From assembly GCA_012519205.1 (NCBI GenBank), contig JAAYQR010000010.1, positions 62,001 to 126,000 on the forward strand: DNA of 64,000 nt. The letters run 5' to 3'. Position numbers and translations under genes: made by a program. The notes below the pieces were generated by a model, which was not told the origin of the DNA, ran no database searches, and saw only the letters and a list, made by a program, of their open reading frames with translations. The DNA comes from Candidatus Epulonipiscium sp. (GTDB lineage: Bacteria; Bacillota; Clostridia; Lachnospirales; Defluviitaleaceae). This document shows, in pieces, positions 1 through 64,000 of the stretch; positions within the stretch are counted from its first letter, which is position 1; each line of letters begins with the position of its first letter.

Positions 1-192
1 AATCTCCAATATTTCTATAAGGAGTTTACGCCATATAATGAAGACTGTAAATTTTCAAAATGCAGTCATATCCATGAGCCGCAATGTAAGGTTAGGGAAA
101 AAGTCGAAGAAGGTATGATCGATAGAGAAAGATATAATCGCTATAAATTCATATATGAGGAATTGGAAATTGCAGAAAAAAGGAGATGGTAG
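1..192 (+). CDS. rsgA: RsgA, small-subunit-dependent ribosome GTPase (3' end only)
   Basis: This is the last 63 codons of a gene entering from the left edge. The C-terminal zinc knuckle of the RsgA/CpgA family is visible: Cys16, Cys21, His23 and Cys29 of the fragment, in the context CSHIHEPQC. RsgA is a circularly permuted GTPase that helps late 30S maturation. The GTPase core lies outside the window. Position directly before rpe and thiN matches the Bacillus order. The stop codon overlaps the ribosome-binding region of rpe. The identification rests on the zinc motif plus context. Confidence 0.85.
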   Translation, partial: NLQYFYKEFTPYNEDCKFSKCSHIHEPQCKVREKVEEGMIDRERYNRYKFIYEELEIAEKRRW

Positions 193-194
193 AC

Positions 195-863
195 ATGATA
201 AAATTGGCACCATCAATATTAGCGGCTGATTTTTCACAATTAAAAGATGATGTACAACTGGTGGAAGAAGGAGGGGGGCATCTTATACATATAGATGTTA
301 TGGATGGTCATTTTGTTCCTAATATCACCTTTGGCCCCCCTGTCATTAAAAGCATAAGAAAACATACCCAACTCCCATTTGATGTTCATCTCATGATTAC
401 AAATCCTGAGCGGTACATTAAGGAATTTTTTAATGCAGGAGCAAATATAATAACAGTACACCAAGAAGCTTGTACCCATTTACATAGGACTATCCAGAGC
501 ATTAAAGAATTAGGGATAAAAGCTGGGGTTGCCCTAAATCCTGCAACGGATTTAGGCACCTTAAAGTATATCCTTTCGGATATTGATAGGGTTCTTATTA
601 TGTCGGTGAACCCAGGGTTTGGAGGACAAAGTTTTATTTTGCAATGCCTAGATAAAATAAAGGAACTCTCAGAGTGCATCAAAGCCAATGGATTATCGGT
701 GGAAATCGAGGTAGATGGGGGAGTAGATTTAAGCAATGCAGAAGAACTAATAAAAGCAGGAACCGATATCCTTGTAGCAGGTTCGGCAATATACAACACC
801 CCTAATCCCAAAGATTCAATCGAGGAATTTTTAAAGTTATTTGAAAAACTTGGAGGCAGATGA
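195..863 (+). CDS. rpe: Ribulose-phosphate 3-epimerase
   Basis: Interconverts ribulose-5-phosphate and xylulose-5-phosphate in the pentose phosphate pathway (cytosol). The 222-aa product shows the family landmarks in order: APSILAADF at the N-terminus, the metal-site segment HIDVMDGHFVPN near residue 32, VNPGFGGQSF near 140 and EVDGGV near 175. Length is normal for a single TIM barrel. An upstream in-frame ATG at 186 abuts the SD sequence AGGAG (181-185), so the ATG at 195, with a 9-nt spacer, is preferred. It follows rsgA and overlaps thiN by 1 nt, consistent with one operon. Confidence 0.95.
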   Translation: MIKLAPSILAADFSQLKDDVQLVEEGGGHLIHIDVMDGHFVPNITFGPPVIKSIRKHTQLPFDVHLMITNPERYIKEFFNAGANIITVHQEACTHLHRTIQSIKELGIKAGVALNPATDLGTLKYILSDIDRVLIMSVNPGFGGQSFILQCLDKIKELSECIKANGLSVEIEVDGGVDLSNAEELIKAGTDILVAGSAIYNTPNPKDSIEEFLKLFEKLGGR

Positions 864-1501
864 TGAATATATTAATATTTGCCGGTGGTAATATAAGGGA
901 TTATTCCTTTTGCAATTCATATGTTAATCAAGCAGATTGTATCATATGTGCAGATAAAGGGATGGAACATGCCAAAAATATGAACCTATTACCGGATTTG
1001 ATTGTAGGAGATTTTGACTCCGCCTCGGAGGAAGCTATAGCCTTTTATAAAAACAAATCCGTTCCCTTTAAAACATTTCCAACGGAAAAAGACAAGACAG
1101 ATACTGAATTAGCCTTAGAATACGCTATCCATAAGGGGGCTAAACAGATATGGATTGTCGGGGGGATAGGTTCTCGCATGGATCATACCCTAGGTAATAT
1201 TCATTTGCTTTATTTAAGCCTAAAAAGCAAGATACCGGCAACCCTCATAGATGCGCACAATCAAATTCACTTAATTGATGATAGAATTACTATAGTAGGA
1301 AACAAAAATGATTATGTATCTTTAATCCCCTTTTCCTTGGAAGTTACAGGGGTATCTACTAAGGGATTATATTACCCCTTAGAAAATGCCATTTTGCGAG
1401 GGGGAAGTTCCTATGGGGTAAGCAATGCAATTACTGATTCCAAGGCTTTTATAACTATCAAATCCGGTTTGCTTTTAGTTATTAAATCAAAGGAATTATA
1501 A
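863..1501 (+). CDS. thiN: Thiamine pyrophosphokinase
   Basis: Transfers pyrophosphate from ATP to thiamine, giving the cofactor thiamine diphosphate. The 212-aa protein carries the ThiN signatures: FAGGNI near the start, ADKG and GDFDS (residues about 30-55), then KDKTDTELAL and GGIGSRMDHTLGN (about 75-110). The C-terminal part is the beta-rich thiamine-binding domain. Adjacent ATGs lie at 860 and 863; GGAGG at 852-856 gives a 6-nt spacer to 863, so that one is preferred, although 860 cannot be excluded. The gene is translationally coupled to rpe. Confidence 0.92.
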   Translation: MNILIFAGGNIRDYSFCNSYVNQADCIICADKGMEHAKNMNLLPDLIVGDFDSASEEAIAFYKNKSVPFKTFPTEKDKTDTELALEYAIHKGAKQIWIVGGIGSRMDHTLGNIHLLYLSLKSKIPATLIDAHNQIHLIDDRITIVGNKNDYVSLIPFSLEVTGVSTKGLYYPLENAILRGGSSYGVSNAITDSKAFITIKSGLLLVIKSKEL

Positions 1502-1530
1502 ATGGTCTCAACTTTGTTGAGGCCATTTAT
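1498..1530 (+). terminator. Hairpin after thiN
   Basis: A 15-bp stem with a 3-nt TTT loop (one G-T pair) begins at the thiN stop codon. It lacks a good U-tract afterwards, so it may be a weak terminator or an mRNA 3'-end stabiliser, with partial read-through to the two small genes that follow. Confidence 0.5.
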
Positions 1531-1592
1531 AATTCACATATTTAATATCCTTAGAATAAACTATACTAAATAATATTGAAGAGGGGAAAGGT

Positions 1593-1736
1593 ATGAGGAA
1601 AAGAGTATTTGGCTTAACTCTTCTAGCGATAGGAATCGGGATGCTTCTTGTTTTCCTTCTTCCCGGGACAGGATTTGTAATTACTGCATCAATAATATGT
1701 ATTTTCTTAGGATATTTATTAATGAATAACTATTGA
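1593..1736 (+). CDS. Small hydrophobic membrane protein, 47 aa
   Basis: A 47-codon ORF starts with ATG behind a GAGGGGAAAGG ribosome site. It begins MRKRVFGLTLLAIG, and the rest is almost one hydrophobic stretch interrupted by a central PGTGF turn, giving two short membrane helices. No family recognised. It lies between thiN and spoVM in the same direction, with the spoVM SD sequence starting 2 nt after its stop, so co-expression with spoVM is likely. A role at the forespore membrane is only a guess from position. The clear ribosome site and amphipathic layout favour a real gene. Confidence 0.55.
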   Translation: MRKRVFGLTLLAIGIGMLLVFLLPGTGFVITASIICIFLGYLLMNNY

Positions 1737-1750
1737 TGGAGGTGGGAAGC

Positions 1751-1828
1751 TTGAGAATTATGGTAATAAAAATGCCTAAACTAATTGGTTCAATAATCAA
1801 GAAAATGTGCGGAATAAAGTCAAATTAA
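1751..1828 (+). CDS. spoVM: Stage V sporulation protein M (TTG start)
   Basis: A 25-codon ORF starts with TTG, 6 nt after GGAGGTG (1738-1744). The product aligns without gaps to the 26-aa SpoVM of Bacillus: IKMPK at residues 6-10 matches IKLPK, including Pro9, the residue known to matter for recognising membrane curvature. A short amphipathic helix rich in Ile, Lys and Met follows. SpoVM sits on the convex outer forespore membrane and anchors SpoIVA, whose gene is also in this window at 36302. Location between thiN and rpmB is the same as in B. subtilis. It was identified by direct reading because it is very short. Confidence 0.85.
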   Translation: MRIMVIKMPKLIGSIIKKMCGIKSN

Positions 1829-1857
1829 AAAAGTGTGCAAATGCACACTTTTTTAAT
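1827..1857 (+). terminator. Bidirectional terminator between spoVM and rpmB
   Basis: A perfect 12-bp stem (AAAAAAGTGTGC / GCACACTTTTTT) with a 4-nt loop has a T-run on one strand and an A-run on the other. It can therefore end both the spoVM transcript and the converging rpmB transcript. Confidence 0.85.
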
Positions 1858-1870
1858 TGTAATTATTTGT

Positions 1871-2059
1871 TTAGTTAGCGCGGGTTACTGTGTTAGAACG
1901 TAAACATCTTGTACATACATGTAATGTTTTTCTAGCTCCATTAACCAATACTTTGACATTTTTAATATTTGGTTTCCATTTTTTATTTGATCTTCTATGG
2001 GAGTGACTCACCTGAATGCCGAAGTGAGCACTTTTTTGACATATATCGCATTTTGCCAT
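1871..2059 (-). CDS. rpmB: 50S ribosomal protein L28
   Basis: A structural protein of the large ribosomal subunit, 62 aa. It starts MAKCDICQK and keeps two CxxC pairs (CDIC near residue 4, CTRC near 51), so it is the zinc-binding form. Basic segments such as HSHRRSNKKWKPN are typical of L28. The start was set at the ATG at 2059 because AGGAGGTG lies 7 nt upstream; the longer frame would begin before the SD sequence. It is transcribed opposite to its neighbours from its own promoter. Confidence 0.95.
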   Translation of the reverse strand: MAKCDICQKSAHFGIQVSHSHRRSNKKWKPNIKNVKVLVNGARKTLHVCTRCLRSNTVTRAN

Positions 2060-2104
2060 CGCAAACACCTCCTTTAGGTTCCGTAACCGTGACACAACAA
2101 AGAT

Positions 2105-2133
2105 ATTCTATCAGATAGTACAAAATAATGCAA
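2105..2133 (-). promoter_or_regulatory. Sigma-A promoter of rpmB
   Basis: Read on the minus strand: TTGCAT (2133-2128), a 17-bp spacer, and TAGAAT (2110-2105), about 45 bp upstream of the rpmB ATG. Five of six bases match at the -10 box and four of six at the -35. Confidence 0.65.
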
Positions 2134-2168
2134 GAAAAAATATATCTTTTATTATTGACAATTTCATT

Positions 2169-2197
2169 TTGAAAATGCAGAAAGAATGGTATAATAT
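2169..2197 (+). promoter_or_regulatory. Probable promoter of the asp23-family gene and fakA
   Basis: TTGAAA (2169-2174) precedes an AT-rich TATAATATA block (2190-2198). Spacing is 15 bp to TATAAT or 17 bp to TAATAT. It lies about 60 bp before the gene start. Confidence 0.5.
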
Positions 2198-2256
2198 ATA
2201 GTAAGGATTTATTATATCATAAAAGTAAAAAGAATGATATTTCAGGAGGGTTTAAT

Positions 2257-2613
2257 ATGGCTGGTAAATTAATGAATGAATACGGGAATATTTTCATAGA
2301 AGAAGAAGTCATTGCCCGTATAGCTGGTCTAACAGCTATGGAATGCTATGGTATTGTGGGAATGGCAACTAAAAATGTTACGGATGGATTGGTTCAGCTG
2401 CTTAGAAAAGAAAGTTTAACAAAAGGAATTAAAGTATATATAAATGATAACAGTGTTATAATGGATTTTCATGTTATCGTAGAATACGGCACCAATATAT
2501 CCGCAGTTGCAGATAACTTGATTGCTACAGTCAAGTATAAAGTGGAAGAATTCATAGGTCTTAAAGTTGATAAAATTAATATTTTTGTTGAAGGTGTCAG
2601 AGTAGACAATTAA
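2257..2613 (+). CDS. Asp23/Gls24 family envelope stress protein (YloU type)
   Basis: A 118-aa protein of the Asp23/DUF322 family, which forms membrane-associated scaffolds in Gram-positive cells. Visible features are the N-terminal GNIFIEEEVIARIAGLTAMECYGIVGMA segment (split here by positions about 10-37) and the later VDFH-like strand and VEEFIGLKVDKINIFVEGV. No transmembrane segment, so membrane association would need a partner. It starts at ATG with CAGGAGGG upstream. It directly precedes fakA, the conserved yloU-yloV pairing. Confidence 0.85.
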   Translation: MAGKLMNEYGNIFIEEEVIARIAGLTAMECYGIVGMATKNVTDGLVQLLRKESLTKGIKVYINDNSVIMDFHVIVEYGTNISAVADNLIATVKYKVEEFIGLKVDKINIFVEGVRVDN

Positions 2614-2635
2614 TTGATACAAAGGAGGCAGCAAG

Positions 2636-4285
2636 GTGAGTATTTCAAATATAGATGGAGCATTACTAAAACGAATGATGATTGCCGGGGCAAATCATCT
2701 AGAAAAAAACAAACAAATAGTAGATGAACTTAATGTATTCCCTGTTCCCGATGGAGACACAGGAACTAATATGTCTCTTACAGTCTTAGCAGCAGCAAGG
2801 GAAGTTGAAAAAATCGAATCCCAAAATATCCATGAAATAGCAAAGGCAGCAGCTTCAGGTTCTCTAAGAGGGGCTAGGGGAAATTCAGGGGTTATTTTAT
2901 CCCAGTTATTTAGAGGCTTTTCTAAGGGCCTTCAAGATTATGAGCTAATCGACACAGCTGCCCTGGCGAATGCCTTTAAAATAGGAGTTAAAACTGCATA
3001 TAAAGCAGTTATGAAGCCTAAGGAGGGTACCATATTAACAGTGGCTAGGGAAGCAGCGGAAAAAGCGGCTGAATTAGCAATAGAAACGAAGAACATAGAG
3101 GAATTTTTAAAAAAGGTACTTGTTCATGCTCATATTGTTCTTGCAAAGACTCCAGATATGCTTCCGGTTTTAAAACAAGCAGGGGTGGTTGACGCAGGGG
3201 GAAGGGGATTATTGTATATCCTAGAGGGGGCTGTAGCAGTCATTAATAGCACAGAAGATATTTCTTTAGAAGAAAGTATCAAAAAAGCAGTCAGTGGCAC
3301 TCCGGCCTTTTCCGCCTTAGCATCCATAAGTCATGAGGATATTACATTTGGATATTGTACCGAATTTATCATTAATTCGTCTAATACAAATGATAAAATG
3401 GTTGGTAGTCTAAGGGATTATTTAAATACAATCGGAGATTCCATAGTTGTTGTATCCGATGAAGAGGTAATTAAGGTTCATGTGCATACCAATCACCCAG
3501 GGCAGGCAATTGAAAAGGGTTTATCCATAGGGACTTTAACGAATATGAAAATAGATAATATGCGAGAACAGCATACAAATAAAGTTGTAATAGAAGAAAT
3601 AACCACCCCAGAACTTAAAGAAACAAAGCCCATAGGATTTATAGCAGTTTCTACTGGTGAAGGAATAAAAGAAATATTTATGGGATTAGGCGTTGATTAT
3701 GTAATACAAGGGGGTCAAACAATGAACCCTAGTACGGAGGATATCCTTAATGCCGTAGATAAAGTAAATGCTGAAAAGGTAGTTATCCTTCCCAATAATA
3801 AAAATATTATTTTAGCAGCGGAGCAGGCGCAAAAACTAGTGGAAGAAAAAGAAATATGGGTTGTTCCATCTAAGACTGTTCCCCAAGGAATAGCAGCTAT
3901 GATAGGGTATGAGCCTAACCGCAATATGGAGGATACCCTAAAATCTATGAATGAAAGTATGTCCTATGTAACAACTGGACAAATTACCTTTGCCGTTAGG
4001 GATACATCTATTGGTGATAGGAATATAAAAGAAGGAAATATCCTTGGAATAGTAGAGGGGGATATAGTTGTCGTTTCTGAGAAATTAGAAGAGGCTACTA
4101 AAGAACTTATTGATAATATTATAGATGATGATAGCGAAATAGTAAGTATTTATTATGGAGAAGATGTGGAAGAAGACGGAGCAGATAAAATAAAAGAGTA
4201 TATCGAAGAAAATTATCCCGATTGTGAAGTAGAAATACATTATGGAGGACAGCCTCTTTACTATTATATTTTCTCAGTGGAATAA
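2636..4285 (+). CDS. fakA: Fatty acid kinase, catalytic subunit FakA (YloV)
   Basis: Phosphorylates fatty acids held by FakB-type carrier proteins, feeding exogenous acids into phospholipids. The 549-aa length is typical. The N-terminal DhaL/Dak2 nucleotide-binding domain (about 1-205) has VFPVPDGDTGTNMSLT near residue 34, with the Mg/ATP-binding aspartates, and the SGSLRGARGNSGVILSQ loop near 78. A middle domain and a C-terminal EDD-fold domain (about 320-549) follow. It uses a GTG start with AAAGGAGG upstream. No fakB is visible here. PlsX and PlsY, the acyl-phosphate users, are encoded later in the window. Confidence 0.88.
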   Translation: MSISNIDGALLKRMMIAGANHLEKNKQIVDELNVFPVPDGDTGTNMSLTVLAAAREVEKIESQNIHEIAKAAASGSLRGARGNSGVILSQLFRGFSKGLQDYELIDTAALANAFKIGVKTAYKAVMKPKEGTILTVAREAAEKAAELAIETKNIEEFLKKVLVHAHIVLAKTPDMLPVLKQAGVVDAGGRGLLYILEGAVAVINSTEDISLEESIKKAVSGTPAFSALASISHEDITFGYCTEFIINSSNTNDKMVGSLRDYLNTIGDSIVVVSDEEVIKVHVHTNHPGQAIEKGLSIGTLTNMKIDNMREQHTNKVVIEEITTPELKETKPIGFIAVSTGEGIKEIFMGLGVDYVIQGGQTMNPSTEDILNAVDKVNAEKVVILPNNKNIILAAEQAQKLVEEKEIWVVPSKTVPQGIAAMIGYEPNRNMEDTLKSMNESMSYVTTGQITFAVRDTSIGDRNIKEGNILGIVEGDIVVVSEKLEEATKELIDNIIDDDSEIVSIYYGEDVEEDGADKIKEYIEENYPDCEVEIHYGGQPLYYYIFSVE

Positions 4286-4309
4286 AACTATTTTTAAGGG
4301 AGCTTTTAC

Positions 4310-6361
4310 ATGCATCTTTCAGATTCCGTCCAAACCGTTAAAGGGGTAGGGGAACAAACATTAAAGAAACTAAATAAATTAAACATATACACGGTGGAGG
4401 AACTTTTATACCATTTCCCAAGGGAACATGAAGATAGAACACAAATTAAGAAAATAAGGGATATAGCCTATAATGAATCCAATACTATATTAGCTAAAAT
4501 ATGTACTATGCCGCAAAATATGAAAATCGGAAAACAAATCTTAACCAAGGTAGGCTTAAGGGATGAAACGGGAAGTATTTTTGGTATTTGGTATGGGCAG
4601 CCCTACTTAAAAAAACAATTTAAACTTAACGATGCTTATATTTTTACAGGAAAAATAGTTTATAAATATGGACAGATTCAAATGGAATCCCCGGAATACG
4701 AAAAGTTCAGCAATCACACTATATCTACGGGAAGAATTGTACCAATTTATCCTACTACCTATAAATTATCTCAAAAGGTAATCAGGCAGATTATTCTCAA
4801 TGCCATAAAAGAAACACAAAATCAATTGGTCGAATTTTTACCTAAATGGATTCGTAAACAATACAAATTGGCAGATCATAATTATGCTATTTACAATATT
4901 CACTTTCCCGAATCCAACGAAGGGTTTTTCATAGCGAGAAACCGCCTTGTATTCGGGGAACTTTTTTTGCTTCAAACCGCTTTAATGAAGATAAAAAGTC
5001 AAATTGGGCAAAATAAAAAAGGAATTATATTTAAACTTCCCACCGAGATAAATTCCTTTGTAGATAAGCTTCCTTTTAAACTCACCAATGCACAACAAAG
5101 AGTCTTTGGTGAAATCAAAGAAGATATGAAAAACGATAAAATTATGAATCGATTAGTTCAAGGGGATGTTGGCTCAGGGAAAACTATAATTGCTGCCTTA
5201 GCTTTATTCGTTGCCGTAAGAAATGGGTATCAAGGGGTTATGATGGCACCAACGGAGGTTTTGACCACACAGCATTATAATGGCTTACTTTCTTTATTAG
5301 AAAAACATAATATCAAAACGGGACTCCTAACAGGTTCCCTTTCTAAAAAGAAAAAAGAGGCCTTATTAGGAGAACTAGAAAGAGGAGAAGTGGATATCGT
5401 ATTTGGTACCCATGCCCTCATAGAAGGTAATGTTCAATTTAAAAATTTAGGATTGGTAATCACTGATGAGCAGCACCGCTTTGGAGTTAGGCAAAGAGCA
5501 ATCTTATCTGAAAAAGGAAATAATCCAGATGTTATTATTATGACGGCAACCCCTATTCCTAGGACTCTAGCCCTTATCCTATACGGGGACTTAGATATCT
5601 CCATTATTGATGAACTTCCACCAGGAAGGCAAAATATTGACACATATAGTGTAGATACTTCCTATAGACATAGAATTTATAAATTTATAGAAAAAGAAAT
5701 TATAAGTGGAAGACAGGCTTATATTATTTGTCCAATGGTAGAAGAATCTGAAAACGATGAACTTCAATCGGTAGTTTCTTATACTGAGAAAGTCAGAAAG
5801 GAACTTACTGGAATCACCATAGATTATCTCCATGGCAAAATGCGCCCTAAGGAAAAACAGAAAATAATGGATGCATTTTTAAAAGGTGAAATACAAGTGT
5901 TGGTATCGACGACAGTAGTGGAAGTTGGAGTTAATATTCCTAATGCCACCATCATGCTTATTGAAAATGCTGAACGTTTTGGATTGGCACAACTCCACCA
6001 GCTCCGGGGAAGAGTTGGGAGGAGCTCTTACAAATCCTACTGTATACTAATTACCGATTCTAAGAGTAAATTAACTGCTCAAAGAATGAAGGTAATGAGA
6101 CAGACCAATAGTGGCTTTGAAATCTCGGAAACAGACCTTAAACTCAGGGGTCCCGGAGAGTTTTTTGGGACCAGACAGCATGGGCTTCCGGAATTTAAAA
6201 TTGCCAATTTATATAAAGATATTCCTATTTTAAAAAATGCTCAAGAGGCCGCTGCCAAATTATTGTTGATGGATCCTAATCTTGAAATGAAAGAACATAA
6301 ACAGTTAAAACAAAAAATAGACCTACTCTTTAATGAAGAAAGTATAAAAATTTCTTTATAA
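4310..6361 (+). CDS. recG: ATP-dependent DNA helicase RecG
   Basis: Remodels stalled forks and branched DNA. The 683-aa protein has the N-terminal wedge/OB region (about 55-200) followed by a superfamily-2 helicase core: Walker A GDVGSGKT near 285, DEQH box near 385, MTATPIPRTLA near 411, and motif VI-like AERFGLAQLHQLRGRVGRS near 550. The C-terminus contains the TDLKLRGPGEFFGTRQHG block typical of RecG. Length and motif order are standard. Sits 24 bp after fakA. Confidence 0.97.
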   Translation: MHLSDSVQTVKGVGEQTLKKLNKLNIYTVEELLYHFPREHEDRTQIKKIRDIAYNESNTILAKICTMPQNMKIGKQILTKVGLRDETGSIFGIWYGQPYLKKQFKLNDAYIFTGKIVYKYGQIQMESPEYEKFSNHTISTGRIVPIYPTTYKLSQKVIRQIILNAIKETQNQLVEFLPKWIRKQYKLADHNYAIYNIHFPESNEGFFIARNRLVFGELFLLQTALMKIKSQIGQNKKGIIFKLPTEINSFVDKLPFKLTNAQQRVFGEIKEDMKNDKIMNRLVQGDVGSGKTIIAALALFVAVRNGYQGVMMAPTEVLTTQHYNGLLSLLEKHNIKTGLLTGSLSKKKKEALLGELERGEVDIVFGTHALIEGNVQFKNLGLVITDEQHRFGVRQRAILSEKGNNPDVIIMTATPIPRTLALILYGDLDISIIDELPPGRQNIDTYSVDTSYRHRIYKFIEKEIISGRQAYIICPMVEESENDELQSVVSYTEKVRKELTGITIDYLHGKMRPKEKQKIMDAFLKGEIQVLVSTTVVEVGVNIPNATIMLIENAERFGLAQLHQLRGRVGRSSYKSYCILITDSKSKLTAQRMKVMRQTNSGFEISETDLKLRGPGEFFGTRQHGLPEFKIANLYKDIPILKNAQEAAAKLLLMDPNLEMKEHKQLKQKIDLLFNEESIKISL

Positions 6362-6380
6362 TAATTCTAGAATTTAACAA

Positions 6381-6409
6381 TCATATTCGACAAAAATCTG
6401 CACATAATA
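6381..6409 (+). promoter_or_regulatory. Candidate sigma-G promoter of the SASP gene
   Basis: TCATA (6381-6385), a 17-bp spacer and CATAATA (6403-6409) fit the forespore sigma-G pattern (GHATR, about 18 bp, CATWHTA) with one mismatch. This is the expected class for an SASP gene. Inferred by pattern only. Confidence 0.5.
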
Positions 6410-6465
6410 CTAGTGTGCCACCAGTGGTGCTAAATAAAGAATATAAATTAAAGGAGGCTATTAAT

Positions 6466-6681
6466 ATGGCAAGCAGAGGAAATAGAAATGTAGTACCTCA
6501 AGCAAAGGCCGCTCTAGATCAATTTAAATTTGAAATAGCTAACGAAATTGGTGTTCCTTTAAAACAAGGGTATAACGGAGACTTAACCTCCGCACAAAAT
6601 GGTTCTGTTGGTGGATACATGGTTAAGAAAATGATTGAAGCACAGGAACGTCAAATGGCACAAAATACAAATCTTCAATAA
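6466..6681 (+). CDS. Alpha/beta-type small acid-soluble spore protein
   Basis: A 71-aa DNA-saturating spore protein that shields forespore DNA and is degraded at germination. The family core is present: FKFEIANEIGV (about 24-34), containing the GPR protease site after the Glu of FEIA, then a Gly/Asn-rich loop and GGYMVKKMIEAQER (about 51-64). The start was set at the ATG 7-8 nt after AAAGGAGG; the longer frame upstream has no SD sequence. Monocistronic, with its own promoter and strong terminator. Confidence 0.95.
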   Translation: MASRGNRNVVPQAKAALDQFKFEIANEIGVPLKQGYNGDLTSAQNGSVGGYMVKKMIEAQERQMAQNTNLQ

Positions 6682-6692
6682 ATATAATATTT

Positions 6693-6727
6693 AAAAAGGA
6701 ATGATAGTTGCTATCATTCCTTTTTAA
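6693..6727 (+). terminator. Terminator of the SASP gene
   Basis: Perfect 15-bp stem with a TTG loop, ending in five T residues. Its symmetric A/T flanks could also stop transcription from the other strand. Confidence 0.9.
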
Positions 6728-6736
6728 ATAGATAAA

Positions 6737-6767
6737 AATACATCGATTAATAAATAATCGATGTATT
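6737..6767 (+). repeat. Perfect inverted repeat, 13-bp arms
   Basis: Two 13-bp arms (AATACATCGATTA and its complement) flank a 5-nt loop, about 10 bp after the SASP terminator. There is no T-run, so it is not a typical terminator. It could be an operator or an RNA stem; nothing else shows its use. Confidence 0.5.
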
Positions 6768-6830
6768 AAAGGGAGAGGAGAAATAAAAGAAGAATATTAA
6801 GGGGATTCACTAATATTATGTACATAAGAA

Positions 6831-6864
6831 TTGACATTTATTCAGTTTATTATTAAATTATAAT
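6831..6864 (+). promoter_or_regulatory. Possible promoter of rsmD-coaD
   Basis: TTGACA at 6831-6836 is a perfect -35 box. At 17 bp the -10 would be TAAATT (6854-6859); the better TATAAT (6859-6864) is 22 bp away. A promoter here is plausible but its -10 is ambiguous. Confidence 0.4.
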
Positions 6865-6965
6865 AAAGGGAAAAATAATATATCAAAAACCTGTTAAAAA
6901 GACTGGTTTTAGGCTTTGCCAAATAATTGTATTTAAATTCAGTTTCTATAGTAGGAGGTGGAAGA

Positions 6966-7520
6966 TTGAGAGTAATCAGTGGTAGCGCAAGGGGACATAA
7001 ATTAAAATCTCCTAGTGGAATAGAAACGCGCCCAACATCTGATAAAAATAAGGAATCCCTATTTAATATAATTGCAGGAGACCTTTATGGGTGTTCATTT
7101 TTAGATTTATATAGTGGTACGGGGGCAATAGGTATAGAAGCTTTAAGCAGAGGAGCTAAAAAAGTCGTGTTTATAGATCAGTCTCCCTTATGTAAAGCCA
7201 TTATAAAAGAAAACTTAGAGCATACCAAATTAGACACTCGGGCTATGGTATATCAATCTAATGTTCATTTAGGATTGGGAATATTAAAAGATAAAAAAGA
7301 AGTTTTTGATATTATTTTTATGGATCCCCCTTATGCCGAGGATGAAATAGAGGAAGTAGTTAATAAGATTAAAGATTATCGACTTCTTTCCCCTTCTGGG
7401 TATATTATTATTGAACATTCTTCAAAAAAGCTTATACTAAATATGTACAAGTTTATTTTATGGAAAGAAAAAAGATATAAGACTGCAACGATGACTTTTT
7501 TGAAGTTACTGGAGGAGTAG
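6966..7520 (+). CDS. rsmD: 16S rRNA (guanine-966-N2)-methyltransferase RsmD
   Basis: S-adenosylmethionine-dependent methylation of G966 in 16S rRNA. The 184-aa protein starts MRVISGSARGHKL and has SAM motif I FLDLYSGTGAIGIEALSRGA near residue 45 and the catalytic DPPY near 119. It uses a TTG start 5 nt after AGGAGGTG (6953-6960); the longer frame is rejected because it starts before that site. It lies 2 bp before coaD, the usual pairing. Confidence 0.93.
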   Translation: MRVISGSARGHKLKSPSGIETRPTSDKNKESLFNIIAGDLYGCSFLDLYSGTGAIGIEALSRGAKKVVFIDQSPLCKAIIKENLEHTKLDTRAMVYQSNVHLGLGILKDKKEVFDIIFMDPPYAEDEIEEVVNKIKDYRLLSPSGYIIIEHSSKKLILNMYKFILWKEKRYKTATMTFLKLLEE

Positions 7521-7522
7521 TT

Positions 7523-7999
7523 ATGAGAATAGGTATTTATCCGGGAAGCTTTGATCCTGCTACTTATGGGCATCTTGACATTATTAGTAGGGCTTCCCGT
7601 TTAGTGGATATATTAATTGTAGGGGTATTGTCCAATGTTAGAAAACAACCTCTTTTAACAGTGGAAGAACGGATTGGACTTTTAAAAGATATTACCCGTC
7701 ATTTTCCCAATGTGAAGGTGGAGGCCTTTTCGGGGTTACTTGTAGATTTTGCCGTTCAAAAAAATGCCAGCATTATTATAAGGGGTTTAAGGGCGGTAAC
7801 GGATTTTGAATATGAACTACAAATGGCCCAATCCAATCGAAATTTATCTAAAGATATTGAAACTATTTTTCTTGCTACAAATGTGCAATATTCATTTTTA
7901 AGTTCTAGTATTGTAAAAGAAATCGCAGAATTTGGGGGAAATGTCGATTCATTAGTCCCCCCAAAAGTTGCAGAATACATACAGACAAAATACATGTGA
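7523..7999 (+). CDS. coaD: Phosphopantetheine adenylyltransferase
   Basis: Fourth step of coenzyme A synthesis: 4'-phosphopantetheine plus ATP gives dephospho-CoA. The 158-aa length is standard. The nucleotidyltransferase signature is GSFDPATYGHLD (residues 8-19, HxGH variant YGH), with RGLRAVTDFEYELQMA near 88 and SSSIVKEIAEFGG near 126. Transcribed with rsmD. Confidence 0.96.
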   Translation: MRIGIYPGSFDPATYGHLDIISRASRLVDILIVGVLSNVRKQPLLTVEERIGLLKDITRHFPNVKVEAFSGLLVDFAVQKNASIIIRGLRAVTDFEYELQMAQSNRNLSKDIETIFLATNVQYSFLSSSIVKEIAEFGGNVDSLVPPKVAEYIQTKYM

Positions 8000-8010
8000 G
8001 GTGGGGTATT

Positions 8011-8520
8011 ATGGATAGTATTTTACAATTGTTAGAGGTAATCGAGGATATATTAGATGGAAGCAGTGCGGTTCCTTTTACAGGGAAGGTTATGGTAGAT
8101 AAAGAGGAATTATATGAAATCATTACGGATATAAGACTTAAGCTTCCTAATGAAATCAAGCAATCAAAATGGGTAATTGAAGAACGAAACAAAATCTTAA
8201 TCGATGCCCAAAAGGAAGCCGAAAATACCTTAAAAGAGGCGGATGCCAAATTATCTAAATTAGTCGATGAACATGAGATTACAAAAAGGGCCTATGAGCA
8301 AGCAGAAGAAATCATCGAAAGCGCAAAACAAAATGCAAGAGAAATGCGTTTAGGGGCTATAGACTATGTAGATGAAATCTTATCTGCAGTTGAAAACAAG
8401 GTAAAAATAACTTTAGAAGAAATACATAACGAAACTTCTCATTTAGAAGATGCCCTAGGAAAGACCGTTAATACCATATATACTAATCGTCAAGAACTAA
8501 GAGGAAATTCTAATAACTAA
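8011..8520 (+). CDS. Coiled-coil protein resembling ATP synthase b subunits
   Basis: A 169-aa, highly charged helical protein with no membrane segment. From about residue 50 onward it is rich in Glu, Lys and Ala with heptad-like spacing (for example AQKEAENTLKEADAKLSKL). Such proteins beside coaD in Clostridia are often labelled ATPase or F0 subunit B-like because of composition; I see no nucleotide-binding motif. The ATG at 8011 follows GAGGTGGGG, so the longer frame overlapping coaD is rejected. Function unknown; the position after coaD suggests co-expression. Confidence 0.7.
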   Translation: MDSILQLLEVIEDILDGSSAVPFTGKVMVDKEELYEIITDIRLKLPNEIKQSKWVIEERNKILIDAQKEAENTLKEADAKLSKLVDEHEITKRAYEQAEEIIESAKQNAREMRLGAIDYVDEILSAVENKVKITLEEIHNETSHLEDALGKTVNTIYTNRQELRGNSNN

Positions 8521-8533
8521 TCAAGAATAAGTA

Positions 8534-9730
8534 TTAGGATTTCCTCCTAAAAACCATCCTGACATTTATTAGTATAAAAAATACACATAAAAAGGCACAA
8601 ATATGTGTCCAGGTTTGAAGCCATATATTGCTTTGATAGGTAGCTTGAAATAAGTTAAAAACCATTTTGGTCTGGTGGGTCAATCCTTCAATATAGGGAT
8701 AAAAAATCATCGTGTACACAAAAGCAAGGATGGCCTGAAAAATTTTAGATAGGGCATAAATAGGGGGCTTGATATCTGAATGGTTTATAACACTTAGTGT
8801 CTGGGTGAAAATCGAAATGCCTCCAAAGGCAATTACAAAATTTATTAAGGCCAATTGTTGGTATAAGGGAGCAGAAGATGCCCCTAAAATTTTAATGCCA
8901 TTTGTAATTTCTATTATCCCAAGAACCAAGCCTGAAATGAGATCTTTATTAAAACCCATAAGATAGAATGGGAATTCAAGGAGCCTAGTCAATAAATCAA
9001 GGATTAAGAATTCCCTAAGAAGCTCAGATAGGACAGAAAATAATATAATAAAGCCTCCCACTTGAACAATAATTTCCATAGAGTGCATTATGCTTTCCTT
9101 AAGTATAAGACCTATTTTTTTAGGTTCTTTTTTTTGTTTAAGAATGATTTGATTGAGGGCCTTTTTAAAAAGGTTTTTATAGAAGGTTTTTTTGCAAGTA
9201 GTCTCCTTTTTATAAAATCTAAACACAATTCCCATGGACAAAGCAGACAAATAATGAATAAATAAAAGAAATAACCTTAACTCAGGTTTATTAAGGATAC
9301 CCACCGATACAGCCCCTAATATAAATAGGGGTCCGCCATTATTCGAAAAAGTGATAAGACGCTGGGCCTCCACCCTTGTAATATTACCATTAGCCCTTAA
9401 ATCGGCAGTAATTTTAGCGCCTATAGGGTAACCGGAAACAAGGCCCATAATCCAGGCAAAAGCTCCAATCCCTGGGACATTAAATAGGGGACGCATAATG
9501 GGTTCAAATAATACACCCATAAAATTAACGATACCCAGTTCAATCAATAAATAGGTACCCACCATAAAGGGAAATAAGGATGGAAGTACCGTATTAAACC
9601 ATAGTAAAAGTCCATCTTTTGAAGATTCAAACACTGGCTTAGGATATATCAAGATACCAATTACTACAAAAGCTACAATCGATATAAAGATAACCTTAGA
9701 GGTTTCTATGGATTTATTTTTAGTATCCAT
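8534..9730 (-). CDS. ylbJ: Sporulation integral membrane protein YlbJ
   Basis: A 398-aa polytopic membrane protein (about eight hydrophobic helices) needed for spore formation in Bacillus and conserved in spore formers. Family stretches include LLLWFNTVLPSLFPFMVG (about 42-59), GLVSGYPIGAKI near 97 and FSNNGGPLFILGAV near 128. The nucleoside-gate-like pattern is typical of this group. AGGAGGAG precedes the ATG. A perfect sigma-E -35 (TAATATT, minus strand 9777-9771) with a poor -10 lies just upstream, so mother-cell expression is possible but not shown. Converges on the coiled-coil gene with a 13-bp gap. Confidence 0.88.
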   Translation of the reverse strand: MDTKNKSIETSKVIFISIVAFVVIGILIYPKPVFESSKDGLLLWFNTVLPSLFPFMVGTYLLIELGIVNFMGVLFEPIMRPLFNVPGIGAFAWIMGLVSGYPIGAKITADLRANGNITRVEAQRLITFSNNGGPLFILGAVSVGILNKPELRLFLLFIHYLSALSMGIVFRFYKKETTCKKTFYKNLFKKALNQIILKQKKEPKKIGLILKESIMHSMEIIVQVGGFIILFSVLSELLREFLILDLLTRLLEFPFYLMGFNKDLISGLVLGIIEITNGIKILGASSAPLYQQLALINFVIAFGGISIFTQTLSVINHSDIKPPIYALSKIFQAILAFVYTMIFYPYIEGLTHQTKMVFNLFQATYQSNIWLQTWTHICAFLCVFFILINVRMVFRRKS

Positions 9731-9852
9731 CGCACTCCTCCTAATTTATTTTAGAAAGCCCAGGAATAGAAATATTATTATCATCCTTATTTATAGATAT
9801 GTTATAGAATTATTTATTTATTACCATAACTTGTATCTAACATCCTAAGTTA

Positions 9853-11100
9853 TTACTCTAGAATGATTAGGGGCTTAGAAAATTCTAGACCTATTGTTCT
9901 TTGATGAAAGTCGGGAAAATGAAGACTATATATATCCGTAGCCATTATTTCCTTTTCTAGCATCTTCTTAGGGAGCCCTTTAAAATCGTGAAAGGCCGAT
10001 TTCATATTTGAAACAATGGGTAGCTTGGAATTTTGTTTTAGCGCTTTTAAAATATGGGTAGCGCTTTTTCTAAATCCTAATATACGTATATATTGTGGTC
10101 CACCGTTATTATGAAATTCCCAGAATTCCTCCTTACGGATTTGAAGCAGAGTATAAAGGAGGGTTCTTTGAATTTTTGTCATGGTATACCTTTTAGTTTT
10201 AACTTCCCTTAACAAATCCTCTATTTGATAATGATTCCTTGCGTAATTTTTGATTCTATGTTCTAACCCTTCCTCCATTTCCATAAAGCTCCTTAAATCA
10301 TCGATGTTCAATGTCCTAAGAAGGTATTGGATTTCTGGAGAAAAATCATTGTAGTATACAGGCGCTAAGCCTTCATTTATTGCTCCCAGGAACAAATCAG
10401 CAGAGGTTTTGGGCATGGTCTTATAAAGGATATCCTTTTTAGAATTTTTAAGTGCGTACCTTATTCCCGTAGCCGATGCAATAGGTGAATCTATGCAAAG
10501 GGATTGATAAGGAGACCCCTTTCTTTTAATAGTAAAAGGCTTAATATTGCTATTTAAGGTTTTTAAAGCCTTTAGGTATTCGATGGCTAGGATATTATTG
10601 GGGGAAGATAGGATATGGTCTAATCCATCGGCTCCCCCTTTTTTTTCCATAGAATAAATTAGGGCCTTGCTTCTTGCAACAGGAAAGGATAGACCTTGAA
10701 GCAAATAGACTTTTAAAATTTCTTTAAATTCTTTTGATTCATTGTATAAAAAATCAGCCACTTGCGATAATAATTCTAAAAAGCCGTATTCGCTGCCAAA
10801 GCACACCGAATCAATAATCCCTGATTGATGAAGAAGTGATACGGCACCTAATGAAAAAAACTCCGCACTGGCTGTTGCATACATTAAGGGCAATTCTAAA
10901 ACTAAATCTGCCCCTGCCTCTAAGGCCATAGTTGTACGTACCCATTTATCAACGATAGCAGGTTCACCCCGCTGAACAAAGTTTCCGCTCATAATTACAA
11001 CGGAGGAGTCTGACTTGGTAATTTCTTTAGATTTTTGTAAATGATAAAGATGCCCATTATGAAATGGATTATATTCTGCAATCAAACCTACAGTTTTCAT
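9853..11100 (-). CDS. tmcAL: tRNA(Met) cytidine acetate ligase (YlbM/TmcAL)
   Basis: Adds an acetyl group to the wobble cytidine of elongator tRNA-Met using acetate and ATP. The 415-aa product begins MKTVGLIAEYNPFHNGHLYHLQ, where FHNGH is the nucleotidyltransferase HxGH motif. FVQRGEPAIVDKW near 45 and VLELPLMYATASAEFF near 72 are further family blocks. The ATG at 11100 is 6 nt after GGAGG; a TTG two codons earlier is less suitable. Transcribed away from pta. Since the enzyme uses acetate directly, its position beside pta-ackA is notable but may be coincidence. Confidence 0.9.
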   Translation of the reverse strand: MKTVGLIAEYNPFHNGHLYHLQKSKEITKSDSSVVIMSGNFVQRGEPAIVDKWVRTTMALEAGADLVLELPLMYATASAEFFSLGAVSLLHQSGIIDSVCFGSEYGFLELLSQVADFLYNESKEFKEILKVYLLQGLSFPVARSKALIYSMEKKGGADGLDHILSSPNNILAIEYLKALKTLNSNIKPFTIKRKGSPYQSLCIDSPIASATGIRYALKNSKKDILYKTMPKTSADLFLGAINEGLAPVYYNDFSPEIQYLLRTLNIDDLRSFMEMEEGLEHRIKNYARNHYQIEDLLREVKTKRYTMTKIQRTLLYTLLQIRKEEFWEFHNNGGPQYIRILGFRKSATHILKALKQNSKLPIVSNMKSAFHDFKGLPKKMLEKEIMATDIYSLHFPDFHQRTIGLEFSKPLIILE

Positions 11101-11130
11101 GAACAACCTCCAAGAGGGTATTTTAGTTTT

Positions 11131-11159
11131 ATTATTCTATGAATGTTATTAGATGTCAA
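11131..11159 (-). promoter_or_regulatory. Promoter of tmcAL
   Basis: Minus strand: TTGACA (11159-11154), 17-bp spacer, AATAAT (11136-11131). Located about 30 bp before the tmcAL ATG. Confidence 0.5.
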
Positions 11160-11240
11160 TATATACTACAATCAAAGTCCTTCCCCAAAAAATATCTATT
11201 TATAAGATTAAAATAAAAACAACAAATCTTTCTTAAGACT

Positions 11241-11270
11241 ATTGTATACAATGAACAAGTTGTTTATAAT
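11241..11270 (+). promoter_or_regulatory. pta promoter with a perfect 12-bp palindrome at the -35
   Basis: TTGTAT (11242-11247), a 17-bp spacer and a perfect TATAAT (11265-11270). The palindrome ATTGTATACAAT (11241-11252) covers the -35 element. Its TTGT-AT-ACAA core resembles GntR-type operators (TNGT...ACNA), so a repressor could block this promoter. The regulator itself is not identified. Confidence 0.65.
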
Positions 11271-11303
11271 AGATACATGAATACAGTTGAGAGGAGAAAC
11301 ATT

Positions 11304-12296
11304 GTGAATTTCATACAATTTATCAAACAAAAAGCAAAAAGCGATAAAAAAACAGTTGTTTTACCAGAATCTCTAGATATAAGGACCCTAGAAGCAGCAC
11401 AAACTATTTTAAAAGAGGAATTAGCAAATGTTGTATTAATTGGAAACAAGGGAGCTATATTAGAAAAATCAAGTGGCTTGGATATTTCAGGAGCCAAGAT
11501 TATAGATCCTGATACATATGATAATATGAATGATTTTGTGGATACCCTAGTTGATTTAAGAAAGCATAAAGGGATGACTAAGGAAAATGCAGAGAAACTG
11601 CTTCTTAATCCCTTGTATCTTGGGGTAATGATGGTTAAAAAGGGTATAGCTGATGGTATGGTTGCTGGGGCAGTAAACTCTACAGCAGACGTTCTTAGGC
11701 CTTCCCTTCAAATATTAAAAACTGCACCTAATACAAAATTGGTTTCAGCGTTTTTTATAATGGTTGTTCCTGATTGTGACTACGGTGCCGATGGTACATT
11801 TATTTTTTCTGATGCAGGACTTGTTCCAAATCCGAATTCCGAGGAATTGGCTGCGATTGCCTTAAGTTCAGCTCAATCCTTTGAACAATTAGTTGGCAAA
11901 GAACCTGTTGTAGGTATGCTTTCCTTCTCGACAAAGGGTAGTGCCAGCCATCCCGATGTAGAAAAGGTAGTAGAGGCTACTAAAATAGCAAAAGAACTGG
12001 AGCCTACTTTAAGAATAGATGGAGAATTTCAACTGGATGCTGCCATAGTACCTAGTGTTGGGGCAAGCAAGGCTCCGGGAAATGATATTGCAGGCAAGGC
12101 CAATGTTCTTATATTTCCCGATTTGGACGCAGGTAATATTGGATATAAATTAACCCAAAGATTAGCAAAAGCTGAAGCCTATGGCCCTATTACCCAAGGG
12201 ATTGCTAAACCGGTTAATGATTTATCAAGGGGCTGCAGTGCTGAAGATATTGTAGGAGTTGTAGCAATTACTGCTGTACAAGCCCAGCTATCTTAA
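11304..12296 (+). CDS. pta: Phosphate acetyltransferase
   Basis: Converts acetyl-CoA and phosphate to acetyl phosphate, the first half of the acetate/ATP-yielding pathway. The 330-aa product matches the short clostridial Pta. It has KKTVVLPESLDIRTLEAA near the N-terminus and VVGMLSFSTKGSASHP and ELDGE-like DGEFQLDAA in the second half, plus FPDLDAGNIGYK near 272. GTG start, 7 nt after GAGAGGAG; the upstream ATG at 11277 has no SD sequence. Followed by ackA. Confidence 0.95.
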   Translation: MNFIQFIKQKAKSDKKTVVLPESLDIRTLEAAQTILKEELANVVLIGNKGAILEKSSGLDISGAKIIDPDTYDNMNDFVDTLVDLRKHKGMTKENAEKLLLNPLYLGVMMVKKGIADGMVAGAVNSTADVLRPSLQILKTAPNTKLVSAFFIMVVPDCDYGADGTFIFSDAGLVPNPNSEELAAIALSSAQSFEQLVGKEPVVGMLSFSTKGSASHPDVEKVVEATKIAKELEPTLRIDGEFQLDAAIVPSVGASKAPGNDIAGKANVLIFPDLDAGNIGYKLTQRLAKAEAYGPITQGIAKPVNDLSRGCSAEDIVGVVAITAVQAQLS

Positions 12297-12377
12297 TAAA
12301 ATCAATATATTCTTATTTTGGCGGTAGGATTATCTATAATATTTTTTTGTACTATTTTAATTAAGGAGACGATTGGA

Positions 12378-13574
12378 ATGAATATACTTGTAATCAATTG
12401 TGGGAGTTCTTCATTAAAATACCAGCTCATTAATATGAAAGAAGAGCAGGTGTATGCCAAGGGGCTTTGTGAAAGAATAGGAATAGAAGGCTCAAGATTA
12501 AAGCACACCCCAGAAGGCAAAGAAACGATTATTAAAGAATCTCCAATGCCTAATCATAAAGAGGCAGTAAGACTAGTGATTGATGCATTGACTGATAAAG
12601 AATACGGTGTTATAGAAGGTATGGATGAAATATCTGCAGTAGGCCATAGAGTTGTTCATGGGGGAGAAAGCTTTAGTGAATCGGTTATTATCGATGAAGA
12701 AGTAATCAAGGCCATAGAAGCCTGCAGTGATTTAGCTCCTTTGCATAATCCACCAAACCTAATAGGAATAGAAGCTTGTAAATATCTAATGCCTAACACT
12801 CCAATGGTGGCGGTATTTGATACAGCATTTCACCAAACAATGCCACAGCATGCTTATTTGTATGCGATTCCCTACGAATTATATGAAAAACATAAAATTC
12901 GCCGTTATGGTTTTCACGGAACTTCCCATAAATATGTAGCCTACAGGGCAGCAGAAATTTTGCAAAAACCTATTGAAGAGTTAAAGATTGTTACCTGCCA
13001 CCTAGGAAATGGAGCTAGTGTATGTGCCATAGATAGAGGAGAATCCGTAGATACCAGTATGGGATTTACACCTCTTGCAGGGTTGGTTATGGGAACTAGA
13101 TGTGGGGATATTGACCCTGCCATTGTAAGTTTCATAATGGAAAAAGAAAATATCTCAGCCCATGAAGCAGATGATATATTGAACAAAAAATCTGGAGTAC
13201 TTGGATTGTCAGGGGTATCTAGTGATTTTAGAGATATAGAAAACTCCATGGAAGATGGAAATGACAGAGCAAAATTAGCTATGGATGTATTTAACTATAC
13301 CGTTACAAAATATGTAGGTTCCTATGCGGCGGCAATGGGAGGGTTGGATGCCATTGTATTTACAGCAGGTCTTGGGGAAAACAACCATGAGGTAAGAAGA
13401 GACATATGTAAATATCTGGGATTTTTCGGGGTTAAGGTAGATGAAGAAAAGAATAACTGCAGAGGCATAGAAAGAGACTTTTCATCCCCCGATGCAAAAG
13501 TACACTCTTTAGTAATTCCAACTAATGAAGAGCTGATGATTGCCCGTGAAACAAAGAACTTGCTTAAAAAATAA
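12378..13574 (+). CDS. ackA: Acetate kinase
   Basis: Makes ATP and acetate from acetyl phosphate. The 398-aa length is standard. ASKHA-fold signatures: [17 protein letters not shown] at the N-terminus, [11 protein letters not shown] near 87, [12 protein letters not shown] near 176, [11 protein letters not shown] near 206 and FTAGLGENN near 325. ATG with AAGGAGACG upstream; an extended frame beginning at 12318 is rejected. It forms the usual pair with pta, 81 bp apart. Confidence 0.97.
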
Positions 13575-13578
13575 TTTA

Positions 13579-13607
13579 TTGACAAATAATAACCCTGTAT
13601 GTATAAT
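13579..13607 (+). promoter_or_regulatory. Consensus sigma-A promoter of yceD-rpmF
   Basis: TTGACA (13579-13584), exactly 17 bp, TATAAT (13602-13607): a full consensus match, about 30 bp before the yceD start. Confidence 0.9.
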
Positions 13608-13636
13608 ATCAAGAGTGAGCCTACAGGGGTGATAAT

Positions 13637-14143
13637 ATGATACTGGATGTGTCTAGAATTATGAAGATTCCTGAGGATACTATGGAATTATCCTTTAAAG
13701 AGGACTTTGATTTTATAGAATCCAAAAATGGAAAGATACAATTATTAAAACCTGTTGAGTTTAATGGTACAATGATTAAGGATGGAGATATACTTTTTTT
13801 AGATGGAAATCTTGAAGTCCTTTTTAAGTTGTACTGTGATCGTTGTATGACACAAGTTAAGACACCTTTATCGATAAGGGTTACTGAAAGATTTAAAAAA
13901 GAACTGCCCTTTGATGATGAAGAAGAAATTCATGGTTTTAATGGAAGTGAAATAGATTTAACACCTATTCTCACCGGTGTAATTTTACTTAATATGCCGA
14001 TGAAAGTAGTGTGTAATGAAGAATGTAAAGGACTTTGTCCAGAATGTGGTCAAAATCTTAATGAACATACCTGTGATTGTAAAGAGGAATTTTTAGACTC
14101 ACGGTTTTCAGCCCTAAAAACATTGTTTAAGGATTCAGAATAA
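13637..14143 (+). CDS. yceD: YceD/DUF177 family protein
   Basis: A 168-aa protein of the DUF177 family, nearly always encoded directly before rpmF. In plants and some bacteria the family affects 23S rRNA processing; the exact role here is unknown. Cysteines are prominent: YCDRCM near residue 72 and a C-terminal cluster CNEECKGLCPECG...CDC (about 129-152), which suggests metal binding. Starts at ATG after GGGGTGATAAT. Read from a consensus promoter together with rpmF. Confidence 0.85.
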   Translation: MILDVSRIMKIPEDTMELSFKEDFDFIESKNGKIQLLKPVEFNGTMIKDGDILFLDGNLEVLFKLYCDRCMTQVKTPLSIRVTERFKKELPFDDEEEIHGFNGSEIDLTPILTGVILLNMPMKVVCNEECKGLCPECGQNLNEHTCDCKEEFLDSRFSALKTLFKDSE

Positions 14144-14201
14144 ATCTTTCACTTCATGATAAGTTTTAAGCAACTTTAATCATGGGTAAGGAGGTGTAGA
14201 A

Positions 14202-14378
14202 ATGGCAGTACCAAAAGGGAAATCTTCTAAATCTAGAAGAGATAAAAGAAGAGCAAATTGGAAGTTAACTTCCCCAAATCTAGTTGAATGTCCAAAATGT
14301 GGAGAATTAATGATGCCTCATAGAGTATGTAAAGCTTGTGGAACATACAACAAGAAAGTAGTATTAGATGTAGAATAA
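14202..14378 (+). CDS. rpmF: 50S ribosomal protein L32
   Basis: A 58-aa ribosomal protein. It begins MAVPKGKSSKSRRDKRRA, the standard L32 start, and carries two CxxC pairs (CPKC near residue 30, CKAC near 43) forming a zinc ribbon. AAGGAGGTG lies 7 nt upstream. Found by direct reading because it is short. Co-transcribed with yceD, and followed by a terminator. Confidence 0.96.
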   Translation: MAVPKGKSSKSRRDKRRANWKLTSPNLVECPKCGELMMPHRVCKACGTYNKKVVLDVE

Positions 14379-14385
14379 AACTTAT

Positions 14386-14410
14386 AAAGACAGCTTTTGC
14401 TGTCTTTTCT
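14386..14410 (+). terminator. Terminator after rpmF
   Basis: 9-bp stem (AAAGACAGC / GCTGTCTTT) with a TTTT loop and a short T-rich tail. Confidence 0.8.
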
Positions 14411-14416
14411 CATATA

Positions 14417-14434
14417 AAGTTTTATACAAAACTT
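14417..14434 (+). repeat. Inverted repeat upstream of plsX
   Basis: AAGTTTT-ATAC-AAAACTT, 7-bp perfect arms, 45 bp before plsX. Could be an operator for lipid synthesis genes; it does not match the known FapR site. Confidence 0.35.
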
Positions 14435-14478
14435 ATCTATAACCATTTAATGAATGGATATGGGAAGAGGAGGATACC

Positions 14479-15477
14479 ATGGGGAAAAAAGCTATTATTG
14501 CCATTGATGCAATGGGGGGAGATAATGCCCCTTTTGAAATCGTTAAGGGTTCTATAGAGGCAGTAAACCAAAAGGATATAGAAATTATTTTAGTTGGGGA
14601 CGAAAGTAAAATTGCAAGGGAGTTAAAAAGTTATTCCTACGATCCGTCTAAACTATCCATCGTTCATGCCTCGGAAGTTATTGACATGGAGGAGGCGCCG
14701 GTTATTGCCATAAGAAAGAAAAAAGACTCTTCCATGGTAGTGGGATTAAATTTGCTTAAGGATAAAAAAGCAGATGCCTTTATATCAGCGGGAAGCACGG
14801 GAGCCCTTTTAGCGGGGGGGACATTCCTAGTAGGAAGAATAAAGGGGGTAGAAAGGCCTGCCCTTGCACCTTTGATACCTAACAAAACAGGTTTTTCCTT
14901 ATTAATTGACTGTGGGGCAAATATGGATTCTAAGCCTTCCTATCTATCCCAGTTTGCACAAATGGGTTCCATATATATGGAAAATATTATGGGCGTTTCC
15001 AATCCAAAAGTCGGACTTATCAATGTTGGTGTAGAAAAAGAAAAAGGAAATCAATTAACGAAAGAAGCGTACTCCTTAATGGAAGAATTGGATATTAATT
15101 TTATGGGTAATATAGAGGCAAGAGATATTCCCTACGGTAGGGCCGATGTTATTGTTTGTGATGCTTTTACAGGCAATATTATCCTAAAATATACCGAAGG
15201 CTTTGGGCTTTCCTTATTTGATATAATCAAGGAAGAACTTATGGGAAGCACTTTATCAAAAATAGGGGCGTTGCTTTCTAAATCTGCATTTAAAAGAATC
15301 AAGCATCGTTTTGATTATACTGAATATGGAGGGGCTCCTATGTTAGGACTACAGGGTTTGGTAATAAAAGCCCATGGAAGTTCTAATTCGAAAGCTATTT
15401 TTAGCGCTATTTGTCAAGGGATTCAATTTAAAGAGCAAAAGATAGTAGAGCAAATAGAACAAAGAATTAATCAATAA
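14479..15477 (+). CDS. plsX: Phosphate acyltransferase PlsX
   Basis: Converts acyl-ACP to acyl-phosphate, the donor for PlsY (encoded at 34506). The 332-aa length is normal. Motifs: IAIDAMGGDNAP at the N-terminus, FISAGSTGALLAGG near 97, DCGANMD near 139 and DAFTGNIILK near 226. ATG 5 nt after GAGGAGGA. In many Bacilli plsX is followed by fabD-fabG-acpP; here fabD and fabG are absent and acpP follows directly. Confidence 0.95.
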   Translation: MGKKAIIAIDAMGGDNAPFEIVKGSIEAVNQKDIEIILVGDESKIARELKSYSYDPSKLSIVHASEVIDMEEAPVIAIRKKKDSSMVVGLNLLKDKKADAFISAGSTGALLAGGTFLVGRIKGVERPALAPLIPNKTGFSLLIDCGANMDSKPSYLSQFAQMGSIYMENIMGVSNPKVGLINVGVEKEKGNQLTKEAYSLMEELDINFMGNIEARDIPYGRADVIVCDAFTGNIILKYTEGFGLSLFDIIKEELMGSTLSKIGALLSKSAFKRIKHRFDYTEYGGAPMLGLQGLVIKAHGSSNSKAIFSAICQGIQFKEQKIVEQIEQRINQ

Positions 15478-15489
15478 CACATTTTCATA

Positions 15490-15518
15490 TTGACGGTTTT
15501 GGTAGTATATACTATTAT
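15490..15518 (+). promoter_or_regulatory. Promoter of acpP
   Basis: TTGACG (15490-15495), 17-bp spacer, TATTAT (15513-15518), in the plsX-acpP gap. Confidence 0.8.
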
Positions 15519-15547
15519 CAAAGTATAAAAACTGGAAGGGTGATTAA

Positions 15548-15784
15548 ATGATACTTAAAAAGGTTAAGGAAGTCATTGCTGAACAACTCAATATTCAAGA
15601 ATCGGAAGTTTCCGAAGATACTTCTTTCCAAGATGATTTAGGCGCAGATTCCTTGGATATATTTCAAATTATAATGGCATTAGAAGAAGAATTTGATATA
15701 GAAATATCAAATGAAGACGCAGAAAAGATTAATACCGTGAAAGATGCCGTAGAATATATTAAAAATACAGCTTCTGGCGAATAA
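15548..15784 (+). CDS. acpP: Acyl carrier protein
   Basis: A 78-aa acidic four-helix carrier of fatty-acyl chains. The phosphopantetheine attachment serine is Ser35 in GADSLD. Length and acidity are typical. SD GGAAGGGTG upstream. It has its own promoter and terminator, allowing a higher level than plsX and rnc. Confidence 0.96.
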
Positions 15785-15810
15785 AAGTCCTTTAAAAGGA
15801 CTTTTGTTAT
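15783..15810 (+). terminator. Terminator after acpP
   Basis: 10-bp stem AAAAGTCCTT / AAGGACTTTT with a 3-nt loop. It starts at the acpP stop codon. Confidence 0.75.
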
Positions 15811-15836
15811 TATTGTAAAAATATGAAGGTGAGAGT

Positions 15837-16535
15837 ATGAAAAAACCAAATCCAAAGGCAGTTGAAAGTTTTGAAGGGATTATTAAATATTCATTTGAGG
15901 ATAAAAAGTGGATATTAGAAGCTCTAACCCATAGCTCCTATTCCAATGAGAATAAGAAGTTAAGTATTCCAAATAATGAACGATTGGAATTTCTTGGAGA
16001 TGCTATATTGGATTTAATTATCAGTGATTATATTTTCAATCTATATCCCCATATGCCGGAGGGTGAGCTAACGAAATTGCGGGCAACTATTGTTTGTGAG
16101 CCTTCCTTAGCAAATACGACCCTTAAACTTAATATAGGAAAGTTTTTATATCTAGGGAAAGGAGAAGAACTTACCGGGGGAAGAAAAAGAGCCTCTATTT
16201 TGGCAGATGCATTTGAAGCAGTCCTTGGGGCAATTTATCTTGATGGACAAATGGAACAAGCTACTAAATTTATACAAAGATTTTTAATTCCCTCAATTCC
16301 ATTGATAAAAAATAATAATATGTACATGGATTACAAAACACTTTTACAGGAGGAAGTGCAAAAAACTAGTATAGAACCCCTCGAATATTGTATTATAGAT
16401 GAAATAGGACCGGACCATAATAAAGAATTTTATGTAGAAGTAAGGCATCATGCCATTGTATTAGGTACAGGCAAGGGCAGAAGTAAAAAAGAAGCAGAAC
16501 AAAATGCAGCTTACAATGCATTACAGAAAAATTAA
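15837..16535 (+). CDS. rnc: Ribonuclease III
   Basis: Cleaves double-stranded RNA in rRNA maturation and mRNA turnover. The 232-aa protein has the RNase III signature NERLEFLGDAILDL near residue 43 (with the catalytic acidic residues), a second acidic site DAFEAVLGAIYLDG near 123, and a C-terminal dsRNA-binding domain (about 160-232) ending KGRSKKEAEQNAAYNAL. SD GAAGGTGAG. Directly precedes smc, as in Bacillus. Confidence 0.96.
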   Translation: MKKPNPKAVESFEGIIKYSFEDKKWILEALTHSSYSNENKKLSIPNNERLEFLGDAILDLIISDYIFNLYPHMPEGELTKLRATIVCEPSLANTTLKLNIGKFLYLGKGEELTGGRKRASILADAFEAVLGAIYLDGQMEQATKFIQRFLIPSIPLIKNNNMYMDYKTLLQEEVQKTSIEPLEYCIIDEIGPDHNKEFYVEVRHHAIVLGTGKGRSKKEAEQNAAYNALQKN

Positions 16536-16564
16536 TTGTTTATGCTTTTTATGAGGTGAAATTT

Positions 16565-19500
16565 ATGAATCTAAAAAGATTAGAAATACAGGGATTTAAA
16601 TCTTTTGCAGATTATTTAAAATTGGATATCAATAAGGGGATTACCGCTGTTGTAGGCCCCAATGGCAGTGGAAAAAGCAATATTGCTGATTCTGTCAGAT
16701 GGGTTTTAGGAGAGCAAAGCCCAAAAACCCTTAGGGGGGCAAAGATGGAAGATGTCATTTTTTCGGGTACCCAAAATAGAAAACCCTTGGGATTTGCCGA
16801 AGTTTCTATTACCTTAGATAACTCTGATGGAAAGATACCGATTTCATATGGGGAAGTAACTGTCACTAGAAGGGTCTATCGTTCCGGGGAAAGTGAATAT
16901 TTTATCAATCGGACCTCATGCCGTTTAAAAGACATCCATGAATTGTTCATGGATACGGGGGTAGGAAAAGAAGGATATTCCATAATAGGACAAGGTCAGA
17001 TTGATAGAGTACTCAGTACAAAACCAGAAGATAGGCGGTTTTTATTTGAAGAAGCAGTGGGAATTGTAAAATATAAAAGCAGAAAGCAAGAGGCGGAAAA
17101 AAAGCTCGAATTAGAGAAACAAAACCTCATAAGGGTCAGGGACATTATCTTAGAGCTAGAGAAACAAATTGAACCTTTGTCCATTCAGGCAGAAAGGGCA
17201 AAACAATATCTTGATATCAAGGAAAAATTAAAAGAGGTTGAACTAAATTTATTTATTCAGGAGGCGGACCTTCTAAAGGAAGAACTATCTTCCCTTGAAG
17301 GTAGTTTTTCCATAAACAAGGAAGAACTTAATAAGCAAAAGGAAGTACAAACTAAGCAAAAAGAAGAATGTACTTGCCTAAAAAGGGCCTTAGAGGAGAT
17401 TGAAAATAAGATATTCCAAACTCAAAATGAGATTCTAGAACTTAGAACCTCCATCGAAAAAACAGGGGGCAGCAATAAGGTCATACAACAGCAAATTGAA
17501 CATTGCCTCCTTAATGTAAAAAGATTACAGGACGAATGTAGTAAGGTGGATAGCAAAAAAAGGGTAGTGGAGGATGAAAAAACACAAGCTGCAGTTAAAT
17601 CTAGGGGCCTTTCCTTAAACTTAAAAGCAAAAAAGGCCCTCTTAGAAGAAAAAGAAAATAACTTCTACGAAATTACCCACCTTCTAACTAGTAACGAAAC
17701 AAAAATTGAAGATTTTAAATCTGATATCATTGAAAAAATGAATGAGTCTTCTGAAATAAAAACAATTATACAAAAGCTAACCGGCTCCATTGAGCAATTA
17801 GATAATCGCAAGGAACAAATTAAAACTGAAAAAGCTAAGAATCAGACTCAATACAAAGAAAGCCAAATACATTTAAAAGCCTTACATAAATTGCAGCAGG
17901 ATCAGGAATTACAAAAGCAAAAATCCGAGGAACAAATAAATAAGCTAACGGATATGAATCATCATTTAGCCCATAAAATTAATGGGGAAACCATAAACTT
18001 AAATAACCTAACCGAGAAAATGCATCGGTATAAATCTAGACAGCAAGTTTTAAACCAAATGAAAAAAGAATATGAAGGTTTTAATAAAAGCGTAAAAAGT
18101 ATTCTAAAATTAAAACAAAATAATCCAAAGGCGTGGGGCGGCATCTGCGGTGTTGTGGCTGAATTAATTCAGGTGCCTAGAGGCTATGAAACAGCTATTG
18201 AAGTAGCTTTAGGTAGCAGCATGCAAAACATAGTTACAACTACGGAAGAAGCCACCAAAGATGCAATTGAATACCTAAAGAAAAATCAATTAGGAAGGGC
18301 TACGTTTCTTCCTCATTCAGCCATAAGGGCTAGGGAATTGGGAAATGAGAAAGATAGCTTACTAAAAGAAAAGGGAATACTAGGAATCGCCTCCACCTTA
18401 GTAACCTATGATAGTTTTTATAATAATATCATTTCCTATCTTCTTGGAAGGGTCCTAGTGGTCACAAATCTCGATTATGGTATAGCTTTAGCCAAAAAAT
18501 ACAAGCATAGATATAAAATAGTCACCCTAGAGGGGGATATCTTAAATACTGGGGGGTCTATGACTGGGGGAAGCATTTATCAAAAATCCTCCAATATCTT
18601 TGCAAGAAACAGAGAATTAATAGAGTTATCCCATGAACTTAATAAACTCATAGAAGCTATAAAAGAAACCCAAAGGCATTTAGAAGACCATAAACATCTA
18701 AGGGATTTAAACATAAGCAAGATAGAAAAGGAAAAAGAGAAATTACAAGAAATAAATATGGGGCTTTTATCTAAAACACATGAAATAAAACAATGCAAAG
18801 AGCTTATAAATCAGTTAGAGGATAAGGAAAAACAACTTTTAATAGAAATGGAACAGCTAGGTATCCAACATAAAGAGACATCTTTAACTTTAATAGAAAA
18901 AAGCAATCAGTTAAAAGAAATGGATAATGAAATTGAAAAAATCCATTCAAGAATAGAATCCCATCAATTAAATTTGCAGGAGGAAAAAATCTCAAAGGAT
19001 GCATTGGCAGAAGAAATAACAAAATTAAGAATAGAAATTTCATCATTGCAACAGGATACAAATCATATATATCAGGATATTGAACGATTAGAAAAAGAAA
19101 TAACAACCCTAACATTAGAAAAAGAACAAAGAGAAAAAGAAATAAAGACATATAAGGAACAAAAAGAAGAAAAGAAAAAGGAAATACAAAAAAACAAAGA
19201 AGAAATAAAAACCTTAGATTTAACCCTAGAAAAGAAATTAGAAGAACAAGTTTCTTTACAAGAAGCCAAGAAAAGTAAGGCCACCAAGCTAGATGTATAT
19301 GAAGGGGCCATGGATAAAACCACGGAAAATGTGGAGCTCCTTACACAAGAAATCAACAGGATAGAAAATAAAAAGATAAAGCTAAAACTAGAACAGGAAA
19401 ATCTATATAATACGATTTGGGAAGAATACGAGCAGACCTACCACTCTGCCCTAAAATTTAAAACTGATATGGGCACAGTATCGACAATGAAAAAGCAATC

Positions 19501-20149
19501 CATAGAGTATAAAAATCTAATAAAAGGCTTAGGAAATATTAATTTGGATGCAATTTCTGAAAACCAAAAGGTGAAAGAAAGATATCAGTTTTTGTCAGAG
19601 CAGAAACAAGATATACTTTCCGCAGAACAAAAACTCTATAGCATCATCAAAGAATTAACAACCTCTATGGAAAAACAGTTTACCCAAAACTTTGCCACCA
19701 TATCTGATAATTTTAACGAAGTGTTTAAAGAGCTTTTTGGAGGGGGGAAAGGCTACCTCCAACTAACCGATGAGGAAAATGTATTAGAGTCAGGGATTGA
19801 AATCATTGCCCAACCTCCAGGGAAAAAATTACAAAACATGATGCTTTTATCCGGAGGGGAAAAGGCATTAACTGCTATTGCCTTATTATTTTCCATACTT
19901 AAGATGAAACCTTCCCCATTTTGCATATTGGATGAAATAGAGGCGGCCCTAGATGATGCCAATGTAAATAGATTTGCAGGATACCTTAGTAAATTTGATA
20001 AGGATGCCCAGTTTATTGTAATCACCCATAGGAAAGGAACCATGGAAGCTGCCGATACCCTATATGGTGTAACAATGCAGGAGCAGGGCATTTCAAAACT
20101 ACTATCGGTAAAGCTTTCTGATTTACAAGAAAATGAAGAAGCAAGCTAA
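16565..20149 (+). CDS. smc: Chromosome segregation protein SMC
   Basis: The ATPase of the bacterial condensin. The 1194-aa protein shows an N-terminal head with Walker A GPNGSGKSN near residue 32, a long coiled coil (about 165-505), the hinge (about 510-680, with glycine-rich GGSMTGGS near its end), a second coiled coil (to about 1030), and the C-terminal head with LSGGEKALTAIALLF and Walker B FCILDEIEAALDDANV. The ATG at 16565 is 6 nt after GAGGTG; a GTG three codons earlier overlaps that site. Partners ScpA/ScpB are not in the window. Confidence 0.97.
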   Translation: MNLKRLEIQGFKSFADYLKLDINKGITAVVGPNGSGKSNIADSVRWVLGEQSPKTLRGAKMEDVIFSGTQNRKPLGFAEVSITLDNSDGKIPISYGEVTVTRRVYRSGESEYFINRTSCRLKDIHELFMDTGVGKEGYSIIGQGQIDRVLSTKPEDRRFLFEEAVGIVKYKSRKQEAEKKLELEKQNLIRVRDIILELEKQIEPLSIQAERAKQYLDIKEKLKEVELNLFIQEADLLKEELSSLEGSFSINKEELNKQKEVQTKQKEECTCLKRALEEIENKIFQTQNEILELRTSIEKTGGSNKVIQQQIEHCLLNVKRLQDECSKVDSKKRVVEDEKTQAAVKSRGLSLNLKAKKALLEEKENNFYEITHLLTSNETKIEDFKSDIIEKMNESSEIKTIIQKLTGSIEQLDNRKEQIKTEKAKNQTQYKESQIHLKALHKLQQDQELQKQKSEEQINKLTDMNHHLAHKINGETINLNNLTEKMHRYKSRQQVLNQMKKEYEGFNKSVKSILKLKQNNPKAWGGICGVVAELIQVPRGYETAIEVALGSSMQNIVTTTEEATKDAIEYLKKNQLGRATFLPHSAIRARELGNEKDSLLKEKGILGIASTLVTYDSFYNNIISYLLGRVLVVTNLDYGIALAKKYKHRYKIVTLEGDILNTGGSMTGGSIYQKSSNIFARNRELIELSHELNKLIEAIKETQRHLEDHKHLRDLNISKIEKEKEKLQEINMGLLSKTHEIKQCKELINQLEDKEKQLLIEMEQLGIQHKETSLTLIEKSNQLKEMDNEIEKIHSRIESHQLNLQEEKISKDALAEEITKLRIEISSLQQDTNHIYQDIERLEKEITTLTLEKEQREKEIKTYKEQKEEKKKEIQKNKEEIKTLDLTLEKKLEEQVSLQEAKKSKATKLDVYEGAMDKTTENVELLTQEINRIENKKIKLKLEQENLYNTIWEEYEQTYHSALKFKTDMGTVSTMKKQSIEYKNLIKGLGNINLDAISENQKVKERYQFLSEQKQDILSAEQKLYSIIKELTTSMEKQFTQNFATISDNFNEVFKELFGGGKGYLQLTDEENVLESGIEIIAQPPGKKLQNMMLLSGGEKALTAIALLFSILKMKPSPFCILDEIEAALDDANVNRFAGYLSKFDKDAQFIVITHRKGTMEAADTLYGVTMQEQGISKLLSVKLSDLQENEEAS

Positions 20150-20167
20150 TAAGGAGTGAAAAAGGGA

Positions 20168-21214
20168 ATGTTTAAAAAATGGTTTAAAAAAGATGAGAAT
20201 GAACCAAAAGAGGAAAACCAAATTCGAGAAGAAGTAGAGGAAGTAGAAGAAATAGAAGAAATAGAAGAAATAACCCATGATTCCCAACCTAAGTCGGGAT
20301 TTTTTACCAAATTGGTTAAGGGTTTAAGTAAAACCAGGAACAATATAATGGACGGTATAGACCAAGTTTTTAAATCCTTTACAAAAATCGATGAAGGATT
20401 GTACGAAGAGTTGGAGGAAGCTCTTATAATAGCTGATATTGGGGTTAATACAACCTTAAAGATTATGGATAACCTCAGAAAAGAAGTAAAAGAAAAAAAG
20501 ATTACCGATACAATAAAACTGAAACAATTATTAATAGAAGAAATTTCTAAGGTTATAGAAAAAGGGGATTCTACCATCTCCATTGAGGATGGGCCAGTGG
20601 TTATTTTAGTAATAGGGGTTAATGGGGTAGGAAAAACAACAACTATAGGAAAACTTGCTTATAATATAAAAAAGCAAAACAAAAAAGTACTCCTAGCTGC
20701 GGCAGATACATTCCGTGCTGCAGCAATAGATCAGTTAGAAATATGGGGGGAAAGAGCTGGGGTGGATGTTATTTCCCATCAAGAAAATTCAGATCCTGCA
20801 GCCGTAATCTTTGATGCTGTTCAAGCAGCCAAAGCTAGGAAAACAGATGTATTGATATGTGATACCGCAGGGCGGCTCCATAATAAGAAAAATTTAATGG
20901 AGGAACTAAAAAAGATATTCAGAATAATAACCAGGGAATATCCAGAAGCAAGAAGAGAGGTTCTTTTGGTCCTTGATGCAACCACGGGACAAAATGCTCT
21001 TCAACAGGTTAAATTATTTAAGGAAGTGGCGGATATAACAGGAATCATATTAACAAAATTAGATGGGACAGCTAAGGGGGGAATCATTGTATCTATCAAC
21101 CAAGAAATGAATATCCCTGTAAAATATATAGGAATAGGAGAAGGTATTGATGATTTACAGCCTTTTAACCCCCAAGAATTTGCCAAGGCATTGTTTGGTG
21201 AAGAAAATAATTAA
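20168..21214 (+). CDS. ftsY: Signal recognition particle receptor FtsY
   Basis: Membrane-associated GTPase that receives SRP-bound ribosomes. The 348-aa product has a short acidic A region with repeated Glu-Glu-Ile units (about 20-40) and then the NG domain: GVNGVGKTTTIGKLA near 153, ADTFRAAAIDQL near 180, DTAGRLHNKKNLM near 234, and TKLDGTAKGG near 295. The start is uncertain: GTG at 20156 abuts AAGGAG, and the ATG at 20168 lies 12 nt downstream; the latter is preferred because it resembles other FtsY starts. Partner genes ylxM and ffh follow. Confidence 0.94.
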   Translation: MFKKWFKKDENEPKEENQIREEVEEVEEIEEIEEITHDSQPKSGFFTKLVKGLSKTRNNIMDGIDQVFKSFTKIDEGLYEELEEALIIADIGVNTTLKIMDNLRKEVKEKKITDTIKLKQLLIEEISKVIEKGDSTISIEDGPVVILVIGVNGVGKTTTIGKLAYNIKKQNKKVLLAAADTFRAAAIDQLEIWGERAGVDVISHQENSDPAAVIFDAVQAAKARKTDVLICDTAGRLHNKKNLMEELKKIFRIITREYPEARREVLLVLDATTGQNALQQVKLFKEVADITGIILTKLDGTAKGGIIVSINQEMNIPVKYIGIGEGIDDLQPFNPQEFAKALFGEENN

Positions 21215-21221
21215 AAAAATC

Positions 21222-21250
21222 TTGACAAACCCCTTTCTATGCTATAGAAT
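21222..21250 (+). promoter_or_regulatory. Promoter of ylxM-ffh
   Basis: TTGACA (21222-21227), 17 bp, TAGAAT (21245-21250), in the ftsY-ylxM gap. Confidence 0.75.
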
Positions 21251-21255
21251 ATCTC

Positions 21256-21277
21256 TGTAAAGCATATAAGCTTTACA
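21256..21277 (+). repeat. Inverted repeat in the ylxM leader
   Basis: TGTAAAGC-ATATAA-GCTTTACA, perfect 8-bp arms starting 5 bp after the -10 box. It would sit at the 5' end of the mRNA as a hairpin, or serve as an operator over the start site. Confidence 0.45.
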
Positions 21278-21304
21278 CCTTAAATTTTATATAAGGGTGA
21301 TTTT

Positions 21305-21661
21305 ATGGAACATATTTTAGAAATCACGCTTCTGTATGACTTTTACGGGGGATTGCTAACGGATAAACAAAAAGACATATTTGAATTGTATTATCATGAT
21401 GATTTATCCTTAGCAGAAATTGCTGAACAATTTAGCATTAGTAGGCAGGGGGTTTATGATACCTTAAAGCGCTGTGAAACTTTATTGTTTCAGTATGAAA
21501 ATGCCATTCAATTGGTCAAGAGATTTATTAAAAGCAATAACTCAATCAAAAAAATGATTGACAAAATGGAAGAAATAGAAAAAAACCTAGAGTATCCCGA
21601 TAAAATACTAATGCAGATTAAAGATATGAAGGATATGGCATATAAAATATTAAATGGATGA
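21305..21661 (+). CDS. ylxM: YlxM, SRP-associated helix-turn-helix protein
   Basis: A 118-aa protein of the UPF0122 family, always next to ffh. In streptococci YlxM binds SRP components and modulates their GTPase activity. The sigma-70 region 4-like helix-turn-helix is visible (about 30-65: LAEIAEQFSISRQGVYDTLKRC). The C-terminal third is charged and helical. Its end overlaps the ffh SD region. Confidence 0.92.
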   Translation: MEHILEITLLYDFYGGLLTDKQKDIFELYYHDDLSLAEIAEQFSISRQGVYDTLKRCETLLFQYENAIQLVKRFIKSNNSIKKMIDKMEEIEKNLEYPDKILMQIKDMKDMAYKILNG

Positions 21662-21677
21662 ATTAGGAGGCCCTTCT

Positions 21678-23012
21678 ATGGCTTTTGAAAGTTTATCTGA
21701 TAAGCTTCAAGATGTTTTTAAAAAACTAAAAAGCAAAGGTAAACTCACAGAAAAAGATGTCACTGCAGCTCTTAGGGAAGTAAGGCTTGCCCTGTTAGAA
21801 GCAGATGTCAACTTTAAAGTTGTAAAGATCTTTGTTAATAAAATAAAGGCTAGGGCAGTGGGACATGATGTTCTAGAAAGCTTAACTCCAGGCCAGCAGG
21901 TTGTAAAAATCGTCCATGAAGAGCTCATTGACTTGATGGGCAATACCCAAAGCAAGCTTACCTTCTCTAATACCCCACCGACAGTTTATATGATGGTGGG
22001 CCTTCAAGGGGCAGGTAAAACAACGACCTCCGGCAAATTAGGAGCACAAATAAAAAAATTAGGCAAGAAACCTTTACTTGTTGCCTGTGACATTTACCGA
22101 CCGGCAGCTATCAAGCAATTAGAGGTTGTAGCATCCCAAGTAGGAGTACCTGTGTTTTCTATGGGGAATTCTAAAAGCCCTGTAGATATAGCAAATAAGG
22201 CTCTTTCCCATGCAAAAGACAACCATAATGACGTGGTAATCATTGATACCGCAGGGCGACTTCATATCGATGAAAAACTTATGGATGAACTACAGGATAT
22301 TAAAAACACCGTAAAACCTCAAGAGATTCTTCTCATTGTTGATGCTATGACAGGTCAGGATGCAGTGAATGTAGCAGAAAGTTTTAATGAAAAGCTGGGT
22401 ATTGACGGAGTAATATTAACAAAGTTAGATGGGGACACCAGGGGTGGGGCAGCATTATCTGTCCGCTCAGTAACCAATAAACCCATCAAATATATAGGAT
22501 TAGGGGAAAAGTTAGAAGATTTACAGCCCTTTCATCCAGATAGGATGGCATCCCGTATATTGGGCATGGGGGATGTTCTTACCTTAATCGAAAAAGCTCA
22601 ACAAAATTTTGACGAAAAGAAAGCCCTAGATTTAGAAAAGAAACTTCGCAAAATGGAATTTGACTTCGATGATTTCCTAGAACAAATGCAGCAAGTTAAA
22701 AAAATGGGACCATTAAATCAAGTATTAGGAATGATTCCGGGAATGAACATGCAAAAACTTGGGAATGTGGAAGTCGATGAAAAAGAGATTGCCCATGTAG
22801 AAGCTATTGTACAATCCATGACCAAAGAGGAAAGAAAAAATCCCTCCATTTTAAATGGTTCTAGAAAGAAAAGGATTGCCGCCGGCAGTGGAAGAAATTT
22901 GCAGGAAGTAAATAGGCTTCTAAAACAATTCGAGCAAATGAAAAAGATGATGAAACAGTTTTCAGATATGGCAAAAGGCAAAAAAGGAAAATTTAAACTT
23001 CCTTTTATGTAA
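21678..23012 (+). CDS. ffh: Signal recognition particle protein Ffh
   Basis: SRP54 homologue that binds signal sequences and 4.5S/scRNA. The 444-aa protein contains the N domain, the G domain (GLQGAGKTTTSGKLG near 107, DTAGRLHIDEKLM near 190, TKLDGDTRGG near 247) and the Met-rich M domain (about 300-444, GMIPGMNMQ, MKKMMKQFSDMAKGKKGKF). ATG 7 nt after AGGAGG; the upstream frame start is rejected. Followed by rpsP, the standard order. Confidence 0.97.
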   Translation: MAFESLSDKLQDVFKKLKSKGKLTEKDVTAALREVRLALLEADVNFKVVKIFVNKIKARAVGHDVLESLTPGQQVVKIVHEELIDLMGNTQSKLTFSNTPPTVYMMVGLQGAGKTTTSGKLGAQIKKLGKKPLLVACDIYRPAAIKQLEVVASQVGVPVFSMGNSKSPVDIANKALSHAKDNHNDVVIIDTAGRLHIDEKLMDELQDIKNTVKPQEILLIVDAMTGQDAVNVAESFNEKLGIDGVILTKLDGDTRGGAALSVRSVTNKPIKYIGLGEKLEDLQPFHPDRMASRILGMGDVLTLIEKAQQNFDEKKALDLEKKLRKMEFDFDDFLEQMQQVKKMGPLNQVLGMIPGMNMQKLGNVEVDEKEIAHVEAIVQSMTKEERKNPSILNGSRKKRIAAGSGRNLQEVNRLLKQFEQMKKMMKQFSDMAKGKKGKFKLPFM

Positions 23013-23044
23013 TATAGATAAATTTTTTAAGGAGGTGAAAACAC

Positions 23045-23290
23045 ATGGCAGTTAGAATCAGATTAAAAAGAATAGGTGCTAAAAAAGCTCCTTTTTATAG
23101 AATAGTTGTGGCCGATTCAAGATCTCCAAGAGATGGTAAGTTTATTGAAGAAGTTGGATACTATGACCCAACTAAAGAGCCCGCAGAACTAAAAGTCAAT
23201 GAAGAACTTGTTCAAAAATGGCTTAAAACTGGTGCTCAACCTTCTGATACAGTAAAATCTTTACTTAAAAAAGCTAATGTACTTCAATAG
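23045..23290 (+). CDS. rpsP: 30S ribosomal protein S16
   Basis: An 81-aa ribosomal protein with the canonical start [21 protein letters not shown] and the [14 protein letters not shown] block near residue 27. AAGGAGGTG upstream. In the ffh-rpsP-khpA-rimM-trmD run. Confidence 0.97.
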
Positions 23291-23337
23291 TTATAATTTA
23301 ACGCAAATCCATTTAAGGTTTAGCGGAGGTGTTATGA

Positions 23338-23568
23338 ATGAAAGAACTAGTTGAAATGATCGCAAAAGCTTTAGTAGACAACCCTGAAGAGGTAAGGGTA
23401 AATGAAGTAGAAGGAGAACGCTCTATCATTCTTGAACTAACCGTTGCTTCGGAAGATATGGGCAAAGTTATAGGAAAGCAAGGACGTATTGCAAAAGCAA
23501 TCCGTACAGTTGTAAAAGCAGCAGCAATCCGTGAAAACAAACATGTGGTTGTCGAAATTTTACAATAA
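23338..23568 (+). CDS. khpA: KH-domain RNA-binding protein KhpA
   Basis: A 76-aa single type-II KH-domain protein. The GxxG loop is GKQG near residue 46, inside [19 protein letters not shown]. In Gram-positive bacteria KhpA pairs with KhpB (Jag) and influences cell elongation and mRNA. Start preceded by GCGGAGGTG. Located after rpsP as in Bacillus (ylqC). A good terminator follows, separating it from rimM. Confidence 0.94.
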
Positions 23569-23573
23569 GTTTT

Positions 23574-23604
23574 AAGGTTAGGGATAATTCCTAACCTTTT
23601 TTTC
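23574..23604 (+). terminator. Terminator after khpA
   Basis: 10-bp stem AAGGTTAGGG with a T-rich 3' arm, 5-nt loop, then a run of seven T residues. Confidence 0.85.
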
Positions 23605-23654
23605 TATTTTGTAGATACACCATAAAACCCCACAATGATTAAGGAGAAGAAAAA

Positions 23655-24167
23655 ATGCCTGATTATATAGAAATCGGAAAAATAGTAAATACTCAAGGGA
23701 TAAAAGGAGATTTAAGGGTAATCCCCACCACTGATGACCCAAAGCGTTTCGAACTTTTAGAGTGTATTTATATAGAAAAGAAAAATGAACTGATAAAATA
23801 TGAAATTGAAAGAGTCTGGTATCACAAGCAATTTGTCATATTAAAATTAAAAGAAATAGTTTCAATGAACGATGGAGAAGCCTTAAAGAACACCATAATC
23901 AAAATTCCAAAAGAACTGGCGCTTCCCTTAGAAGAAGATGAATACTACATTGGGGATTTATATGACATGGAAGTTTACACCGATGAAGATGAATATTTAG
24001 GCAAAATTAATGACATTATTTTTACTGGAAGCAATGATGTCTATATTGTAAAAAACGAAACAGATAAAAAGGAAATCCTTATTCCTGCTATAAAACAGTG
24101 CATTTTAAATATAAACATAGAAGAAAAGAAAATGATTGTGGCTTTGATGGAAGGATTGAGGGAGTGA
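23655..24167 (+). CDS. rimM: Ribosome maturation factor RimM
   Basis: Assists assembly of the 30S head with S19. The 170-aa protein has the N-terminal RimM barrel ([20 protein letters not shown], residues about 4-23 with the GxKG turn) and a C-terminal PRC-barrel (about 95-168, [17 protein letters not shown] to [12 protein letters not shown]). The stop overlaps the trmD ATG by one base, indicating coupling. Confidence 0.95.
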
Positions 24168-24898
24168 TGAATTTTTATATATTGACATTGTTTCCTGAAA
24201 TGATTATGTCTACCATGTCCCACAGTATCATAGGAAAAGCACAATCCCAAAACAAGATTAAAATTGAGTGTATCAATATTAGGGATTTTGCCGGGAATAA
24301 ACATAAACAAGTAGACGATTATCCCTATGGAGGCGGGGCTGGAATGGTGATGCAGCCCGGACCCATATACAATGGGTATAAAAGCATCATCAATCAAAAA
24401 AATATAAAACCAAGGGTGGTATATATGTCACCCCAAGGCAAAACCTTTTCCCAGGCCCTAGCTAAAGAATTATCCCGGGAAGAAAATATAATCATCCTCT
24501 GTGGGCACTATGAAGGAGTGGACCAGAGGGTTATCGATGAAATAGTAACGGATGAAATATCCATCGGAGATTATATATTAACCGGAGGAGAACTAGGGGC
24601 AATGGTTATTATAGACTCCATCTCAAGACTACTTCCCGGGGTTCTTGGAAAAGAAGAATCCTACCAAGAAGAATCCTTCACTAACCACTTATTAGAATAC
24701 CCCCAGTACACAAGGCCACCAATTTTCAAAGATAGAAAGGTGCCCGATATCCTATTATCCGGTCATCACTCAAATATAGAGAAATGGAGAAGGGAGCAAT
24801 CCATCCTTCGAACCCATAAAAAAAGGCCGGATTTACTACAAAAAGCAGACCTAACCGACGAAGATAGAACTTATATACAAAAAATCAAAAATACCTAA
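24167..24898 (+). CDS. trmD: tRNA (guanine-37-N1)-methyltransferase
   Basis: Makes m1G37 in tRNAs, preventing frameshifts. The 243-aa SPOUT enzyme shows [15 protein letters not shown] near residue 53 and the knotted SAM site [32 protein letters not shown] (positions about 112-143, split motif). Start at ATG in TGATG overlap with rimM. Followed by a hairpin terminator before rplS, which has its own promoter. Confidence 0.97.
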
Positions 24899-24899
24899 T

Positions 24900-24927
24900 A
24901 ATGGTACACCTGTCTGCCATTTTTCTA
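24900..24927 (+). terminator. Terminator after trmD
   Basis: 7-bp stem AATGGTA / TGCCATT (one G-T pair), 8-nt loop, then T-rich. Confidence 0.6.
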
Positions 24928-24936
24928 AATTTCCCG

Positions 24937-24965
24937 TTGCAATTATTTATTTTGTATGCTATACT
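24937..24965 (+). promoter_or_regulatory. Promoter of rplS
   Basis: TTGCAA (24937-24942), 17-bp spacer, TATACT (24960-24965). Confidence 0.8.
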
Positions 24966-24971
24966 TTTAAA

Positions 24972-25039
24972 TTGTGAGTACGGGCGTTCCGCTGCTATAT
25001 GTATAAGTATGAACGTCTATAATGGAAGGAGGGTACTTC
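24972..25039 (+). promoter_or_regulatory. Structured leader of rplS (L19-leader-like)
   Basis: The untranslated region between the promoter and the L19 start can form a long-range stem, GGGCGTTC (24982-24989) with GAACGTCT (25011-25018), ending shortly before the SD sequence AAGGAGGG. An L19 leader RNA is known in Firmicutes and is thought to allow autoregulation. I assign it by position and fold only. Confidence 0.45.
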
Positions 25040-25384
25040 ATGAACGAAATTATTAAAGCAATTGAAAATGAACAATTAAAAGACGATATAACTCCTTTTA
25101 ATGTTGGGGATACCGTACGTGTATATGCTAAGGTTAAAGAGGGAAATCGTGAAAGACTTCAAATGTTTGAAGGGATTGTATTAAAAAAACAACACGGGGG
25201 AATCCGTGAAACCTTTACTGTAAGAAGAATTTCTTATGGTGTTGGTGTTGAAAGAACATGGCCTCTTCACTCACCTAATATTGATAGGGTTGAAGTAGCA
25301 AGAAGAGGTAAAGTAAGACGAGCTAAGCTAAATTATCTCCGCACCAGGGTGGGTAAAGCTGCAAAAGTTAAAGAAATTATCTAA
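25040..25384 (+). CDS. rplS: 50S ribosomal protein L19
   Basis: A 114-aa protein of the large subunit near the subunit interface. Starts [14 protein letters not shown]; the signature [21 protein letters not shown] spans about residues 71-91, and the C-terminus [21 protein letters not shown] is typical. ATG chosen after GGAAGGAGGG; an upstream in-frame start at 25022 would precede it. Confidence 0.97.
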
Positions 25385-25388
25385 TACT

Positions 25389-25417
25389 AAAGGGACTCAT
25401 AAGTCCCTTTTTGTGTA
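25389..25417 (+). terminator. Terminator after rplS
   Basis: 9-bp stem AAAGGGACT / AGTCCCTTT with a 4-nt loop and T-run. Confidence 0.85.
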
Positions 25418-25435
25418 TATGAAAGCAGGTGAATC

Positions 25436-25993
25436 ATGGAAGATAATCAAAACAATACAAATAAATCATTTTTTAAATCTGAGATATTTGAATTCATAAG
25501 AGATATTATTTTTATCCTTGCCGTTGTTGTTTTCATAAGAACCTTTGTCTTTGAAAATACAAAAGTAAGTGGCCCTTCTATGGAGCCCACTTTATATGAC
25601 GGTAATATATTAATTGTTAATAAATTCGAATACCGCTTTATAAATCCCAAAAAAGGGGAGATTATAGTTTTCCCTTATAAAGGAGATCCTTCAAAGCATT
25701 ATATTAAAAGGATTATAGGTCTGCCGGGGGAAGTGGTTGATATTCGGGATGGCATTGTTTATATTGATGGGGAATTATTAGAAGAAGATTATCTTCTTGA
25801 ACCCATGTATACCATGGGGGAAGTCACCTACCCATTTAAAGTCCCTATGGATACATATTTTGTTATGGGGGATAACCGTAACAGAAGTTCTGACAGCAGA
25901 TATCAGGATGTCGGGACTATCGAAAAATCAAAAATTACAGGGCGCGCAGTGATTAGGTTGTGGCCTTTTAACCAAATAGGATTTATTAAATAA
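25436..25993 (+). CDS. lepB: Type I signal peptidase, copy 1
   Basis: Cleaves signal peptides on the outer face of the membrane. The 185-aa protein has one N-terminal membrane helix (about 20-39), catalytic Ser48 in SGPSMEPTL, general-base Lys91 in YIKRIIGLPGE, and the box GDNRNRSSDSRYQDVG near 143. Gram-positive SipS-type size. First of three adjacent paralogues; the 20-bp gap after the rplS terminator contains AGCAGGTG as SD sequence. Confidence 0.94.
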   Translation: MEDNQNNTNKSFFKSEIFEFIRDIIFILAVVVFIRTFVFENTKVSGPSMEPTLYDGNILIVNKFEYRFINPKKGEIIVFPYKGDPSKHYIKRIIGLPGEVVDIRDGIVYIDGELLEEDYLLEPMYTMGEVTYPFKVPMDTYFVMGDNRNRSSDSRYQDVGTIEKSKITGRAVIRLWPFNQIGFIK

Positions 25994-26016
25994 AATTATT
26001 GGTAGTGGATGGGCAT

Positions 26017-26565
26017 ATGAGAGAGAGTAAAAAAAAGGTAATAACAGAATTGTTAGAATGGTTTAAAGATATACTAATCGCAATGGTAGTCACTTTATTT
26101 ATTGTGGTCTTTCTTTTTCAAAATACCCAAGTCATTGGGGATTCTATGGAGCCTACCCTCCAAGATGGAAATTCTGTTATCGTAAATAAATTCATTTATC
26201 GTTTTAAACCTCCACAATATGGAGATATTATTGCCTTTGAATATCAAATGGACCCCTCCCAATACTTTATCAAAAGGGTAATAGGAGTTCAGGGAGATAC
26301 AATCGATATCAAGGCAGGAAGGGTATATCTAAACAATCAGGTCCTAGAAGAATTATATATACTAGAACCGATGAATGAATTCATAGACGGAAATATGCAG
26401 TTTCCTTTAGTCATCCCTAAGAATTATTGTTTTGTCATGGGGGATAATAGAAATATCAGCTTAGATAGCAGATATAAAGAAGTAGGATTAGTACCTTTAG
26501 GATCAATCAGTGGCAAAGCCTTTTTTAGAATGTGGCCCTTAGGTAAAATCGGGCACTTAAAATAG
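26017..26565 (+). CDS. lepB: Type I signal peptidase, copy 2
   Basis: 182-aa S26A peptidase. One membrane helix (about 17-35), catalytic Ser43 in IGDSMEPTL, Lys86 in FIKRVIGVQGD, and GDNRNISLDSRYKEVG near 144. Start uncertain: TTG 25999, GTG 26005 and ATG 26017 are all in frame with only weak SD sequences; the ATG gives an N-terminus of the same length as copies 1 and 3. All catalytic residues are intact, so it is unlikely to be decaying. Confidence 0.92.
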   Translation: MRESKKKVITELLEWFKDILIAMVVTLFIVVFLFQNTQVIGDSMEPTLQDGNSVIVNKFIYRFKPPQYGDIIAFEYQMDPSQYFIKRVIGVQGDTIDIKAGRVYLNNQVLEELYILEPMNEFIDGNMQFPLVIPKNYCFVMGDNRNISLDSRYKEVGLVPLGSISGKAFFRMWPLGKIGHLK

Positions 26566-26581
26566 ATACAGGAGTGAGGAA

Positions 26582-27118
26582 ATGAACCAGGAAAGTAAAT
26601 CCCACGATATTCTTAAAGAAGTTATCAGTTGGGGTAGTGATATTTTAATTGCAATCGTTATTGCATTATTTATTAGGCAATTTGTGTTAGCCCATACGGT
26701 GATTCCCACGGGCTCTATGATTCCCACCATCAAAATAGATGATCATGTTATCGTTAATAAGTTATCTTACTATTTTACAAATCCAGAAAGAGGAGATATC
26801 ATTGTTTTTCATGATAAGATTGATCTCATAAAAAGAGTTATTGCCCTTCCTGGAGAAGAAATTGATTTGAGGGATGGCAAAGTATTAATCAACGGAGTAC
26901 CTCTTGAAGAGGACTATTTAAATGAGCCTATGGATACAAGTATTTTAGGTACTATTGATTTTCCATATATAGTGCCGGAGGATTCATTTTTTGTCATGGG
27001 AGATAATAGGAATGTAAGCCAAGACAGCAGATTCACAGGGCCTGTCAGTAAGGACCAGATATTTGCCAAAGCAGGGCTTCGAATTTGGCCCTTAAACTCC
27101 TTTGGATTTCTCAAATAA
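26582..27118 (+). CDS. lepB: Type I signal peptidase, copy 3
   Basis: 178-aa S26A peptidase with membrane helix (about 18-36), catalytic Ser45 in PTGSMIPTI, Lys84 in LIKRVIALPGE, and GDNRNVSQDSRFTGPV near 140. The residue after SM is Ile instead of Glu, and the DPS/DPSQ-type insertion before the Lys found in copies 1 and 2 is shorter, so it is the most divergent of the three. SD GGAGTGAGG. Confidence 0.93.
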   Translation: MNQESKSHDILKEVISWGSDILIAIVIALFIRQFVLAHTVIPTGSMIPTIKIDDHVIVNKLSYYFTNPERGDIIVFHDKIDLIKRVIALPGEEIDLRDGKVLINGVPLEEDYLNEPMDTSILGTIDFPYIVPEDSFFVMGDNRNVSQDSRFTGPVSKDQIFAKAGLRIWPLNSFGFLK

Positions 27119-27143
27119 ATTATGAATGAGGAGAATGAAAACA

Positions 27144-28004
27144 ATGAATATACAATGGTACCCCGGGCATATGTCCAAAACGAAAAGATTAATAGCCGAT
27201 AACTTAAAATTAATCGATGTTGTTATAGAACTGGTTGATGCAAGAGTGCCATTTAGTAGTAAAAATCCGGATATTGACGAACTAGCTAAAAACAAGCCAA
27301 GAATTATTGTAATGAATAAAAGTGATTTAGCCGATGATAAAGCAACAAAGGAATGGATGGATTGGTTTAAGGAAAAAGGATATGGGGTAATACCGATTAA
27401 TTCCATAAACGGCAAAGGCCTCCCGGAGGTGGATCGTTTGGCAAGAGCAATGCTAAAAGAAAAATTAGAAAATGATAAAAAAAGAGGAAGGATTTTTAGG
27501 CCCATCAGGGCAATGGTAGTCGGGATACCCAATGTAGGAAAATCTACCTTTATAAATAAATTAGTCGGAAGGGCTAGTACCAAAACGGGAGACCGCCCTG
27601 GCGTAACAAAAGGAAAACAATGGATTAAACTAAAAAAAGATTTCGAACTCCTAGATACCCCAGGTATCCTTTGGCCTAAATTTGAAGACATGGATGTAGG
27701 TATAAAATTAGCTTTTACAGGGGCTATAAAACAAGAAATATTAGATACCAAAACCCTATCCCTAGAACTTATCAAGTTTTTAACCAAGAGATTTCCAAGC
27801 ACCCTAGAAAATAGATATAAAGTTACTGAATTAGACTTAAAACCCCCAATGGAAGTTCTTACAGAGATTGGAGAAAAAAGAGGCTTCTTAATTTCAGGAG
27901 GAGAAGTTGATTATAATAGGGCTTCTCAAATCATCCTTGATGAACTAAGGTCAGGGAAATTAGGAAATATTACTTTAGAAACCCCGATGGATACCACAGT
28001 TTAA
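27144..28004 (+). CDS. rbgA: Ribosome biogenesis GTPase RbgA (YlqF)
   Basis: Needed for late 50S assembly in Gram-positives. The 286-aa product is a circularly permuted GTPase: NKSD (G4) near residue 60 precedes the G1 loop GIPNVGKST near 125 and DTPG (G3) near 171. The N-terminus NIQWYPGHM matches the family and sets the start at 27144; two earlier in-frame ATGs (27126, 27135) are less likely. Followed by rnhB, as in Bacillus. Confidence 0.94.
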   Translation: MNIQWYPGHMSKTKRLIADNLKLIDVVIELVDARVPFSSKNPDIDELAKNKPRIIVMNKSDLADDKATKEWMDWFKEKGYGVIPINSINGKGLPEVDRLARAMLKEKLENDKKRGRIFRPIRAMVVGIPNVGKSTFINKLVGRASTKTGDRPGVTKGKQWIKLKKDFELLDTPGILWPKFEDMDVGIKLAFTGAIKQEILDTKTLSLELIKFLTKRFPSTLENRYKVTELDLKPPMEVLTEIGEKRGFLISGGEVDYNRASQIILDELRSGKLGNITLETPMDTTV

Positions 28005-28026
28005 AAGAGAAGAACAGGAGAATTCC

Positions 28027-28797
28027 ATGGCTAAATTAAAATCAATTAAACAGATAGAGGACATACTAAAGGAAGTTTCTTATGAGGAACTTCCTAACAT
28101 TTTAGAAAAAATAAGTGAAGATTCAAGAAAAGGTGTCCAAAATTTAATAAAAAGGTATGAAAATAAATATAAAAAGTATAAAATGGAACTAAGAAGGATT
28201 CAAGATTTAAATAAGTACGAGAAGACATTTTATTTAAAGGGTTATCAGGTTATAGCAGGAATCGATGAAGTAGGTAGGGGCCCCTTAGCAGGACCTGTTG
28301 TCGCCTGTGCTGTTATTCTTCCTCCTAAATTCAGCATATTAGGCATTAACGATTCGAAAAAGCTCTCCCCTACTAAAAGGGAGGAATTCTTCGATAAAAT
28401 TAAGAAAGAAGCCCTAGCTGTAGGAATCGGCATTATGAGCCCTGAGACAATCGACTGCATTAATATTTTACAAGCAACCTATAAGGCTATGGAAGAGGCC
28501 ATCAAAGGGCTTTCTACTTCCCCCCAGATACTATTAATAGACGGAAATAATAAAATCCCAAATATCTTAATCCCACAGCAAACAATAATCAAAGGGGATG
28601 AAAGAAGTATTTCCATTGCAGCTGCTAGTATTATAGCTAAAGTAACCAGAGATAGATTGATGGATGCCTATCATGAGCTTTATCCCCAGTATGGCTTTAT
28701 TAAAAATAAGGGATATGGTACAAAAGAACATATAGATGCCATCAAGGCATATGGCTTATGTCCGATACATAGAAAGTCTTTTACTCAGAATATATAA
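28027..28797 (+). CDS. rnhB: Ribonuclease HII
   Basis: Removes ribonucleotides and RNA primers from DNA. The 256-aa protein has a helical N-terminal extension (about 1-70), then the catalytic fold with GIDEVGRGPLAGPVVA near 78 (DEDD first acidic pair), LLIDGN near 175, and SIAAASIIAKVTRDRLM near 197. Typical of Firmicute RNase HII. Confidence 0.95.
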   Translation: MAKLKSIKQIEDILKEVSYEELPNILEKISEDSRKGVQNLIKRYENKYKKYKMELRRIQDLNKYEKTFYLKGYQVIAGIDEVGRGPLAGPVVACAVILPPKFSILGINDSKKLSPTKREEFFDKIKKEALAVGIGIMSPETIDCINILQATYKAMEEAIKGLSTSPQILLIDGNNKIPNILIPQQTIIKGDERSISIAAASIIAKVTRDRLMDAYHELYPQYGFIKNKGYGTKEHIDAIKAYGLCPIHRKSFTQNI

Positions 28798-28815
28798 GTT
28801 TTGGAGTGGTTTCTG

Positions 28816-30273
28816 ATGAAAATAAACCAATATGGCGAATTATCTTCCCTTAGCAAACTCTTATCAAAAAATGAAAAGTCCTTTTCTAAATTACATCCTG
28901 GGGAAGTCTTTAGGGCCCAAATCATAGATATTATGCAGGGAAAACTATTGCTTCGATTAAATGATGGCACTGCCATGGAAGCAAAACTTCAAAATCAAAT
29001 ACTAGAAATGAAAATAGGGGAAACAATGTTTTTTAAGGTTCAAGTCCATTCCAATGAGCAAATTTTATTGGAGATGCTTACCAATCAAAATGAAAACCCA
29101 AAAATCGATATTATAATAGATGCCCTAGATGCTGCAAATCTTTTAGTCCATTCAGACAATATAACGATGGTCGAAAACCTTTTAGATAAGCACCTTCCCA
29201 TTGACAGTAAGCACCTTCAAACCGTATCTTATCTTCTTAAGAGCAATCCTAACTTGTCCTTGGAACAATTGCTATTTCTAATGAATAACGATATGGAAAT
29301 AAATCAAAAGAATATTTTTTTATTAAACGGGTATGTAGACCATACAATATCCTTACAAAAACAAGTTGAAAATCTAATTGATGATATCTATGATATCAAA
29401 GATAAAGATATCATAGAAGACATCTTAAACCATATAATGGAGATTCAACCAGAGGATAAAAAAGAAATTCCCTACAGACCTTATTGGGATTTAGAAAAAG
29501 AAAGGGAGAGTTTAAACCTTATAGCCAAAAATGCTAAACCCCTACCGGAAAATCAAGAAATGCCATCCTATCCTGTGGAAAATGACTTAGAAAATGGACT
29601 GAAATCAATGTTTTTCCAAGATAAAAAAGATAATTCTAAGAAATCTTTTATAGTTCAACCCAAAGCATTGCTAAATGAACTTAAAAATGATATTCATATA
29701 CCGGTAGAGCAATTAAAAAACCCCCTTATCATAAAACAGAATCTCAACAAACTATACCAATACCTTCTCCAAATAGAAAACGCACTAAAAAAGAATCCAA
29801 CCCCTGAAACTAGCAAAGCATCAAAAATCACAGAAGAAATAAAAAACAATCTGAAGTTCATGAATCACCTAAATAAATATGAATCTTTCATACAAATACC
29901 TATAAAGTTAAATCATTATAATACCCAAGCCGAATTGTATGTGTTTCAAAAAAATAAAAAGCTTAGGAAAAATGCAAATACCATATCTGCACTTATAGCC
30001 CTTGACTTAAATAGCCTAGGCCATTTGGAAGCCTTTGTTCAAAAAAATGACAAAGAACTATATTGTCAATTTAGATTGGAAAATATAGACTCGAAGGACC
30101 TAATAAAAAGCCATATGGGAGAACTGATTAGGACATTGTCCGACAAGGGGTATAAAGTAAAATCCATAACTTTTCAAGAAATAAAAGAACCTTTTAATCT
30201 ATTGAAATTTTCTAGCAAAAACAATGAAACTCAAGAAGAACCTAAAAGATATTCTTTTGATATGAGGGTGTAA
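28816..30273 (+). CDS. YlqG-like protein with a FliK C-terminal-type domain
   Basis: A 485-aa low-complexity, Lys/Glu/Asn-rich protein. The N-terminal part (about 20-85, LHPGEVFRAQIIDIMQGKLLLRLNDG) resembles an OB/FliK-N type fold. The C-terminal part (about 360-465) resembles the flagellar hook-length-control C-domain. Position between rnhB and ylqH is exactly that of B. subtilis ylqG, so I call it by context and architecture. No flagellar genes are nearby and its role is unknown. ATG chosen 9 nt after GGAG (28803-28806). Confidence 0.65.
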   Translation: MKINQYGELSSLSKLLSKNEKSFSKLHPGEVFRAQIIDIMQGKLLLRLNDGTAMEAKLQNQILEMKIGETMFFKVQVHSNEQILLEMLTNQNENPKIDIIIDALDAANLLVHSDNITMVENLLDKHLPIDSKHLQTVSYLLKSNPNLSLEQLLFLMNNDMEINQKNIFLLNGYVDHTISLQKQVENLIDDIYDIKDKDIIEDILNHIMEIQPEDKKEIPYRPYWDLEKERESLNLIAKNAKPLPENQEMPSYPVENDLENGLKSMFFQDKKDNSKKSFIVQPKALLNELKNDIHIPVEQLKNPLIIKQNLNKLYQYLLQIENALKKNPTPETSKASKITEEIKNNLKFMNHLNKYESFIQIPIKLNHYNTQAELYVFQKNKKLRKNANTISALIALDLNSLGHLEAFVQKNDKELYCQFRLENIDSKDLIKSHMGELIRTLSDKGYKVKSITFQEIKEPFNLLKFSSKNNETQEEPKRYSFDMRV

Positions 30274-30275
30274 AT

Positions 30276-30572
30276 ATGAAAAACAATAAAAACAATAGAA
30301 CTATTAAAAAGGCTGCGGCCATTAATTATGAAAAAGGAGCCTTAGCCCCTAAGGTTTTAGCTAAGGGGAAGGGGATTGTTGCCGAAAACATAATGGATAA
30401 AGCAAAGGAAAAAGATATTCCTATTTTAGAAGATCCCAAATTGGCCAATCTACTAACGGAGCTAGAAATAGGAGCCTTTATTCCGGCCGAATTATATGAG
30501 GTGGTGGCAGAAATTCTTGTTTTTGTTGGAAATATGGATCAATTACAGGAGAAAGCTAAATATGAAAAATAA
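30276..30572 (+). CDS. ylqH: FlhB-like cytoplasmic domain protein (YlqH)
   Basis: A 98-aa protein equal to the cytoplasmic domain of the flagellar export protein FlhB, without the membrane part. The autocleavage motif NPTH of true FlhB is absent here; the segment AAAINYEKGALAPKVLAKGKG (split about 13-33) is what remains of that region. Found beside rnhB in many Firmicutes, including non-flagellated ones. Function unknown. Overlaps yraN by 11 nt. Confidence 0.8.
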   Translation: MKNNKNNRTIKKAAAINYEKGALAPKVLAKGKGIVAENIMDKAKEKDIPILEDPKLANLLTELEIGAFIPAELYEVVAEILVFVGNMDQLQEKAKYEK

Positions 30573-30924
30573 TAGAACTATCGGTGATTGGGGAGAAAGA
30601 ATAGGCGCAGAATTTCTCCAAAGGCAAGGGCTTACGATAAAGGAAAAAAACTTTAGATGCAAAATAGGAGAAATTGATATTATTGCAGAAGAAGGAGGGT
30701 ATTTGGTTTTTATAGAGGTAAAATATAGGCAGAACCTTTCCCATGGATACCCTAGAGAAGCAGTAAATTATTATAAACAAAAAACTATTTCAAAGGTTGC
30801 CCTATGGTATATGAAAAAATATAATCTTTGGAATCGTTCCTGCCGCTTTGATGTCTTAGAAATTCTAGGAAAATATCCAGATGTGAAAATAACTTTGATT
30901 CGAAATGCCTTTTTTGCCAGCTAA
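30562..30924 (+). CDS. YraN family (UPF0102) endonuclease-like protein
   Basis: A 120-aa protein of the YraN/UPF0102 family with a restriction-endonuclease-like fold. Motifs: GERIGAEFLQRQG near residue 10, CKIGEIDIIAEEGGYLVFIEVKYR near 33-56 (split here), the last containing the D...ExK catalytic-type pattern. Cellular function not established. ATG at 30562 follows a GGAG; the 22-residue upstream frame extension lies within ylqH. Confidence 0.9.
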   Translation: MKNNRTIGDWGERIGAEFLQRQGLTIKEKNFRCKIGEIDIIAEEGGYLVFIEVKYRQNLSHGYPREAVNYYKQKTISKVALWYMKKYNLWNRSCRFDVLEILGKYPDVKITLIRNAFFAS

Positions 30925-30939
30925 GATAGGAGGAAAAAA

Positions 30940-31761
30940 ATGTATCAAAGCCGCACAAAGACTTTATCTTTTCATAAAAAAGGAGATTTATATTATTTGA
31001 CCTTTCCTTCTTTTGATAAAACCCAAAAGGTTCGCCACTGCTTTAGTACCCGCTTAGGGGGAATAAGTAAGGGGATGTTTGATTCCCTTAATCTTGGTTT
31101 TAGCAGAGGGGATGAAGACAGTAATGTCATCAAAAATTATGAGATTTTATGTAATGCTATTGGGATAGATACAAAACGATTGGTTTTTTCGGATCAGATT
31201 CATGAAACAAAAATAAGGGTTGTTTCTCAAGAGGATTTAGAGCATCTTCCTCTAGAGATAGAAGGGATTGACGGCTTAGTAACTGATGCTAAACAGGTAT
31301 CTTTAGTTACCTTATATGCGGATTGTGTTCCACTTTTTTTCTTAGACCCAGTGGCCAAAGTGATAGGGCTTTCCCATGCAGGATGGAGGGGAACCGTTGG
31401 AAAAATTGGCTTAGAAACCATAAGGGCTTTTAAAGAAAACTTCAATTCAAATCCAAAAGATATTTTAGTAGGTATTGGACCCTCCATAGGAAAATGTTGT
31501 TTTGAAGTAGATGAGCCTGTTGCGTATGAGTTTGACTTAGCCTTTAAGAATGCAGAAGGTATAATATACTCAAAACCCAATAATAAATATATCATTGACC
31601 TATGGGAAGCCAATAAAAAGGCATTAGTTGAAGGGGGAATACTAGAATCAAATATAACCGTGACTGATTTGTGCACCCAATGCAATAAGGATGTATTTTT
31701 TTCCCATAGGGGTCATAAAGGTAAAAGGGGTAGCTTAGCAGCTATTATCGAATTAATATAA
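30940..31761 (+). CDS. pgeF: Peptidoglycan editing factor PgeF (laccase-domain)
   Basis: A 273-aa protein of the YfiH/YlmD family. E. coli PgeF removes mis-incorporated L-Ser from muropeptides; others report purine nucleoside activity. The metal-ligand motifs are intact: SDQIHETKI near residue 86, LYADCVPLFF near 126, SHAGWRGTVG near 145, and GPSIGKCCFEV near 182. In Bacilli this gene often lies upstream of the sepF region. SD AGGAGG. Confidence 0.9.
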   Translation: MYQSRTKTLSFHKKGDLYYLTFPSFDKTQKVRHCFSTRLGGISKGMFDSLNLGFSRGDEDSNVIKNYEILCNAIGIDTKRLVFSDQIHETKIRVVSQEDLEHLPLEIEGIDGLVTDAKQVSLVTLYADCVPLFFLDPVAKVIGLSHAGWRGTVGKIGLETIRAFKENFNSNPKDILVGIGPSIGKCCFEVDEPVAYEFDLAFKNAEGIIYSKPNNKYIIDLWEANKKALVEGGILESNITVTDLCTQCNKDVFFSHRGHKGKRGSLAAIIELI

Positions 31762-31767
31762 ATGCAA

Positions 31768-31795
31768 TTGATAAAATTATTATTTTGGATATAAT
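31768..31795 (+). promoter_or_regulatory. Promoter of the DUF512-der-plsY-gpsA run
   Basis: TTGATA (31768-31773), 16 bp, TATAAT (31790-31795). Confidence 0.7.
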
Positions 31796-31845
31796 AAAAA
31801 CATGCTGCATTTTAATAGATTTTGGACATAGGAGTTGTAGCCAAA

Positions 31846-33183
31846 TTGGAAAAATATAAAGAACATAAAATAACTGAGGTTCTCCCCGGAGGCATAGGGG
31901 AAGAAGTAGGCATCGAAAAAGGAGATATACTTCTTGCAATTAATGGGCAAAGGATTGAAGATGTTTTTGATTACCGGTATCTTTTATCCGATGAAGAGGT
32001 TGTTGTACTTATTCGTAAAAGTTCCCAGGAAGAATGGGAATATGATATAGAAAAAGACATAAATGAGGATTTAGGCCTGATTTTTGAAAATGAACTGATG
32101 GATAAGTTAAAAGCTTGTAGGAACAAATGCGTATTTTGTTTTATTGACCAACTTCCACCCCATATGAGAAAGGCGGTTTATTTTAAAGACGATGACTGGA
32201 GAATGTCCTTTTTAAATGGTAACTATATTACATTAACCAATATGAGTGATAGGGATATTGAGAGACTTATATATTATCGCCTATCTCCTATGAATATTTC
32301 CGTTCATGCAACAGATTCTGAAGTAAGGAAAAAAATGCTAAATAATAAATTTGCCGGGGATATCCTTGAAAGAATTAAAGAAATAATCGATGCAAATATC
32401 GAAGTAAATTGCCAAGTTGTTCTTTGCAAGGGACTAAATGATGGTCGGGTTCTTGATAAGACCATAGGGGATTTAGGAAAATTTCTCCCAGCAATCAAAA
32501 GCACCTCCGTGGTCCCTGTGGGAATTTCAAAATTTCGCCATGAACTTTTTCCCCTAATTCCCTTTGAAAAAGAAGATGCAAAAGAGACTCTAGATATCAT
32601 TCATAAATGGCAGGATTATTATAAAGAAAACTATGGCAACACATTTATTTATGCAGCCGACGAATTTTATTTAACTGCAGGAGTAAATGTACCCCCCATT
32701 GAAAAATACGAAGACTTCCCACAAATCGAAAATGGGGTGGGCATACTAGCTTTGATGGAAGCAGAATTTGAAGAATATTACAAGGAGCTTCCAGAAGAAT
32801 TGCCTGATCCCATAGAAATTTCCATAGCTACAGGGGTGGCACCCTATCCATTTATTAATGGATTGGTAAATAAACTAAAAAATAAATACCCCAATCTTTC
32901 GGTGCATATTTATCCTATTATCAACTACTTTTTTGGGGATAAAATTACCGTAGCAGGACTTATGACAGGACGAGATATTTTAGAACAATTAAAAAACAAG
33001 GATTTAGGGGAGCGACTCTTGCTTCCTCAAAATACTTTTCGAGAAAATGACACCATACTATTAGATGATGTCTATGCCAATGACTTACAAGAACAGCTGG
33101 GGATTCCCATTGAGATTATCGGGACCTCCGGAAGGGAATTTATTAATGGAATACTGAATATAAAGGAGAATACCAATGAGTAA
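31846..33183 (+). CDS. DUF512 radical SAM protein with an N-terminal PDZ domain
   Basis: A 445-aa protein of the putative radical-SAM family TIGR03279. The N-terminal PDZ-like domain (about 5-60) has [16 protein letters not shown]. The [4Fe-4S] motif CxxxCxxC is Cys91, Cys95 and Cys98. Next come a TIM-barrel region (NISVHATD near 148) and the C-terminal DUF512 domain (about 265-445). The reaction catalysed is unknown. The TTG at 31846, 11 nt after AGGAG, is my best start; a TTG at 31822 is an alternative. Overlaps der by 8 nt, so it is likely co-expressed with that ribosome factor. Confidence 0.85.
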
Positions 33184-34501
33184 ACCCATTGTAGCCATCG
33201 TAGGAAGGCCGAATGTAGGAAAATCCACACTTTTTAATCGCTTAGCGGGGGAAAGAATATCTATAGTTGAAGATACCCCGGGAGTAACAAGGGATAGGAT
33301 ATATGTAGAAGTTGAATGGCTTAGCCATAAGTTTACCCTAATTGATACAGGGGGTATCGAGCCCAATAGCGAAGATATTATCTTAAGCCAAATGAGAAGA
33401 CAGGCAGAAATTGCCATAGAAACAGCCGATGTAATTATTTTTCTTGTAGATGTTAAGCAAGGTCTAACAGATTCAGACCATGAAATCGCTAATATGCTTA
33501 GGAAATCCCAAAAACCAGTAGTGGTTGTGGTTAATAAAGTCGACAATAACATTCAAGATAATATGGATATCTATGAATTTTATAATCTTGGGTTAAAAGA
33601 TCCAATTCCAATATCCGCTGCCCAACCTTTAGGGTTAGGAGATATGTTAGATAGGGTGGTAGAATTTTTCCCTGAAAAAGAAATAGTGGATGTTGAAGAG
33701 GATGTTATTAAAGTTGCCATAATTGGTAAACCCAATGTAGGTAAATCTTCTCTTATTAATAAGATATTAGGAGAGGACAGGGTAATTGTCAGTGATATTC
33801 CTGGGACTACCAGAGATGCCATAGACACTCCCGTAACTATTGGGGAGGACCGATTTGTTTTTATTGACACCGCCGGAGTAAGAAGAAAAAATAAGATAAA
33901 AGAAGATATAGAAAGATACAGTATAGTAAGAACCGTTGCTGCCATTGAAAGAGCTGATGTTTCCATTCTACTTATAGATGCAGAAGAAGGAATAACCGAA
34001 CAGGATACAAAGATTGCAGGCATAGCCCATGAAAGAGGAAAAGCTTCTATAGTAGTAGTAAATAAATGGGATAAAATTGAAAAAGACGATAAAACCATGA
34101 ACAAATACCTAAGAGATATCGAATCTAGGTTAAGCTATATGTCCTATGCGCCAAAGCTCTTTATATCTGCCTTAACTGGCCAAAGGGTTCCTAGGCTCTT
34201 TGAAATGATTAAAACTGTATCACAAAACCACTCCCTTAGGGTTAGCACCGGACTTTTAAACGATATCTTGTATGAAGCGATGGCAATGAATCAGCCTCCA
34301 TCGGACAAGGGAAAAAGATTAAAAATATATTATATGACTCAGGTAAGCGTAAAACCCCCTAGTTTTGTGGTCTTTGTCAATGACAAGGAACTTATGCATT
34401 TTTCCTATGAAAGATATATAGAAAATCAATTAAGAGATGCTTTTGGATTTAAGGGGACTCCCCTTCATTTTATGATTCGGGAAAAGCAGGGAAAGGAATA
34501 A
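33176..34501 (+). CDS. der: Ribosome biogenesis GTPase Der (EngA)
   Basis: Double GTPase required for 50S assembly. The 441-aa protein has G domain 1 (GRPNVGKST near residue 9, DTAG-type DTGG near 56, NKVD near 118), G domain 2 (GKPNVGKSS near 184, DTAGVRRK near 231, NKWD near 296) and a C-terminal KH-like domain (about 350-441). SD AAGGAG. Confidence 0.97.
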
Positions 34502-34505
34502 GCGT

Positions 34506-35123
34506 ATGTTTAGGATTGCATGTATAATTATTGGGTACCTTATAGGTTGTTTTCAAACTGCCTATATTTTAGGAAAATTAGTACAAAAAATCGATATAAG
34601 AAAATTTGGCAGTGGCAATGCCGGTACAACCAATGTCATAAGAGTTATGGGGTGGAAAGTAGGTATCATGACCTTTATAGGGGATTTTATAAAGGGAATT
34701 GTTGCTGTTCTTATATGTAAGCTTATTTTTCCTAACAATCCCGAGGCCCCTTTATATGGGGGGATTGCCGCAGTTATTGGCCACAATTGGCCTGTTTTTT
34801 TAAACTTCAAAGGGGGGAAGGGCATAGCCAGTACGGTTGGAATACTGCTAGCCTTTGATTATCGGATTGGCTTTATATGTATTGCAGTCATGATACTTAT
34901 CTTATCCATAACCCGATTTGTATCTCTAGGCTCCGTCATAATGTCAGTTTCCATTCCTATTTTGCTTTTTATATTTTATAAAGGTAATACAGAAGTCATT
35001 TTATTAGGGTGTTTTTTAATGTTTTCGGCATTAATTCGGCATAAAACTAATATTAAACGACTCATTAAGGGCACAGAGACAAAGCTTGGTCAACACTCAA
35101 ATAAAAAATCAGAGGAGGAATAA
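34506..35123 (+). CDS. plsY: Glycerol-3-phosphate acyltransferase PlsY
   Basis: Transfers the acyl group from PlsX-made acyl-phosphate to glycerol-3-phosphate. The 205-aa polytopic protein has conserved loops GSGNAGTTNVIRVMGWKVG near residue 36, HNWPVFLNFKGGKGIAST near 95 and a C-terminal IRHKTNIKRLIKGTE near 179. AAAGGA lies 7 nt before the ATG. Next to gpsA, whose product supplies its substrate. Confidence 0.95.
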   Translation: MFRIACIIIGYLIGCFQTAYILGKLVQKIDIRKFGSGNAGTTNVIRVMGWKVGIMTFIGDFIKGIVAVLICKLIFPNNPEAPLYGGIAAVIGHNWPVFLNFKGGKGIASTVGILLAFDYRIGFICIAVMILILSITRFVSLGSVIMSVSIPILLFIFYKGNTEVILLGCFLMFSALIRHKTNIKRLIKGTETKLGQHSNKKSEEE

Positions 35124-35124
35124 A

Positions 35125-36165
35125 ATGAGAAAAATTGCTGTTATGGGGGCCGGGAGCTGGGGGACAGCTCTAGCCATATTGCTTTCTAAAAATGGGCAGG
35201 ACGTCACTTTATGGTGCTTTCAAGAAGAAGAAAAAAAGCAGCTAGAGCGGACTAGGGAAAACTTAGCCTTTCTCCCAGGGATATTTATTCCCAATGATAT
35301 AACCATAACCAACGATTACAAAGAAGCTTTAACCAATAAAGATATTATTGTTATAGCCATCCCCTCAAAGTTTATTCGCTCAAATATGGAAAGGTTTTCA
35401 CCCTATTTGACTTCGGACCAAATCATAGTTAATGCTTCTAAGGGGGTAGAAAATGAAACCCTCCTCACCATGTCACAGGTTATCTCTGAGATTTCTCCTA
35501 AGAGCCCGGTGGCGGTTATACTAGGACCTAGCCATGCGGAGGAAGTGGCTAGGGATATCCCTACAGCCTGTGTGGTTTCATCTAGGTCAAAAAAGGTAGC
35601 TGAAATCGTTCAGGATACCTTTATGACTCCTAAATTTAGGGTTTACACCAATCCCGATTTAATAGGGGTTGAACTAGGAGGAGCCATCAAAAATGTCATT
35701 GCCCTAGCAGCAGGAATCGTTGATGGCTTAGGTTTCGGGGACAATACAAAGGCAGCACTTATGACAAGGGGAATGGTGGAAACTACAAGACTGGGGGTTG
35801 CCATGGGAGCAGATGTTCAAACTTTCAATGGCTTATCCGGCATAGGAGACTTAATAGTAACCTGTACCAGCATCCACAGCCGTAACCGTCGGGCAGGGGT
35901 ACTCATAGGAAAAGGTAAGTCCCTAGATGAGGCCTTAACCGAGGTTCAGATGGTCGTAGAAGGGGTACATAGTGCAAAGGCAGCCTATGCCTTATCAAAA
36001 AAATATAATGTGGAGATGCCCATAATAAAAGAAATCTATAAAGTGCTTTTCGAAAATAAATCTCCCAAAGAAGCAGTAGTCAATCTTATGATGAGAGATA
36101 GGCGGGGGGAACATCAAACAGAAGATGTCCATTGGTCCCATACCGTATCCTGGAAAGATGAGTAA
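35125..36165 (+). CDS. gpsA: Glycerol-3-phosphate dehydrogenase (NAD(P)+)
   Basis: Makes sn-glycerol-3-phosphate for phospholipids. The 346-aa protein starts MRKIAVMGAGSWGTALA with the Rossmann GxGxxG loop, then GPSHAEEVA near 140, the catalytic Lys region GGAIKNVIALAAGIVDGLGFGDN near 187-209, and the GIGDLIVTC segment near 240. The start at 35125 follows GAGGAGG; the frame extension upstream lies in plsY. Its stop codon is inside the terminator stem. Confidence 0.97.
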   Translation: MRKIAVMGAGSWGTALAILLSKNGQDVTLWCFQEEEKKQLERTRENLAFLPGIFIPNDITITNDYKEALTNKDIIVIAIPSKFIRSNMERFSPYLTSDQIIVNASKGVENETLLTMSQVISEISPKSPVAVILGPSHAEEVARDIPTACVVSSRSKKVAEIVQDTFMTPKFRVYTNPDLIGVELGGAIKNVIALAAGIVDGLGFGDNTKAALMTRGMVETTRLGVAMGADVQTFNGLSGIGDLIVTCTSIHSRNRRAGVLIGKGKSLDEALTEVQMVVEGVHSAKAAYALSKKYNVEMPIIKEIYKVLFENKSPKEAVVNLMMRDRRGEHQTEDVHWSHTVSWKDE

Positions 36166-36184
36166 AAATACTCATCTTTTTTTT
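36154..36184 (+). terminator. Terminator overlapping the gpsA stop codon
   Basis: 11-bp stem containing GATGAGTA / TACTCATC, AAAA loop, eight T residues. The 5' arm includes the last gpsA codons. Confidence 0.9.
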
Positions 36185-36246
36185 ATAGCTTTCCATAGTG
36201 TTTTATATAAATAGGTTTAATTATTTGTAATAATACACTTTTAGAA

Positions 36247-36274
36247 ACATATATTTATTGTGTACCCATACAAT
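36247..36274 (+). promoter_or_regulatory. Candidate sigma-E promoter of spoIVA
   Basis: The -10 CATACAAT (36267-36274) is an exact match to the mother-cell sigma-E consensus. ACATATA (36247-36253), 13 bp upstream, is a partial -35. spoIVA is a sigma-E gene in Bacillus, which supports the reading. Confidence 0.6.
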
Positions 36275-36301
36275 ATTCAAACCTATTGAAGGAGGGTTAA
36301 T

Positions 36302-37780
36302 ATGGAAGGTTTCAATATTTATCAAGATATTTCTAAAAGGACGAACGGGGATATTTACATAGGGGTAGTAGGACCAGTTAGAACAGGAAAATCAACCTTC
36401 ATCAAACGTTTTATGGACCTTCTTGTAATACCTAATATACCCAATAATTACAATAAAGAAAGGGCAAAAGATGAGCTGCCCCAAAGTGCCGCAGGCAAAA
36501 CTATTATGACTACAGAGCCTAAATTTGTTCCAAATGAATCTGTAGCAATTACCTTAAATGATGAAGTTGAACTAAATGTTCGGATGATTGACTGTGTTGG
36601 ATATATGGTTCCCGGGGCAACAGGGCATCTAGAAGGGGAAAATCCTCGAATGGTTAATACCCCTTGGTATGAGTATGAAATACCATTTATAGAAGCAGCA
36701 GAAATAGGAACCAAAAAAGTAATCAATGATCATTCGACCATAGGCATTGTTGTTACAACCGATGGCACCATAACAGATATTCAAAGAGCAGATTATGAAG
36801 AAGCAGAACAAAGGGTAATTAGTGAACTCAAAGCACTTAATAAACCCTTTGTAGTATTGTTAAATTCCGCAAAACCCTATGATGAGCTAGCTCAAGACTT
36901 AAACGAAGAATTATCGACCCGCTACAATGTTCCAGTTATTACCTGTAATTGCGCTCAGCTTAAAATGGACGATGTTAATAGAATTATGGAGAGTGTTTTA
37001 TACGAATTTCCAATTCAAGAAATTCAATTTACATTCCCCAAATGGATTGAAACCCTAGATAAGGACCATTGGATGAAAAAGCAAATCATATCAGCAGTAA
37101 AAGAAACCATGGATCCCGTACACAATCTCAGGGAGCTCAAATACTCAGTAGAAGGTTTTAATAACTATGATTTTATCAAAAAGGCATATCAAGAAAAGAT
37201 TAATCTAGGCAAAGGGATTGTTCGGATTGATTTAATGACTGCAGATGATTTATTCTATAGGGTATTATCTGAAACAACGGGTATGGAAATAGAGGGGGAA
37301 CATCAACTGATTTCTCTTATTCGCAAATTGGCAGATACAAAGAGGGAATATGATAAGGTATCCTATGCCCTCCATGAAGTTAAACAAAAAGGCTACGGAG
37401 TGGTTACTCCCTTATTGGATGAACTTAAATTAGAAGAGCCGGAAATAGTAAAACAAGGAAATCGTTTTGGAGTTAAGCTAAGGGCCAGTGCACCATCTAT
37501 CCACTTAATAAGGGCTGATATCGAAACGGAAGTATCCCCTATAGTAGGCACTGAAAAACAAAGTGAAGAGCTAGTTAACTATCTAATGAGTGAATTTGAA
37601 ACTGATCCAAGAAAAATATGGGAATCCAATATCTTTGGCAAATCCCTTCATGAATTGGTGAATGAAGGCTTACAAAACAAATTGTATCGTATGCCGGAAG
37701 ATGCCCAAATGAAATTGCAAGAAACCCTGCAAAAAATAATTAACGAAGGAAGCGGCGGCTTAATCTGTATTATTCTATAG
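36302..37780 (+). CDS. spoIVA: Stage IV sporulation protein A
   Basis: ATPase that polymerises on the forespore to form the coat basement layer, anchored by SpoVM. The 492-aa length matches the family. Walker A GPVRTGKST is at residues 24-32; the switch-like MIDCVGYMVPGATGH is near 97; the C-terminal half is alpha/beta with the typical end GSGGLICIIL. SD GAAGGAGGG, 6 nt from the ATG. Stands alone between terminators. Confidence 0.97.
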   Translation: MEGFNIYQDISKRTNGDIYIGVVGPVRTGKSTFIKRFMDLLVIPNIPNNYNKERAKDELPQSAAGKTIMTTEPKFVPNESVAITLNDEVELNVRMIDCVGYMVPGATGHLEGENPRMVNTPWYEYEIPFIEAAEIGTKKVINDHSTIGIVVTTDGTITDIQRADYEEAEQRVISELKALNKPFVVLLNSAKPYDELAQDLNEELSTRYNVPVITCNCAQLKMDDVNRIMESVLYEFPIQEIQFTFPKWIETLDKDHWMKKQIISAVKETMDPVHNLRELKYSVEGFNNYDFIKKAYQEKINLGKGIVRIDLMTADDLFYRVLSETTGMEIEGEHQLISLIRKLADTKREYDKVSYALHEVKQKGYGVVTPLLDELKLEEPEIVKQGNRFGVKLRASAPSIHLIRADIETEVSPIVGTEKQSEELVNYLMSEFETDPRKIWESNIFGKSLHELVNEGLQNKLYRMPEDAQMKLQETLQKIINEGSGGLICIIL

Positions 37781-37781
37781 T

Positions 37782-37828
37782 AAAAAAAGGTTATTTCTAG
37801 AATTTAATCTAGAAATAACCTTTTTTTG
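37782..37828 (+). terminator. Strong terminator after spoIVA
   Basis: A 20-bp perfect stem (A-run, GGTTATTTCTAGA and its complement) with a 6-nt loop and a T-run of seven. Symmetric enough to work in both directions. Confidence 0.92.
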
Positions 37829-37838
37829 TACATGAAAC

Positions 37839-37867
37839 TTGACAATAAAAAAGATTTGTTATACAAT
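37839..37867 (+). promoter_or_regulatory. Promoter of the DUF6465 gene
   Basis: TTGACA (37839-37844), 17 bp, TACAAT (37862-37867). Confidence 0.7.
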
Positions 37868-37940
37868 ACAGGAAAAAATACACATATTTTAACTATAATA
37901 TGTAAGCAGTTGATAAAATTAATAATGGGGAGAGATTATA

Positions 37941-38135
37941 GTGAAAGAAGAAATATTTATCCAATTTAATGGGCAGGAAATTTTACATACGGACTTGATT
38001 AAACAATTCAAAGAAATGTGGAAAGAAAAGTCTATGAGGGTAAAAGACATCAAATCCTTAAAGCTCTATTATAATGTTGATGAAGAGGCATGTTACTATG
38101 TCGTTAATGATAAAGAAACTGGATGCCTTGAATAA
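37941..38135 (+). CDS. DUF6465 family small protein
   Basis: A 64-aa soluble protein. It reads like the DUF6465 family known mainly from Lachnospiraceae and relatives: an N-terminal strand (FIQFNGQEI), a helix (LIKQFKEMWKEK) and the C-terminal pattern IKSLKLYYNVDEEACYYVVND. Function unknown. GTG start with GGGGAGAG upstream. Own promoter and terminator, so expressed independently of spoIVA and the division genes. Confidence 0.72.
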   Translation: MKEEIFIQFNGQEILHTDLIKQFKEMWKEKSMRVKDIKSLKLYYNVDEEACYYVVNDKETGCLE

Positions 38136-38144
38136 TTTTAATAG

Positions 38145-38170
38145 AACACTCATTTATGAGTGTTTTTTAC
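38145..38170 (+). terminator. Terminator after the DUF6465 gene
   Basis: 8-bp stem AACACTCA / TGAGTGTT, TTTA loop, followed by T residues. Confidence 0.85.
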
Positions 38171-38232
38171 TTGTTTTTTATTATCGTATCCGTTATATTA
38201 AAAGTATTATCTTAATAAGTGTGGGGAGTTAG

Positions 38233-39735
38233 ATGACGGAATTAAATTATGCTAAAAATAAAAAAAGAAAGAAAAAAAAGTCGAGAAAAAATAAAACGGC
38301 CTTAGGTGCTCTTTTATCCTTTTTTTTAATCACTTATTTAATGGCTTCGGGATTCATGTTAACCAGAAAAGTACCCCTATCCATTGAAGTGGTCCAAATG
38401 GGAACCATCAATAACAACATCCATTCAAAAGGGGTAATCATAAGGGATGAAATCCTAGTAAAAAGCCCAAGAGAGGGCAGTATCCAGTACCTTATGTATG
38501 AAGGGGAAAAAATCAAGCAACATACCCCCATATGCATTGTTGGTGACAATCCAGCCCTTAATAATCTTCAAAAAGATATAGACAAAGTTAATGATGACAT
38601 TGTCAAACTACAAAATCAACGAAAAGACTTTTCAACTATACAAAAAGAAGTTCAAGAAATCAATTATCAAATTAGTGATTTGGTCAAGAAATCAAGAGAC
38701 GCATATTCTAATAAAAACTATGTTCATCTATATTCTCTAAAAAGTGCCATAAAACTCGAAATAGAAAAAAAGCAAACCCTCTTATCGAAAGAAAATACAT
38801 CTTCCCTACAGGGTTTAATTCTACAAAAAAAAGAATATGAAAATCAGATTTCCCAAAATTCCAATGTAGTCAAAGCCCCTAAGGGAGGCATCATTTCCTA
38901 TTATACAGATGGATTAGAAGAGAAATTTACTATTGATAATTTAGATAAAATAACCGAAAAAGACATAGAAAAAACTATAGAGATTAAGGATATAAGTCAA
39001 AATCAGACTGCCAATAAAAATTCAGCCCTATTTAAAATTGTTGATAATTATGCCTGGTATATTGCCTCTAGTATTTCCAAGGAATCAGCCGAAGGTTGGG
39101 AAGAGGGGGATTTCTTTTGGCTTAAGTTTAATGGGGAGCCCCTAGAAATCAAAGTCAATATCCATCGTATTCAGCCTTTAGACAAGGATTTTATGATCAT
39201 CTTTAAAAGCACGGAAAATATGCTACCCCTTATTTCTAAGAGAAATGTAGAATTTGAAATATTAAAAGACAATATCAAGGGAATTAAAATTCCCATCAAT
39301 TCCATTGTCAAAAAAATATTTATCAAAATCCCTAAAATCTACCTACAACAATCTGGCAAGCAGCTTGTTGTCATCAAAAAGGGTTCCGAAAACGATGTCC
39401 TCATCCCCATTGAAGTTGCTTATGAGGATGAGGAAAACATATATGTATTACAGGATTTTTCCACCCTTAAATTGTATGAATCCCTAATTCTACCACAGGA
39501 TGCCTCTAAAGAGCTAATATTAAAAGAAAATGAAGAAAAGGTCGGAGTATTTGTCGTAAATGGCGGCATTATAAGGTTTAAACCAATAAAAGTGCTGGTA
39601 CAAAACAAGGAGTATGCAGTTGTAGAGCAGGATACACCCTCAGGTATACGATTGTATGATCAAGTTGTATCCAACGCAAAGAACGTTAGAGAAAACCAGT
39701 TGATTAATCAGTTTAATGTAATCGATAATAAGTAG
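38233..39735 (+). CDS. Membrane-anchored HlyD-like protein of the division cluster
   Basis: A 500-aa protein with a basic N-terminus, one membrane helix (about 26-45) and a large extracellular part. After the anchor comes a half lipoyl-like motif (SIQYLMYEGEKIKQHTPICIVG, about 77-98, split), a coiled coil (about 105-215), and a beta-rich C-terminal part (about 260-490) containing a second barrel-like region. This is the layout of HlyD/membrane-fusion proteins, but no ABC transporter gene is beside it. The next genes are yggS-sepF-yggT-ylmH-divIVA, so a link to division or the envelope is inferred. Function unproven. Confidence 0.75.
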   Translation: MTELNYAKNKKRKKKKSRKNKTALGALLSFFLITYLMASGFMLTRKVPLSIEVVQMGTINNNIHSKGVIIRDEILVKSPREGSIQYLMYEGEKIKQHTPICIVGDNPALNNLQKDIDKVNDDIVKLQNQRKDFSTIQKEVQEINYQISDLVKKSRDAYSNKNYVHLYSLKSAIKLEIEKKQTLLSKENTSSLQGLILQKKEYENQISQNSNVVKAPKGGIISYYTDGLEEKFTIDNLDKITEKDIEKTIEIKDISQNQTANKNSALFKIVDNYAWYIASSISKESAEGWEEGDFFWLKFNGEPLEIKVNIHRIQPLDKDFMIIFKSTENMLPLISKRNVEFEILKDNIKGIKIPINSIVKKIFIKIPKIYLQQSGKQLVVIKKGSENDVLIPIEVAYEDEENIYVLQDFSTLKLYESLILPQDASKELILKENEEKVGVFVVNGGIIRFKPIKVLVQNKEYAVVEQDTPSGIRLYDQVVSNAKNVRENQLINQFNVIDNK

Positions 39736-39752
39736 CGGTAAGGAGTTTTGTT

Positions 39753-40451
39753 ATGAGTTATATTAAGGATAATCTTGAAGAAATCAAAAATAGGATTGAT
39801 AAAGCAGCAAGAAAAAGCGGAAGAATAGGTGAGGATATCACTTTAATTGCTGTAACAAAAACCATCGACATAGATAAAATTAATGAAGTTTTATCCTATG
39901 GAATCCATAATATCGGAGAAAGTAAGGCTCAGGAAATAATGACAAAATATGATTTTATTAAATCCAATACCCTGTGGCATCTCATAGGTCACCTACAAAC
40001 AAATAAAATAAAATACTTAATTGATAAAATAGGCTTGATTCATTCTGTAGATAGTGAACGCTTGATTTTTAAAATTGACGACATGGCAAAAAAACATAGT
40101 AAGATAATGGATATCCTTCTCCAAATTAATATAGCAAGAGATGAAAAAAAATACGGCCTATTAGAGGAGGACATATACCCCTTAATAGATAAAATTAAGG
40201 ATTTAAAAAATATACGGGTCAAAGGTCTTATGACTATAGTCCCATATGAGCAAAATCCTGAGGATAGCAGGGGGTATTTTAGTAAATTAAAGCAATTATC
40301 TGTTGACATTGCCAGTCAAAATATTGATAATATAAATATGGAAGTTCTTTCTATGGGCATGACCAATGACTATGAAATTGCCATAGAAGAAGGGGCAACT
40401 ATGGTGAGGATTGGGACAGGCATATTCGGGGAAAGAAATTATAATATATAG
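39753..40451 (+). CDS. yggS: YggS family pyridoxal-phosphate homeostasis protein
   Basis: PLP-binding protein (alanine-racemase N-terminal fold, PROSC family) that buffers vitamin B6. The 232-aa product has the Lys-PLP site LIAVTKTIDIDKINE near residue 30, NIGESKAQE near 53, WHLIGHLQTNK near 77 and a phosphate-site SMGMTNDYEIAIEEGATMVRIG near 202-223. Regularly placed before sepF in Gram-positives. SD TAAGGAG. Confidence 0.93.
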   Translation: MSYIKDNLEEIKNRIDKAARKSGRIGEDITLIAVTKTIDIDKINEVLSYGIHNIGESKAQEIMTKYDFIKSNTLWHLIGHLQTNKIKYLIDKIGLIHSVDSERLIFKIDDMAKKHSKIMDILLQINIARDEKKYGLLEEDIYPLIDKIKDLKNIRVKGLMTIVPYEQNPEDSRGYFSKLKQLSVDIASQNIDNINMEVLSMGMTNDYEIAIEEGATMVRIGTGIFGERNYNI

Positions 40452-40462
40452 GGGGCGTTAGA

Positions 40463-40930
40463 ATGGCAAAGTTTTTAGATAAGATGATGGATGTTATGGG
40501 ATTTGGCGCTGGAATCGAGGATGAATACGAAGAAGAAATAAATGAAATAGAAGAAAAAACCGAAATTCCACAAATTAGAAGTTTGCGTCAAGGATTTAAA
40601 GGGAATTCTAAGATAGTTAATATTCACACCAACATTCAGATGGAAGTTATTATAACAAATCCAGAAACTTATGATGAAGCTCAAGAAATATGCGATCATA
40701 TTAAACTAAAAAAACCCGTAATCATTAATTTAGAAGAAATGGATAACCGCACAGCACAAAGAGTTATGGATTTCTTAAGTGGTGCATGTTATGCCCTTGA
40801 TGGAGAAGTTCAAAGGGTTTCTAATAATATATTTATCATTGCTCCGGAAAATGTTGATATTGCAGGAAGTTTTAAAGAAGAGTTAAAAACCAAGGGAATT
40901 ATTCTACCTTGGATGAGTGCAGCAAAATAA
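40463..40930 (+). CDS. sepF: Cell division protein SepF
   Basis: Membrane-binding FtsZ anchor. The 155-aa protein has an N-terminal amphipathic helix (MAKFLDKMMDVMGFG), an acidic linker rich in Glu (about 20-40) and the conserved C-terminal domain (about 58-145) with KPVIINLEEMDNRTAQRVMDFLSGACYALDG near 91-121. GGGGGCG-type SD sequence. ftsZ itself is not in the window. Confidence 0.95.
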   Translation: MAKFLDKMMDVMGFGAGIEDEYEEEINEIEEKTEIPQIRSLRQGFKGNSKIVNIHTNIQMEVIITNPETYDEAQEICDHIKLKKPVIINLEEMDNRTAQRVMDFLSGACYALDGEVQRVSNNIFIIAPENVDIAGSFKEELKTKGIILPWMSAAK

Positions 40931-40942
40931 TGGAGGCTTCTT

Positions 40943-41242
40943 ATGATTTTAGGTGTGGTTTTATATAAGGCAGTATCGATTTTTTTTAATTTACTTAACC
41001 TATTAATTTTTGCTCGAGTTTTTTTATCTTGGTTTCCTATTAATAGGGATAATCCTTTCATAATCCTGATATACAAATTAACAGAACCTATTTTACTGCC
41101 CGCTAGGAAGCTTATGGAAAAATCTGTTTTTGGCGGTAGGGGACTTATGATTGATTTTTCGCCGCTTATTTCGTTATTGGCTTTAGAATTTATAAGAAAA
41201 ATACTAATTTATTTTATTTATACTTATCTTTATATCCGATGA
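40943..41242 (+). CDS. YggT family membrane protein
   Basis: A 99-aa protein with two hydrophobic helices (about 5-27 and 68-95) and the YggT loop FARVFLSWFPINRDNPFIILIYKLTEPIL (positions about 23-51). Conserved next to sepF and ylmH in Gram-positives; affects division site placement or membrane homeostasis, mechanism unclear. SD GGAGG. Confidence 0.9.
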   Translation: MILGVVLYKAVSIFFNLLNLLIFARVFLSWFPINRDNPFIILIYKLTEPILLPARKLMEKSVFGGRGLMIDFSPLISLLALEFIRKILIYFIYTYLYIR

Positions 41243-41252
41243 AAGGATTAAA

Positions 41253-42041
41253 ATGATTAATAAAGAAACCTATCTGGCTCGATTTAAGGATGCCAAAGAA
41301 AAGCTTATGGCAAGCAAAATATTAGATAAAGTGAATATTTGTTTAAGAGATCATACCAATACTTTTACTGATTTTATTAATATGTATTCGGTGGGAAAGT
41401 ACTTGGACATGGTAAGCCCTATATTAGGACTCTCTGTCCATTCTTTTGGAGGATACATGGATAGCGAAAGGAAAATCATAGGGTTTTGCCCGCAGTATCG
41501 CATTCTAGAAGAGACGGACTTCCCAATTTTACCAATGGAAATAACCCTTAAGACCTTTAATAACGAATCAATATCCCATAGGGATTATTTGGGTTCAATC
41601 TTAGGTCTTGGGATTGATAGGAGCAAAGTGGGGGACATATTGACCCTTGGACAAGGGGCCATCGTATTTGTTTGCCCCGATATTGCTTTTTATATACTTA
41701 ACAATTTACTTAAAGTTAAAAACTCAAAGGCCCAGGTTCGTGAAATCACCCTCGAGGAGGTTACTTTGCCAGAACCAAAGATAAAAGAGATATCCTCTAC
41801 GGTTTCGTCCTTAAGGGCCGATAACGTTTTAAGTTCGGGTTTTCAATTATCAAGGAGTAAAGCAGTAGAATTAATAAAAACCGATAAATCCTTAATCAAT
41901 GGAACCATAGCCAATCCTTCTTCTAGCGTTAAAGAAGGAGATTTTTTAACCCTTAGGGGACTTGGAAGGATTCAATTGGTTAAAATAAAAGGAAAAACTA
42001 AAAAAGATAGAATTAGTATTGTCATACATCGGTATATATAA
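41253..42041 (+). CDS. ylmH: YlmH family S4-domain RNA-binding protein
   Basis: A 262-aa protein; the C-terminal S4 domain (about 183-250) shows VLSSGFQLSRSKAVELIKTDKSLING. In Bacillus RqcP/YlmH homologues act in ribosome-associated quality control, and the family was first noted near division genes. The N-terminal ~180 residues form the YlmH-specific region (FGGYMDSERKIIGFCPQY near 68). In line with yggT and divIVA. Confidence 0.9.
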   Translation: MINKETYLARFKDAKEKLMASKILDKVNICLRDHTNTFTDFINMYSVGKYLDMVSPILGLSVHSFGGYMDSERKIIGFCPQYRILEETDFPILPMEITLKTFNNESISHRDYLGSILGLGIDRSKVGDILTLGQGAIVFVCPDIAFYILNNLLKVKNSKAQVREITLEEVTLPEPKIKEISSTVSSLRADNVLSSGFQLSRSKAVELIKTDKSLINGTIANPSSSVKEGDFLTLRGLGRIQLVKIKGKTKKDRISIVIHRYI

Positions 42042-42054
42042 GGGGGAACTAGAT

Positions 42055-42597
42055 ATGCTTACACCATTAGACATTGAATCACAGGAATTTAAGAGAAGGC
42101 CTTACGGCTACTCTGTTGAAGAGGTGGACAAGTTTTTAGATGAAATCATTCAATCTTATGAAGTTGTTTACAAGGAAAATATCGAATTAAGAGATAAAAT
42201 ATCTATGTTAAATGAAGGGATACAATATTATAAGACTTTAGAAAAAACCCTTCAAAGCACCTTGGTATTGGCTGAAAAAACCGCAGAAGAAATAAAATCA
42301 ACGGCATATCAAAAAGGGGAACAAATTAAAAGAGAAGCTGAAAATAGGTCCGGCGAGATATTAGAAGAAGCCCACCAAAAGCTTTTTAATATGAATCAAG
42401 AAATAGAAAGATTAAGAAAGTTATATGTTTCAGCTAAGATACAAATTAAGCAAACCCTACTGACCCAATTAGAACTTCTAGAACAATCTGCACTTTCCAA
42501 GGAAAATGAAACCTTTGAAGAAAAAACCGTAAGAAAACAAACCAGAAATCTCCATAACAGGGAGCAAAGCACCTTGAGAAATGAGGATGCTCTATGA
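42055..42597 (+). CDS. divIVA: DivIVA domain protein
   Basis: A 180-aa coiled-coil protein. The N-terminal DivIVA domain TPLDIESQEFKRRPYGYSVEEVDKFLDEI (positions 3-31) includes the membrane-binding start, followed by predicted coiled coil (about 35-145). Localises to curved membrane at poles and septa and recruits partners. ATG chosen after AGGGGGAA; the upstream frame extends into ylmH. Its TGA overlaps the aroB ATG. Confidence 0.92.
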   Translation: MLTPLDIESQEFKRRPYGYSVEEVDKFLDEIIQSYEVVYKENIELRDKISMLNEGIQYYKTLEKTLQSTLVLAEKTAEEIKSTAYQKGEQIKREAENRSGEILEEAHQKLFNMNQEIERLRKLYVSAKIQIKQTLLTQLELLEQSALSKENETFEEKTVRKQTRNLHNREQSTLRNEDAL

Positions 42598-43685
42598 ATC
42601 AAATAATTGTCAATACACCTTCAGCAACCTACCCCATATATTTTTCACAGAGTTTTCCGGGTATTTTAACCGCTTTGGATAAACATGGTTTATCAAATAA
42701 AAAGATATGCATTATCACCGATGATAATGTGGATGCCCTCTATGGGCAAGAATTATTAGACCTTATAAAGACCCAATTTAAAGAAGTGTATAAGTTTACT
42801 TTTCCAGCGGGGGAAGATAGTAAAAATCTACAGACCGTTCAAGAAACTTATCAGTTCTTTGTTAAAAATCATATGGATAGGAATTCCCTAGTCTTAGCCC
42901 TAGGGGGAGGAGTCACTGGGGATATGGCAGGATTTGCCGCAGCTACTTATATGAGGGGCATACCCTTTATCCAAATTCCTACCACCCTTCTTTCTCAAGT
43001 AGACAGTAGTGTAGGGGGAAAAGTAGGGGTTGATTTTCTTCAAAATAAAAATATGATAGGAGCATTCTATCAACCGGTCTTTGTATACATTAATTTGAAT
43101 ACCCTAAGGACACTACCAAAAAATCAATTGTCCTCTGGAATGGGGGAAGTTATTAAACATGGACTGATACTGGATAGGGATTATTTTTCATTTATCGAGG
43201 ATTCTTCCCATTTGATTTTTAATTTAGACAAGACTGCTTTAGAAAGCATTATAAAAAGATCCTGTCAGTTAAAAGCAGGAGTTGTTTCGCAGGATGAAAA
43301 GGAATCGGGGTTAAGAGAAATTTTAAACTTCGGTCATACCATCGGCCATTCCATAGAAACCCTTCTTAATTTTAAACTTCTTCATGGGGAATGCGTTTCC
43401 ATAGGAATCGTTGGGGCAGCATATATATCCTATAAAAAGAATCTTATAACCAAGGATGCCTTAGATAGGATAGAAAGGACCCTAAAATGCTATGATTTGC
43501 CAACTAGAATTGATTGCCTTAATCCAGAAGATATTTACAATCAAATGCTTTTGGATAAAAAAACAAAAAACAATATCATCCATTTTGTTCTCTTATCACC
43601 CCTTGGACAGGCCATAAGAACAGGAGATTTAACCTCAGATTTAATAAAAGCAGCGATTTCTTATATACAAAAGACGTGCATTTAG
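42594..43685 (+). CDS. aroB: 3-dehydroquinate synthase
   Basis: Second step of the shikimate pathway. The 363-aa protein shows the NAD-binding GGGVTGDMAGFAAATYMRG near residue 103, PTTLLSQVDSSVGGKVGVD near 127-145, and zinc-site segments GEVIKHGLI near 185 and NFGHTIGHSIE near 246 with the conserved His residues. Start is coupled to divIVA (ATGA overlap). No other shikimate gene is nearby, so the placement is unusual but the gene is complete. Confidence 0.96.
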   Translation: MNQIIVNTPSATYPIYFSQSFPGILTALDKHGLSNKKICIITDDNVDALYGQELLDLIKTQFKEVYKFTFPAGEDSKNLQTVQETYQFFVKNHMDRNSLVLALGGGVTGDMAGFAAATYMRGIPFIQIPTTLLSQVDSSVGGKVGVDFLQNKNMIGAFYQPVFVYINLNTLRTLPKNQLSSGMGEVIKHGLILDRDYFSFIEDSSHLIFNLDKTALESIIKRSCQLKAGVVSQDEKESGLREILNFGHTIGHSIETLLNFKLLHGECVSIGIVGAAYISYKKNLITKDALDRIERTLKCYDLPTRIDCLNPEDIYNQMLLDKKTKNNIIHFVLLSPLGQAIRTGDLTSDLIKAAISYIQKTCI

Positions 43686-43700
43686 GGCATGTCTTTTTTT
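43670..43700 (+). terminator. Terminator overlapping the aroB stop codon
   Basis: 8-bp stem AGACGTGC / GCATGTCT with one G-T pair, 7-nt loop containing the TAG stop, and a T-run. Confidence 0.8.
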
Positions 43701-43793
43701 GAAAATTTGTGCCTCTAGTTTCCATTATGCTTTTTTAACCTTTGGGAAAGCTATATAATAAGTACAACAATTTGACTAAATGGAGGACATAAT

Positions 43794-44435
43794 ATGACTA
43801 ACCAACAAATTAATGAACTAAGAAATAGCTTGCTCAGTGAAAAAAAAGAAGCCCAGGAAGAATTAAATAGGATGGAGGAATATGGGCCGCAGGGTTCACT
43901 ACTTGAATGGACTGATGAAATATCATCTTACGATAATCATCCCGCAGATATAGGCAGCGAAACCTTTGAAATGGAAAAACTAATGGCACTTAATGTTGGA
44001 CAGCGAAAGTATCTAGAAAATATCAACGATGCCCTTAAAAAAATAGAAAACAACAATTATGGAGTTTGTGAAACCTGTTCTAAAGAAATAGCTTATGAAA
44101 GGTTAAAGGCAATCCCCTATGCCAAGGAATGTATATCCTGCGCCAAAGAACATCAAATCAATCCGGATGATTTTGATGGGGATCGCCCGGTGGAAGAGGA
44201 AGTAATAGGACCTGTGTTTAATAGGAACTTTATGAAAGAGGAAGAAGGAGATATAAACCATGGGGCGGAAATTTATAGACAATTAGAATCCTATGGTTCT
44301 GCCGATAATATGCAGGATTTGGGATGGGGCATAAAAGATTATGACGAAATCAATAATCTATACGATATGCCCTTAGACACAGTGGATGAAGTGGATTTAT
44401 TATCCAATCAGGATAGGAAAAACTCCATAGAGTAG
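43794..44435 (+). CDS. TraR/DksA-type zinc-finger protein (YteA-like)
   Basis: A 213-aa protein with an N-terminal coiled-coil hairpin (about 1-90) and the DksA C4 zinc finger: Cys pairs in VCETCSKEI and ECISCAKE (about 95-120). The C-terminal third carries acidic segments, as in B. subtilis YteA. Such proteins may bind the RNA polymerase secondary channel; activity of this one is unknown. ATG with TGGAGGA. A TATAAT lies at 43754 but the -35 is weak. Confidence 0.85.
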   Translation: MTNQQINELRNSLLSEKKEAQEELNRMEEYGPQGSLLEWTDEISSYDNHPADIGSETFEMEKLMALNVGQRKYLENINDALKKIENNNYGVCETCSKEIAYERLKAIPYAKECISCAKEHQINPDDFDGDRPVEEEVIGPVFNRNFMKEEEGDINHGAEIYRQLESYGSADNMQDLGWGIKDYDEINNLYDMPLDTVDEVDLLSNQDRKNSIE

Positions 44436-44503
44436 TTCTTTACACATATAGAGATGAGTGGTATAATTTTTTTGGTTTGAGGGCTCAATTAAGGAGAGAG
44501 AGA

Positions 44504-44983
44504 ATGCTTATTTTATTTTTTTTAATTGTATCTGCATTGGTTATAATTGATCAGGTAACAAAATATGCGGCTTTAAATCATTTAAAGAGCATAAATACAT
44601 TTCCTATTTTTGAAAATATATTTCATTTAACCTTTGTTGAAAATAAGGGGGCAGCTTTTGGAATCTTACAGAATAAACGATGGTTTTTTGTAGTGATTAC
44701 CCTTATTATATTACTGGGCATCATTTATTATTATATACATCTTCCTAAGGAAAAATCCTTTAAGGTGATTAGGTTTTGTCTTATGTTAATCAGTGGAGGG
44801 GCCATAGGAAACTTAATAGATAGACTTCGGCTAGGATTTGTAATTGACTTTTTTGATTTTCGTTTGATTAATTTTCCGGTATTTAATATTGCGGATATCT
44901 GTGTAGTAATAGGAACTCTTTTATTAAGTCTAATGATGTTTTTTACCTCTAATGAAGATTTTACAAAAAAGGAAATAGAATAA
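44504..44983 (+). CDS. lspA: Lipoprotein signal peptidase
   Basis: Cleaves prolipoprotein signal peptides in the membrane. The 159-aa product has four hydrophobic helices and the conserved boxes ENKGAAFGIL near residue 46, GNLIDRLRLGFVIDF near 105 (catalytic Asp) and NIADICVVIG near 129 (second catalytic Asp). ATG 6-8 nt after AAGGAGAG; a TTG start at 44477 is rejected. Its stop overlaps the rluD start. Confidence 0.95.
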   Translation: MLILFFLIVSALVIIDQVTKYAALNHLKSINTFPIFENIFHLTFVENKGAAFGILQNKRWFFVVITLIILLGIIYYYIHLPKEKSFKVIRFCLMLISGGAIGNLIDRLRLGFVIDFFDFRLINFPVFNIADICVVIGTLLLSLMMFFTSNEDFTKKEIE

Positions 44984-45903
44984 TGGGTGAATCTACATAT
45001 ATTGCAAAGACCAAAGATAAGGGAAAGCGGATTGATGTATTTCTATCAGAAGAACTTAAGGAATGCTCAAGATCCTTTGCCCAAAAACTTATTACAGATA
45101 AAAATGTAAAAATAAATCAAGGGTCTGTAAAGTCCAATTATAAAATCAACCCTGGGGATGTAATCGATGTTAATATACCTCCCCTAGAACCCCTAGTGAT
45201 ATTACCTGAGCCTATTTCTCTAGATATTTTGTATGAAGATGAGGATGTACTTATAATAAACAAACCTCAAGGCATGGTCGTTCATCCAGCCCCGGGGCAT
45301 TATAGCGGAACTTTGGTAAATGGTTTATTGTATCACTGTCCCAAGGAGCTATCAAGGATTAATGGGGATTTTAGACCTGGGATTGTCCATAGGATTGATA
45401 AGGATACCTCTGGAATTCTTATGGTGGCAAAAAATGATTTCACCCATGAAAATCTCACAGTTCAATTAAAAGAGCATTCCATTACCCGGAAGTATAGTGC
45501 CGTGGTTTATCATAATATTAAAGAAGAATCAGGAACGGTGGATGCTCCCCTTGGTCGCCATCCCATAGAACGGAAGAAAATGGCCATAACCCATAAAAAC
45601 TCTAGACATGCCATAACTCATTATACGGTTTTGGAGAGGTTTGGACAATTTACCTATATTGAGGCAAGACTTGAAACTGGACGAACCCATCAAATACGAG
45701 TTCATATGAAACATATTGGACATCCCTTATTGGGGGATAGGATTTATGGCCCTAAATCTCAGCCTTTTAATTTAGAAGGGCAAATGCTTCATGCTAGGGT
45801 TTTAGGCTTTGTCCATCCAAGCTCTAAGACATATATGGAGTTTGAGGCACCCATTCCAAAGTATTTTATGGGCATTGTCGAAAAGCTTAGAAAAAAGTTT
45901 TAA
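44983..45903 (+). CDS. rluD: RluD-family rRNA pseudouridine synthase
   Basis: Isomerises uridine to pseudouridine in large-subunit rRNA. The 306-aa protein has an S4 domain (about 15-80), the catalytic HRIDKDTSGILMV with Asp139, and the later ETGRTHQIRVHMKHIGHPLLGD near 230-251 (split). Exact target nucleotides cannot be read from sequence. Pairing with lspA is the normal Gram-positive order. Confidence 0.93.
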   Translation: MGESTYIAKTKDKGKRIDVFLSEELKECSRSFAQKLITDKNVKINQGSVKSNYKINPGDVIDVNIPPLEPLVILPEPISLDILYEDEDVLIINKPQGMVVHPAPGHYSGTLVNGLLYHCPKELSRINGDFRPGIVHRIDKDTSGILMVAKNDFTHENLTVQLKEHSITRKYSAVVYHNIKEESGTVDAPLGRHPIERKKMAITHKNSRHAITHYTVLERFGQFTYIEARLETGRTHQIRVHMKHIGHPLLGDRIYGPKSQPFNLEGQMLHARVLGFVHPSSKTYMEFEAPIPKYFMGIVEKLRKKF

Positions 45904-45909
45904 TACCAA

Positions 45910-45938
45910 TAGACAAGCAGTTTAAAATATGCTAAAGT
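45910..45938 (+). promoter_or_regulatory. Probable pyr promoter
   Basis: TAGACA (45910-45915), 17 bp, TAAAGT (45933-45938). The predicted start site would place the PyrR loop close to the 5' end of the RNA. Confidence 0.5.
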
Positions 45939-45950
45939 AAAAACAGTTTC

Positions 45951-46052
45951 ATTCCTTTAAATTAGTACGAGAGACTAGTAAGGATGTCGGGGTATAGTAC
46001 TTCTATACTGTTTTTTTGATTATGACTTCTTACTTGGGTAAGGAGTTTTTTT
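45951..46052 (+). promoter_or_regulatory. PyrR-type transcription attenuator before pyrR
   Basis: Three mutually exclusive RNA elements can be drawn. (1) A binding loop: TCCTT (45953-45957) with AAGGA (45980-45984), capped by AGTACGAGAGACT, close to the PyrR consensus ARUCCNGNGAGGYU. (2) An antiterminator: 45978-45988 pairs with 46024-46033 over 10 bp. (3) A terminator: ACTTCTTAC (46025-46033) with GTAAGGAGT (46038-46046), then a T-run. The antiterminator uses the 3' arm of (1) and the 5' arm of (3), the known PyrR logic: UMP-bound PyrR stabilises (1) and permits termination. An extra hairpin GTATAG/CTATAC with T7 (45992-46016) sits in the middle. Confidence 0.8.
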
Positions 46053-46083
46053 ATGCAAAACTTTATAATAAAGGAAGTGTTAA

Positions 46084-46620
46084 ATGAAGGTGTCAAAAGA
46101 ATTAATGGACAAAAAAGCAGTTGAAAGGGCATTGACTAGAATATCCCATGAGATTATTGAGAAAAATAAAGGCGTTGATGATGTTCTATTAATCGGTATC
46201 AAAACCAGGGGGATTCCCTTGGCAGAAAAATTATCAAATAAAATCTATGAGGTCGAAAACGTAAAGGTCCCCGTAGGAATATTGGATATTACTTTTTATA
46301 GGGATGATTTAAAACATTTATCCGTTCAGCCCATTGTGCATAATCCCAATCTTAAATGGGATGTGGATGATAAGATCGTTATTTTGGTAGATGATGTGGT
46401 TTATACCGGGCGCACTGCAAGAGCGGCTATCGATGCTATTATTGATGCTGGAAGACCAAAACTTATACAGCTGGCAGCCCTAATTGATAGGGGACATAGG
46501 GAACTTCCTATCCGTCCTGATTTTATAGGGAAAAACATCCCTACTTCGAAGGAAGAAATAGTAAAGGTAATGATTGAAGAAATCGATGGAAAGACTAGAG
46601 TTTTATTAGGAAGAAAATAA
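46084..46620 (+). CDS. pyrR: Bifunctional PyrR: pyr attenuation regulator and uracil phosphoribosyltransferase
   Basis: A 178-aa protein with the phosphoribosyltransferase PRPP loop [19 protein letters not shown] near residues 99-117, [10 protein letters not shown] near 39 and [27 protein letters not shown] near 128-154. It binds the leader RNA described just upstream and has UPRT activity. AAGGAA serves as SD sequence. Followed by the uracil permease gene, a standard pyrR-pyrP arrangement. Confidence 0.96.
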
Positions 46621-46646
46621 AATATATTATTAAGGGGAGAATATTT

Positions 46647-47867
46647 ATGGAGATGACATCTAAAGGTAAAGTAATTTTAGCGCTTCAACATGTATTGGCA
46701 ATGTTCGGGGCCACAGTATTGGTTCCAATACTTACAGGCTTAGATCCTTCCATAGCCATATTGTGCGCTGGGATAGGAACATTAATCTTTCATTTGTGTA
46801 CCAAGGGCATAGTTCCTGTATTTCTCGGCTCTAGTTTTGCATTCATTGGTGCCATTGGCCTTGTTTTTGCCAATGAAGGAATAGCTGCTGTAAAGGGTGG
46901 AGTGATTATTGCCGGCTTAGTCTATGTTGTGATGGCAGGAGCTATAAAGCTCTTTGGGGTAGAAAAAATTCGTTCGTTTTTCCCCCCAATAGTTACAGGA
47001 CCTATTATTATGGTTATAGGACTTCGATTAAGCCCTGTAGCTATCAGCAGCAGTATGTATGACAACGGTGAATTTAGCCCTGTTTTCTTATTGGTGTCTG
47101 CTATAGTGGTAATTACGATGATTGTAATATCGGTATTTGCAAAGGGCTTTTTTAAACTGGTTCCTATTTTAGTAGCGGTTATTATAGGGTACCTTGTTTC
47201 TTTGCCCTTAGGATTGGTAAGTATAGAGGAAATTTCAAAGGCACCACTGCTTGGTTTTGAAGTTAAGGCCTTAGAACAAATTATTACACTTCCCCGTTTT
47301 ACTTTAAGCGGAGTCTTAGCTATTGCCCCCATTGCTTTAGTAGTTTTTATTGAACATATAGGGGATATCACAACCAATGGGGCAGTTGTGGGAAAAGACT
47401 TCTTTAAGGAACCAGGGGTTCATAGAACAATGTTAGGAGACGGTTTAGCTACCATAGTAGCTGGATTAATAGGGGGACCTGCCAACACCACCTATAGTGA
47501 AAATACAGGGGTATTGGCTGTGACTAAGATGTATGACCCTTCCGTAATAAGATTGGCTGCAGTATTTGCCATTATCATCAGCTTTATTGGAAAGATAGGT
47601 GCAATCATAAGATATATTCCTGAACCTGTTATGGGTGGAGTAAGTATTATACTATTTGGAATGATTGCCAGCATAGGGGTTAGAATTCTTATTGAAGCGC
47701 AACTGGATTTTGCTTACAGCCGAAACCTTATGATTTCTTCCCTTATACTGGTATGTGGAATAGCTATAGAAGAATTGCCGATTTACGGCACCATTACTAT
47801 TTCCGGCCTAGCAATTGCTGCCTTGATTGGAGTTATTTTAAATAAAATTCTCCCCACGGATATATAA
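46647..47867 (+). CDS. uraA: Uracil permease, NCS2 family
   Basis: A 406-aa polytopic transporter importing uracil with protons. NCS2 landmarks: ALQHVLAMFGATVLVPIL near residue 11, LGSSFAFIGAIG near 59, and the substrate-site segments VVFIEHIGDITTNG near 232 and GGPANTTYSENTGVLAVTK near 273. SD AAGGGGAGA. Under the PyrR attenuator with pyrR, so it should be induced when UMP is low. Confidence 0.93.
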   Translation: MEMTSKGKVILALQHVLAMFGATVLVPILTGLDPSIAILCAGIGTLIFHLCTKGIVPVFLGSSFAFIGAIGLVFANEGIAAVKGGVIIAGLVYVVMAGAIKLFGVEKIRSFFPPIVTGPIIMVIGLRLSPVAISSSMYDNGEFSPVFLLVSAIVVITMIVISVFAKGFFKLVPILVAVIIGYLVSLPLGLVSIEEISKAPLLGFEVKALEQIITLPRFTLSGVLAIAPIALVVFIEHIGDITTNGAVVGKDFFKEPGVHRTMLGDGLATIVAGLIGGPANTTYSENTGVLAVTKMYDPSVIRLAAVFAIIISFIGKIGAIIRYIPEPVMGGVSIILFGMIASIGVRILIEAQLDFAYSRNLMISSLILVCGIAIEELPIYGTITISGLAIAALIGVILNKILPTDI

Positions 47868-47915
47868 AAATAAATTTAAATCTTGTTTTCATATTGTGTT
47901 AATATGATATAATAA

Positions 47916-47945
47916 ATAGAGGTGCGTTTATACCTCTATTTTTTA
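47916..47945 (+). terminator. Terminator after uraA
   Basis: 8-bp stem ATAGAGGT / ACCTCTAT with an 8-nt loop, followed by a T-run. The next 170 bp to the YIP1 gene show no clear element besides a weak stem (CAGGTT 47984-47989 with AACCTG 48011-48016). Confidence 0.8.
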
Positions 47946-48114
47946 TGATAGGATTAAATTTATTAGACATTGATGAAAAATTGCAGGTTCTATTCATTAG
48001 GAAGTGTTTAAACCTGAAAATTTAAAATACCACAAAGGTTGTTAAAAGTATAGCAGACTTTTACTACTCACCAACGTATTATAGTAATGAAGTAACTTTG
48101 AGAGGAGAATTATT

Positions 48115-48852
48115 ATGGAGGGTAATTTAAATTTAAATGCAATGGAAACCGAGGAAAAACCCCTAGGATTTTTCCAAAAACTAATAGGGATATTTGTAAA
48201 TCCTAAGGAAGTTATTGAGGATATTTTAAGCTATCCTAAAATGCTTTTGCCCCTGATTTATACATCTATTCTTATAATTGCTGTATATTACATACGGCTA
48301 CCTTTAGTCCCTATCACCAATCAAAAGATGGCAGATATCTATTTGCAATACGGGATGGATCTATCCCAACAGTTAGAGCAAAATAATACATTATATTATA
48401 TTAGTGGCTTATTTGGGCCCCTTTCCTTACTAATGATTTGGGGTATTGGTGGGATATTTCTATGGCTTATTGCAAAGATATTCGGCGATAAATCTAGTAT
48501 TAAGCAGATTTATTCCCTTTATGCCCATGCATTTATGATTATTGAAACAGGGGCACTTATTGCAGCACCCTTAGGGCTCTTACTAAAAACAGATATCGTT
48601 ATCTTTTCCCCGGCAGCTTTTATGCCCAATGGCAATGCCGCGAGTTTCTTGTATAACTTTTTAAGTATGTTTGAGTTCTTCACCATCTGGGGGATGTTGT
48701 TTGCAGGTTTAGGGATTTCTTTATTTAATCAGTTCAGTAAACTAAAAGGAATGATTATCGCCTTCCTACACCTTCTATTAGGTAATGCATTTATTGCATT
48801 TACTGCTACTTTGCAGTTTCTTATGTTGAATTTAGTAAACAAAAATATCTAG
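48115..48852 (+). CDS. YIP1 family membrane protein, copy 1
   Basis: A 245-aa protein with about five hydrophobic helices; the soluble N-terminus (about 1-40) contains GFFQKLIGIFVNPKEVIEDI, typical of bacterial Yip1-domain proteins. Its job is not known. It is 11 bp before a MacA-type adaptor gene and so probably belongs to that exporter unit. SD GAGAGGAG. A second YIP1 gene is at 63162. Confidence 0.82.
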   Translation: MEGNLNLNAMETEEKPLGFFQKLIGIFVNPKEVIEDILSYPKMLLPLIYTSILIIAVYYIRLPLVPITNQKMADIYLQYGMDLSQQLEQNNTLYYISGLFGPLSLLMIWGIGGIFLWLIAKIFGDKSSIKQIYSLYAHAFMIIETGALIAAPLGLLLKTDIVIFSPAAFMPNGNAASFLYNFLSMFEFFTIWGMLFAGLGISLFNQFSKLKGMIIAFLHLLLGNAFIAFTATLQFLMLNLVNKNI

Positions 48853-48863
48853 GGAGAATGCTC

Positions 48864-50342
48864 ATGAATACTAAAATTAAATCGATAAATAATAAAAAAC
48901 TAATAATGGGTATAGGTATAGTATCCATATTAACTATATTTGTTGTTGTAGCTGCTATCAATCAAAAAAATCCCTCTGATTCCAAGGGGATGCCCAAATC
49001 TGGTATCCCAGTAAATATTGAAGAAGCTAGAATAGATACTCTTATTTCAAAGGTAAGTGCTACAGGAATAGTAGAGGCAAAAGAGTCAGAAACTGTATAC
49101 GTTAGCAATACCCTAAAAATCGAAGATATCCTTGTGGAAACAGGGGATACAGTAAAGAAGGATGAGGCTCTAGTAAATTATGATCCTTCTTTTAAAAAAG
49201 AGTTAGAACAACAATTAAAAGAAGCAGAAATAGCTTTGCAAAATGCAGATTTAAGGTTGCAGTCTATGACAACTGCAGACCAAATAGAAATCCTTAATGC
49301 GGAATCCTCCCTTTCACAGGCTCAAAAAATGTTCAGGGATACGCAAACCTTCTTAAACCAAATTGAACTTTCAGTAGAACAGTTAAAACTTAAAGTAAAA
49401 GATGCCGAGAAAAACTTAGAAAATAACAAAATACTCTTTAATGAAGGGGCCATAGCTAAAAGGGATCTAGATGAGTCTAATAGACAGCTTACGGAACTTA
49501 AAAATCAATTATCAACAGAAGAAATGAAAATCCAATCTGCTAAACTAGACATAGAAAATGCAGAAAAGCAGAAATCCATAGCACAACATAATTTGTCAAC
49601 CACATATAATAAATTTTCAGATCCAAAACAGGAGGCAGAGATAAAAATCCAAAAAAATCAGGTGGAATCCCAAAAGATGAGAGTGGACACTCTAAAAGAA
49701 AAGCTAGAAGAGCAGCTTCTATCTTCAAAAGCTTCGATGAATGGAACAGTGGTAGAAATTTTTGCTGAAAAAGGTGCCTGGATTAATCAAAACTCCCCCT
49801 TACTAAAGATATCGAATTTGGATAATTTGATTATTAAAGTAAATATGTCCGAGTATGATGCCCCTTCTATAGAAAAAGGTCAAAGGGTTACCTTTAAGGG
49901 GGATGCCATAAAAAATGCCTTAGTAGAAGGCAGAGTAAGTCATGTTGCTCCGACAGCAACAATTCAAAACATGGGAAATAGCCAAGAAGCAATGGTAGAG
50001 GTAACAATAGAAGTATTAAATAAAGATTCTACACTTAAACCTGGATATACCGTAGATGTGGAGATTATCACTGCAGAGCATGAAGACACTGTTGTGATAC
50101 CATTGCTTGGGGTTGTAGATGAAAAGGATGGTACAAAAATAGCATATATTATGAAAGACGATTACACTGTAGAAAGAAGAGTTGTTAAGACAGGGATTTA
50201 TTCTGATTTATACGTAGAGGTAACTGGGGTTAATGAAGGAGAAAAAATAATCACAAATTATAACCCTAATATCAAAGAAGGTGCTAAGGTAAAACCCTTA
50301 GAAACAAAAACTCAATTAGGTGATGGCCATGATAAAAATTGA
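48864..50342 (+). CDS. MacA-like efflux adaptor (HlyD/RND membrane-fusion family)
   Basis: A 492-aa protein with one N-terminal membrane helix (about 14-32), a lipoyl half-domain (VSATGIVEAKESETVYVSN near 57, EDILVETGDTVKKDEALVNY near 82-101), a long coiled coil (about 108-290), the second lipoyl half (ASMNGTVVEIFAEKGAWIN near 290) and beta-barrel and membrane-proximal domains (about 320-480). Links an ABC pump to the cell surface. ATG 48864 chosen after AGGGAGA. Overlaps the ATPase gene by 14 nt. Confidence 0.9.
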   Translation: MNTKIKSINNKKLIMGIGIVSILTIFVVVAAINQKNPSDSKGMPKSGIPVNIEEARIDTLISKVSATGIVEAKESETVYVSNTLKIEDILVETGDTVKKDEALVNYDPSFKKELEQQLKEAEIALQNADLRLQSMTTADQIEILNAESSLSQAQKMFRDTQTFLNQIELSVEQLKLKVKDAEKNLENNKILFNEGAIAKRDLDESNRQLTELKNQLSTEEMKIQSAKLDIENAEKQKSIAQHNLSTTYNKFSDPKQEAEIKIQKNQVESQKMRVDTLKEKLEEQLLSSKASMNGTVVEIFAEKGAWINQNSPLLKISNLDNLIIKVNMSEYDAPSIEKGQRVTFKGDAIKNALVEGRVSHVAPTATIQNMGNSQEAMVEVTIEVLNKDSTLKPGYTVDVEIITAEHEDTVVIPLLGVVDEKDGTKIAYIMKDDYTVERRVVKTGIYSDLYVEVTGVNEGEKIITNYNPNIKEGAKVKPLETKTQLGDGHDKN

Positions 50343-51036
50343 AGCCCTTCATAAGACTTATAAAAACGGAAAAATAGAGGTAGCCGCCCTAAAAAATATA
50401 TCCCTAAAGGTCATTCCTAAAGAATTTGTAGCCATTATGGGGGCTTCAGGCTCCGGAAAATCTACCCTCATGAATATATTAGGGTGTCTAGATCGCTCCA
50501 CAAGCGGGAAATACTATCTAGATAAGGTAGATATATCCTCCCTAGAAGACAATGATTTGGCTGCTATCCGAAATATTAAAATCGGCTTTGTGTTTCAGGC
50601 ATTTAACCTTCTTCCCAAACTAACTGCACTAGAAAATGTCGAGCTGCCTATGATTTATGCCGGGGCAAAGCATAAGGAAAGAAAAGAAAAAGCCATGTTA
50701 GCCTTAGAAAGAGTGGGGCTAGCTGATAGAATAGATCATCGTCCTAACGAACTATCAGGGGGGCAAAAACAAAGGGTGGCTATTGCTAGAGCCTTGGTTA
50801 ATTCTCCATCCATTTTGTTAGCAGATGAGCCTACAGGGAACTTAGACAGTAAATCCAGCAAGGAAATAATGGGTATTTTTCAAAAGTTAAATGAAGAAGG
50901 GGTAACCATAGTCATGGTTACCCATGAGATGGATGTAGCTGAGCATACAAAAAGAATAGTTACATCTAAAGATGGGGAAATTATATCGGATAAGGCCGTA
51001 TTAACCACCATCAAAGCAGGGGGGAATGAATTATGA
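50329..51036 (+). CDS. ABC transporter ATPase, MacB/LolD type
   Basis: A 235-aa nucleotide-binding subunit: Walker A GASGSGKST near residue 40, Q-loop FQAFNLLPKLTALENVELP near 90-108, signature LSGGQKQRVAIARAL near 141, Walker B ILLADEPTGNLDS near 161, H-loop MVTHEMDVAEH near 195. It pairs with the MacB-like permease that follows. The ATG at 50329 is preceded by AGGTGA; earlier GTG/ATG codons overlap the adaptor gene. Confidence 0.94.
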   Translation: MIKIEALHKTYKNGKIEVAALKNISLKVIPKEFVAIMGASGSGKSTLMNILGCLDRSTSGKYYLDKVDISSLEDNDLAAIRNIKIGFVFQAFNLLPKLTALENVELPMIYAGAKHKERKEKAMLALERVGLADRIDHRPNELSGGQKQRVAIARALVNSPSILLADEPTGNLDSKSSKEIMGIFQKLNEEGVTIVMVTHEMDVAEHTKRIVTSKDGEIISDKAVLTTIKAGGNEL

Positions 51037-52244
51037 ATTTAACAGAAAGTATAAAGTCTGCCTTTAGAAATCTCCTTGCAAATAAAATGCGTTCCTTCCT
51101 CACTATGCTGGGAATTATAATTGGAATTGGCTCAGTGATTATGATTACTTCCGTAGGTGCAGGAAGCCAATCTGCCATTACGGCAGATTTTGATAAACTA
51201 GGAGTAGGGATGCTTACCATACAAATGAAAAATCCTAACAAAGCAAAGACTAGGGATTTTCTTACTTTAGATGATACAGAATTGATTCGAAAGCATCCTG
51301 AGGTAGAAAATGTATGTCCTTATTTTCAGGGGTGGGGTGCATCTGTTAAGTTAAAAAACCCTAAGGAAGAAAAAGAAAGCCTAATCAATGGAATCAATGA
51401 GGATTTTAGATTTCTTTCTTCACAGGAACTTCTATATGGCCGCCATATTATAGAGTCAGATGGTAAGACAAAAAGCAAGGTAGTAATCATTGATGAAGTA
51501 CTTGCCCAAAAGGTATTTGCAAGAAAAGATGTTGTCGGTGAGACCATAGCAGTCACTCTGTGGAGGGGAACCTATGATTTTACTATCATTGGAGTATCAA
51601 AAAACGCAAATGCTGCGTTAGAATCCATGATGGGAGATCAAATGCCCTCTATGCTATACGCACCTATTGAAACAGTTAATGATATGTATAGATATGATTA
51701 TGTGGATTATTTTTATGTTACAACTAAGGATGCCAGCAGTGCTGATCAAACTGCTTTAGAACTAACTAAAATGTTAGAAACAAAACATAGAAATGAAGAT
51801 GCATATTTTGTAAAAAATGCGGCCCAGGATTTAGAAATGGTAAACAATATACTAGGCATCATCACTGGTTTTATAAGTTTTGTTGCCGGCATTTCCTTAC
51901 TGGTAGGAGGCGTCGGGGTAATGAACATTATGCTAGTCACCGTTACGGAAAGAACCAGGGAAATTGGCATAAGAAAATCTCTGGGAGCTAAAAACAAAGA
52001 TATCAGGCAGCAGTTTTTAATAGAGGCGGTTATTCTAACCATAATCGGTGGGGTCATCGGGATTACCCTTGGGTTTTTAGGGGGCATTGGAATAGGCTCT
52101 GCTATGAAAATCACGCCAAAGATATCCTCCCTATCCATAATCGTTACTGTTGGAGTATCTACAATTATTGGTATCATAGCTGGGGTTTATCCGGCAAATA
52201 AGGCTGCCAAACTAGACCCAATCGAGGCTCTTCGATATGAATGA
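51033..52244 (+). CDS. ABC transporter permease, MacB/FtsX family
   Basis: A 403-aa permease with a first membrane helix (about 20-42), a large extracellular MacB-PCD domain (about 45-260), and three more helices in the C-terminal FtsX region (about 277-395, GISLLVGGVGVMNIMLVTVTERTREIGIRKSLGA near 288-321 split). With the adaptor and ATPase it forms a macrolide/peptide-type exporter; substrate unknown. Overlaps the ATPase stop by 4 nt. Confidence 0.92.
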   Translation: MNLTESIKSAFRNLLANKMRSFLTMLGIIIGIGSVIMITSVGAGSQSAITADFDKLGVGMLTIQMKNPNKAKTRDFLTLDDTELIRKHPEVENVCPYFQGWGASVKLKNPKEEKESLINGINEDFRFLSSQELLYGRHIIESDGKTKSKVVIIDEVLAQKVFARKDVVGETIAVTLWRGTYDFTIIGVSKNANAALESMMGDQMPSMLYAPIETVNDMYRYDYVDYFYVTTKDASSADQTALELTKMLETKHRNEDAYFVKNAAQDLEMVNNILGIITGFISFVAGISLLVGGVGVMNIMLVTVTERTREIGIRKSLGAKNKDIRQQFLIEAVILTIIGGVIGITLGFLGGIGIGSAMKITPKISSLSIIVTVGVSTIIGIIAGVYPANKAAKLDPIEALRYE

Positions 52245-52246
52245 AG

Positions 52247-52287
52247 AAAATGGTGCTTTTTTAATCAAAATAAGCACCATTTTTTTA
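52247..52287 (+). terminator. Terminator after the MacAB operon
   Basis: 12-bp stem AAAATGGTGCTT / AAGCACCATTTT, 13-nt loop, T-run. Confidence 0.88.
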
Positions 52288-52288
52288 C

Positions 52289-52317
52289 TTGCACTATTAT
52301 GGAAGTTTTATTAAAAT
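52289..52317 (+). promoter_or_regulatory. Promoter of the ECF S-component gene
   Basis: TTGCAC (52289-52294), 17 bp, TAAAAT (52312-52317). Confidence 0.6.
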
Positions 52318-52347
52318 AGGTATAAATAATATAATGGGGGTTTAAAA

Positions 52348-52857
52348 ATGACAACAAGAAAACTAACAATCACGGCTTTGACGGTTGCCCTAGTTACAGT
52401 GGTGACTATGGCTATCTCAATACCTATTAGTGGGACACAGGGTTATCTTAACTTCGGTGATATTATGATTTTTGCTTCTGCCTTTTTGTTTGGTCCTCAG
52501 GTAGGCATTATAGCAGGGGGCATAGGCTCCGCCTTAGCTGATTTACTTGGGGGATTCCCGGCATGGATTCCCATAACCCTCGTAGCTAAGGGCTTAGAAG
52601 GCTATATTGCCGGTAAAGTATGTTATAATGCAAAAAGTAAGACACAGAAGTTAGTAGGTATTGTAGCTGCTGGATTTTCCATGGTGTTTGTTTATTATAT
52701 GGGACTGGTAATAACATTATCTTTTTCTAATAAGGAATTTGTGAATGCCCTTTTAGGTGGATTTGCTGAGGTTCCCTTTAATATTCTTCAAGTGGTTGTT
52801 GGGGCAGTGGGGGGCAGTATTCTATCGGTATTTCTGAAAGATAAGATAAAGCTATAA
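52348..52857 (+). CDS. ECF transporter S component, substrate unknown (1)
   Basis: A 169-aa integral membrane protein with about five or six helices. Starts TTRKLTITALTVALVTVV and shows YLNFGDIMIFASAFLFGPQVGIIAGGIGSALADLLGG (about 32-68), the S-component pattern. Binds a vitamin-like ligand and uses a shared EcfAAT module, which is not encoded here. No riboswitch visible upstream, so the ligand cannot be guessed. SD GGGGG is weak. Confidence 0.82.
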   Translation: MTTRKLTITALTVALVTVVTMAISIPISGTQGYLNFGDIMIFASAFLFGPQVGIIAGGIGSALADLLGGFPAWIPITLVAKGLEGYIAGKVCYNAKSKTQKLVGIVAAGFSMVFVYYMGLVITLSFSNKEFVNALLGGFAEVPFNILQVVVGAVGGSILSVFLKDKIKL

Positions 52858-52892
52858 CACATCTACATTAAAATAATATAAGGAGGAGTTGA

Positions 52893-54329
52893 ATGCCTGT
52901 TTTATTGATAACTGGTTTGATTTTACTCGTATGCGCAGTCTCTAGCAAAGTTTTATATAAATATGGCATACCCATATTAGCAATGTTCCTTGCCATGGGT
53001 ATGTTAATGGGCTCCGATGGTATAGGGGGCATATATTTTGATAATTCACAGGTGGCAAAATTCATATGTGATATAGGGCTTTTATTTATTATGTTTTCAG
53101 GAGGTTTTGGAACCAACTGGAAGACAGCCAAACCAATTGCCTTTGCCTCAGGAATTTTGGCTACAATTGGGGTTTTTCTAACGGCTTTATTAATTGGTCT
53201 TTTTGCTTATTTTGCTCTAGGTTTTTCATTTCTCGAAGGAATGCTTTTAGGCTCGATAATTTCTTCTACGGATGCTGCTTCGGTATTTTCTATTCTCCGT
53301 TCAAAAAGGCTCAATTTAAAAAATAACCTTGCCCCTATGCTTGAAATGGAAAGTGGTTCTAATGACCCTATGGCATATATGTTGACGACGATTTTTATCG
53401 GCATCATAAAAGGAGAAGGTCAAAATATAGTGTTCCTTTTATCTTCACAAATCATAATCGGGGTTTTAATTGGACTCATCGTAGGTAAAGTGGCAGTATG
53501 GCTTATTAATCATGTTAAGTTAGATATTGACGGTCTTTATTCGATATTAGTTATAAGTGCTGCATTATTGTCTTTTTCTCTAGCAGATATATCTTATGGA
53601 AACGGCTTTTTATCAGTTTATATTACCGGGTTGATTATGGGGAATAGCCGCCTTATTCATAAAATAAGTTTGGTGCGTTATTTTGACGGATTGTCTTGGT
53701 TAATGCAAATTTTACTATTCTTTACCCTTGGACTTTTAGTATTTCCTTCCCAATTCCCTGAAATCGCTTTAAAGGGAATAGCTATTGCTATGTTTATTAT
53801 CTTTATTGCGCGACCTATAGCTATATTTTGTATTTTAACTTTCTTTAAGAGACCCCTTAAAGAACAGCTTTTGGTTTCATGGGTTGGATTCCGTGGGGCT
53901 GCCTCCATTGTTTTTTCCATTTATCCTTTAACAGCAGGGCTGCCAATTGCAAATGAAATATTTAATATTGTATTTTTCGTGGCATTATTATCTGTTTTGA
54001 TACAGGGTACGTTATTTATCCCTATTGCTAAAAAGTTAGATTTAGTAGGGACAGAGGAGACTGTGCTTAAAACCTTTACAGATTATTCCGGAGAATTGCA
54101 TGCTGAATTACTAGAAATCAAAATACCCCAAAATAGCATTATGGCAGGAAAAGCCATAATGGATTTGGATATACCTATGGATATACTAATAGTAATGATA
54201 AAACGAAAAGATAAACTAATAACTCCCCGAGGAACCACGGTTATAAAACCAGCGGACACCTTAATGCTTGCAGGAGATTATGAATTATTATTAGAAATAA
54301 ATAAAGAAATAGAAAAATTAACATCTTAA
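52893..54329 (+). CDS. CPA1-type cation/proton antiporter with RCK_C domain
   Basis: A 478-aa protein: about 12 membrane helices (1-390) followed by a cytosolic RCK_C/TrkA_C domain (about 405-478, IMDLDIPMDILIVMIKRKDKLITPRGTTVIKPADTLMLAGD). Resembles CvrA/NhaP2 potassium-proton antiporters. Helix motifs include GGFGTNWKTAKP near 70 and SSTDAASVFSILRS near 125. The RCK_C domain suggests gating by a bound nucleotide. SD AAGGAGGAG. Ion specificity is inferred only. Confidence 0.88.
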   Translation: MPVLLITGLILLVCAVSSKVLYKYGIPILAMFLAMGMLMGSDGIGGIYFDNSQVAKFICDIGLLFIMFSGGFGTNWKTAKPIAFASGILATIGVFLTALLIGLFAYFALGFSFLEGMLLGSIISSTDAASVFSILRSKRLNLKNNLAPMLEMESGSNDPMAYMLTTIFIGIIKGEGQNIVFLLSSQIIIGVLIGLIVGKVAVWLINHVKLDIDGLYSILVISAALLSFSLADISYGNGFLSVYITGLIMGNSRLIHKISLVRYFDGLSWLMQILLFFTLGLLVFPSQFPEIALKGIAIAMFIIFIARPIAIFCILTFFKRPLKEQLLVSWVGFRGAASIVFSIYPLTAGLPIANEIFNIVFFVALLSVLIQGTLFIPIAKKLDLVGTEETVLKTFTDYSGELHAELLEIKIPQNSIMAGKAIMDLDIPMDILIVMIKRKDKLITPRGTTVIKPADTLMLAGDYELLLEINKEIEKLTS

Positions 54330-54413
54330 GTATCTTGGAGGATTTATCATAAGTTAATATAGCATATATAAAAGTAATACAATATCTTTTAAAACCATGA
54401 AAGGGGAATATAT

Positions 54414-54959
54414 ATGACGGCATTTTTGTTTTTGGCAGACGGCTTTGAGGAAATAGAGGCCTTAGGCACAGTGGATATCTTGCGTAGGGCAGAGATTAAT
54501 ATATCTACAGTTTCTGTTACTAAAAATATAAAGGTTAAGGGAAGAAGTAAAATAGAAGTCATGGCAGATGCTTTATTTGAAGATATAGATATGGATGGTG
54601 CTGATATACTTATACTTCCAGGAGGGGCAGGGGTAAGTATACTTGATATTCATGAAGACTTAAAGAATATGATTAAAAAACATAATGATAAAAACAAATG
54701 GATTGCAGCTATTTGTGCAGCTCCTACAATCCTTGGAGGGATGGGGCTTCTAGAAGCTAAAGGGGCAGTTTGCTACCCGGGCTGTGAGGGGGATTTAAAA
54801 GGGGCAGTCCTTAAGGAAGAGGAAGTTATAGTAGATGGTCATATTATTACCTCTAAGGGTCCAGGAACTACATTCCTATTTGCCCTTAAAATTATAGAGA
54901 TGCTAAAAGGAATTAAGAAGGCTAAGGAAGTAGCAAAAGATATGTGCTATAGCCTATAA
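54414..54959 (+). CDS. DJ-1/PfpI (YajL-like) protein
   Basis: A 181-aa alpha/beta protein with the nucleophile-elbow Cys in AAICAAPTILGG near residue 100, the acidic GFEEIEALGTVDILRRA near 10, and GPGTTFLFALKI near 148. DJ-1 family proteins respond to oxidants or handle glyoxals; which applies here is unknown. SD AAAGGGGA. Faces the ECF gene. Confidence 0.88.
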   Translation: MTAFLFLADGFEEIEALGTVDILRRAEINISTVSVTKNIKVKGRSKIEVMADALFEDIDMDGADILILPGGAGVSILDIHEDLKNMIKKHNDKNKWIAAICAAPTILGGMGLLEAKGAVCYPGCEGDLKGAVLKEEEVIVDGHIITSKGPGTTFLFALKIIEMLKGIKKAKEVAKDMCYSL

Positions 54960-54963
54960 ATTA

Positions 54964-55006
54964 TTAAGGTGTCTGCTAAATACTTCGTATTAAGCAGACA
55001 CCTTAA
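54964..55006 (+). terminator. Long shared hairpin between convergent genes
   Basis: 14-bp perfect outer arms (TTAAGGTGTCTGCT / AGCAGACACCTTAA) plus an inner 5-bp AATAC/GTATT stem with a 3-nt TTC loop. It separates the converging DJ-1 and ECF genes. No T-run follows, so it is either an unusual terminator or a protective 3'-end structure. Confidence 0.6.
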
Positions 55007-55009
55007 GGA

Positions 55010-55513
55010 TTAAGCTTCTATCTTAGCATTCCTAGAGCCAAACAATATTGATTTTGGTATAACCTTTATAATAATAGCAGAAATAAATCCATCGGCAAAG
55101 TGATGAAGTATACTACCAACTCCAGTGATGATAAGCAAGTTATATACATCAAAACTTACAAAAGGCATAATAACTAACATTTCTAATAAACCATGAAGGG
55201 GTCCAGTAATAGCTACCACTTTTCCAAAGGACATTCCCTTTTTAATAAGTACAGAACCCAAGAGTCCCACAAATACATGCATAAATGCCCTAGCCCCTAC
55301 TAAGGGACCAAGATTTAGAGTGAATCCTAAGGCGGAACCAATCCCCACCATAATGGCAGCTTCTGGTCCAAGCAGCATGGAAATAAACATAGGCACATGG
55401 GAACCTAAAGTAGCACTAAAAGGTGGAACTATTACCTTGAAAAATACAGCAAAGGGTATGACGATGGCTAAGGCTGTAAGTAAAGCAGTTATTGTTAATT
55501 TTTTTACATTCAT
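55010..55513 (-). CDS. ECF transporter S component, substrate unknown (2)
   Basis: A 167-aa integral membrane protein, related in pattern to the one at 52348 (start NVKKLTITALLTALAIVIPF versus TTRKLTITALTVAL). Contains SHVPMFISMLLGPEAAIMVGIGSALGF near 37-63 and LVGARAFMHVFVGLLGS. Substrate not determinable; no riboswitch seen upstream. ATG at 55513 behind TAGGAGGA; a TTG two codons earlier is less suitable. Confidence 0.82.
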   Translation of the reverse strand: MNVKKLTITALLTALAIVIPFAVFFKVIVPPFSATLGSHVPMFISMLLGPEAAIMVGIGSALGFTLNLGPLVGARAFMHVFVGLLGSVLIKKGMSFGKVVAITGPLHGLLEMLVIMPFVSFDVYNLLIITGVGSILHHFADGFISAIIIKVIPKSILFGSRNAKIEA

Positions 55514-55598
55514 AAACAAATCCTCCTAAATTATTTTTAAATCATCATACCATGTGTATATACACCTGTCAATACAAATGTAATAATAAAAACCATTA

Positions 55599-56462
55599 TT
55601 ATATCTCTTCTTTACAATGCAGCCCTTTAAACTCAGAGGGGGTGCATTTTTTTATGGATTTAAATACTCTATTAAAGGTAGATATACTAGAAAATCCTGA
55701 CTGCATAGCTACGTCAGTGATAGAAAGATTGGGGTTAAGCAGTTGGGATTCGGCTACCCTTACTCGGGTTTGGTTTAGATATTCGTTGAAGGTTTTGTTG
55801 GTAAATTGTTTAAACAATCTAGAAAAATGAAACTTGCTAAAGCCTGCTATATCGGCTATTTTTTCTAGGGAGATGTCTTCCGCATAATTTTTATCAATAT
55901 AATCAAATACCTGATTAAATTTTTCGATATAGTTCTTTTGTAAAGTACCAGTATACTGGGTACCATTACCCATATGCTTTCTACCCAAGATAATAAACAT
56001 CTGTATAACCTTGGTATATATGGAGGCCTCACTTAAGGCATTGTCACTTAAATATTCATCTATGATATCCAGGAGGAGGTTTTTAAATTTCATGTGTATA
56101 TCTAAAGAATGAGAAGGTGTTAATAAATGAGGCTGCATTAATATTGGGAAAATACCATTAAAGCCGGTTAATTGACTTATAATCGAAAAATCAAATTGAA
56201 ATATTATCCTTACTCCTTTAGGAGGAGCAACCAATTCATGGAGTTCCCCTGGTGGTATAATTAGTATATCCCCTTCATTTAAAGCATAGCTAACCTTATT
56301 GATAATCACTGTGTAATCATTTTCCAAGGGCATAATGATTTCTGTAGCCGTATGCCAATGTATCGGATAATCCTCAAACTCCTTATTAATGTATAAAAGA
56401 AATACGGATGACTTCCTCCCATAAGCAACCGTTTCAAAAATCCCATCTAAATATTTAATCAT
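55599..56462 (-). CDS. AraC family transcriptional regulator
   Basis: A 287-aa regulator. The N-terminal cupin-like sensing domain (about 25-115, IHWHTATEIIMPLENDY near 34, LIIPPGELHELV near 66) is followed by a linker helix region and two helix-turn-helices at the C-terminus (about 186-280, ISLEKIADIAGFSKFHFSRLF and ITDVAMQSGFSSISTFNRVF). Divergent from the sugar-transport cluster, it is probably its activator. ATG at 56462 behind AAGAGGTG. The effector is unknown, presumably a sugar. Confidence 0.9.
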   Translation of the reverse strand: MIKYLDGIFETVAYGRKSSVFLLYINKEFEDYPIHWHTATEIIMPLENDYTVIINKVSYALNEGDILIIPPGELHELVAPPKGVRIIFQFDFSIISQLTGFNGIFPILMQPHLLTPSHSLDIHMKFKNLLLDIIDEYLSDNALSEASIYTKVIQMFIILGRKHMGNGTQYTGTLQKNYIEKFNQVFDYIDKNYAEDISLEKIADIAGFSKFHFSRLFKQFTNKTFNEYLNQTRVRVAESQLLNPNLSITDVAMQSGFSSISTFNRVFKSIKKCTPSEFKGLHCKEEI

Positions 56463-56850
56463 TATGCTCACCTCTTAAAATAATTCATAAATAATGTTAC
56501 TGATATAATTTTAAAATATACAAAAATAACAATTGTCAAATCTTGCTATGAAAACCGCAAAGTATTGTAAGGATTTAATAATAAATCTTTTTAATATTAT
56601 AATACATTTCTTAAAGCCTGTAAAGAAGGGGCTATGAAGTGGGGAAAACACGGTGAATTTATTTTATTAAAAAATAAATATGAAAACTATTTTCAAAATC
56701 TAATATTTGCAAACAACAATATCTGATAGAAATAAAGCAATATATGATAAGTATATATTCTAAAAAGATTATAAAATTATAATAAACCCTAATAAATTTC
56801 GAGAAAACATTATAAATATGTGCAATTCAAACAAAAAGGAGAGAAGCAAC
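56463..56850. other. Divergent regulatory region, 388 bp without a gene
   Basis: Very AT-rich spacer between the AraC gene and the binding-protein gene. It holds the 15-bp palindrome TGAAAACTATTTTCA (56681-56695), two 12-bp direct repeats (56717-56749) and a -10-like TATAAT (56778-56783) with no good -35. No clear promoter for the AraC gene or catabolite (cre) site was found. Confidence 0.6.
56717..56749 (+). promoter_or_regulatory. Candidate AraC-type operator: two direct repeats, 21 bp apart
   Basis: CAATATCTGATA (56717-56728) and CAATATATGATA (56738-56749) differ at one base and start 21 bp apart, exactly two helix turns. This is the usual layout for AraC-family activators. The downstream copy ends about 28 bp before a TATAAT (56778), just upstream of where a -35 would be, fitting activation of the cluster. 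Confidence 0.6.
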
Positions 56851-59769
56851 ATGCCGGCAAAAAGAAAGAAGCATATAGGACTAAGTATATCTATAACAGG
56901 TGCCATACTATTTATTGCCCTGTATTTCATTTACCAGAATATTGGAAGTGGAATGAAAGAGGATAATCTAAAAAATACTTATACTTTAGCAGCAGAGGCA
57001 AAAGAAGATATAGGAAGAAACAATACCTATGGTGTTTATCTTAAAAAATTTGATACGGCAAAATCTCCCAAGGATGAAATAGAAATAAACCTCTTTGAGT
57101 ATACGGATTCTAAAGAGGTAGAAATAAAGGAAAATTTCTCTGGGGAGGAGAAGGTGCTCCTGTCAAAGGAAGAAGGCTTTGTAGAATGGAATGTGGAGGT
57201 AAAGGAAGCCGGCCTATACAGCATTTATATCGAATATTTCCCCGTAAAATCTAAGGGAATAGATATAGAAAGGATTGTATACATCAATGGAGAAGTTCCT
57301 TTCCTTGGGGCCGATACCATAACCCTTAGCCGAGTTTGGACAGATAAAGGAGAAGCAAAGGTAGACAATAGAGGTAATGAAATAAAACCCAGTCAAATTG
57401 AAGCCCCCAGATGGGAAGCAGATTATTTCAAAGATTACATGGGGTATTATGTAGAACCTTATCAATTTTATTTTAATAAAGGTATGAACTCCATTAAATT
57501 AGAAGTTGCCAGTGAACCCATGGCCATAAGAAAAATAGTATTAAAAAATACTGGTGAATTAAAATCTTATAAGGATTACATTGCCTCTTTTAACGTAGAT
57601 AGCTATAAAAACTCAGACAAAGACTATATGTATAAGGTGCAAGGGGAGGATGCTACATTCCGTTCAGCCCCCACCTTATATGCGATTTACGATAGGTCCT
57701 CATCTAATACGGAGCCCTATAGTGCAGCCAAAATAAAGCTTAATATGGCTGGTGGGGAGCAATGGAAGGTGCCTGGTCAGTGGATGGAATGGGAAATTGA
57801 AGTTCCTGAAGATGGGATGTATGCTCTATCCATTAAGGGAAGGCAGAATTATAATAGAGGATTTGTATCCAATAGAAAAGTTTTAATAGATGGAAAAGTG
57901 CCCTTTAAAGAAATATCTACAGTTCCTTTTAAGTACAGCAATGAATGGAACTTAGTTACCTTAGGAGAAGAAGAACCTTATTCCTTCCCCTTAACTAAGG
58001 GAAAACATATTGTGCGGATGGAAATCACCTTAGGAGAACTGGGGGAATATCTCAATACACTGGAAGAGAGTGTCTTTAGACTTAATGAAATGTATCGAAA
58101 AATATTAATATTAACAGGAACCCAGCCCGACAGATACAGGGATTATCAAATCGAAAAAGTATATCCAGAAATTATAAGTGCCATGGAAAGGGAAAGTGAG
58201 ATTTTACTTGATCTGGTCGAGCAATTGGTATCCTATTCGGGACAAAAAGGTTCCCAAGTGGCAGCTGCCCAAACCGTTGCAAATCAACTAATTAAATTTG
58301 CAGATAAACCGGAAAAAATACCTCCTGCAATGGAAAATTTCAAAACCAATATAGGTTCCCTAGGAACATCTATATTAACCATGACAGAGTCACCCCTTGA
58401 TATCGACTACCTAATCGTTAGTGCCATAGATGCAGAGATACCTGTGGTAAAGGAAAACTTTATAGATAAGGTGGTACACGAAACCCGTTCGTTTTTTGCT
58501 TCTTTCTTTGAAGATTATGATTCTATAGGTAATGTTTATGAAGATGAAGAAAACACCGTGGAGGTGTGGGTATTATCCGGTCGTGATCAATCCCAAATCA
58601 TTAAAAATATGATAGACGATACATTTACTCCTGAAACTGGTATTGGAGTAAATGTGAAACTAATCAGCCAAGAGGTATTATTGCCTTCAGTTGTTGCCGG
58701 AACAGGACCGGACGTTGCCATAAATGTCCCACAGACAGAACCTGTAAATTTTGCATTAAGAAATGCAGCAGAAGATTTGTCAAAATATGAAGGATTTGAT
58801 GAAATATCCAAAAACTTTTACGATAGTGCCCTTCTACCATATCGCTACAACGGTGGTATTTACGCCATACCAGAAACTCAAAACTATCAGGTTATGTTTT
58901 ATCGTAAGGATATCATGGAAGAACTAGGACTTGAAATACCCCAGACTTGGGAAGAAGTTATTAAAATTCTTCCTACAATACAAAAAAATAATATGAATTT
59001 TGGTATTCCTACTACGGAAAAAAGGGTAGGTAATGCCAATACAGTGGATATATCAGCATTTTTAGTTCAATTGTATCAAAGAAGGGGAACTCTCTATTCT
59101 GAGGATGCTTCCAAATCGATAATAGATGCAGAAGTTGGAGTTGAAGCATTTGAATTTTGGACGAAACTATTTACCCATTATAAGCTTCCACTTACTTATG
59201 ACTTTGTAAACCGTTTTAGAACCGGGGAAATGCCCCTTGGAATTGCAGATTACAATACATTCAACACCCTTTCGGTATTTGCCCCTGAAATCAGAGGATT
59301 ATGGAGTTTTAGTCCTTTACCAGGAGTTACAGATGAAAATGGAAGGATTAATCGGGCTTCATCCAGCTGGGGAGTGAATGCATTGATGTTATCCGATACT
59401 AAGAACAAAGATGCTTCTTGGGAATTTTTAAAATGGTGGGCTGATACCGATACACAGGTAAGATTTGGTAGAGAAATGGAAAGTATAATGGGAGCATCTG
59501 CTAGATATGCTACGGCAAATACCAAAGCCTTTGAACAATTGGCTTGGAGCAATGCCAATAATAAAACCTTAAAAGAGCAGTGGGAATGGGTTGAATGTGC
59601 CCCTGAAGTGCCGGGGGGTTACTATACATCAAGACATATCGTAAACGCATATAGAAAAGTTGTTTACAATAACGAAGATCCAAGAGAAACCCTATTAGAC
59701 TACACAAGAACGATTAATGATGAGCTGGAAAAAAAGAGAAAAGAATTCGGTCTTACAACAGGGGATTAA
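56851..59769 (+). CDS. Large surface-anchored sugar-binding protein (two carbohydrate-binding-like domains fused to an ABC solute-binding domain)
   Basis: A 972-aa protein, more than twice the size of a normal binding protein. In order: basic N-terminus and a membrane helix (about 8-26), beta-rich region 1 (about 75-235; VEWNVEVKEAGLYSIYIEYF, YINGEVPF), beta-rich region 2 (about 265-395; MEWEIEVPEDGMYALSIKG, LIDGKVPF), a helical segment (about 405-540), and a C-terminal family-1 solute-binding domain (about 569-972; GTGPDVAINVPQTEPVNFALR, YAIPETQNYQVMFYRKDIM). The two beta regions share a repeated pattern and look like carbohydrate-binding modules. It lacks a lipobox and is probably held by its N-terminal helix. 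Two permease genes follow. Confidence 0.82.
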   Translation: MPAKRKKHIGLSISITGAILFIALYFIYQNIGSGMKEDNLKNTYTLAAEAKEDIGRNNTYGVYLKKFDTAKSPKDEIEINLFEYTDSKEVEIKENFSGEEKVLLSKEEGFVEWNVEVKEAGLYSIYIEYFPVKSKGIDIERIVYINGEVPFLGADTITLSRVWTDKGEAKVDNRGNEIKPSQIEAPRWEADYFKDYMGYYVEPYQFYFNKGMNSIKLEVASEPMAIRKIVLKNTGELKSYKDYIASFNVDSYKNSDKDYMYKVQGEDATFRSAPTLYAIYDRSSSNTEPYSAAKIKLNMAGGEQWKVPGQWMEWEIEVPEDGMYALSIKGRQNYNRGFVSNRKVLIDGKVPFKEISTVPFKYSNEWNLVTLGEEEPYSFPLTKGKHIVRMEITLGELGEYLNTLEESVFRLNEMYRKILILTGTQPDRYRDYQIEKVYPEIISAMERESEILLDLVEQLVSYSGQKGSQVAAAQTVANQLIKFADKPEKIPPAMENFKTNIGSLGTSILTMTESPLDIDYLIVSAIDAEIPVVKENFIDKVVHETRSFFASFFEDYDSIGNVYEDEENTVEVWVLSGRDQSQIIKNMIDDTFTPETGIGVNVKLISQEVLLPSVVAGTGPDVAINVPQTEPVNFALRNAAEDLSKYEGFDEISKNFYDSALLPYRYNGGIYAIPETQNYQVMFYRKDIMEELGLEIPQTWEEVIKILPTIQKNNMNFGIPTTEKRVGNANTVDISAFLVQLYQRRGTLYSEDASKSIIDAEVGVEAFEFWTKLFTHYKLPLTYDFVNRFRTGEMPLGIADYNTFNTLSVFAPEIRGLWSFSPLPGVTDENGRINRASSSWGVNALMLSDTKNKDASWEFLKWWADTDTQVRFGREMESIMGASARYATANTKAFEQLAWSNANNKTLKEQWEWVECAPEVPGGYYTSRHIVNAYRKVVYNNEDPRETLLDYTRTINDELEKKRKEFGLTTGD

Positions 59770-59815
59770 GAATAACAGCCTTATGGTATATGCCTGATGG
59801 GGAAAGGAAGATTGG

Positions 59816-60787
59816 ATGAATACAGAATTTGAAAGGAATAAAAGTTTTGTGGGTCTAAAAATAGAAGAGTGGAAACAAAAAAAGAAAAAAGATTTGGGTA
59901 TCATTTGGAAAAAGATGAAGCTGTCAAAAACATACTATTTATTTTTGGCCCCCTATGCCATATTGTTTAGCATATTCTACATTTTACCAGTTATCGTATC
60001 CATATTTTTTAGCTTCACCTATTACAACGTACTAGAGCCCCCTAGATTTATCGGCTTACAAAATTATATTAATCTTATTTTGGCAGATGATGTGTTCCTA
60101 ATAGCAGTCAAAAACACATTTTTGCTGGCCGCTATTACGGGGCCTATCGGATACCTGGCTTCATTTATATTTGCATGGTTTATCAATGAACTGCCAAGAT
60201 ACATTCGATCCTTTGCAGTACTAATATTCTATGCCCCAACCATTTCCGGGCAGGTATATCTTATCTGGGCAATCATGTTCAGTGGAGATGCCTATGGATA
60301 TGTCAATGCATTCTTAATGAGGCTAGGAATTGTCCATGAGCCCATACTTTGGCTTACCGACCCTAAGTATATGATGCCTGTTATCATATTGGTCGTTCTA
60401 TGGATGAGTTTGGGAACAGGGTTTTTATCCTTTGTCGCAGGACTCCAGGGGGTCGATAATGCCCTTTTTGAAGCCGGCTATGTGGATGGCATTCGAAATA
60501 GATGGCAGGAACTTTGGTACATTACATTGCCAAGTATGAGACCTCAGCTTTTATTCGGAGCAGTTATGGCAATTACCCAATCCTTTGGGGTAGCAGATGT
60601 AACCATGGCCCTAGCTGGATTTCCCAGTACGGATTATGCCGCTAGAACAGTGGTAACCCACCTAATAGATTATGGTTCTATTAGATTTGAGATGGGATAT
60701 GCATCAGCAATAGCAACGGTATTGTTCTTATCAATGATATTCACAAATAAAGTGGTTCACTCACTTATTAAAAAAGTCGGAACCTGA
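59816..60787 (+). CDS. Sugar ABC transporter permease (MalF/UgpA type)
   Basis: A 323-aa membrane protein with about six helices. The coupling-loop EAA motif is near residue 220: EAGYVDGIRNRWQELWYITLP. The cytosolic N-terminus (about 1-40) is charged and longer than usual. Together with the next gene it forms the channel for the 972-aa binding protein. No ATPase gene is in the cluster; sugar importers often share MsmX-type ATPases encoded elsewhere. Confidence 0.92.
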   Translation: MNTEFERNKSFVGLKIEEWKQKKKKDLGIIWKKMKLSKTYYLFLAPYAILFSIFYILPVIVSIFFSFTYYNVLEPPRFIGLQNYINLILADDVFLIAVKNTFLLAAITGPIGYLASFIFAWFINELPRYIRSFAVLIFYAPTISGQVYLIWAIMFSGDAYGYVNAFLMRLGIVHEPILWLTDPKYMMPVIILVVLWMSLGTGFLSFVAGLQGVDNALFEAGYVDGIRNRWQELWYITLPSMRPQLLFGAVMAITQSFGVADVTMALAGFPSTDYAARTVVTHLIDYGSIRFEMGYASAIATVLFLSMIFTNKVVHSLIKKVGT

Positions 60788-60809
60788 TGTAAGGGAGATA
60801 GGATTCATT

Positions 60810-61667
60810 ATGAAGATATTTAAAAAAAGAAAACCAAATAGATCCCGAGGTGGAGACTTTAGCATATACACCATGCTAATACTCTTTGGTATATTTATGG
60901 CTCTCCCCTTGGTTTACGCTATCAATAATGCATTTAAACCTTTAGATGAAATCTTTCTTTTCCCCCCTAGGTTTTTTGTTAAAAATCCTTCCCTAGATAA
61001 TTTTCAAGATTTATTTGTAATCATGGGTAAATCATGGGTTCCTTTTTCAAGATACATTTTCAACACCATGTTTATTACGGCAGTGGGTACTGCAGGTCAT
61101 TTGATTTTTGCTTCGATGGGAGCATATGTACTAGCCAAATATGAATTTCCAGGAAGTAAAGTGTTTTTTAATATTGTCGTTACAGCCCTTATGTTTTCAG
61201 GGTATGTTACATCCATACCCAATTATCTTATTATGACAAAATTGGGATGGGTAGATACTTATCTTTCCGTAATTATTCCTGCATTTGCTTCACCTATGGG
61301 ATTATTTTTAATGAAGCAATTTATGGAAGGGATACCGGATTCCCTTATAGAGGCTGCTAAAATTGATGGGGCAAAAGAAGGAAGAATATTTTTTAATATT
61401 GTTATGCCTATGGTAAAACCTGCATGGTTGACTTTGATTATTTTTTCAATCCAGAACTTATGGAACAATAAAGCATCAAATTTTATCTATTCAGAAGAAC
61501 TTAAAACATTGCCCTATGCCTTACAACAGATTATCAACGGTGGGGTAGCAAGGGCTGGAGTAGGGGCTGCAGTATCTTTATTTATGATGATTGTGCCCAT
61601 TGCAGTGTTTATCCTAACACAAAGTAATATCATAGAAACCATGGCTACTTCTGGGATAAAGGATTGA
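60810..61667 (+). CDS. Sugar ABC transporter permease (MalG/UgpE type)
   Basis: A 285-aa permease with six helices. The EAA loop is EAAKIDGAKEGRIFFNIVMP near residue 182. The start follows AGGGAGATAGG. Typical second subunit beside MalF-type permeases. It ends 1 bp before an NHL gene frame, suggesting co-translation of the whole cluster. Confidence 0.92.
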   Translation: MKIFKKRKPNRSRGGDFSIYTMLILFGIFMALPLVYAINNAFKPLDEIFLFPPRFFVKNPSLDNFQDLFVIMGKSWVPFSRYIFNTMFITAVGTAGHLIFASMGAYVLAKYEFPGSKVFFNIVVTALMFSGYVTSIPNYLIMTKLGWVDTYLSVIIPAFASPMGLFLMKQFMEGIPDSLIEAAKIDGAKEGRIFFNIVMPMVKPAWLTLIIFSIQNLWNNKASNFIYSEELKTLPYALQQIINGGVARAGVGAAVSLFMMIVPIAVFILTQSNIIETMATSGIKD

Positions 61668-61680
61668 GGTGAATGCAAAA

Positions 61681-63165
61681 ATGAAGAGAAAAAACATATG
61701 GACTCTGTTCTTTATACTGGTAATTACTTTTATTTTTCCAGCGTCGGCATCTGCTGCCAAGAACTTTTATACCTATACCTATGATTATTGGGGGGATGAA
61801 AGGGAATCCCCGGATGCATATGTACCAGGAATTGTGCTAATGGGGCAGGACTTAGGTACCATAAATCTTAGAGAGCCCCAAGGAATGTTCGTCAAGGAAA
61901 ATAAGGTTTATATAGCGGACTCCGGTAATAACAGAATCATAATAGCCGAAAAAACTAATCAAGGTTTTCAGCTGTACGGGATTATTGAATCCTTTGTATT
62001 AGAAGGGGAAAAAAGCACCTTATCCTATCCCCAAGATGTATTTGTAAAGGAAAATGGAGATATTTATATTTGTGATACCAATAATCAAAGGGTTTTACAT
62101 TTGGACAAAAACTTAAACTTTATTAAGCAGATTGCAAAGCCTAAAGATGAAACCATAGAAGGAACATCGGAGTTTTTGGTACAAAAATTAGTAGTCGATG
62201 ATGCAAATAGAGTTTATGTGCTGGTGAAGAATGTGAACAAAGGATTGATGGAATTTGATTCGGAAGGCACCTTTACAGGATATATAGGAGCAAACAAAGT
62301 AATCGCAAATATTACAGACTATATTTGGAAGAGTATTTCAACAAAGGCTCAAAGGGCACAAATGGAGCTGTTTGTTCCGACAGAATATAATAATGTAGCC
62401 TTAGATAAAGAAGGTTTTATTTATACCACAACTAGTACCCTTGATAATAAGGATATCTATACTGGGACAGCAACTCCTATCAGAAAGCTTAACTCCATGG
62501 GGACGGATATTTTGATTAGAAATGGTTTTCATCCCCCTATAGGGGATATCTACTGGGGAAAAGCAGGAGGAATTAATGGGCCATCAAGACTTATAGATAT
62601 TGTTCCCTTGGAAAACGATTCTTATAGTGCCATAGATAGGGTAAGAGGTAGGATTTTTACCTATGATTCCCAAGGAAACCTTTTGTATGCCTTTGGAGGT
62701 TTGGGAAATAAAACAGGATATTTTCAATATCCTTCTGCCATAGAAGCCATGGGAGATTCCTTATTAGTTCTAGACTATAGATCGGGTACTATACAAGAAT
62801 TACTCATTACTGAGTATGGAAAGTTAATCAATCAAGGTTTAGCACTATATCAAAAAGGAAGATATGAGGAATCGGCAGAAAAGTGGGAAGAAGTGCTAAA
62901 ACTAAACGGCAATTATGATTTAGCATATGTGGGAATCGGCCGTTCCCTGCTACGCCAAGGGGAATATAAAAAGGCGATGGAATACTTTAAGCTGAAAATG
63001 GATTTTAAAAATTATTCGAAGGCCTATAAGTTTTATCGTAAGCAATGGATAGAAGAAAATATCGCCTGGATTATCTTAGGGTTAGTTTTATTATATATAC
63101 TCCCTAAAATCAAAAGATTAATCGTGAAAATCATTATGCTAAGGAAAACGGAGGTAGAGCGATGA
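61681..63165 (+). CDS. Secreted NHL-repeat protein with TPR and C-terminal membrane helix
   Basis: A 494-aa protein: signal-type N-terminus ending ASASAA (about 1-27), NHL beta-propeller repeats (about 45-375; LREPQGMFVKENKVYIADSGNNR and LSYPQDVFVKENGDIYICDTNNQR, shown in part), a TPR-like pair (about 390-450) and a C-terminal membrane helix (about 462-482) with a basic tail. The propeller therefore faces outside. ATG at 61681 behind GAGGTGA. Function unknown; found inside the sugar-transport cluster, it may sense or scaffold carbohydrate at the surface. Confidence 0.8.
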   Translation: MKRKNIWTLFFILVITFIFPASASAAKNFYTYTYDYWGDERESPDAYVPGIVLMGQDLGTINLREPQGMFVKENKVYIADSGNNRIIIAEKTNQGFQLYGIIESFVLEGEKSTLSYPQDVFVKENGDIYICDTNNQRVLHLDKNLNFIKQIAKPKDETIEGTSEFLVQKLVVDDANRVYVLVKNVNKGLMEFDSEGTFTGYIGANKVIANITDYIWKSISTKAQRAQMELFVPTEYNNVALDKEGFIYTTTSTLDNKDIYTGTATPIRKLNSMGTDILIRNGFHPPIGDIYWGKAGGINGPSRLIDIVPLENDSYSAIDRVRGRIFTYDSQGNLLYAFGGLGNKTGYFQYPSAIEAMGDSLLVLDYRSGTIQELLITEYGKLINQGLALYQKGRYEESAEKWEEVLKLNGNYDLAYVGIGRSLLRQGEYKKAMEYFKLKMDFKNYSKAYKFYRKQWIEENIAWIILGLVLLYILPKIKRLIVKIIMLRKTEVER

Positions 63166-63836
63166 GAGCAATGATGGAAAAGACAGAATCTCTAAACCAA
63201 AGCAAACTCCAAAACTTATTAAAATCCTTAAAGTTTTCCTTACATGTTATAGTTAGACCTTTTGATGGGTTTTGGGACTTGATCCACGAAAAAAGAGGTT
63301 CAATAGGGGCAGCCAATATTATTTTTATAATGGTACTGATTACAAATGTCTTAAAAATGCAGTTTACCAGTTTTCTTTTTTATAGGATTCAACTGGAATA
63401 TGTGAATATGTTTAAGGTGCTTTTGGGGATTATTGTCCCCTTTGGGATTTGGTGTGTTTCCAACTGGAGTTTAACTACCTTAATGGATGGAAAGGGTAGT
63501 TTAAAAGATATATATATGGCAACCGCTTACGCCTTTACCCCTTATGTTTTGATCAACCTTCCCATGACTGTGATAAGCAACCTAATCACCCTTGAAGAAG
63601 GGGCATTTTATCAGTACTTTATAGCATTTGCAATGTTATGGTGTATATTCCTTATCCTATGTGCCATGATGATGATCCATGATTATTCCATGGGAAAAGC
63701 CATATTTTCAAGCTTACTTACAATCGTTGGGATGGGAGTTATCATATTCTTAACATTACTCTTCTTTAGTCTGATAAGTGATGGAATCGGGTACCTTATC
63801 TCCTTGTATAAAGAAATCGTATTTAGGTTTTATTAA
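63162..63836 (+). CDS. YIP1 family membrane protein, copy 2
   Basis: A 224-aa protein with a soluble N-terminus (about 1-40, containing RPFDGFWDLIHEKRG) and about five membrane helices, matching the Yip1 domain. Overlaps the NHL gene by 4 nt, so it is tightly coupled. Role unknown; such proteins recur in clusters of this composition, which is why an association with the transporter is inferred. Confidence 0.82.
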   Translation: MRAMMEKTESLNQSKLQNLLKSLKFSLHVIVRPFDGFWDLIHEKRGSIGAANIIFIMVLITNVLKMQFTSFLFYRIQLEYVNMFKVLLGIIVPFGIWCVSNWSLTTLMDGKGSLKDIYMATAYAFTPYVLINLPMTVISNLITLEEGAFYQYFIAFAMLWCIFLILCAMMMIHDYSMGKAIFSSLLTIVGMGVIIFLTLLFFSLISDGIGYLISLYKEIVFRFY

Positions 63837-63866
63837 AATGGACCTGAAAGGAGGGGACTGGCGACT

Positions 63867-64000
63867 ATGAAATATAAGGTAATTCTATTATTGATGGTAC
63901 TGTCCATAGGTTTTACCGGATGCCAAAGTAAGGTCAGTAATAGTAATATTTCAGAAATTTATGGCTATGAAGCCACAGATGAAAAGGAAATACTTGTTGA
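63867..64000 (+). CDS. Lipoprotein, 5' end only
   Basis: The first 44 codons run off the right edge. The N-terminus is a lipoprotein signal: MKYKVILLLMVLSIGFTGCQ with lipobox FTGC, Cys19 as the lipid-bearing residue. AAAGGAGGGG is the SD sequence. The body cannot be classified from this fragment. It likely continues the sugar cluster, perhaps as another surface carbohydrate component. Confidence 0.75.
   Translation, partial: MKYKVILLLMVLSIGFTGCQSKVSNSNISEIYGYEATDEKEILV

Follow-up and report, generated by a model that had tools for sequence, protein, structure and literature searches.

In Bacillus subtilis, sepF lies in a gene cluster with the order ylmD-ylmE-sepF-ylmG-ylmH-divIVA. Cell division in clostridia is poorly mapped and differs from that of B. 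subtilis. For C. difficile, one source reports that RFP fusions of SepF, DivIVA and YlmG are found at midcell, that sepF is essential and ftsA absent, and that CDR_2504 is one of seven fusions without localisation (PMC12548448). According to a second source, sepF and divIVA of strain 630 are CD2622 and CD2619 (PMC9674922). A third describes CDR20291_2512 as a putative exported protein, places a CmrR-binding site 75 bp upstream of it, and states that cell chaining is controlled by CmrRST (PMC12548384). If one goes by the locus numbers only, CDR20291_2512 could be a C. difficile counterpart of the gene described below, and CDR_2504 is probably not its counterpart.

The closest described proteins are adaptors of efflux pumps, namely MacA, AcrA and MexA, and also BesA of Borrelia, which serves an RND pump. 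Both Pfam and NCBIfam have a name, though no tested function, for the HlyD_2 sequence family; the NCBIfam entry TIGR02828, a hypothetical equivalog domain, is called "putative membrane fusion protein", a name that carries no function. Among the papers listed by a literature search that lay mostly outside the subscription journals, none connects proteins of the HlyD type with sepF or with the ylm cluster, gives the family a function, mentions the accession TIGR02828 or reports a localisation or phenotype for the HlyD_2 gene. A term search of PMC12539705 was without matches.

Here we describe a member of this family from the window, that is, from the whole 64-kb stretch of DNA that was analysed. 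Its novelty lies in the position, and probably the role, in which an already described fold occurs here, neither of them described for this fold.

Genomic context of the gene

The HlyD_2 gene is the first of six close-set genes, followed by yggS, sepF, yggT, ylmH and divIVA (Table 1), and a GGGGAG-like ribosome site lies ahead of it (by eye). The initial annotation had claimed the neighbours yggS-sepF-yggT-ylmH-divIVA, and family profiles bear all of them out and place SpoIVA upstream. Calculated from the ORF coordinates, the intergenic gaps are 17 nt (HlyD-yggS), 11 nt (yggS-sepF), 12 nt (sepF-yggT) and 10 nt (yggT-ylmH); the gap between ylmH and divIVA is 13 nt if the ATG at 42055 is the start of divIVA. 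The order around yggS(ylmE)-sepF-ylmG-ylmH-divIVA is thus the same as in the B. subtilis cluster. B. subtilis, on the other hand, has no PF12700 match, while in L119 and L129, the two loci tested for ylmD (PF02578), ylmD lies directly upstream of the HlyD_2 gene, which therefore sits between ylmD and yggS.

Between spoIVA and the HlyD_2 gene there are a small ORF of the DUF6465 family and, behind it, a terminator-like hairpin, so that the HlyD_2 gene may open a unit of its own instead of extending that of spoIVA; the terminator-like matches in the stretch (6, compared with 4.8 expected by chance) are near chance level. A consensus scan recognised no promoter directly before the gene. As seen in the neighbour maps, spoIVA is near the HlyD_2 gene only in some of the relatives.

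A protein search of its own genome (E ≤ 10) returned the HlyD_2 protein as the sole match, and a search with PF12700 returned two stretches, both in the HlyD_2 gene; these searches reach close relatives only, and both missed the MacA-like adaptor of the window.

Table 1. Features of the window and parts of the HlyD_2-family protein (residue numbers refer to this protein)
Feature	Position	Strand	Evidence and remarks
spoIVA, upstream neighbour	36302..37780	+	TIGR02836, 796.1 bits
Small DUF6465 ORF	37941-38135		matches second half of family profile
Terminator-like hairpin	38143-38166	+	consensus scan
HlyD_2-family adaptor-fold protein	38233..39735	+	500 aa, ATG start; PF12700 E 3.4e-69
Basic N-terminal tail and membrane helix, residues 4-44	38242..38364	+	model helix; hydrophobic stretch read from sequence; putative topology
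First barrel-sandwich (lipoyl-like) half	38395..38544	+	model strands between 49 and 104; conserved RxE at residues 71-73
Alpha-helical hairpin region, residues 106-209	38548..38859	+	model helices 106-131, 136-159, 163-186, 190-209
Second barrel-sandwich half and DGxE motif, residues 210-229	38860..38919	+	DGxE conservation in aligned rows
Beta-barrel domain, residues 265-355	39025..39297	+	model; K268, W275, R337, G350 conserved (98 rows)
C-terminal beta region with insertion found in part of family only	39298..39723	+	row coverage
yggS, PLP-binding protein, nearest neighbour	39753..40451	+	TIGR00044, 184.8 bits
sepF, Z-ring membrane anchor	40463..40930	+	PF04472 E 6.9e-31
yggT (ylmG)	40943..41242	+	PF02325 E 6.2e-19
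ylmH	41253..42041	+	PF17774 and S4 domain
divIVA	42055..42597	+	PF05103 E 6.8e-38; ORF listed from TTG at 42019
MacAB-type operon	48115-52244		Yip1-domain membrane protein, adaptor, ABC ATPase, MacB_PCD/FtsX permease

Predicted fold and family variation

The efflux-adaptor architecture that had been proposed from the letters is upheld by two results: the protein matches PF12700 with 234 bits (cut-off 25.1), and its AlphaFold2 model aligns with MacA and BesA. Its score for TIGR02828, 68.2 bits, is below the cut-off of 154.4 bits. At E ≤ 1e-3, PF12700 is matched by 42 of 42 alignment members and TIGR02828 by 40 of 42. The model (mean pLDDT 86.0, pTM 0.56, 42 sequences) contains a long N-terminal helix, two barrel-sandwich halves, a four-helix hairpin region between them, a beta domain and a C-terminal beta region. 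The predicted parts, from the membrane helix through barrel-sandwich, helical hairpin and beta-barrel to the C-terminal beta region, follow one another as they do in MacA, AcrA and MexA, and the window protein is predicted to have the full efflux-adaptor fold, like these three and the hairpin-less BesA.

When compared with solved structures using VIA-align, the model gave MacA (5nik_D; Z 14.1, 326 aligned, rmsd 14.9) and BesA (4kku_B; Z 13.9, 248 aligned, rmsd 5.2) as the best, the rows for MacA, MexA, AcrA and BesA having Z of about 11-14. The high rmsd to the long adaptors probably reflects domain angles; BesA is the low-rmsd match. The best 50 Foldseek rows are all adaptors or entries of efflux systems. 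A sequence search of the solved structures gave only 4 chance-level matches (E 0.039-0.062), and PADLOC gave no match at E ≤ 0.01.

There are also differences from the described adaptors. Unlike the genes of MacA, AcrA and MexA, the window gene has no adjoining exporter and lies in a division operon, the protein carries a family-specific DGxE motif after the lipoyl half, and the host would be expected to have no outer-membrane channel. It likewise differs from BesA in that no pump gene adjoins it.

Two alignments were used. Alignment A1 consists of the window protein and 21 of the 29 other loci of the relatives set (L004, L012, L014, L015, L016, L020, L023 and L024 are left out for contig ends or stop-codon notes), and A4 of the window protein and 41 of the 50 named loci (L054, L055, L066, L067, L071, L075, L077, L078 and L080 are left out because they are truncated or short or have no good start). 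In a record of Caloramator sp. mosi_1 (L080:9911-13027), each of the matches to HlyD_2, yggS and divIVA is divided between two frames, perhaps through frameshifts in the sequencing.

Motifs were counted on 96 distinct aligned sequences instead of 98 rows, since two genes are present twice (window/L094 and L065/L081). The hairpin, which the window protein has, is missing in 15 of the 96. DGxE is found in 90 of the 96 sequences and in 14 of the 15 without hairpin, RxE in 80 and 13, respectively, and many of the hairpin-less relatives keep the genomic slot together with DGxE. The window's own MacA-like protein has no DGxE. Short forms are common: 59 of the 95 adjacent phylum genes have open frames of less than 375 aa. 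For one hairpin-less relative, L076, the model (pLDDT 86.6, pTM 0.72) has BesA (4kku_B) as its best structural match, with Z 14.3, 228 aligned and rmsd 4.9. At the other end of the protein, some members of the family, among them the window protein, have an extra C-terminal insertion; residues 356-480 are covered at ≥ 0.9 in 31 of the 98 rows (the window gene counted twice) and at 0.38-0.55 in nearly all others.

Conservation of the gene order

The initial annotation had named an adjacency found only in this strain as a result that would refute its interpretation. Instead, we find the gene beside the cluster across the class and the phylum. Of the 118 genomes of the class sample, 103 have a match to PF12700 and 112 a match to sepF. 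Both are matched in 101 genomes, and 96 of these carry the HlyD_2 gene upstream of sepF, in the same orientation and no more than 5 kb away; the median distance between the matched stretches is 949 nt. The phylum sample (149 genomes) has PF12700 in 117 genomes, a count in which some weak matches (G183 among them) could be genuine pump adaptors, and sepF in 132; among the matches listed, which take in 112 of the 117 PF12700-positive genomes, HlyD_2 is upstream of sepF, again in the same orientation and no more than 5 kb away, in 95 of the 97 genomes with both. All 40 genomes of the relatives set, our own included, have the gene, and yggS or sepF lies in the 1.5-kb flanks of 29 of the 30 loci read from that set.

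Fifty loci with organism names, found with one peptide pattern that limits the reach of the scan, range over Defluviitalea, Anaerotignum, Thermohalobacter, Oscillospiraceae, Anaerovorax and Caloramator; yggS or sepF is downstream in 45 of them and follows in 41 of the 44 that have at least 3 kb downstream. Since the named loci overlap other genomes, and the class and phylum samples share genomes with our own among them, the three adjacency counts are not independent samples. The gene was found by PF12700 in none of the 14 control genomes, B. subtilis included. Two SepF-family matches at separate places are seen in G174, G181, G217, G235, G255, G260 (possibly fragments), G270, G289 and G294.

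Several genomes deviate from the common arrangement. The class exception G022 (a 1.2-Mb genome) has the gene directly behind cdaA (DAC domain) and ybbR (L145:6369-9677), two genes linked to the envelope; this moved copy hints at a link to c-di-AMP and the wall. In G130 and G084 the gene lies elsewhere with no pump directly beside it (by eye), the nearest candidate in G130 being an MFS-like ORF 4 kb away; G066 has a fragment at a contig start with other genes after it, and G075 a weak PF12700 match beside an RND-size ORF. As for the phylum exceptions, HlyD and yggS are still neighbours in G278, where the contig ends, while the match in G183 is weak and lies next to an MFS-like ORF.

No PF12700 match was obtained in 11 of the 112 sepF-bearing class genomes, and therefore the protein is not needed everywhere. 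One of the 11, G126, holds a divergent copy that fills the slot without a Pfam match (E 3.3e-12 with our own profile). In the HlyD-less genomes G290 and G175, ylmD abuts yggS, that is, the same slot is empty. The HlyD-less genome G078 has DUF881-DUF1290-DUF881 genes, of the YlxW/YlxX type, directly before yggS-sepF (L135:3989-5802), a possible alternative occupant of the slot.

The gene also occurs where sepF does not, in 15 of the 17 sepF-less phylum genomes. We read 14 of these loci (L111-L124; the carrier G246 is outside this set and some of the genomes are close kin): in 13, HlyD-yggS is followed by ylmH and divIVA, with yggT also kept in 9 of the 13, and in the 14th the contig ends just after the gene. 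In L114 and L121 there are 1.4-2 kb between HlyD and yggS. As the arrangement survives without sepF, we see the gene as linked to the cluster as a whole, and above all to yggS, rather than just to SepF. Upstream of the gene the neighbours vary. By eye, there are ftsQ-, ftsA- and ftsZ-like ORFs in L119 and L113, and spoIIGA-, sigE- and sigG-like ORFs, whole or in part, in L129, L118, L111 and L116. Phosphate-import genes (phoU, pstB) lie directly upstream in L114, L121 and L126, with further pst-like genes in L114 and L121 (PhoU was assigned by Pfam in L126, the other labels by eye).

Alternative explanations

The protein could be an ordinary adaptor that works with a pump encoded elsewhere (a MacB-type permease, FtsEX, an RND or an MFS pump), in which case it would owe its slot to an accident of history in co-regulation. 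The predicted model retains the complete adaptor fold, and the best structural match of the short form is BesA, so that a missing hairpin is no proof against a pump role. FtsX, moreover, is a MacB-like type VII ABC protein, and FtsX_ECD is found in 38 of 40 relatives-set and 139 of 149 phylum genomes, our own included in both. On the other hand, the initial annotation saw no transporter partner, and indeed no cognate transporter adjoins the gene in the window. The nearest pump there is the MacAB-type operon (48858-52244), whose own adaptor matches HlyD_3 and HlyD_D23, with no HlyD_2 match listed; since this pump has an adaptor of its own, we judge it unlikely to be the partner. No exporter was seen by eye upstream in 11 usable loci either (L128, listed on the wrong strand, is left out). 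A transporter does adjoin the gene in some lineages, namely pst/phoU upstream in L114, L121 and L126, though this is an importer. Two weak PF12700 matches read outside the cluster, unlike the cluster gene, adjoin pump-like ORFs (by eye, one of 1051 aa and RND size in L151, and one of 525 aa and MFS-like in L148). FtsEX as an obligatory partner is unsupported, as G179, G191, G227, G228, G232 and G268 carry HlyD_2 without an FtsX_ECD match, where draft assemblies and missed ECDs limit such absences (G228 has an FtsX-sized PF02687 ORF of 305 aa). G232, a draft genome (99% complete, 70 contigs), has the gene and gave no match to PF02687, the FtsX/MacB-type permease family. Taken with this genome and with the hairpin being absent in many lineages, the absence of an exporter neighbour argues against an ordinary MacA-type role, and we consider a pump adaptor rather unlikely.

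Another explanation is that the protein serves chiefly in sporulation, which re-uses division genes, and would act, for instance, at the asymmetric septum or during engulfment. SpoIVA is encoded next upstream here and in several relatives, and in L129 the gene lies behind spoIIGA-sigE-sigG-like ORFs (by eye). HlyD_2 is present in 105 of 128 spoIVA-positive phylum genomes compared with 12 of 21 spoIVA-negative ones (one genome taken as G295 by elimination), a skew with a Fisher p of 0.019, or 0.008 without the weak match in G256, where kin genomes are counted as independent; SepF has no such skew with respect to spoIVA (p 0.71). However, these 12 genomes do keep the gene without spoIVA, as do 7 of the 7 spoIVA-less genomes among the 40 of the relatives set, 6 of which are at least 90% complete, and B. 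subtilis sporulates and yet has no such gene (a control genome). A role in sporulation only is therefore rejected; sporulation as the main role is unlikely, and a share in it is possible. Finally, the cluster might be kept together for housekeeping co-expression, and the protein might have an unrelated task in the envelope, e.g. the handling of PLP or of metabolites together with YggS. It is true that yggS is the nearest neighbour and persists where sepF is missing, but pure chance is improbable given the extracytoplasmic fold, the slot beside sepF, yggT and divIVA, and the ftsZ-like ORFs nearby in some lineages. We regard this explanation as very unlikely.

A proposed role in division or envelope building

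From the location of the gene we infer a role in division or envelope building, which the context supports well. The adaptor shape, the division-gene neighbours and the lack of an adjoining pump of its own make the protein a strong candidate for an overlooked division or envelope factor, and the midcell location of its neighbours SepF, YlmG and DivIVA in C. difficile points to the same kind of work. The reading that we consider the most likely, with a probability of about 0.5, is that the protein is a conserved member of the clostridial ylm cluster, at the tail of the dcw genes, and acts as an oligomeric extracytoplasmic scaffold of the septum or the envelope, without a dedicated pump. It would be a single-pass membrane protein with its short basic tail in the cytoplasm and the adaptor fold outside. 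Several copies may assemble into a scaffold at the septum or at sites of envelope building, and this scaffold might connect the divisome, on its SepF/YggT/DivIVA side, with the synthesis or hydrolysis of the wall. Several points run counter to the scaffold: gene adjacency can reflect co-expression alone, a purely vegetative role would not predict the enrichment with spoIVA, the gene is missing from some sepF-bearing class genomes and from the control genomes, a transporter (pst/phoU) adjoins it in some lineages, and BesA is a hairpin-less adaptor that serves a pump.

More tentatively, a large group of Bacillota, the Clostridia and their relatives, may have turned the adaptor fold into a structural part of the divisome, a pump-free septal ring or sleeve tied through tail and helix to the SepF/YggT/DivIVA side, with the hairpin as an optional reach element. 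If the hairpin were such an element, it could come and go between lineages, with the DGxE/RxE core and the slot remaining in place.

At present the HlyD_2 gene is labelled only as a part of secretion systems or pumps, and automatic "efflux adaptor" labels may mislead. For the poorly mapped division of clostridia, it offers a concrete candidate for a missing piece of the divisome, found in 117 of 149 phylum genomes and nearly always by the sepF cluster when both are present. If the scaffold reading is true, this would be an adaptor fold used for building and not for transport.

Follow-up and report, generated by a model that had tools for sequence, protein, structure and literature searches.

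A nine-gene cassette of Candidatus Epulonipiscium sp. that probably captures and imports xylan-derived oligosaccharides

What does a membrane-anchored binding protein with carbohydrate-binding-like modules do next to two permeases, an NHL/TPR protein and a YIP1 protein, and at which glycan is such a set directed? This question is raised by positions 56851-64000 of a 64,000-nt stretch of DNA from Candidatus Epulonipiscium sp. (GCA_012519205.1, contig JAAYQR010000010.1, positions 62,001-126,000, forward strand), hereafter the window, for which an original prediction had proposed a surface device that captures large glycans and hands them to a shared ATPase. Open reading frames and domain searches recovered the genes it had named at the position and on the strand it gave (table 1). 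The studied locus is the first half of an operon-like cassette of nine genes, in the order SBP1-P1-P2-NHL/TPR-YIP1-DUF5696-P3-P4-SBP2, and the right window edge falls inside it: the DUF5696 gene (844 aa) is cut there and runs on to window-equivalent position 66401, after which the downstream sequence encodes two further permeases (P3 and P4) and a second binding protein (SBP2). A gene for a GH10+CBM4_9 xylanase and then one for a GH3 enzyme lie 3' of SBP2, and the whole ends at a strong terminator-like hairpin. The two permeases with EAA loops are therefore present as claimed, but within a dual-transporter cassette whose second pair lies past the edge; a single permease pair without partners there is ruled out by the downstream sequence.

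Table 1. Cassette features and the divergent regulator gene, in window coordinates
Feature	Position	Strand	Evidence
AraC-type regulator, divergent from cassette	55599..56471	-	PF00165 E 5.7e-24
SBP1, membrane-anchored binding protein, 972 aa, XloE-like	56851..59769	+	ORF, AGGAG, PF01547
SBP1 N-terminal membrane helix	56875..56931	+	hydropathy
SBP1 module 1, predicted CBM35/CBM6-type beta-sandwich	57064..57555	+	AF2 model pLDDT 87.6; 4qb1 Z 13.2
SBP1 module 2, predicted second CBM35-like beta-sandwich	57628..58029	+	5x7g CBM35 profile match E 5.2e-6
SBP1 helical-bundle linker	58036..58386	+	AF2 model, helices at model residues 348-464
SBP1 solute-binding domain	58594..59457	+	PF01547; best PDB sugar-binding protein 5ysb E 2.5e-13
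P1, MalF-type permease	59816..60787	+	PF00528 E 1.2e-8; EAA loop EAGYVDG
P2, MalG-type permease	60810..61667	+	PF00528 E 4.8e-11; EAA loop EAAKIDG
NHL propeller + TPR protein	61669..63165	+	PF01436 E 1.7e-12; TPR_2 E 5.2e-9; hydropathy
YIP1 membrane protein	63162..63836	+	PF04893 E 1.2e-12
DUF5696 gene start, lipobox-like N-terminus	63867..64000	+	PF18952 E 8.3e-197

SBP1, whose ATG at 56851 is preceded by an AGGAG site, combines in 972 aa all the elements that had been attributed to it, namely one N-terminal membrane helix (by hydropathy), two carbohydrate-binding-like modules and a solute-binding domain (SBP_bac_1, E 7.7e-23), and its N-terminal part is 37-56% identical to relatives. Structure prediction, by which the claim of carbohydrate-binding modules was to stand or fall, sided with it: in the AF2 model, SBP1 carries two CBM35/CBM6-type beta-sandwiches, of which the first resembles 4qb1 in structure comparison (Z 13.2, 120 residues at 2.1 A) and the second is modelled as strands, with 5x7o and 6f2p as tandem-fold matches. 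The CBM_35 match in Pfam lies under the cut-off (E 0.0088, 16.8 bits vs a cut-off of 28). Cry toxins are among these fold matches as well, and CBM-type folds occur in other kinds of proteins too.

The NHL/TPR and YIP1 proteins were likewise borne out as companions of the permeases, by matches to PF01436, TPR_2 and PF04893. The former bears a signal sequence and, at its C-terminus, a membrane helix (by hydropathy), and its gene is overlapped by the YIP1 gene by 4 bp; across relatives, the two genes adjoin (median overlap 4 bp) or are fused, as in 23 of 78 loci when counted on NHL proteins. A YIP1 protein is also encoded with an ABC transporter in YknWXYZ, composed of YknW and a MacB-type exporter, in which YknW (Yip1) modulates the assembly of the ABC complex (PMC4887032). 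Unlike the cassette, however, that system is an exporter devoid of NHL/TPR domain and of sugar-binding proteins. The literature searched contained no papers on a YIP1/solute-binding set, nor on NHL, xylan and Paenibacillus.

The sixth gene had been read as that of a lipoprotein, a description of which the lipobox-like N-terminus stands, but the protein is a DUF5696 member with a full GH129 fold rather than a plain lipoprotein. Indeed, the model of an ortholog matches 5opq (DagB) and 5wzn (NagBb) with Z 29.9 over 585 residues, when the next fold reaches ~19, and it includes the beta-sandwich, TIM barrel and Ig-like domain of GH129. The relation in sequence is weak: a profile match to PDB GH129 has E 2e-11, PF18952 is the sole match of the protein, with PF11308 (GH129) absent, and a search for PF11308 in 199 genomes gave no match. 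GH101-type proteins stood in for GH129 sequences in the column alignment; a GH129 sequence for direct alignment was sought among plasmids with no useful match, and neither a true GH101 (L140) nor a short relative (L141) could be aligned usefully by hhalign. In the resulting mapping, which is moderately sure and consists of one weak profile alignment (probability 33%) and matching offsets to DagB, the nucleophile-equivalent column (NagBb D435, DagB D486) holds Asp in 61 of 101 cases, Asp in the Mobilitalea copy and Gly634 in this copy, and the acid/base-equivalent columns (DagB E517) hold G, S or A, with almost no acid, among DUF5696 sequences. On these alignments, DUF5696 apparently lacks the GH129/GH101 catalytic pair, and it further differs from NagBb and DagB in being membrane-anchored and transporter-linked.

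Could DUF5696 nevertheless be an active alpha-glycosidase that trims side chains at the surface before import (glucuronosyl or arabinosyl ones from xylan, galactosyl ones from mannan) by means of residues outside that pair? Its complete fold, its linkage to enzymes for branched xylan and mannan and the nucleophile-equivalent Asp kept in its closest relatives (L041, L042, L043 and L056) would be in line with such an activity, as would the departure of DagB itself from the catalytic residues of NagBb (PMC5698469) and the near invariance of Asp702 and Glu738, which with the conserved Asp642 could support another chemistry. Yet the scarcity of acids in the acid/base-equivalent columns and the loss of the nucleophile-equivalent Asp from many intact cassettes, this one included, make the activity rather unlikely in our view; DUF5696 would most likely bind or orient branched glycan instead of hydrolyzing it by the GH129/GH101 mechanism. 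No paper on DUF5696 was found in the literature searched, and no relevant one on GH129 with a solute-binding protein and xylan.

Loci of this kind are already known: the same order has been reported for the xylan degradation locus of Caldicellulosiruptor bescii, Athe_0174-0185 (xloEFG-X-GH129-axoFGE-xyn...), which is induced on xylan (PMC8579813). The two are alike, on a comparison of gene order and names rather than of sequences, in their succession of SBP, two permeases, X, GH129-type protein, two permeases and SBP, followed by xylan enzymes. They differ in that C. bescii has a single gene "X" in the place of NHL and YIP1, that a LacI-type regulator is proposed there (PMC8579813) when an AraC gene adjoins the cassette here, and that only GH10 and GH3 follow here. 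The f93 genomes examined present the C. bescii-like order plus GH43 and GH10, with NHL and YIP1 fused and a short GH129-type protein of ~740 aa. What appears to be new is the identity of "X" as NHL/TPR-YIP1, the missing catalytic pair of the GH129-like protein and the spread of the cassette.

With regard to this spread, comparing the gene set beyond the right edge, as the original prediction had suggested, revealed a conservation that spans the whole set and not the permeases alone. The nine-gene order, or a variant with SBP2 first, recurs across Bacillota and Treponema, and the distance matrices of the components correlate (r 0.83-0.94, 65 loci). Among 398 genomes of the phylum, the SBP1 N-terminus, NHL and DUF5696 occur all together in 37 and singly in three; the NHL/TPR protein is found in every one of the 37 DUF5696-positive genomes, and the co-occurrence (37/37) has a Fisher p of ~1e-50, uncorrected for kinship. 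These observations bear on the alternative that the locus comprises two separate ABC importers and some passenger genes, brought into one operon only through a common polysaccharide. Each half does have its binding protein and its permease pair with EAA loops, the C. bescii annotation counts two transporters (PMC8579813), and the SBP1-P1-P2 half sits elsewhere in the genome in some families; but the strict order, the fusion of NHL with YIP1 and the co-occurrence of the non-transporter genes (37/37) even where the cassette is split render this alternative doubtful.

The divergent AraC-type gene is probably the local regulator of the cassette; its position is shared by L041, L042, L051, L055 and L056, and regulators are divergent AraC beside Lachnospirales cassettes and LacI beside Paenibacillus ones. 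A role of NHL/TPR-YIP1 and SBP1 as a sensor of surface glycan for these neighboring regulators, with the permeases transporting separately, would suit their proximity and the interaction folds of propeller and TPR, but is quite improbable as domain searches found no signaling domain in any cassette part, the regulators vary between branches when the cassette does not, and the genes are tightly ordered and overlapping with those of the permeases.

All nine genes occur once more in the same genome, in diverged form, on contig C23. The two copies are 42% identical in SBP1 and 31% in DUF5696 and fall in different, well-supported branches, which rules out a recent duplication.

The original prediction could name no substrate, and here too it has to be amended. 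Xylan-active enzymes (GH10+CBM4_9 and GH3) are encoded in the operon here and GH67 is additionally present beside the cassettes of close relatives, so that the substrate in this branch is very probably xylan-derived; GH26 and GH130 neighbors point to beta-mannan in other branches. A GH26 gene to pair with the mannan-branch copy of this genome was sought, and one weak partial match was obtained. As for the transporter type, P1 and P2 belong to CUT1 as BPD_transp_1 permeases with EAA loops beside an SBP_bac_1 protein. Like MalEFG/MsmX-dependent importers of this class, the cassette has no ATPase gene of its own, and the genome has one MalK-type ATPase (a single OB_MalK match, contig C12), far from both cassettes, which lends support to the shared ATPase originally proposed; in C. 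bescii, deletion of MsmK severely impairs growth on polysaccharides (PMC8579813). The cassette differs from CUT1 importers in its two permease pairs, its CBM-armed membrane-anchored SBP and its three non-transporter partners. Oligosaccharides suffice to explain CUT1-type permeases, the large glycans of the original prediction having been inferred.

On balance, we consider it fairly likely that the cassette captures and imports xylan-derived oligosaccharides by means of two permease pairs, an NHL/TPR-YIP1 scaffold and a non-hydrolytic DUF5696. The GH10 xylanase would cut glucuronoxylan outside the cell, and the tandem CBM35-like modules of SBP1 would hold the products near the membrane, from where SBP1 and SBP2 may pass them to the MalFG-type pairs P1/P2 and P3/P4, both presumably powered by the one MsmK/MsmX-like ATPase of the genome; GH3 would then split the oligosaccharides after import. 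NHL/TPR and YIP1 could act as one membrane subunit that holds or assembles the pieces, with propeller and TPR outside and YIP1 in the membrane, next to the anchored GH129-fold protein. More tentatively, all these parts might form one surface supercomplex, in which two coupled permease pairs and a CBM-armed SBP would be joined by NHL/TPR-YIP1 as scaffold and by a GH129-fold protein that no longer catalyzes but holds glycan. It would be the Gram-positive equivalent of glycan machines of the SusCD type, and its specificity would shift between xylan and mannan through exchange of SBP2, DUF5696 and the associated enzymes.

If this holds true, a widespread and essentially unannotated gene set would become a cassette with a defined role in hemicellulose uptake, whose parts can be tested, the place written "X" in the one paper listing the C. 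bescii locus (PMC8579813) being filled by NHL/TPR-YIP1. DUF5696 could then serve to mark importers of xylan or mannan in Clostridia, Paenibacillaceae and termite-gut Treponema. It would also be uncommon for a transporter set to include a glycosidase fold that has lost its activity. Most likely, the cassette lets soil and gut bacteria hold fragments of plant fiber, here of xylan, at their surface and import them via two sugar pumps.

The gene set predicted for 56851-64000, comprising a large binding protein (SBP1), two permeases (P1 and P2), an NHL/TPR protein, a YIP1 protein and a putative lipoprotein, was recovered as described by gene calls and domain search, the last of these proteins being a member of DUF5696 (PF18952). 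The window spans bases 62001-126000 of contig C10. Past its edge, in the stretch L004 (window coordinate = L004 + 54000), the operon goes on with DUF5696 (844 aa), permeases P3 and P4, a lipobox-containing second binding protein (SBP2), a GH10 xylanase bearing a CBM4_9 module and a GH3 gene, 3' of which lies a strong terminator-like hairpin.

Coordinates of the cassette genes, of the second cassette copy and of a further YIP1-containing gene set
Feature	Location	Strand	Remarks
SBP1 (972 aa)	window 56851-59769	+	AGGAG upstream of the start
DUF5696	window, from 63867		sixth cassette gene, interrupted by the window edge
YknWXYZ-like exporter set	window 48115-52244		YIP1, HlyD-type, ABC ATPase and MacB/FtsX genes consecutive; second YIP1-with-transporter arrangement inside the window
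Second nine-gene cassette copy, diverged	contig C23, L006:4841-17685		adjoins prfA-like and LacI genes

Among the DUF5696 loci that we gathered from named genomes (588 relatives, 80 retained), the prevailing order is SBP1-P1-P2-NHL-YIP1-DUF5696-P3-P4-SBP2, with SBP2 shifted to the front in Paenibacillaceae. The NHL and YIP1 genes usually share a 4-bp overlap, and in 23 of 78 loci, belonging to several lineages, they are fused. Across a fixed panel of 398 genomes from the phylum, strong DUF5696 matches occur in 37, the SBP1 N-terminal part in 39 and the NHL protein in 38, all three being found together in 37 (Fisher p ~1e-50, kinship uncorrected); the exceptions are two genomes carrying SBP1 only (G104 and G154) and one (G243) in which a 284-aa open frame gives a partial match to NHL. 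Conservation hence extends beyond the permeases, whereas conservation limited to these would have counted against the original prediction. Pairwise distances between cassette parts correlate (0.83-0.94, 65 loci). The cassette is real, strongly conserved and largely unannotated. In some families (L121, L122, L123, L134 and L136), the SBP1-P1-P2 half is relocated or detached, every part still being present in the genome. Median identity is lowest for SBP2 (0.25), then DUF5696 (0.31), and highest for P1/P2 (0.57/0.56), a ranking that fits SBP2 and DUF5696 being the parts that touch the substrate. At L074 and L126 (G103), about five SBP2 genes stand in tandem behind a single cassette, as if several binding proteins fed one permease pair.

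The carbohydrate-binding-like modules predicted in SBP1 held up at the level of fold. In an AF2 model of residues 60-585 built from 39 sequences (pLDDT 87.6, pTM 0.85), module 1 resembles CBM35/CBM6 structures (4qb1, Z 13.2 over 120 residues at 2.1 A; 2w47, Z 13.1), although Cry toxin domains occur in the same match list, so that fold alone is no proof of binding. Module 2 matches the CBM35 of 5x7g by profile (E 5.2e-6), in agreement with tandem fold matches; against Pfam CBM_35, SBP1 stays below cut-off. Its C-terminal domain resembles sugar-binding proteins, and SBP2 weakly matches the arabino-oligosaccharide-binding protein 6rjy and MBP1 4r9f.

The DUF5696 profile finds GH129-type PDB structures (E 6e-11 and 2e-11, with 20 or 46 members), and the model built for the Mobilitalea member (pLDDT 90.9) gives Z 29.9 with both DagB (5opq, 585 residues) and NagBb (5wzn, 573 residues), as against Z ~19 with GH13 and GH36. 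When DUF5696 is aligned by hhalign to an 883-aa GH101-like protein (L144, G082:C2), what we take to be the nucleophile of the latter falls on the "SLRDxG" column, at a probability of only 33%. The two share the motif DxxIPxxQxxxHG, and the L144 protein may link GH101 and GH129 as an intermediate. The offsets of this alignment agree with DagB, whose catalytic residues include Asp486 (NagBb Asp435) and Glu517 (PMC5698469). As mapped through this 33%-probability alignment, the nucleophile-equivalent column holds Asp in 61 of 101 sequences and T, N, S, Y, G, H, V or E in the other 40 (Gly634 in the window cassette), and the acid/base-equivalent columns are chiefly Gly, Ser or Ala. On this basis, DUF5696 would be a GH129-fold protein devoid of the known catalytic pair, and we somewhat favor a holder over a hydrolase; the retained Asp642 (89/101), Asp702 (95/101) and Glu738 (100/101) could serve another role.

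Same-strand enzymes at 107 loci, about half of which lack any enzyme searched for, belong mainly either to a xylan group (GH10/GH3/GH67/GH43) or to a mannan group (GH26/GH130/GH5). These labels cluster on the SBP1 tree (5 changes vs 9.3 expected; 1 of 500 shuffles equally low), with changes among close relatives (L128 vs L145-L149; L058 vs L059). For Caldicellulosiruptor, both the cassette and its connection to xylan are already in the literature: the xylan degradation locus of C. bescii reads xloEFG-X-GH129-axoFGE followed by xylan enzymes, its proximal genes rising ~10- to 100-fold on xylan (PMC8579813), and that of C. saccharolyticus responds to biomass (PMC5658599). The C. bescii order is that of the window cassette, "X" corresponding to NHL-YIP1 and GH129 to DUF5696 by gene position; genomes of the f93 group carry fused NHL-YIP1, DUF5696, GH43 and GH10 in this same order. 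The literature searched offered no explanation of the nature of the accessory proteins.

From the computed domains, folds, gene order, co-occurrence, fusion, single ATPase and enzyme linkage, a mechanism can be proposed in which the imported substrate of the window cassette would very likely be xylan oligosaccharides. Against 34 BPD_transp_1 permease hits, the host genome (2.1 Mb in 28 contigs) encodes a single MalK-type ATPase, which supports the predicted shared ATPase; both permease pairs would very likely be powered by it. Growth of C. bescii on cellobiose, cellulose, xylan and pectin is severely impaired once its shared ATPase, MsmK, is deleted (PMC8579813). By analogy with YknW, NHL-YIP1 has perhaps an even chance of acting as an assembly or holding subunit. 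A non-hydrolytic DUF5696 is somewhat more likely than not, and a single supercomplex is a more doubtful proposal.

Spirochaetota, mostly Treponema MAGs, also carry cassettes (L040, L044, L045, L048, L053, L062 and L069), mostly with GH130 and GH5; the nesting of Treponema cassettes within a clostridial branch suggests transfer between phyla. Within the host itself, the C23 copy is 31-60% identical per gene to the window copy for most parts (SBP2, 28%). In the SBP1 tree, it groups with GH26-linked (mannan) Paenibacillaceae cassettes, when the window copy groups with Mobilitalea xylan cassettes; of the two cassettes in the host genome, one is thus probably of the xylan type and the other of the mannan type.
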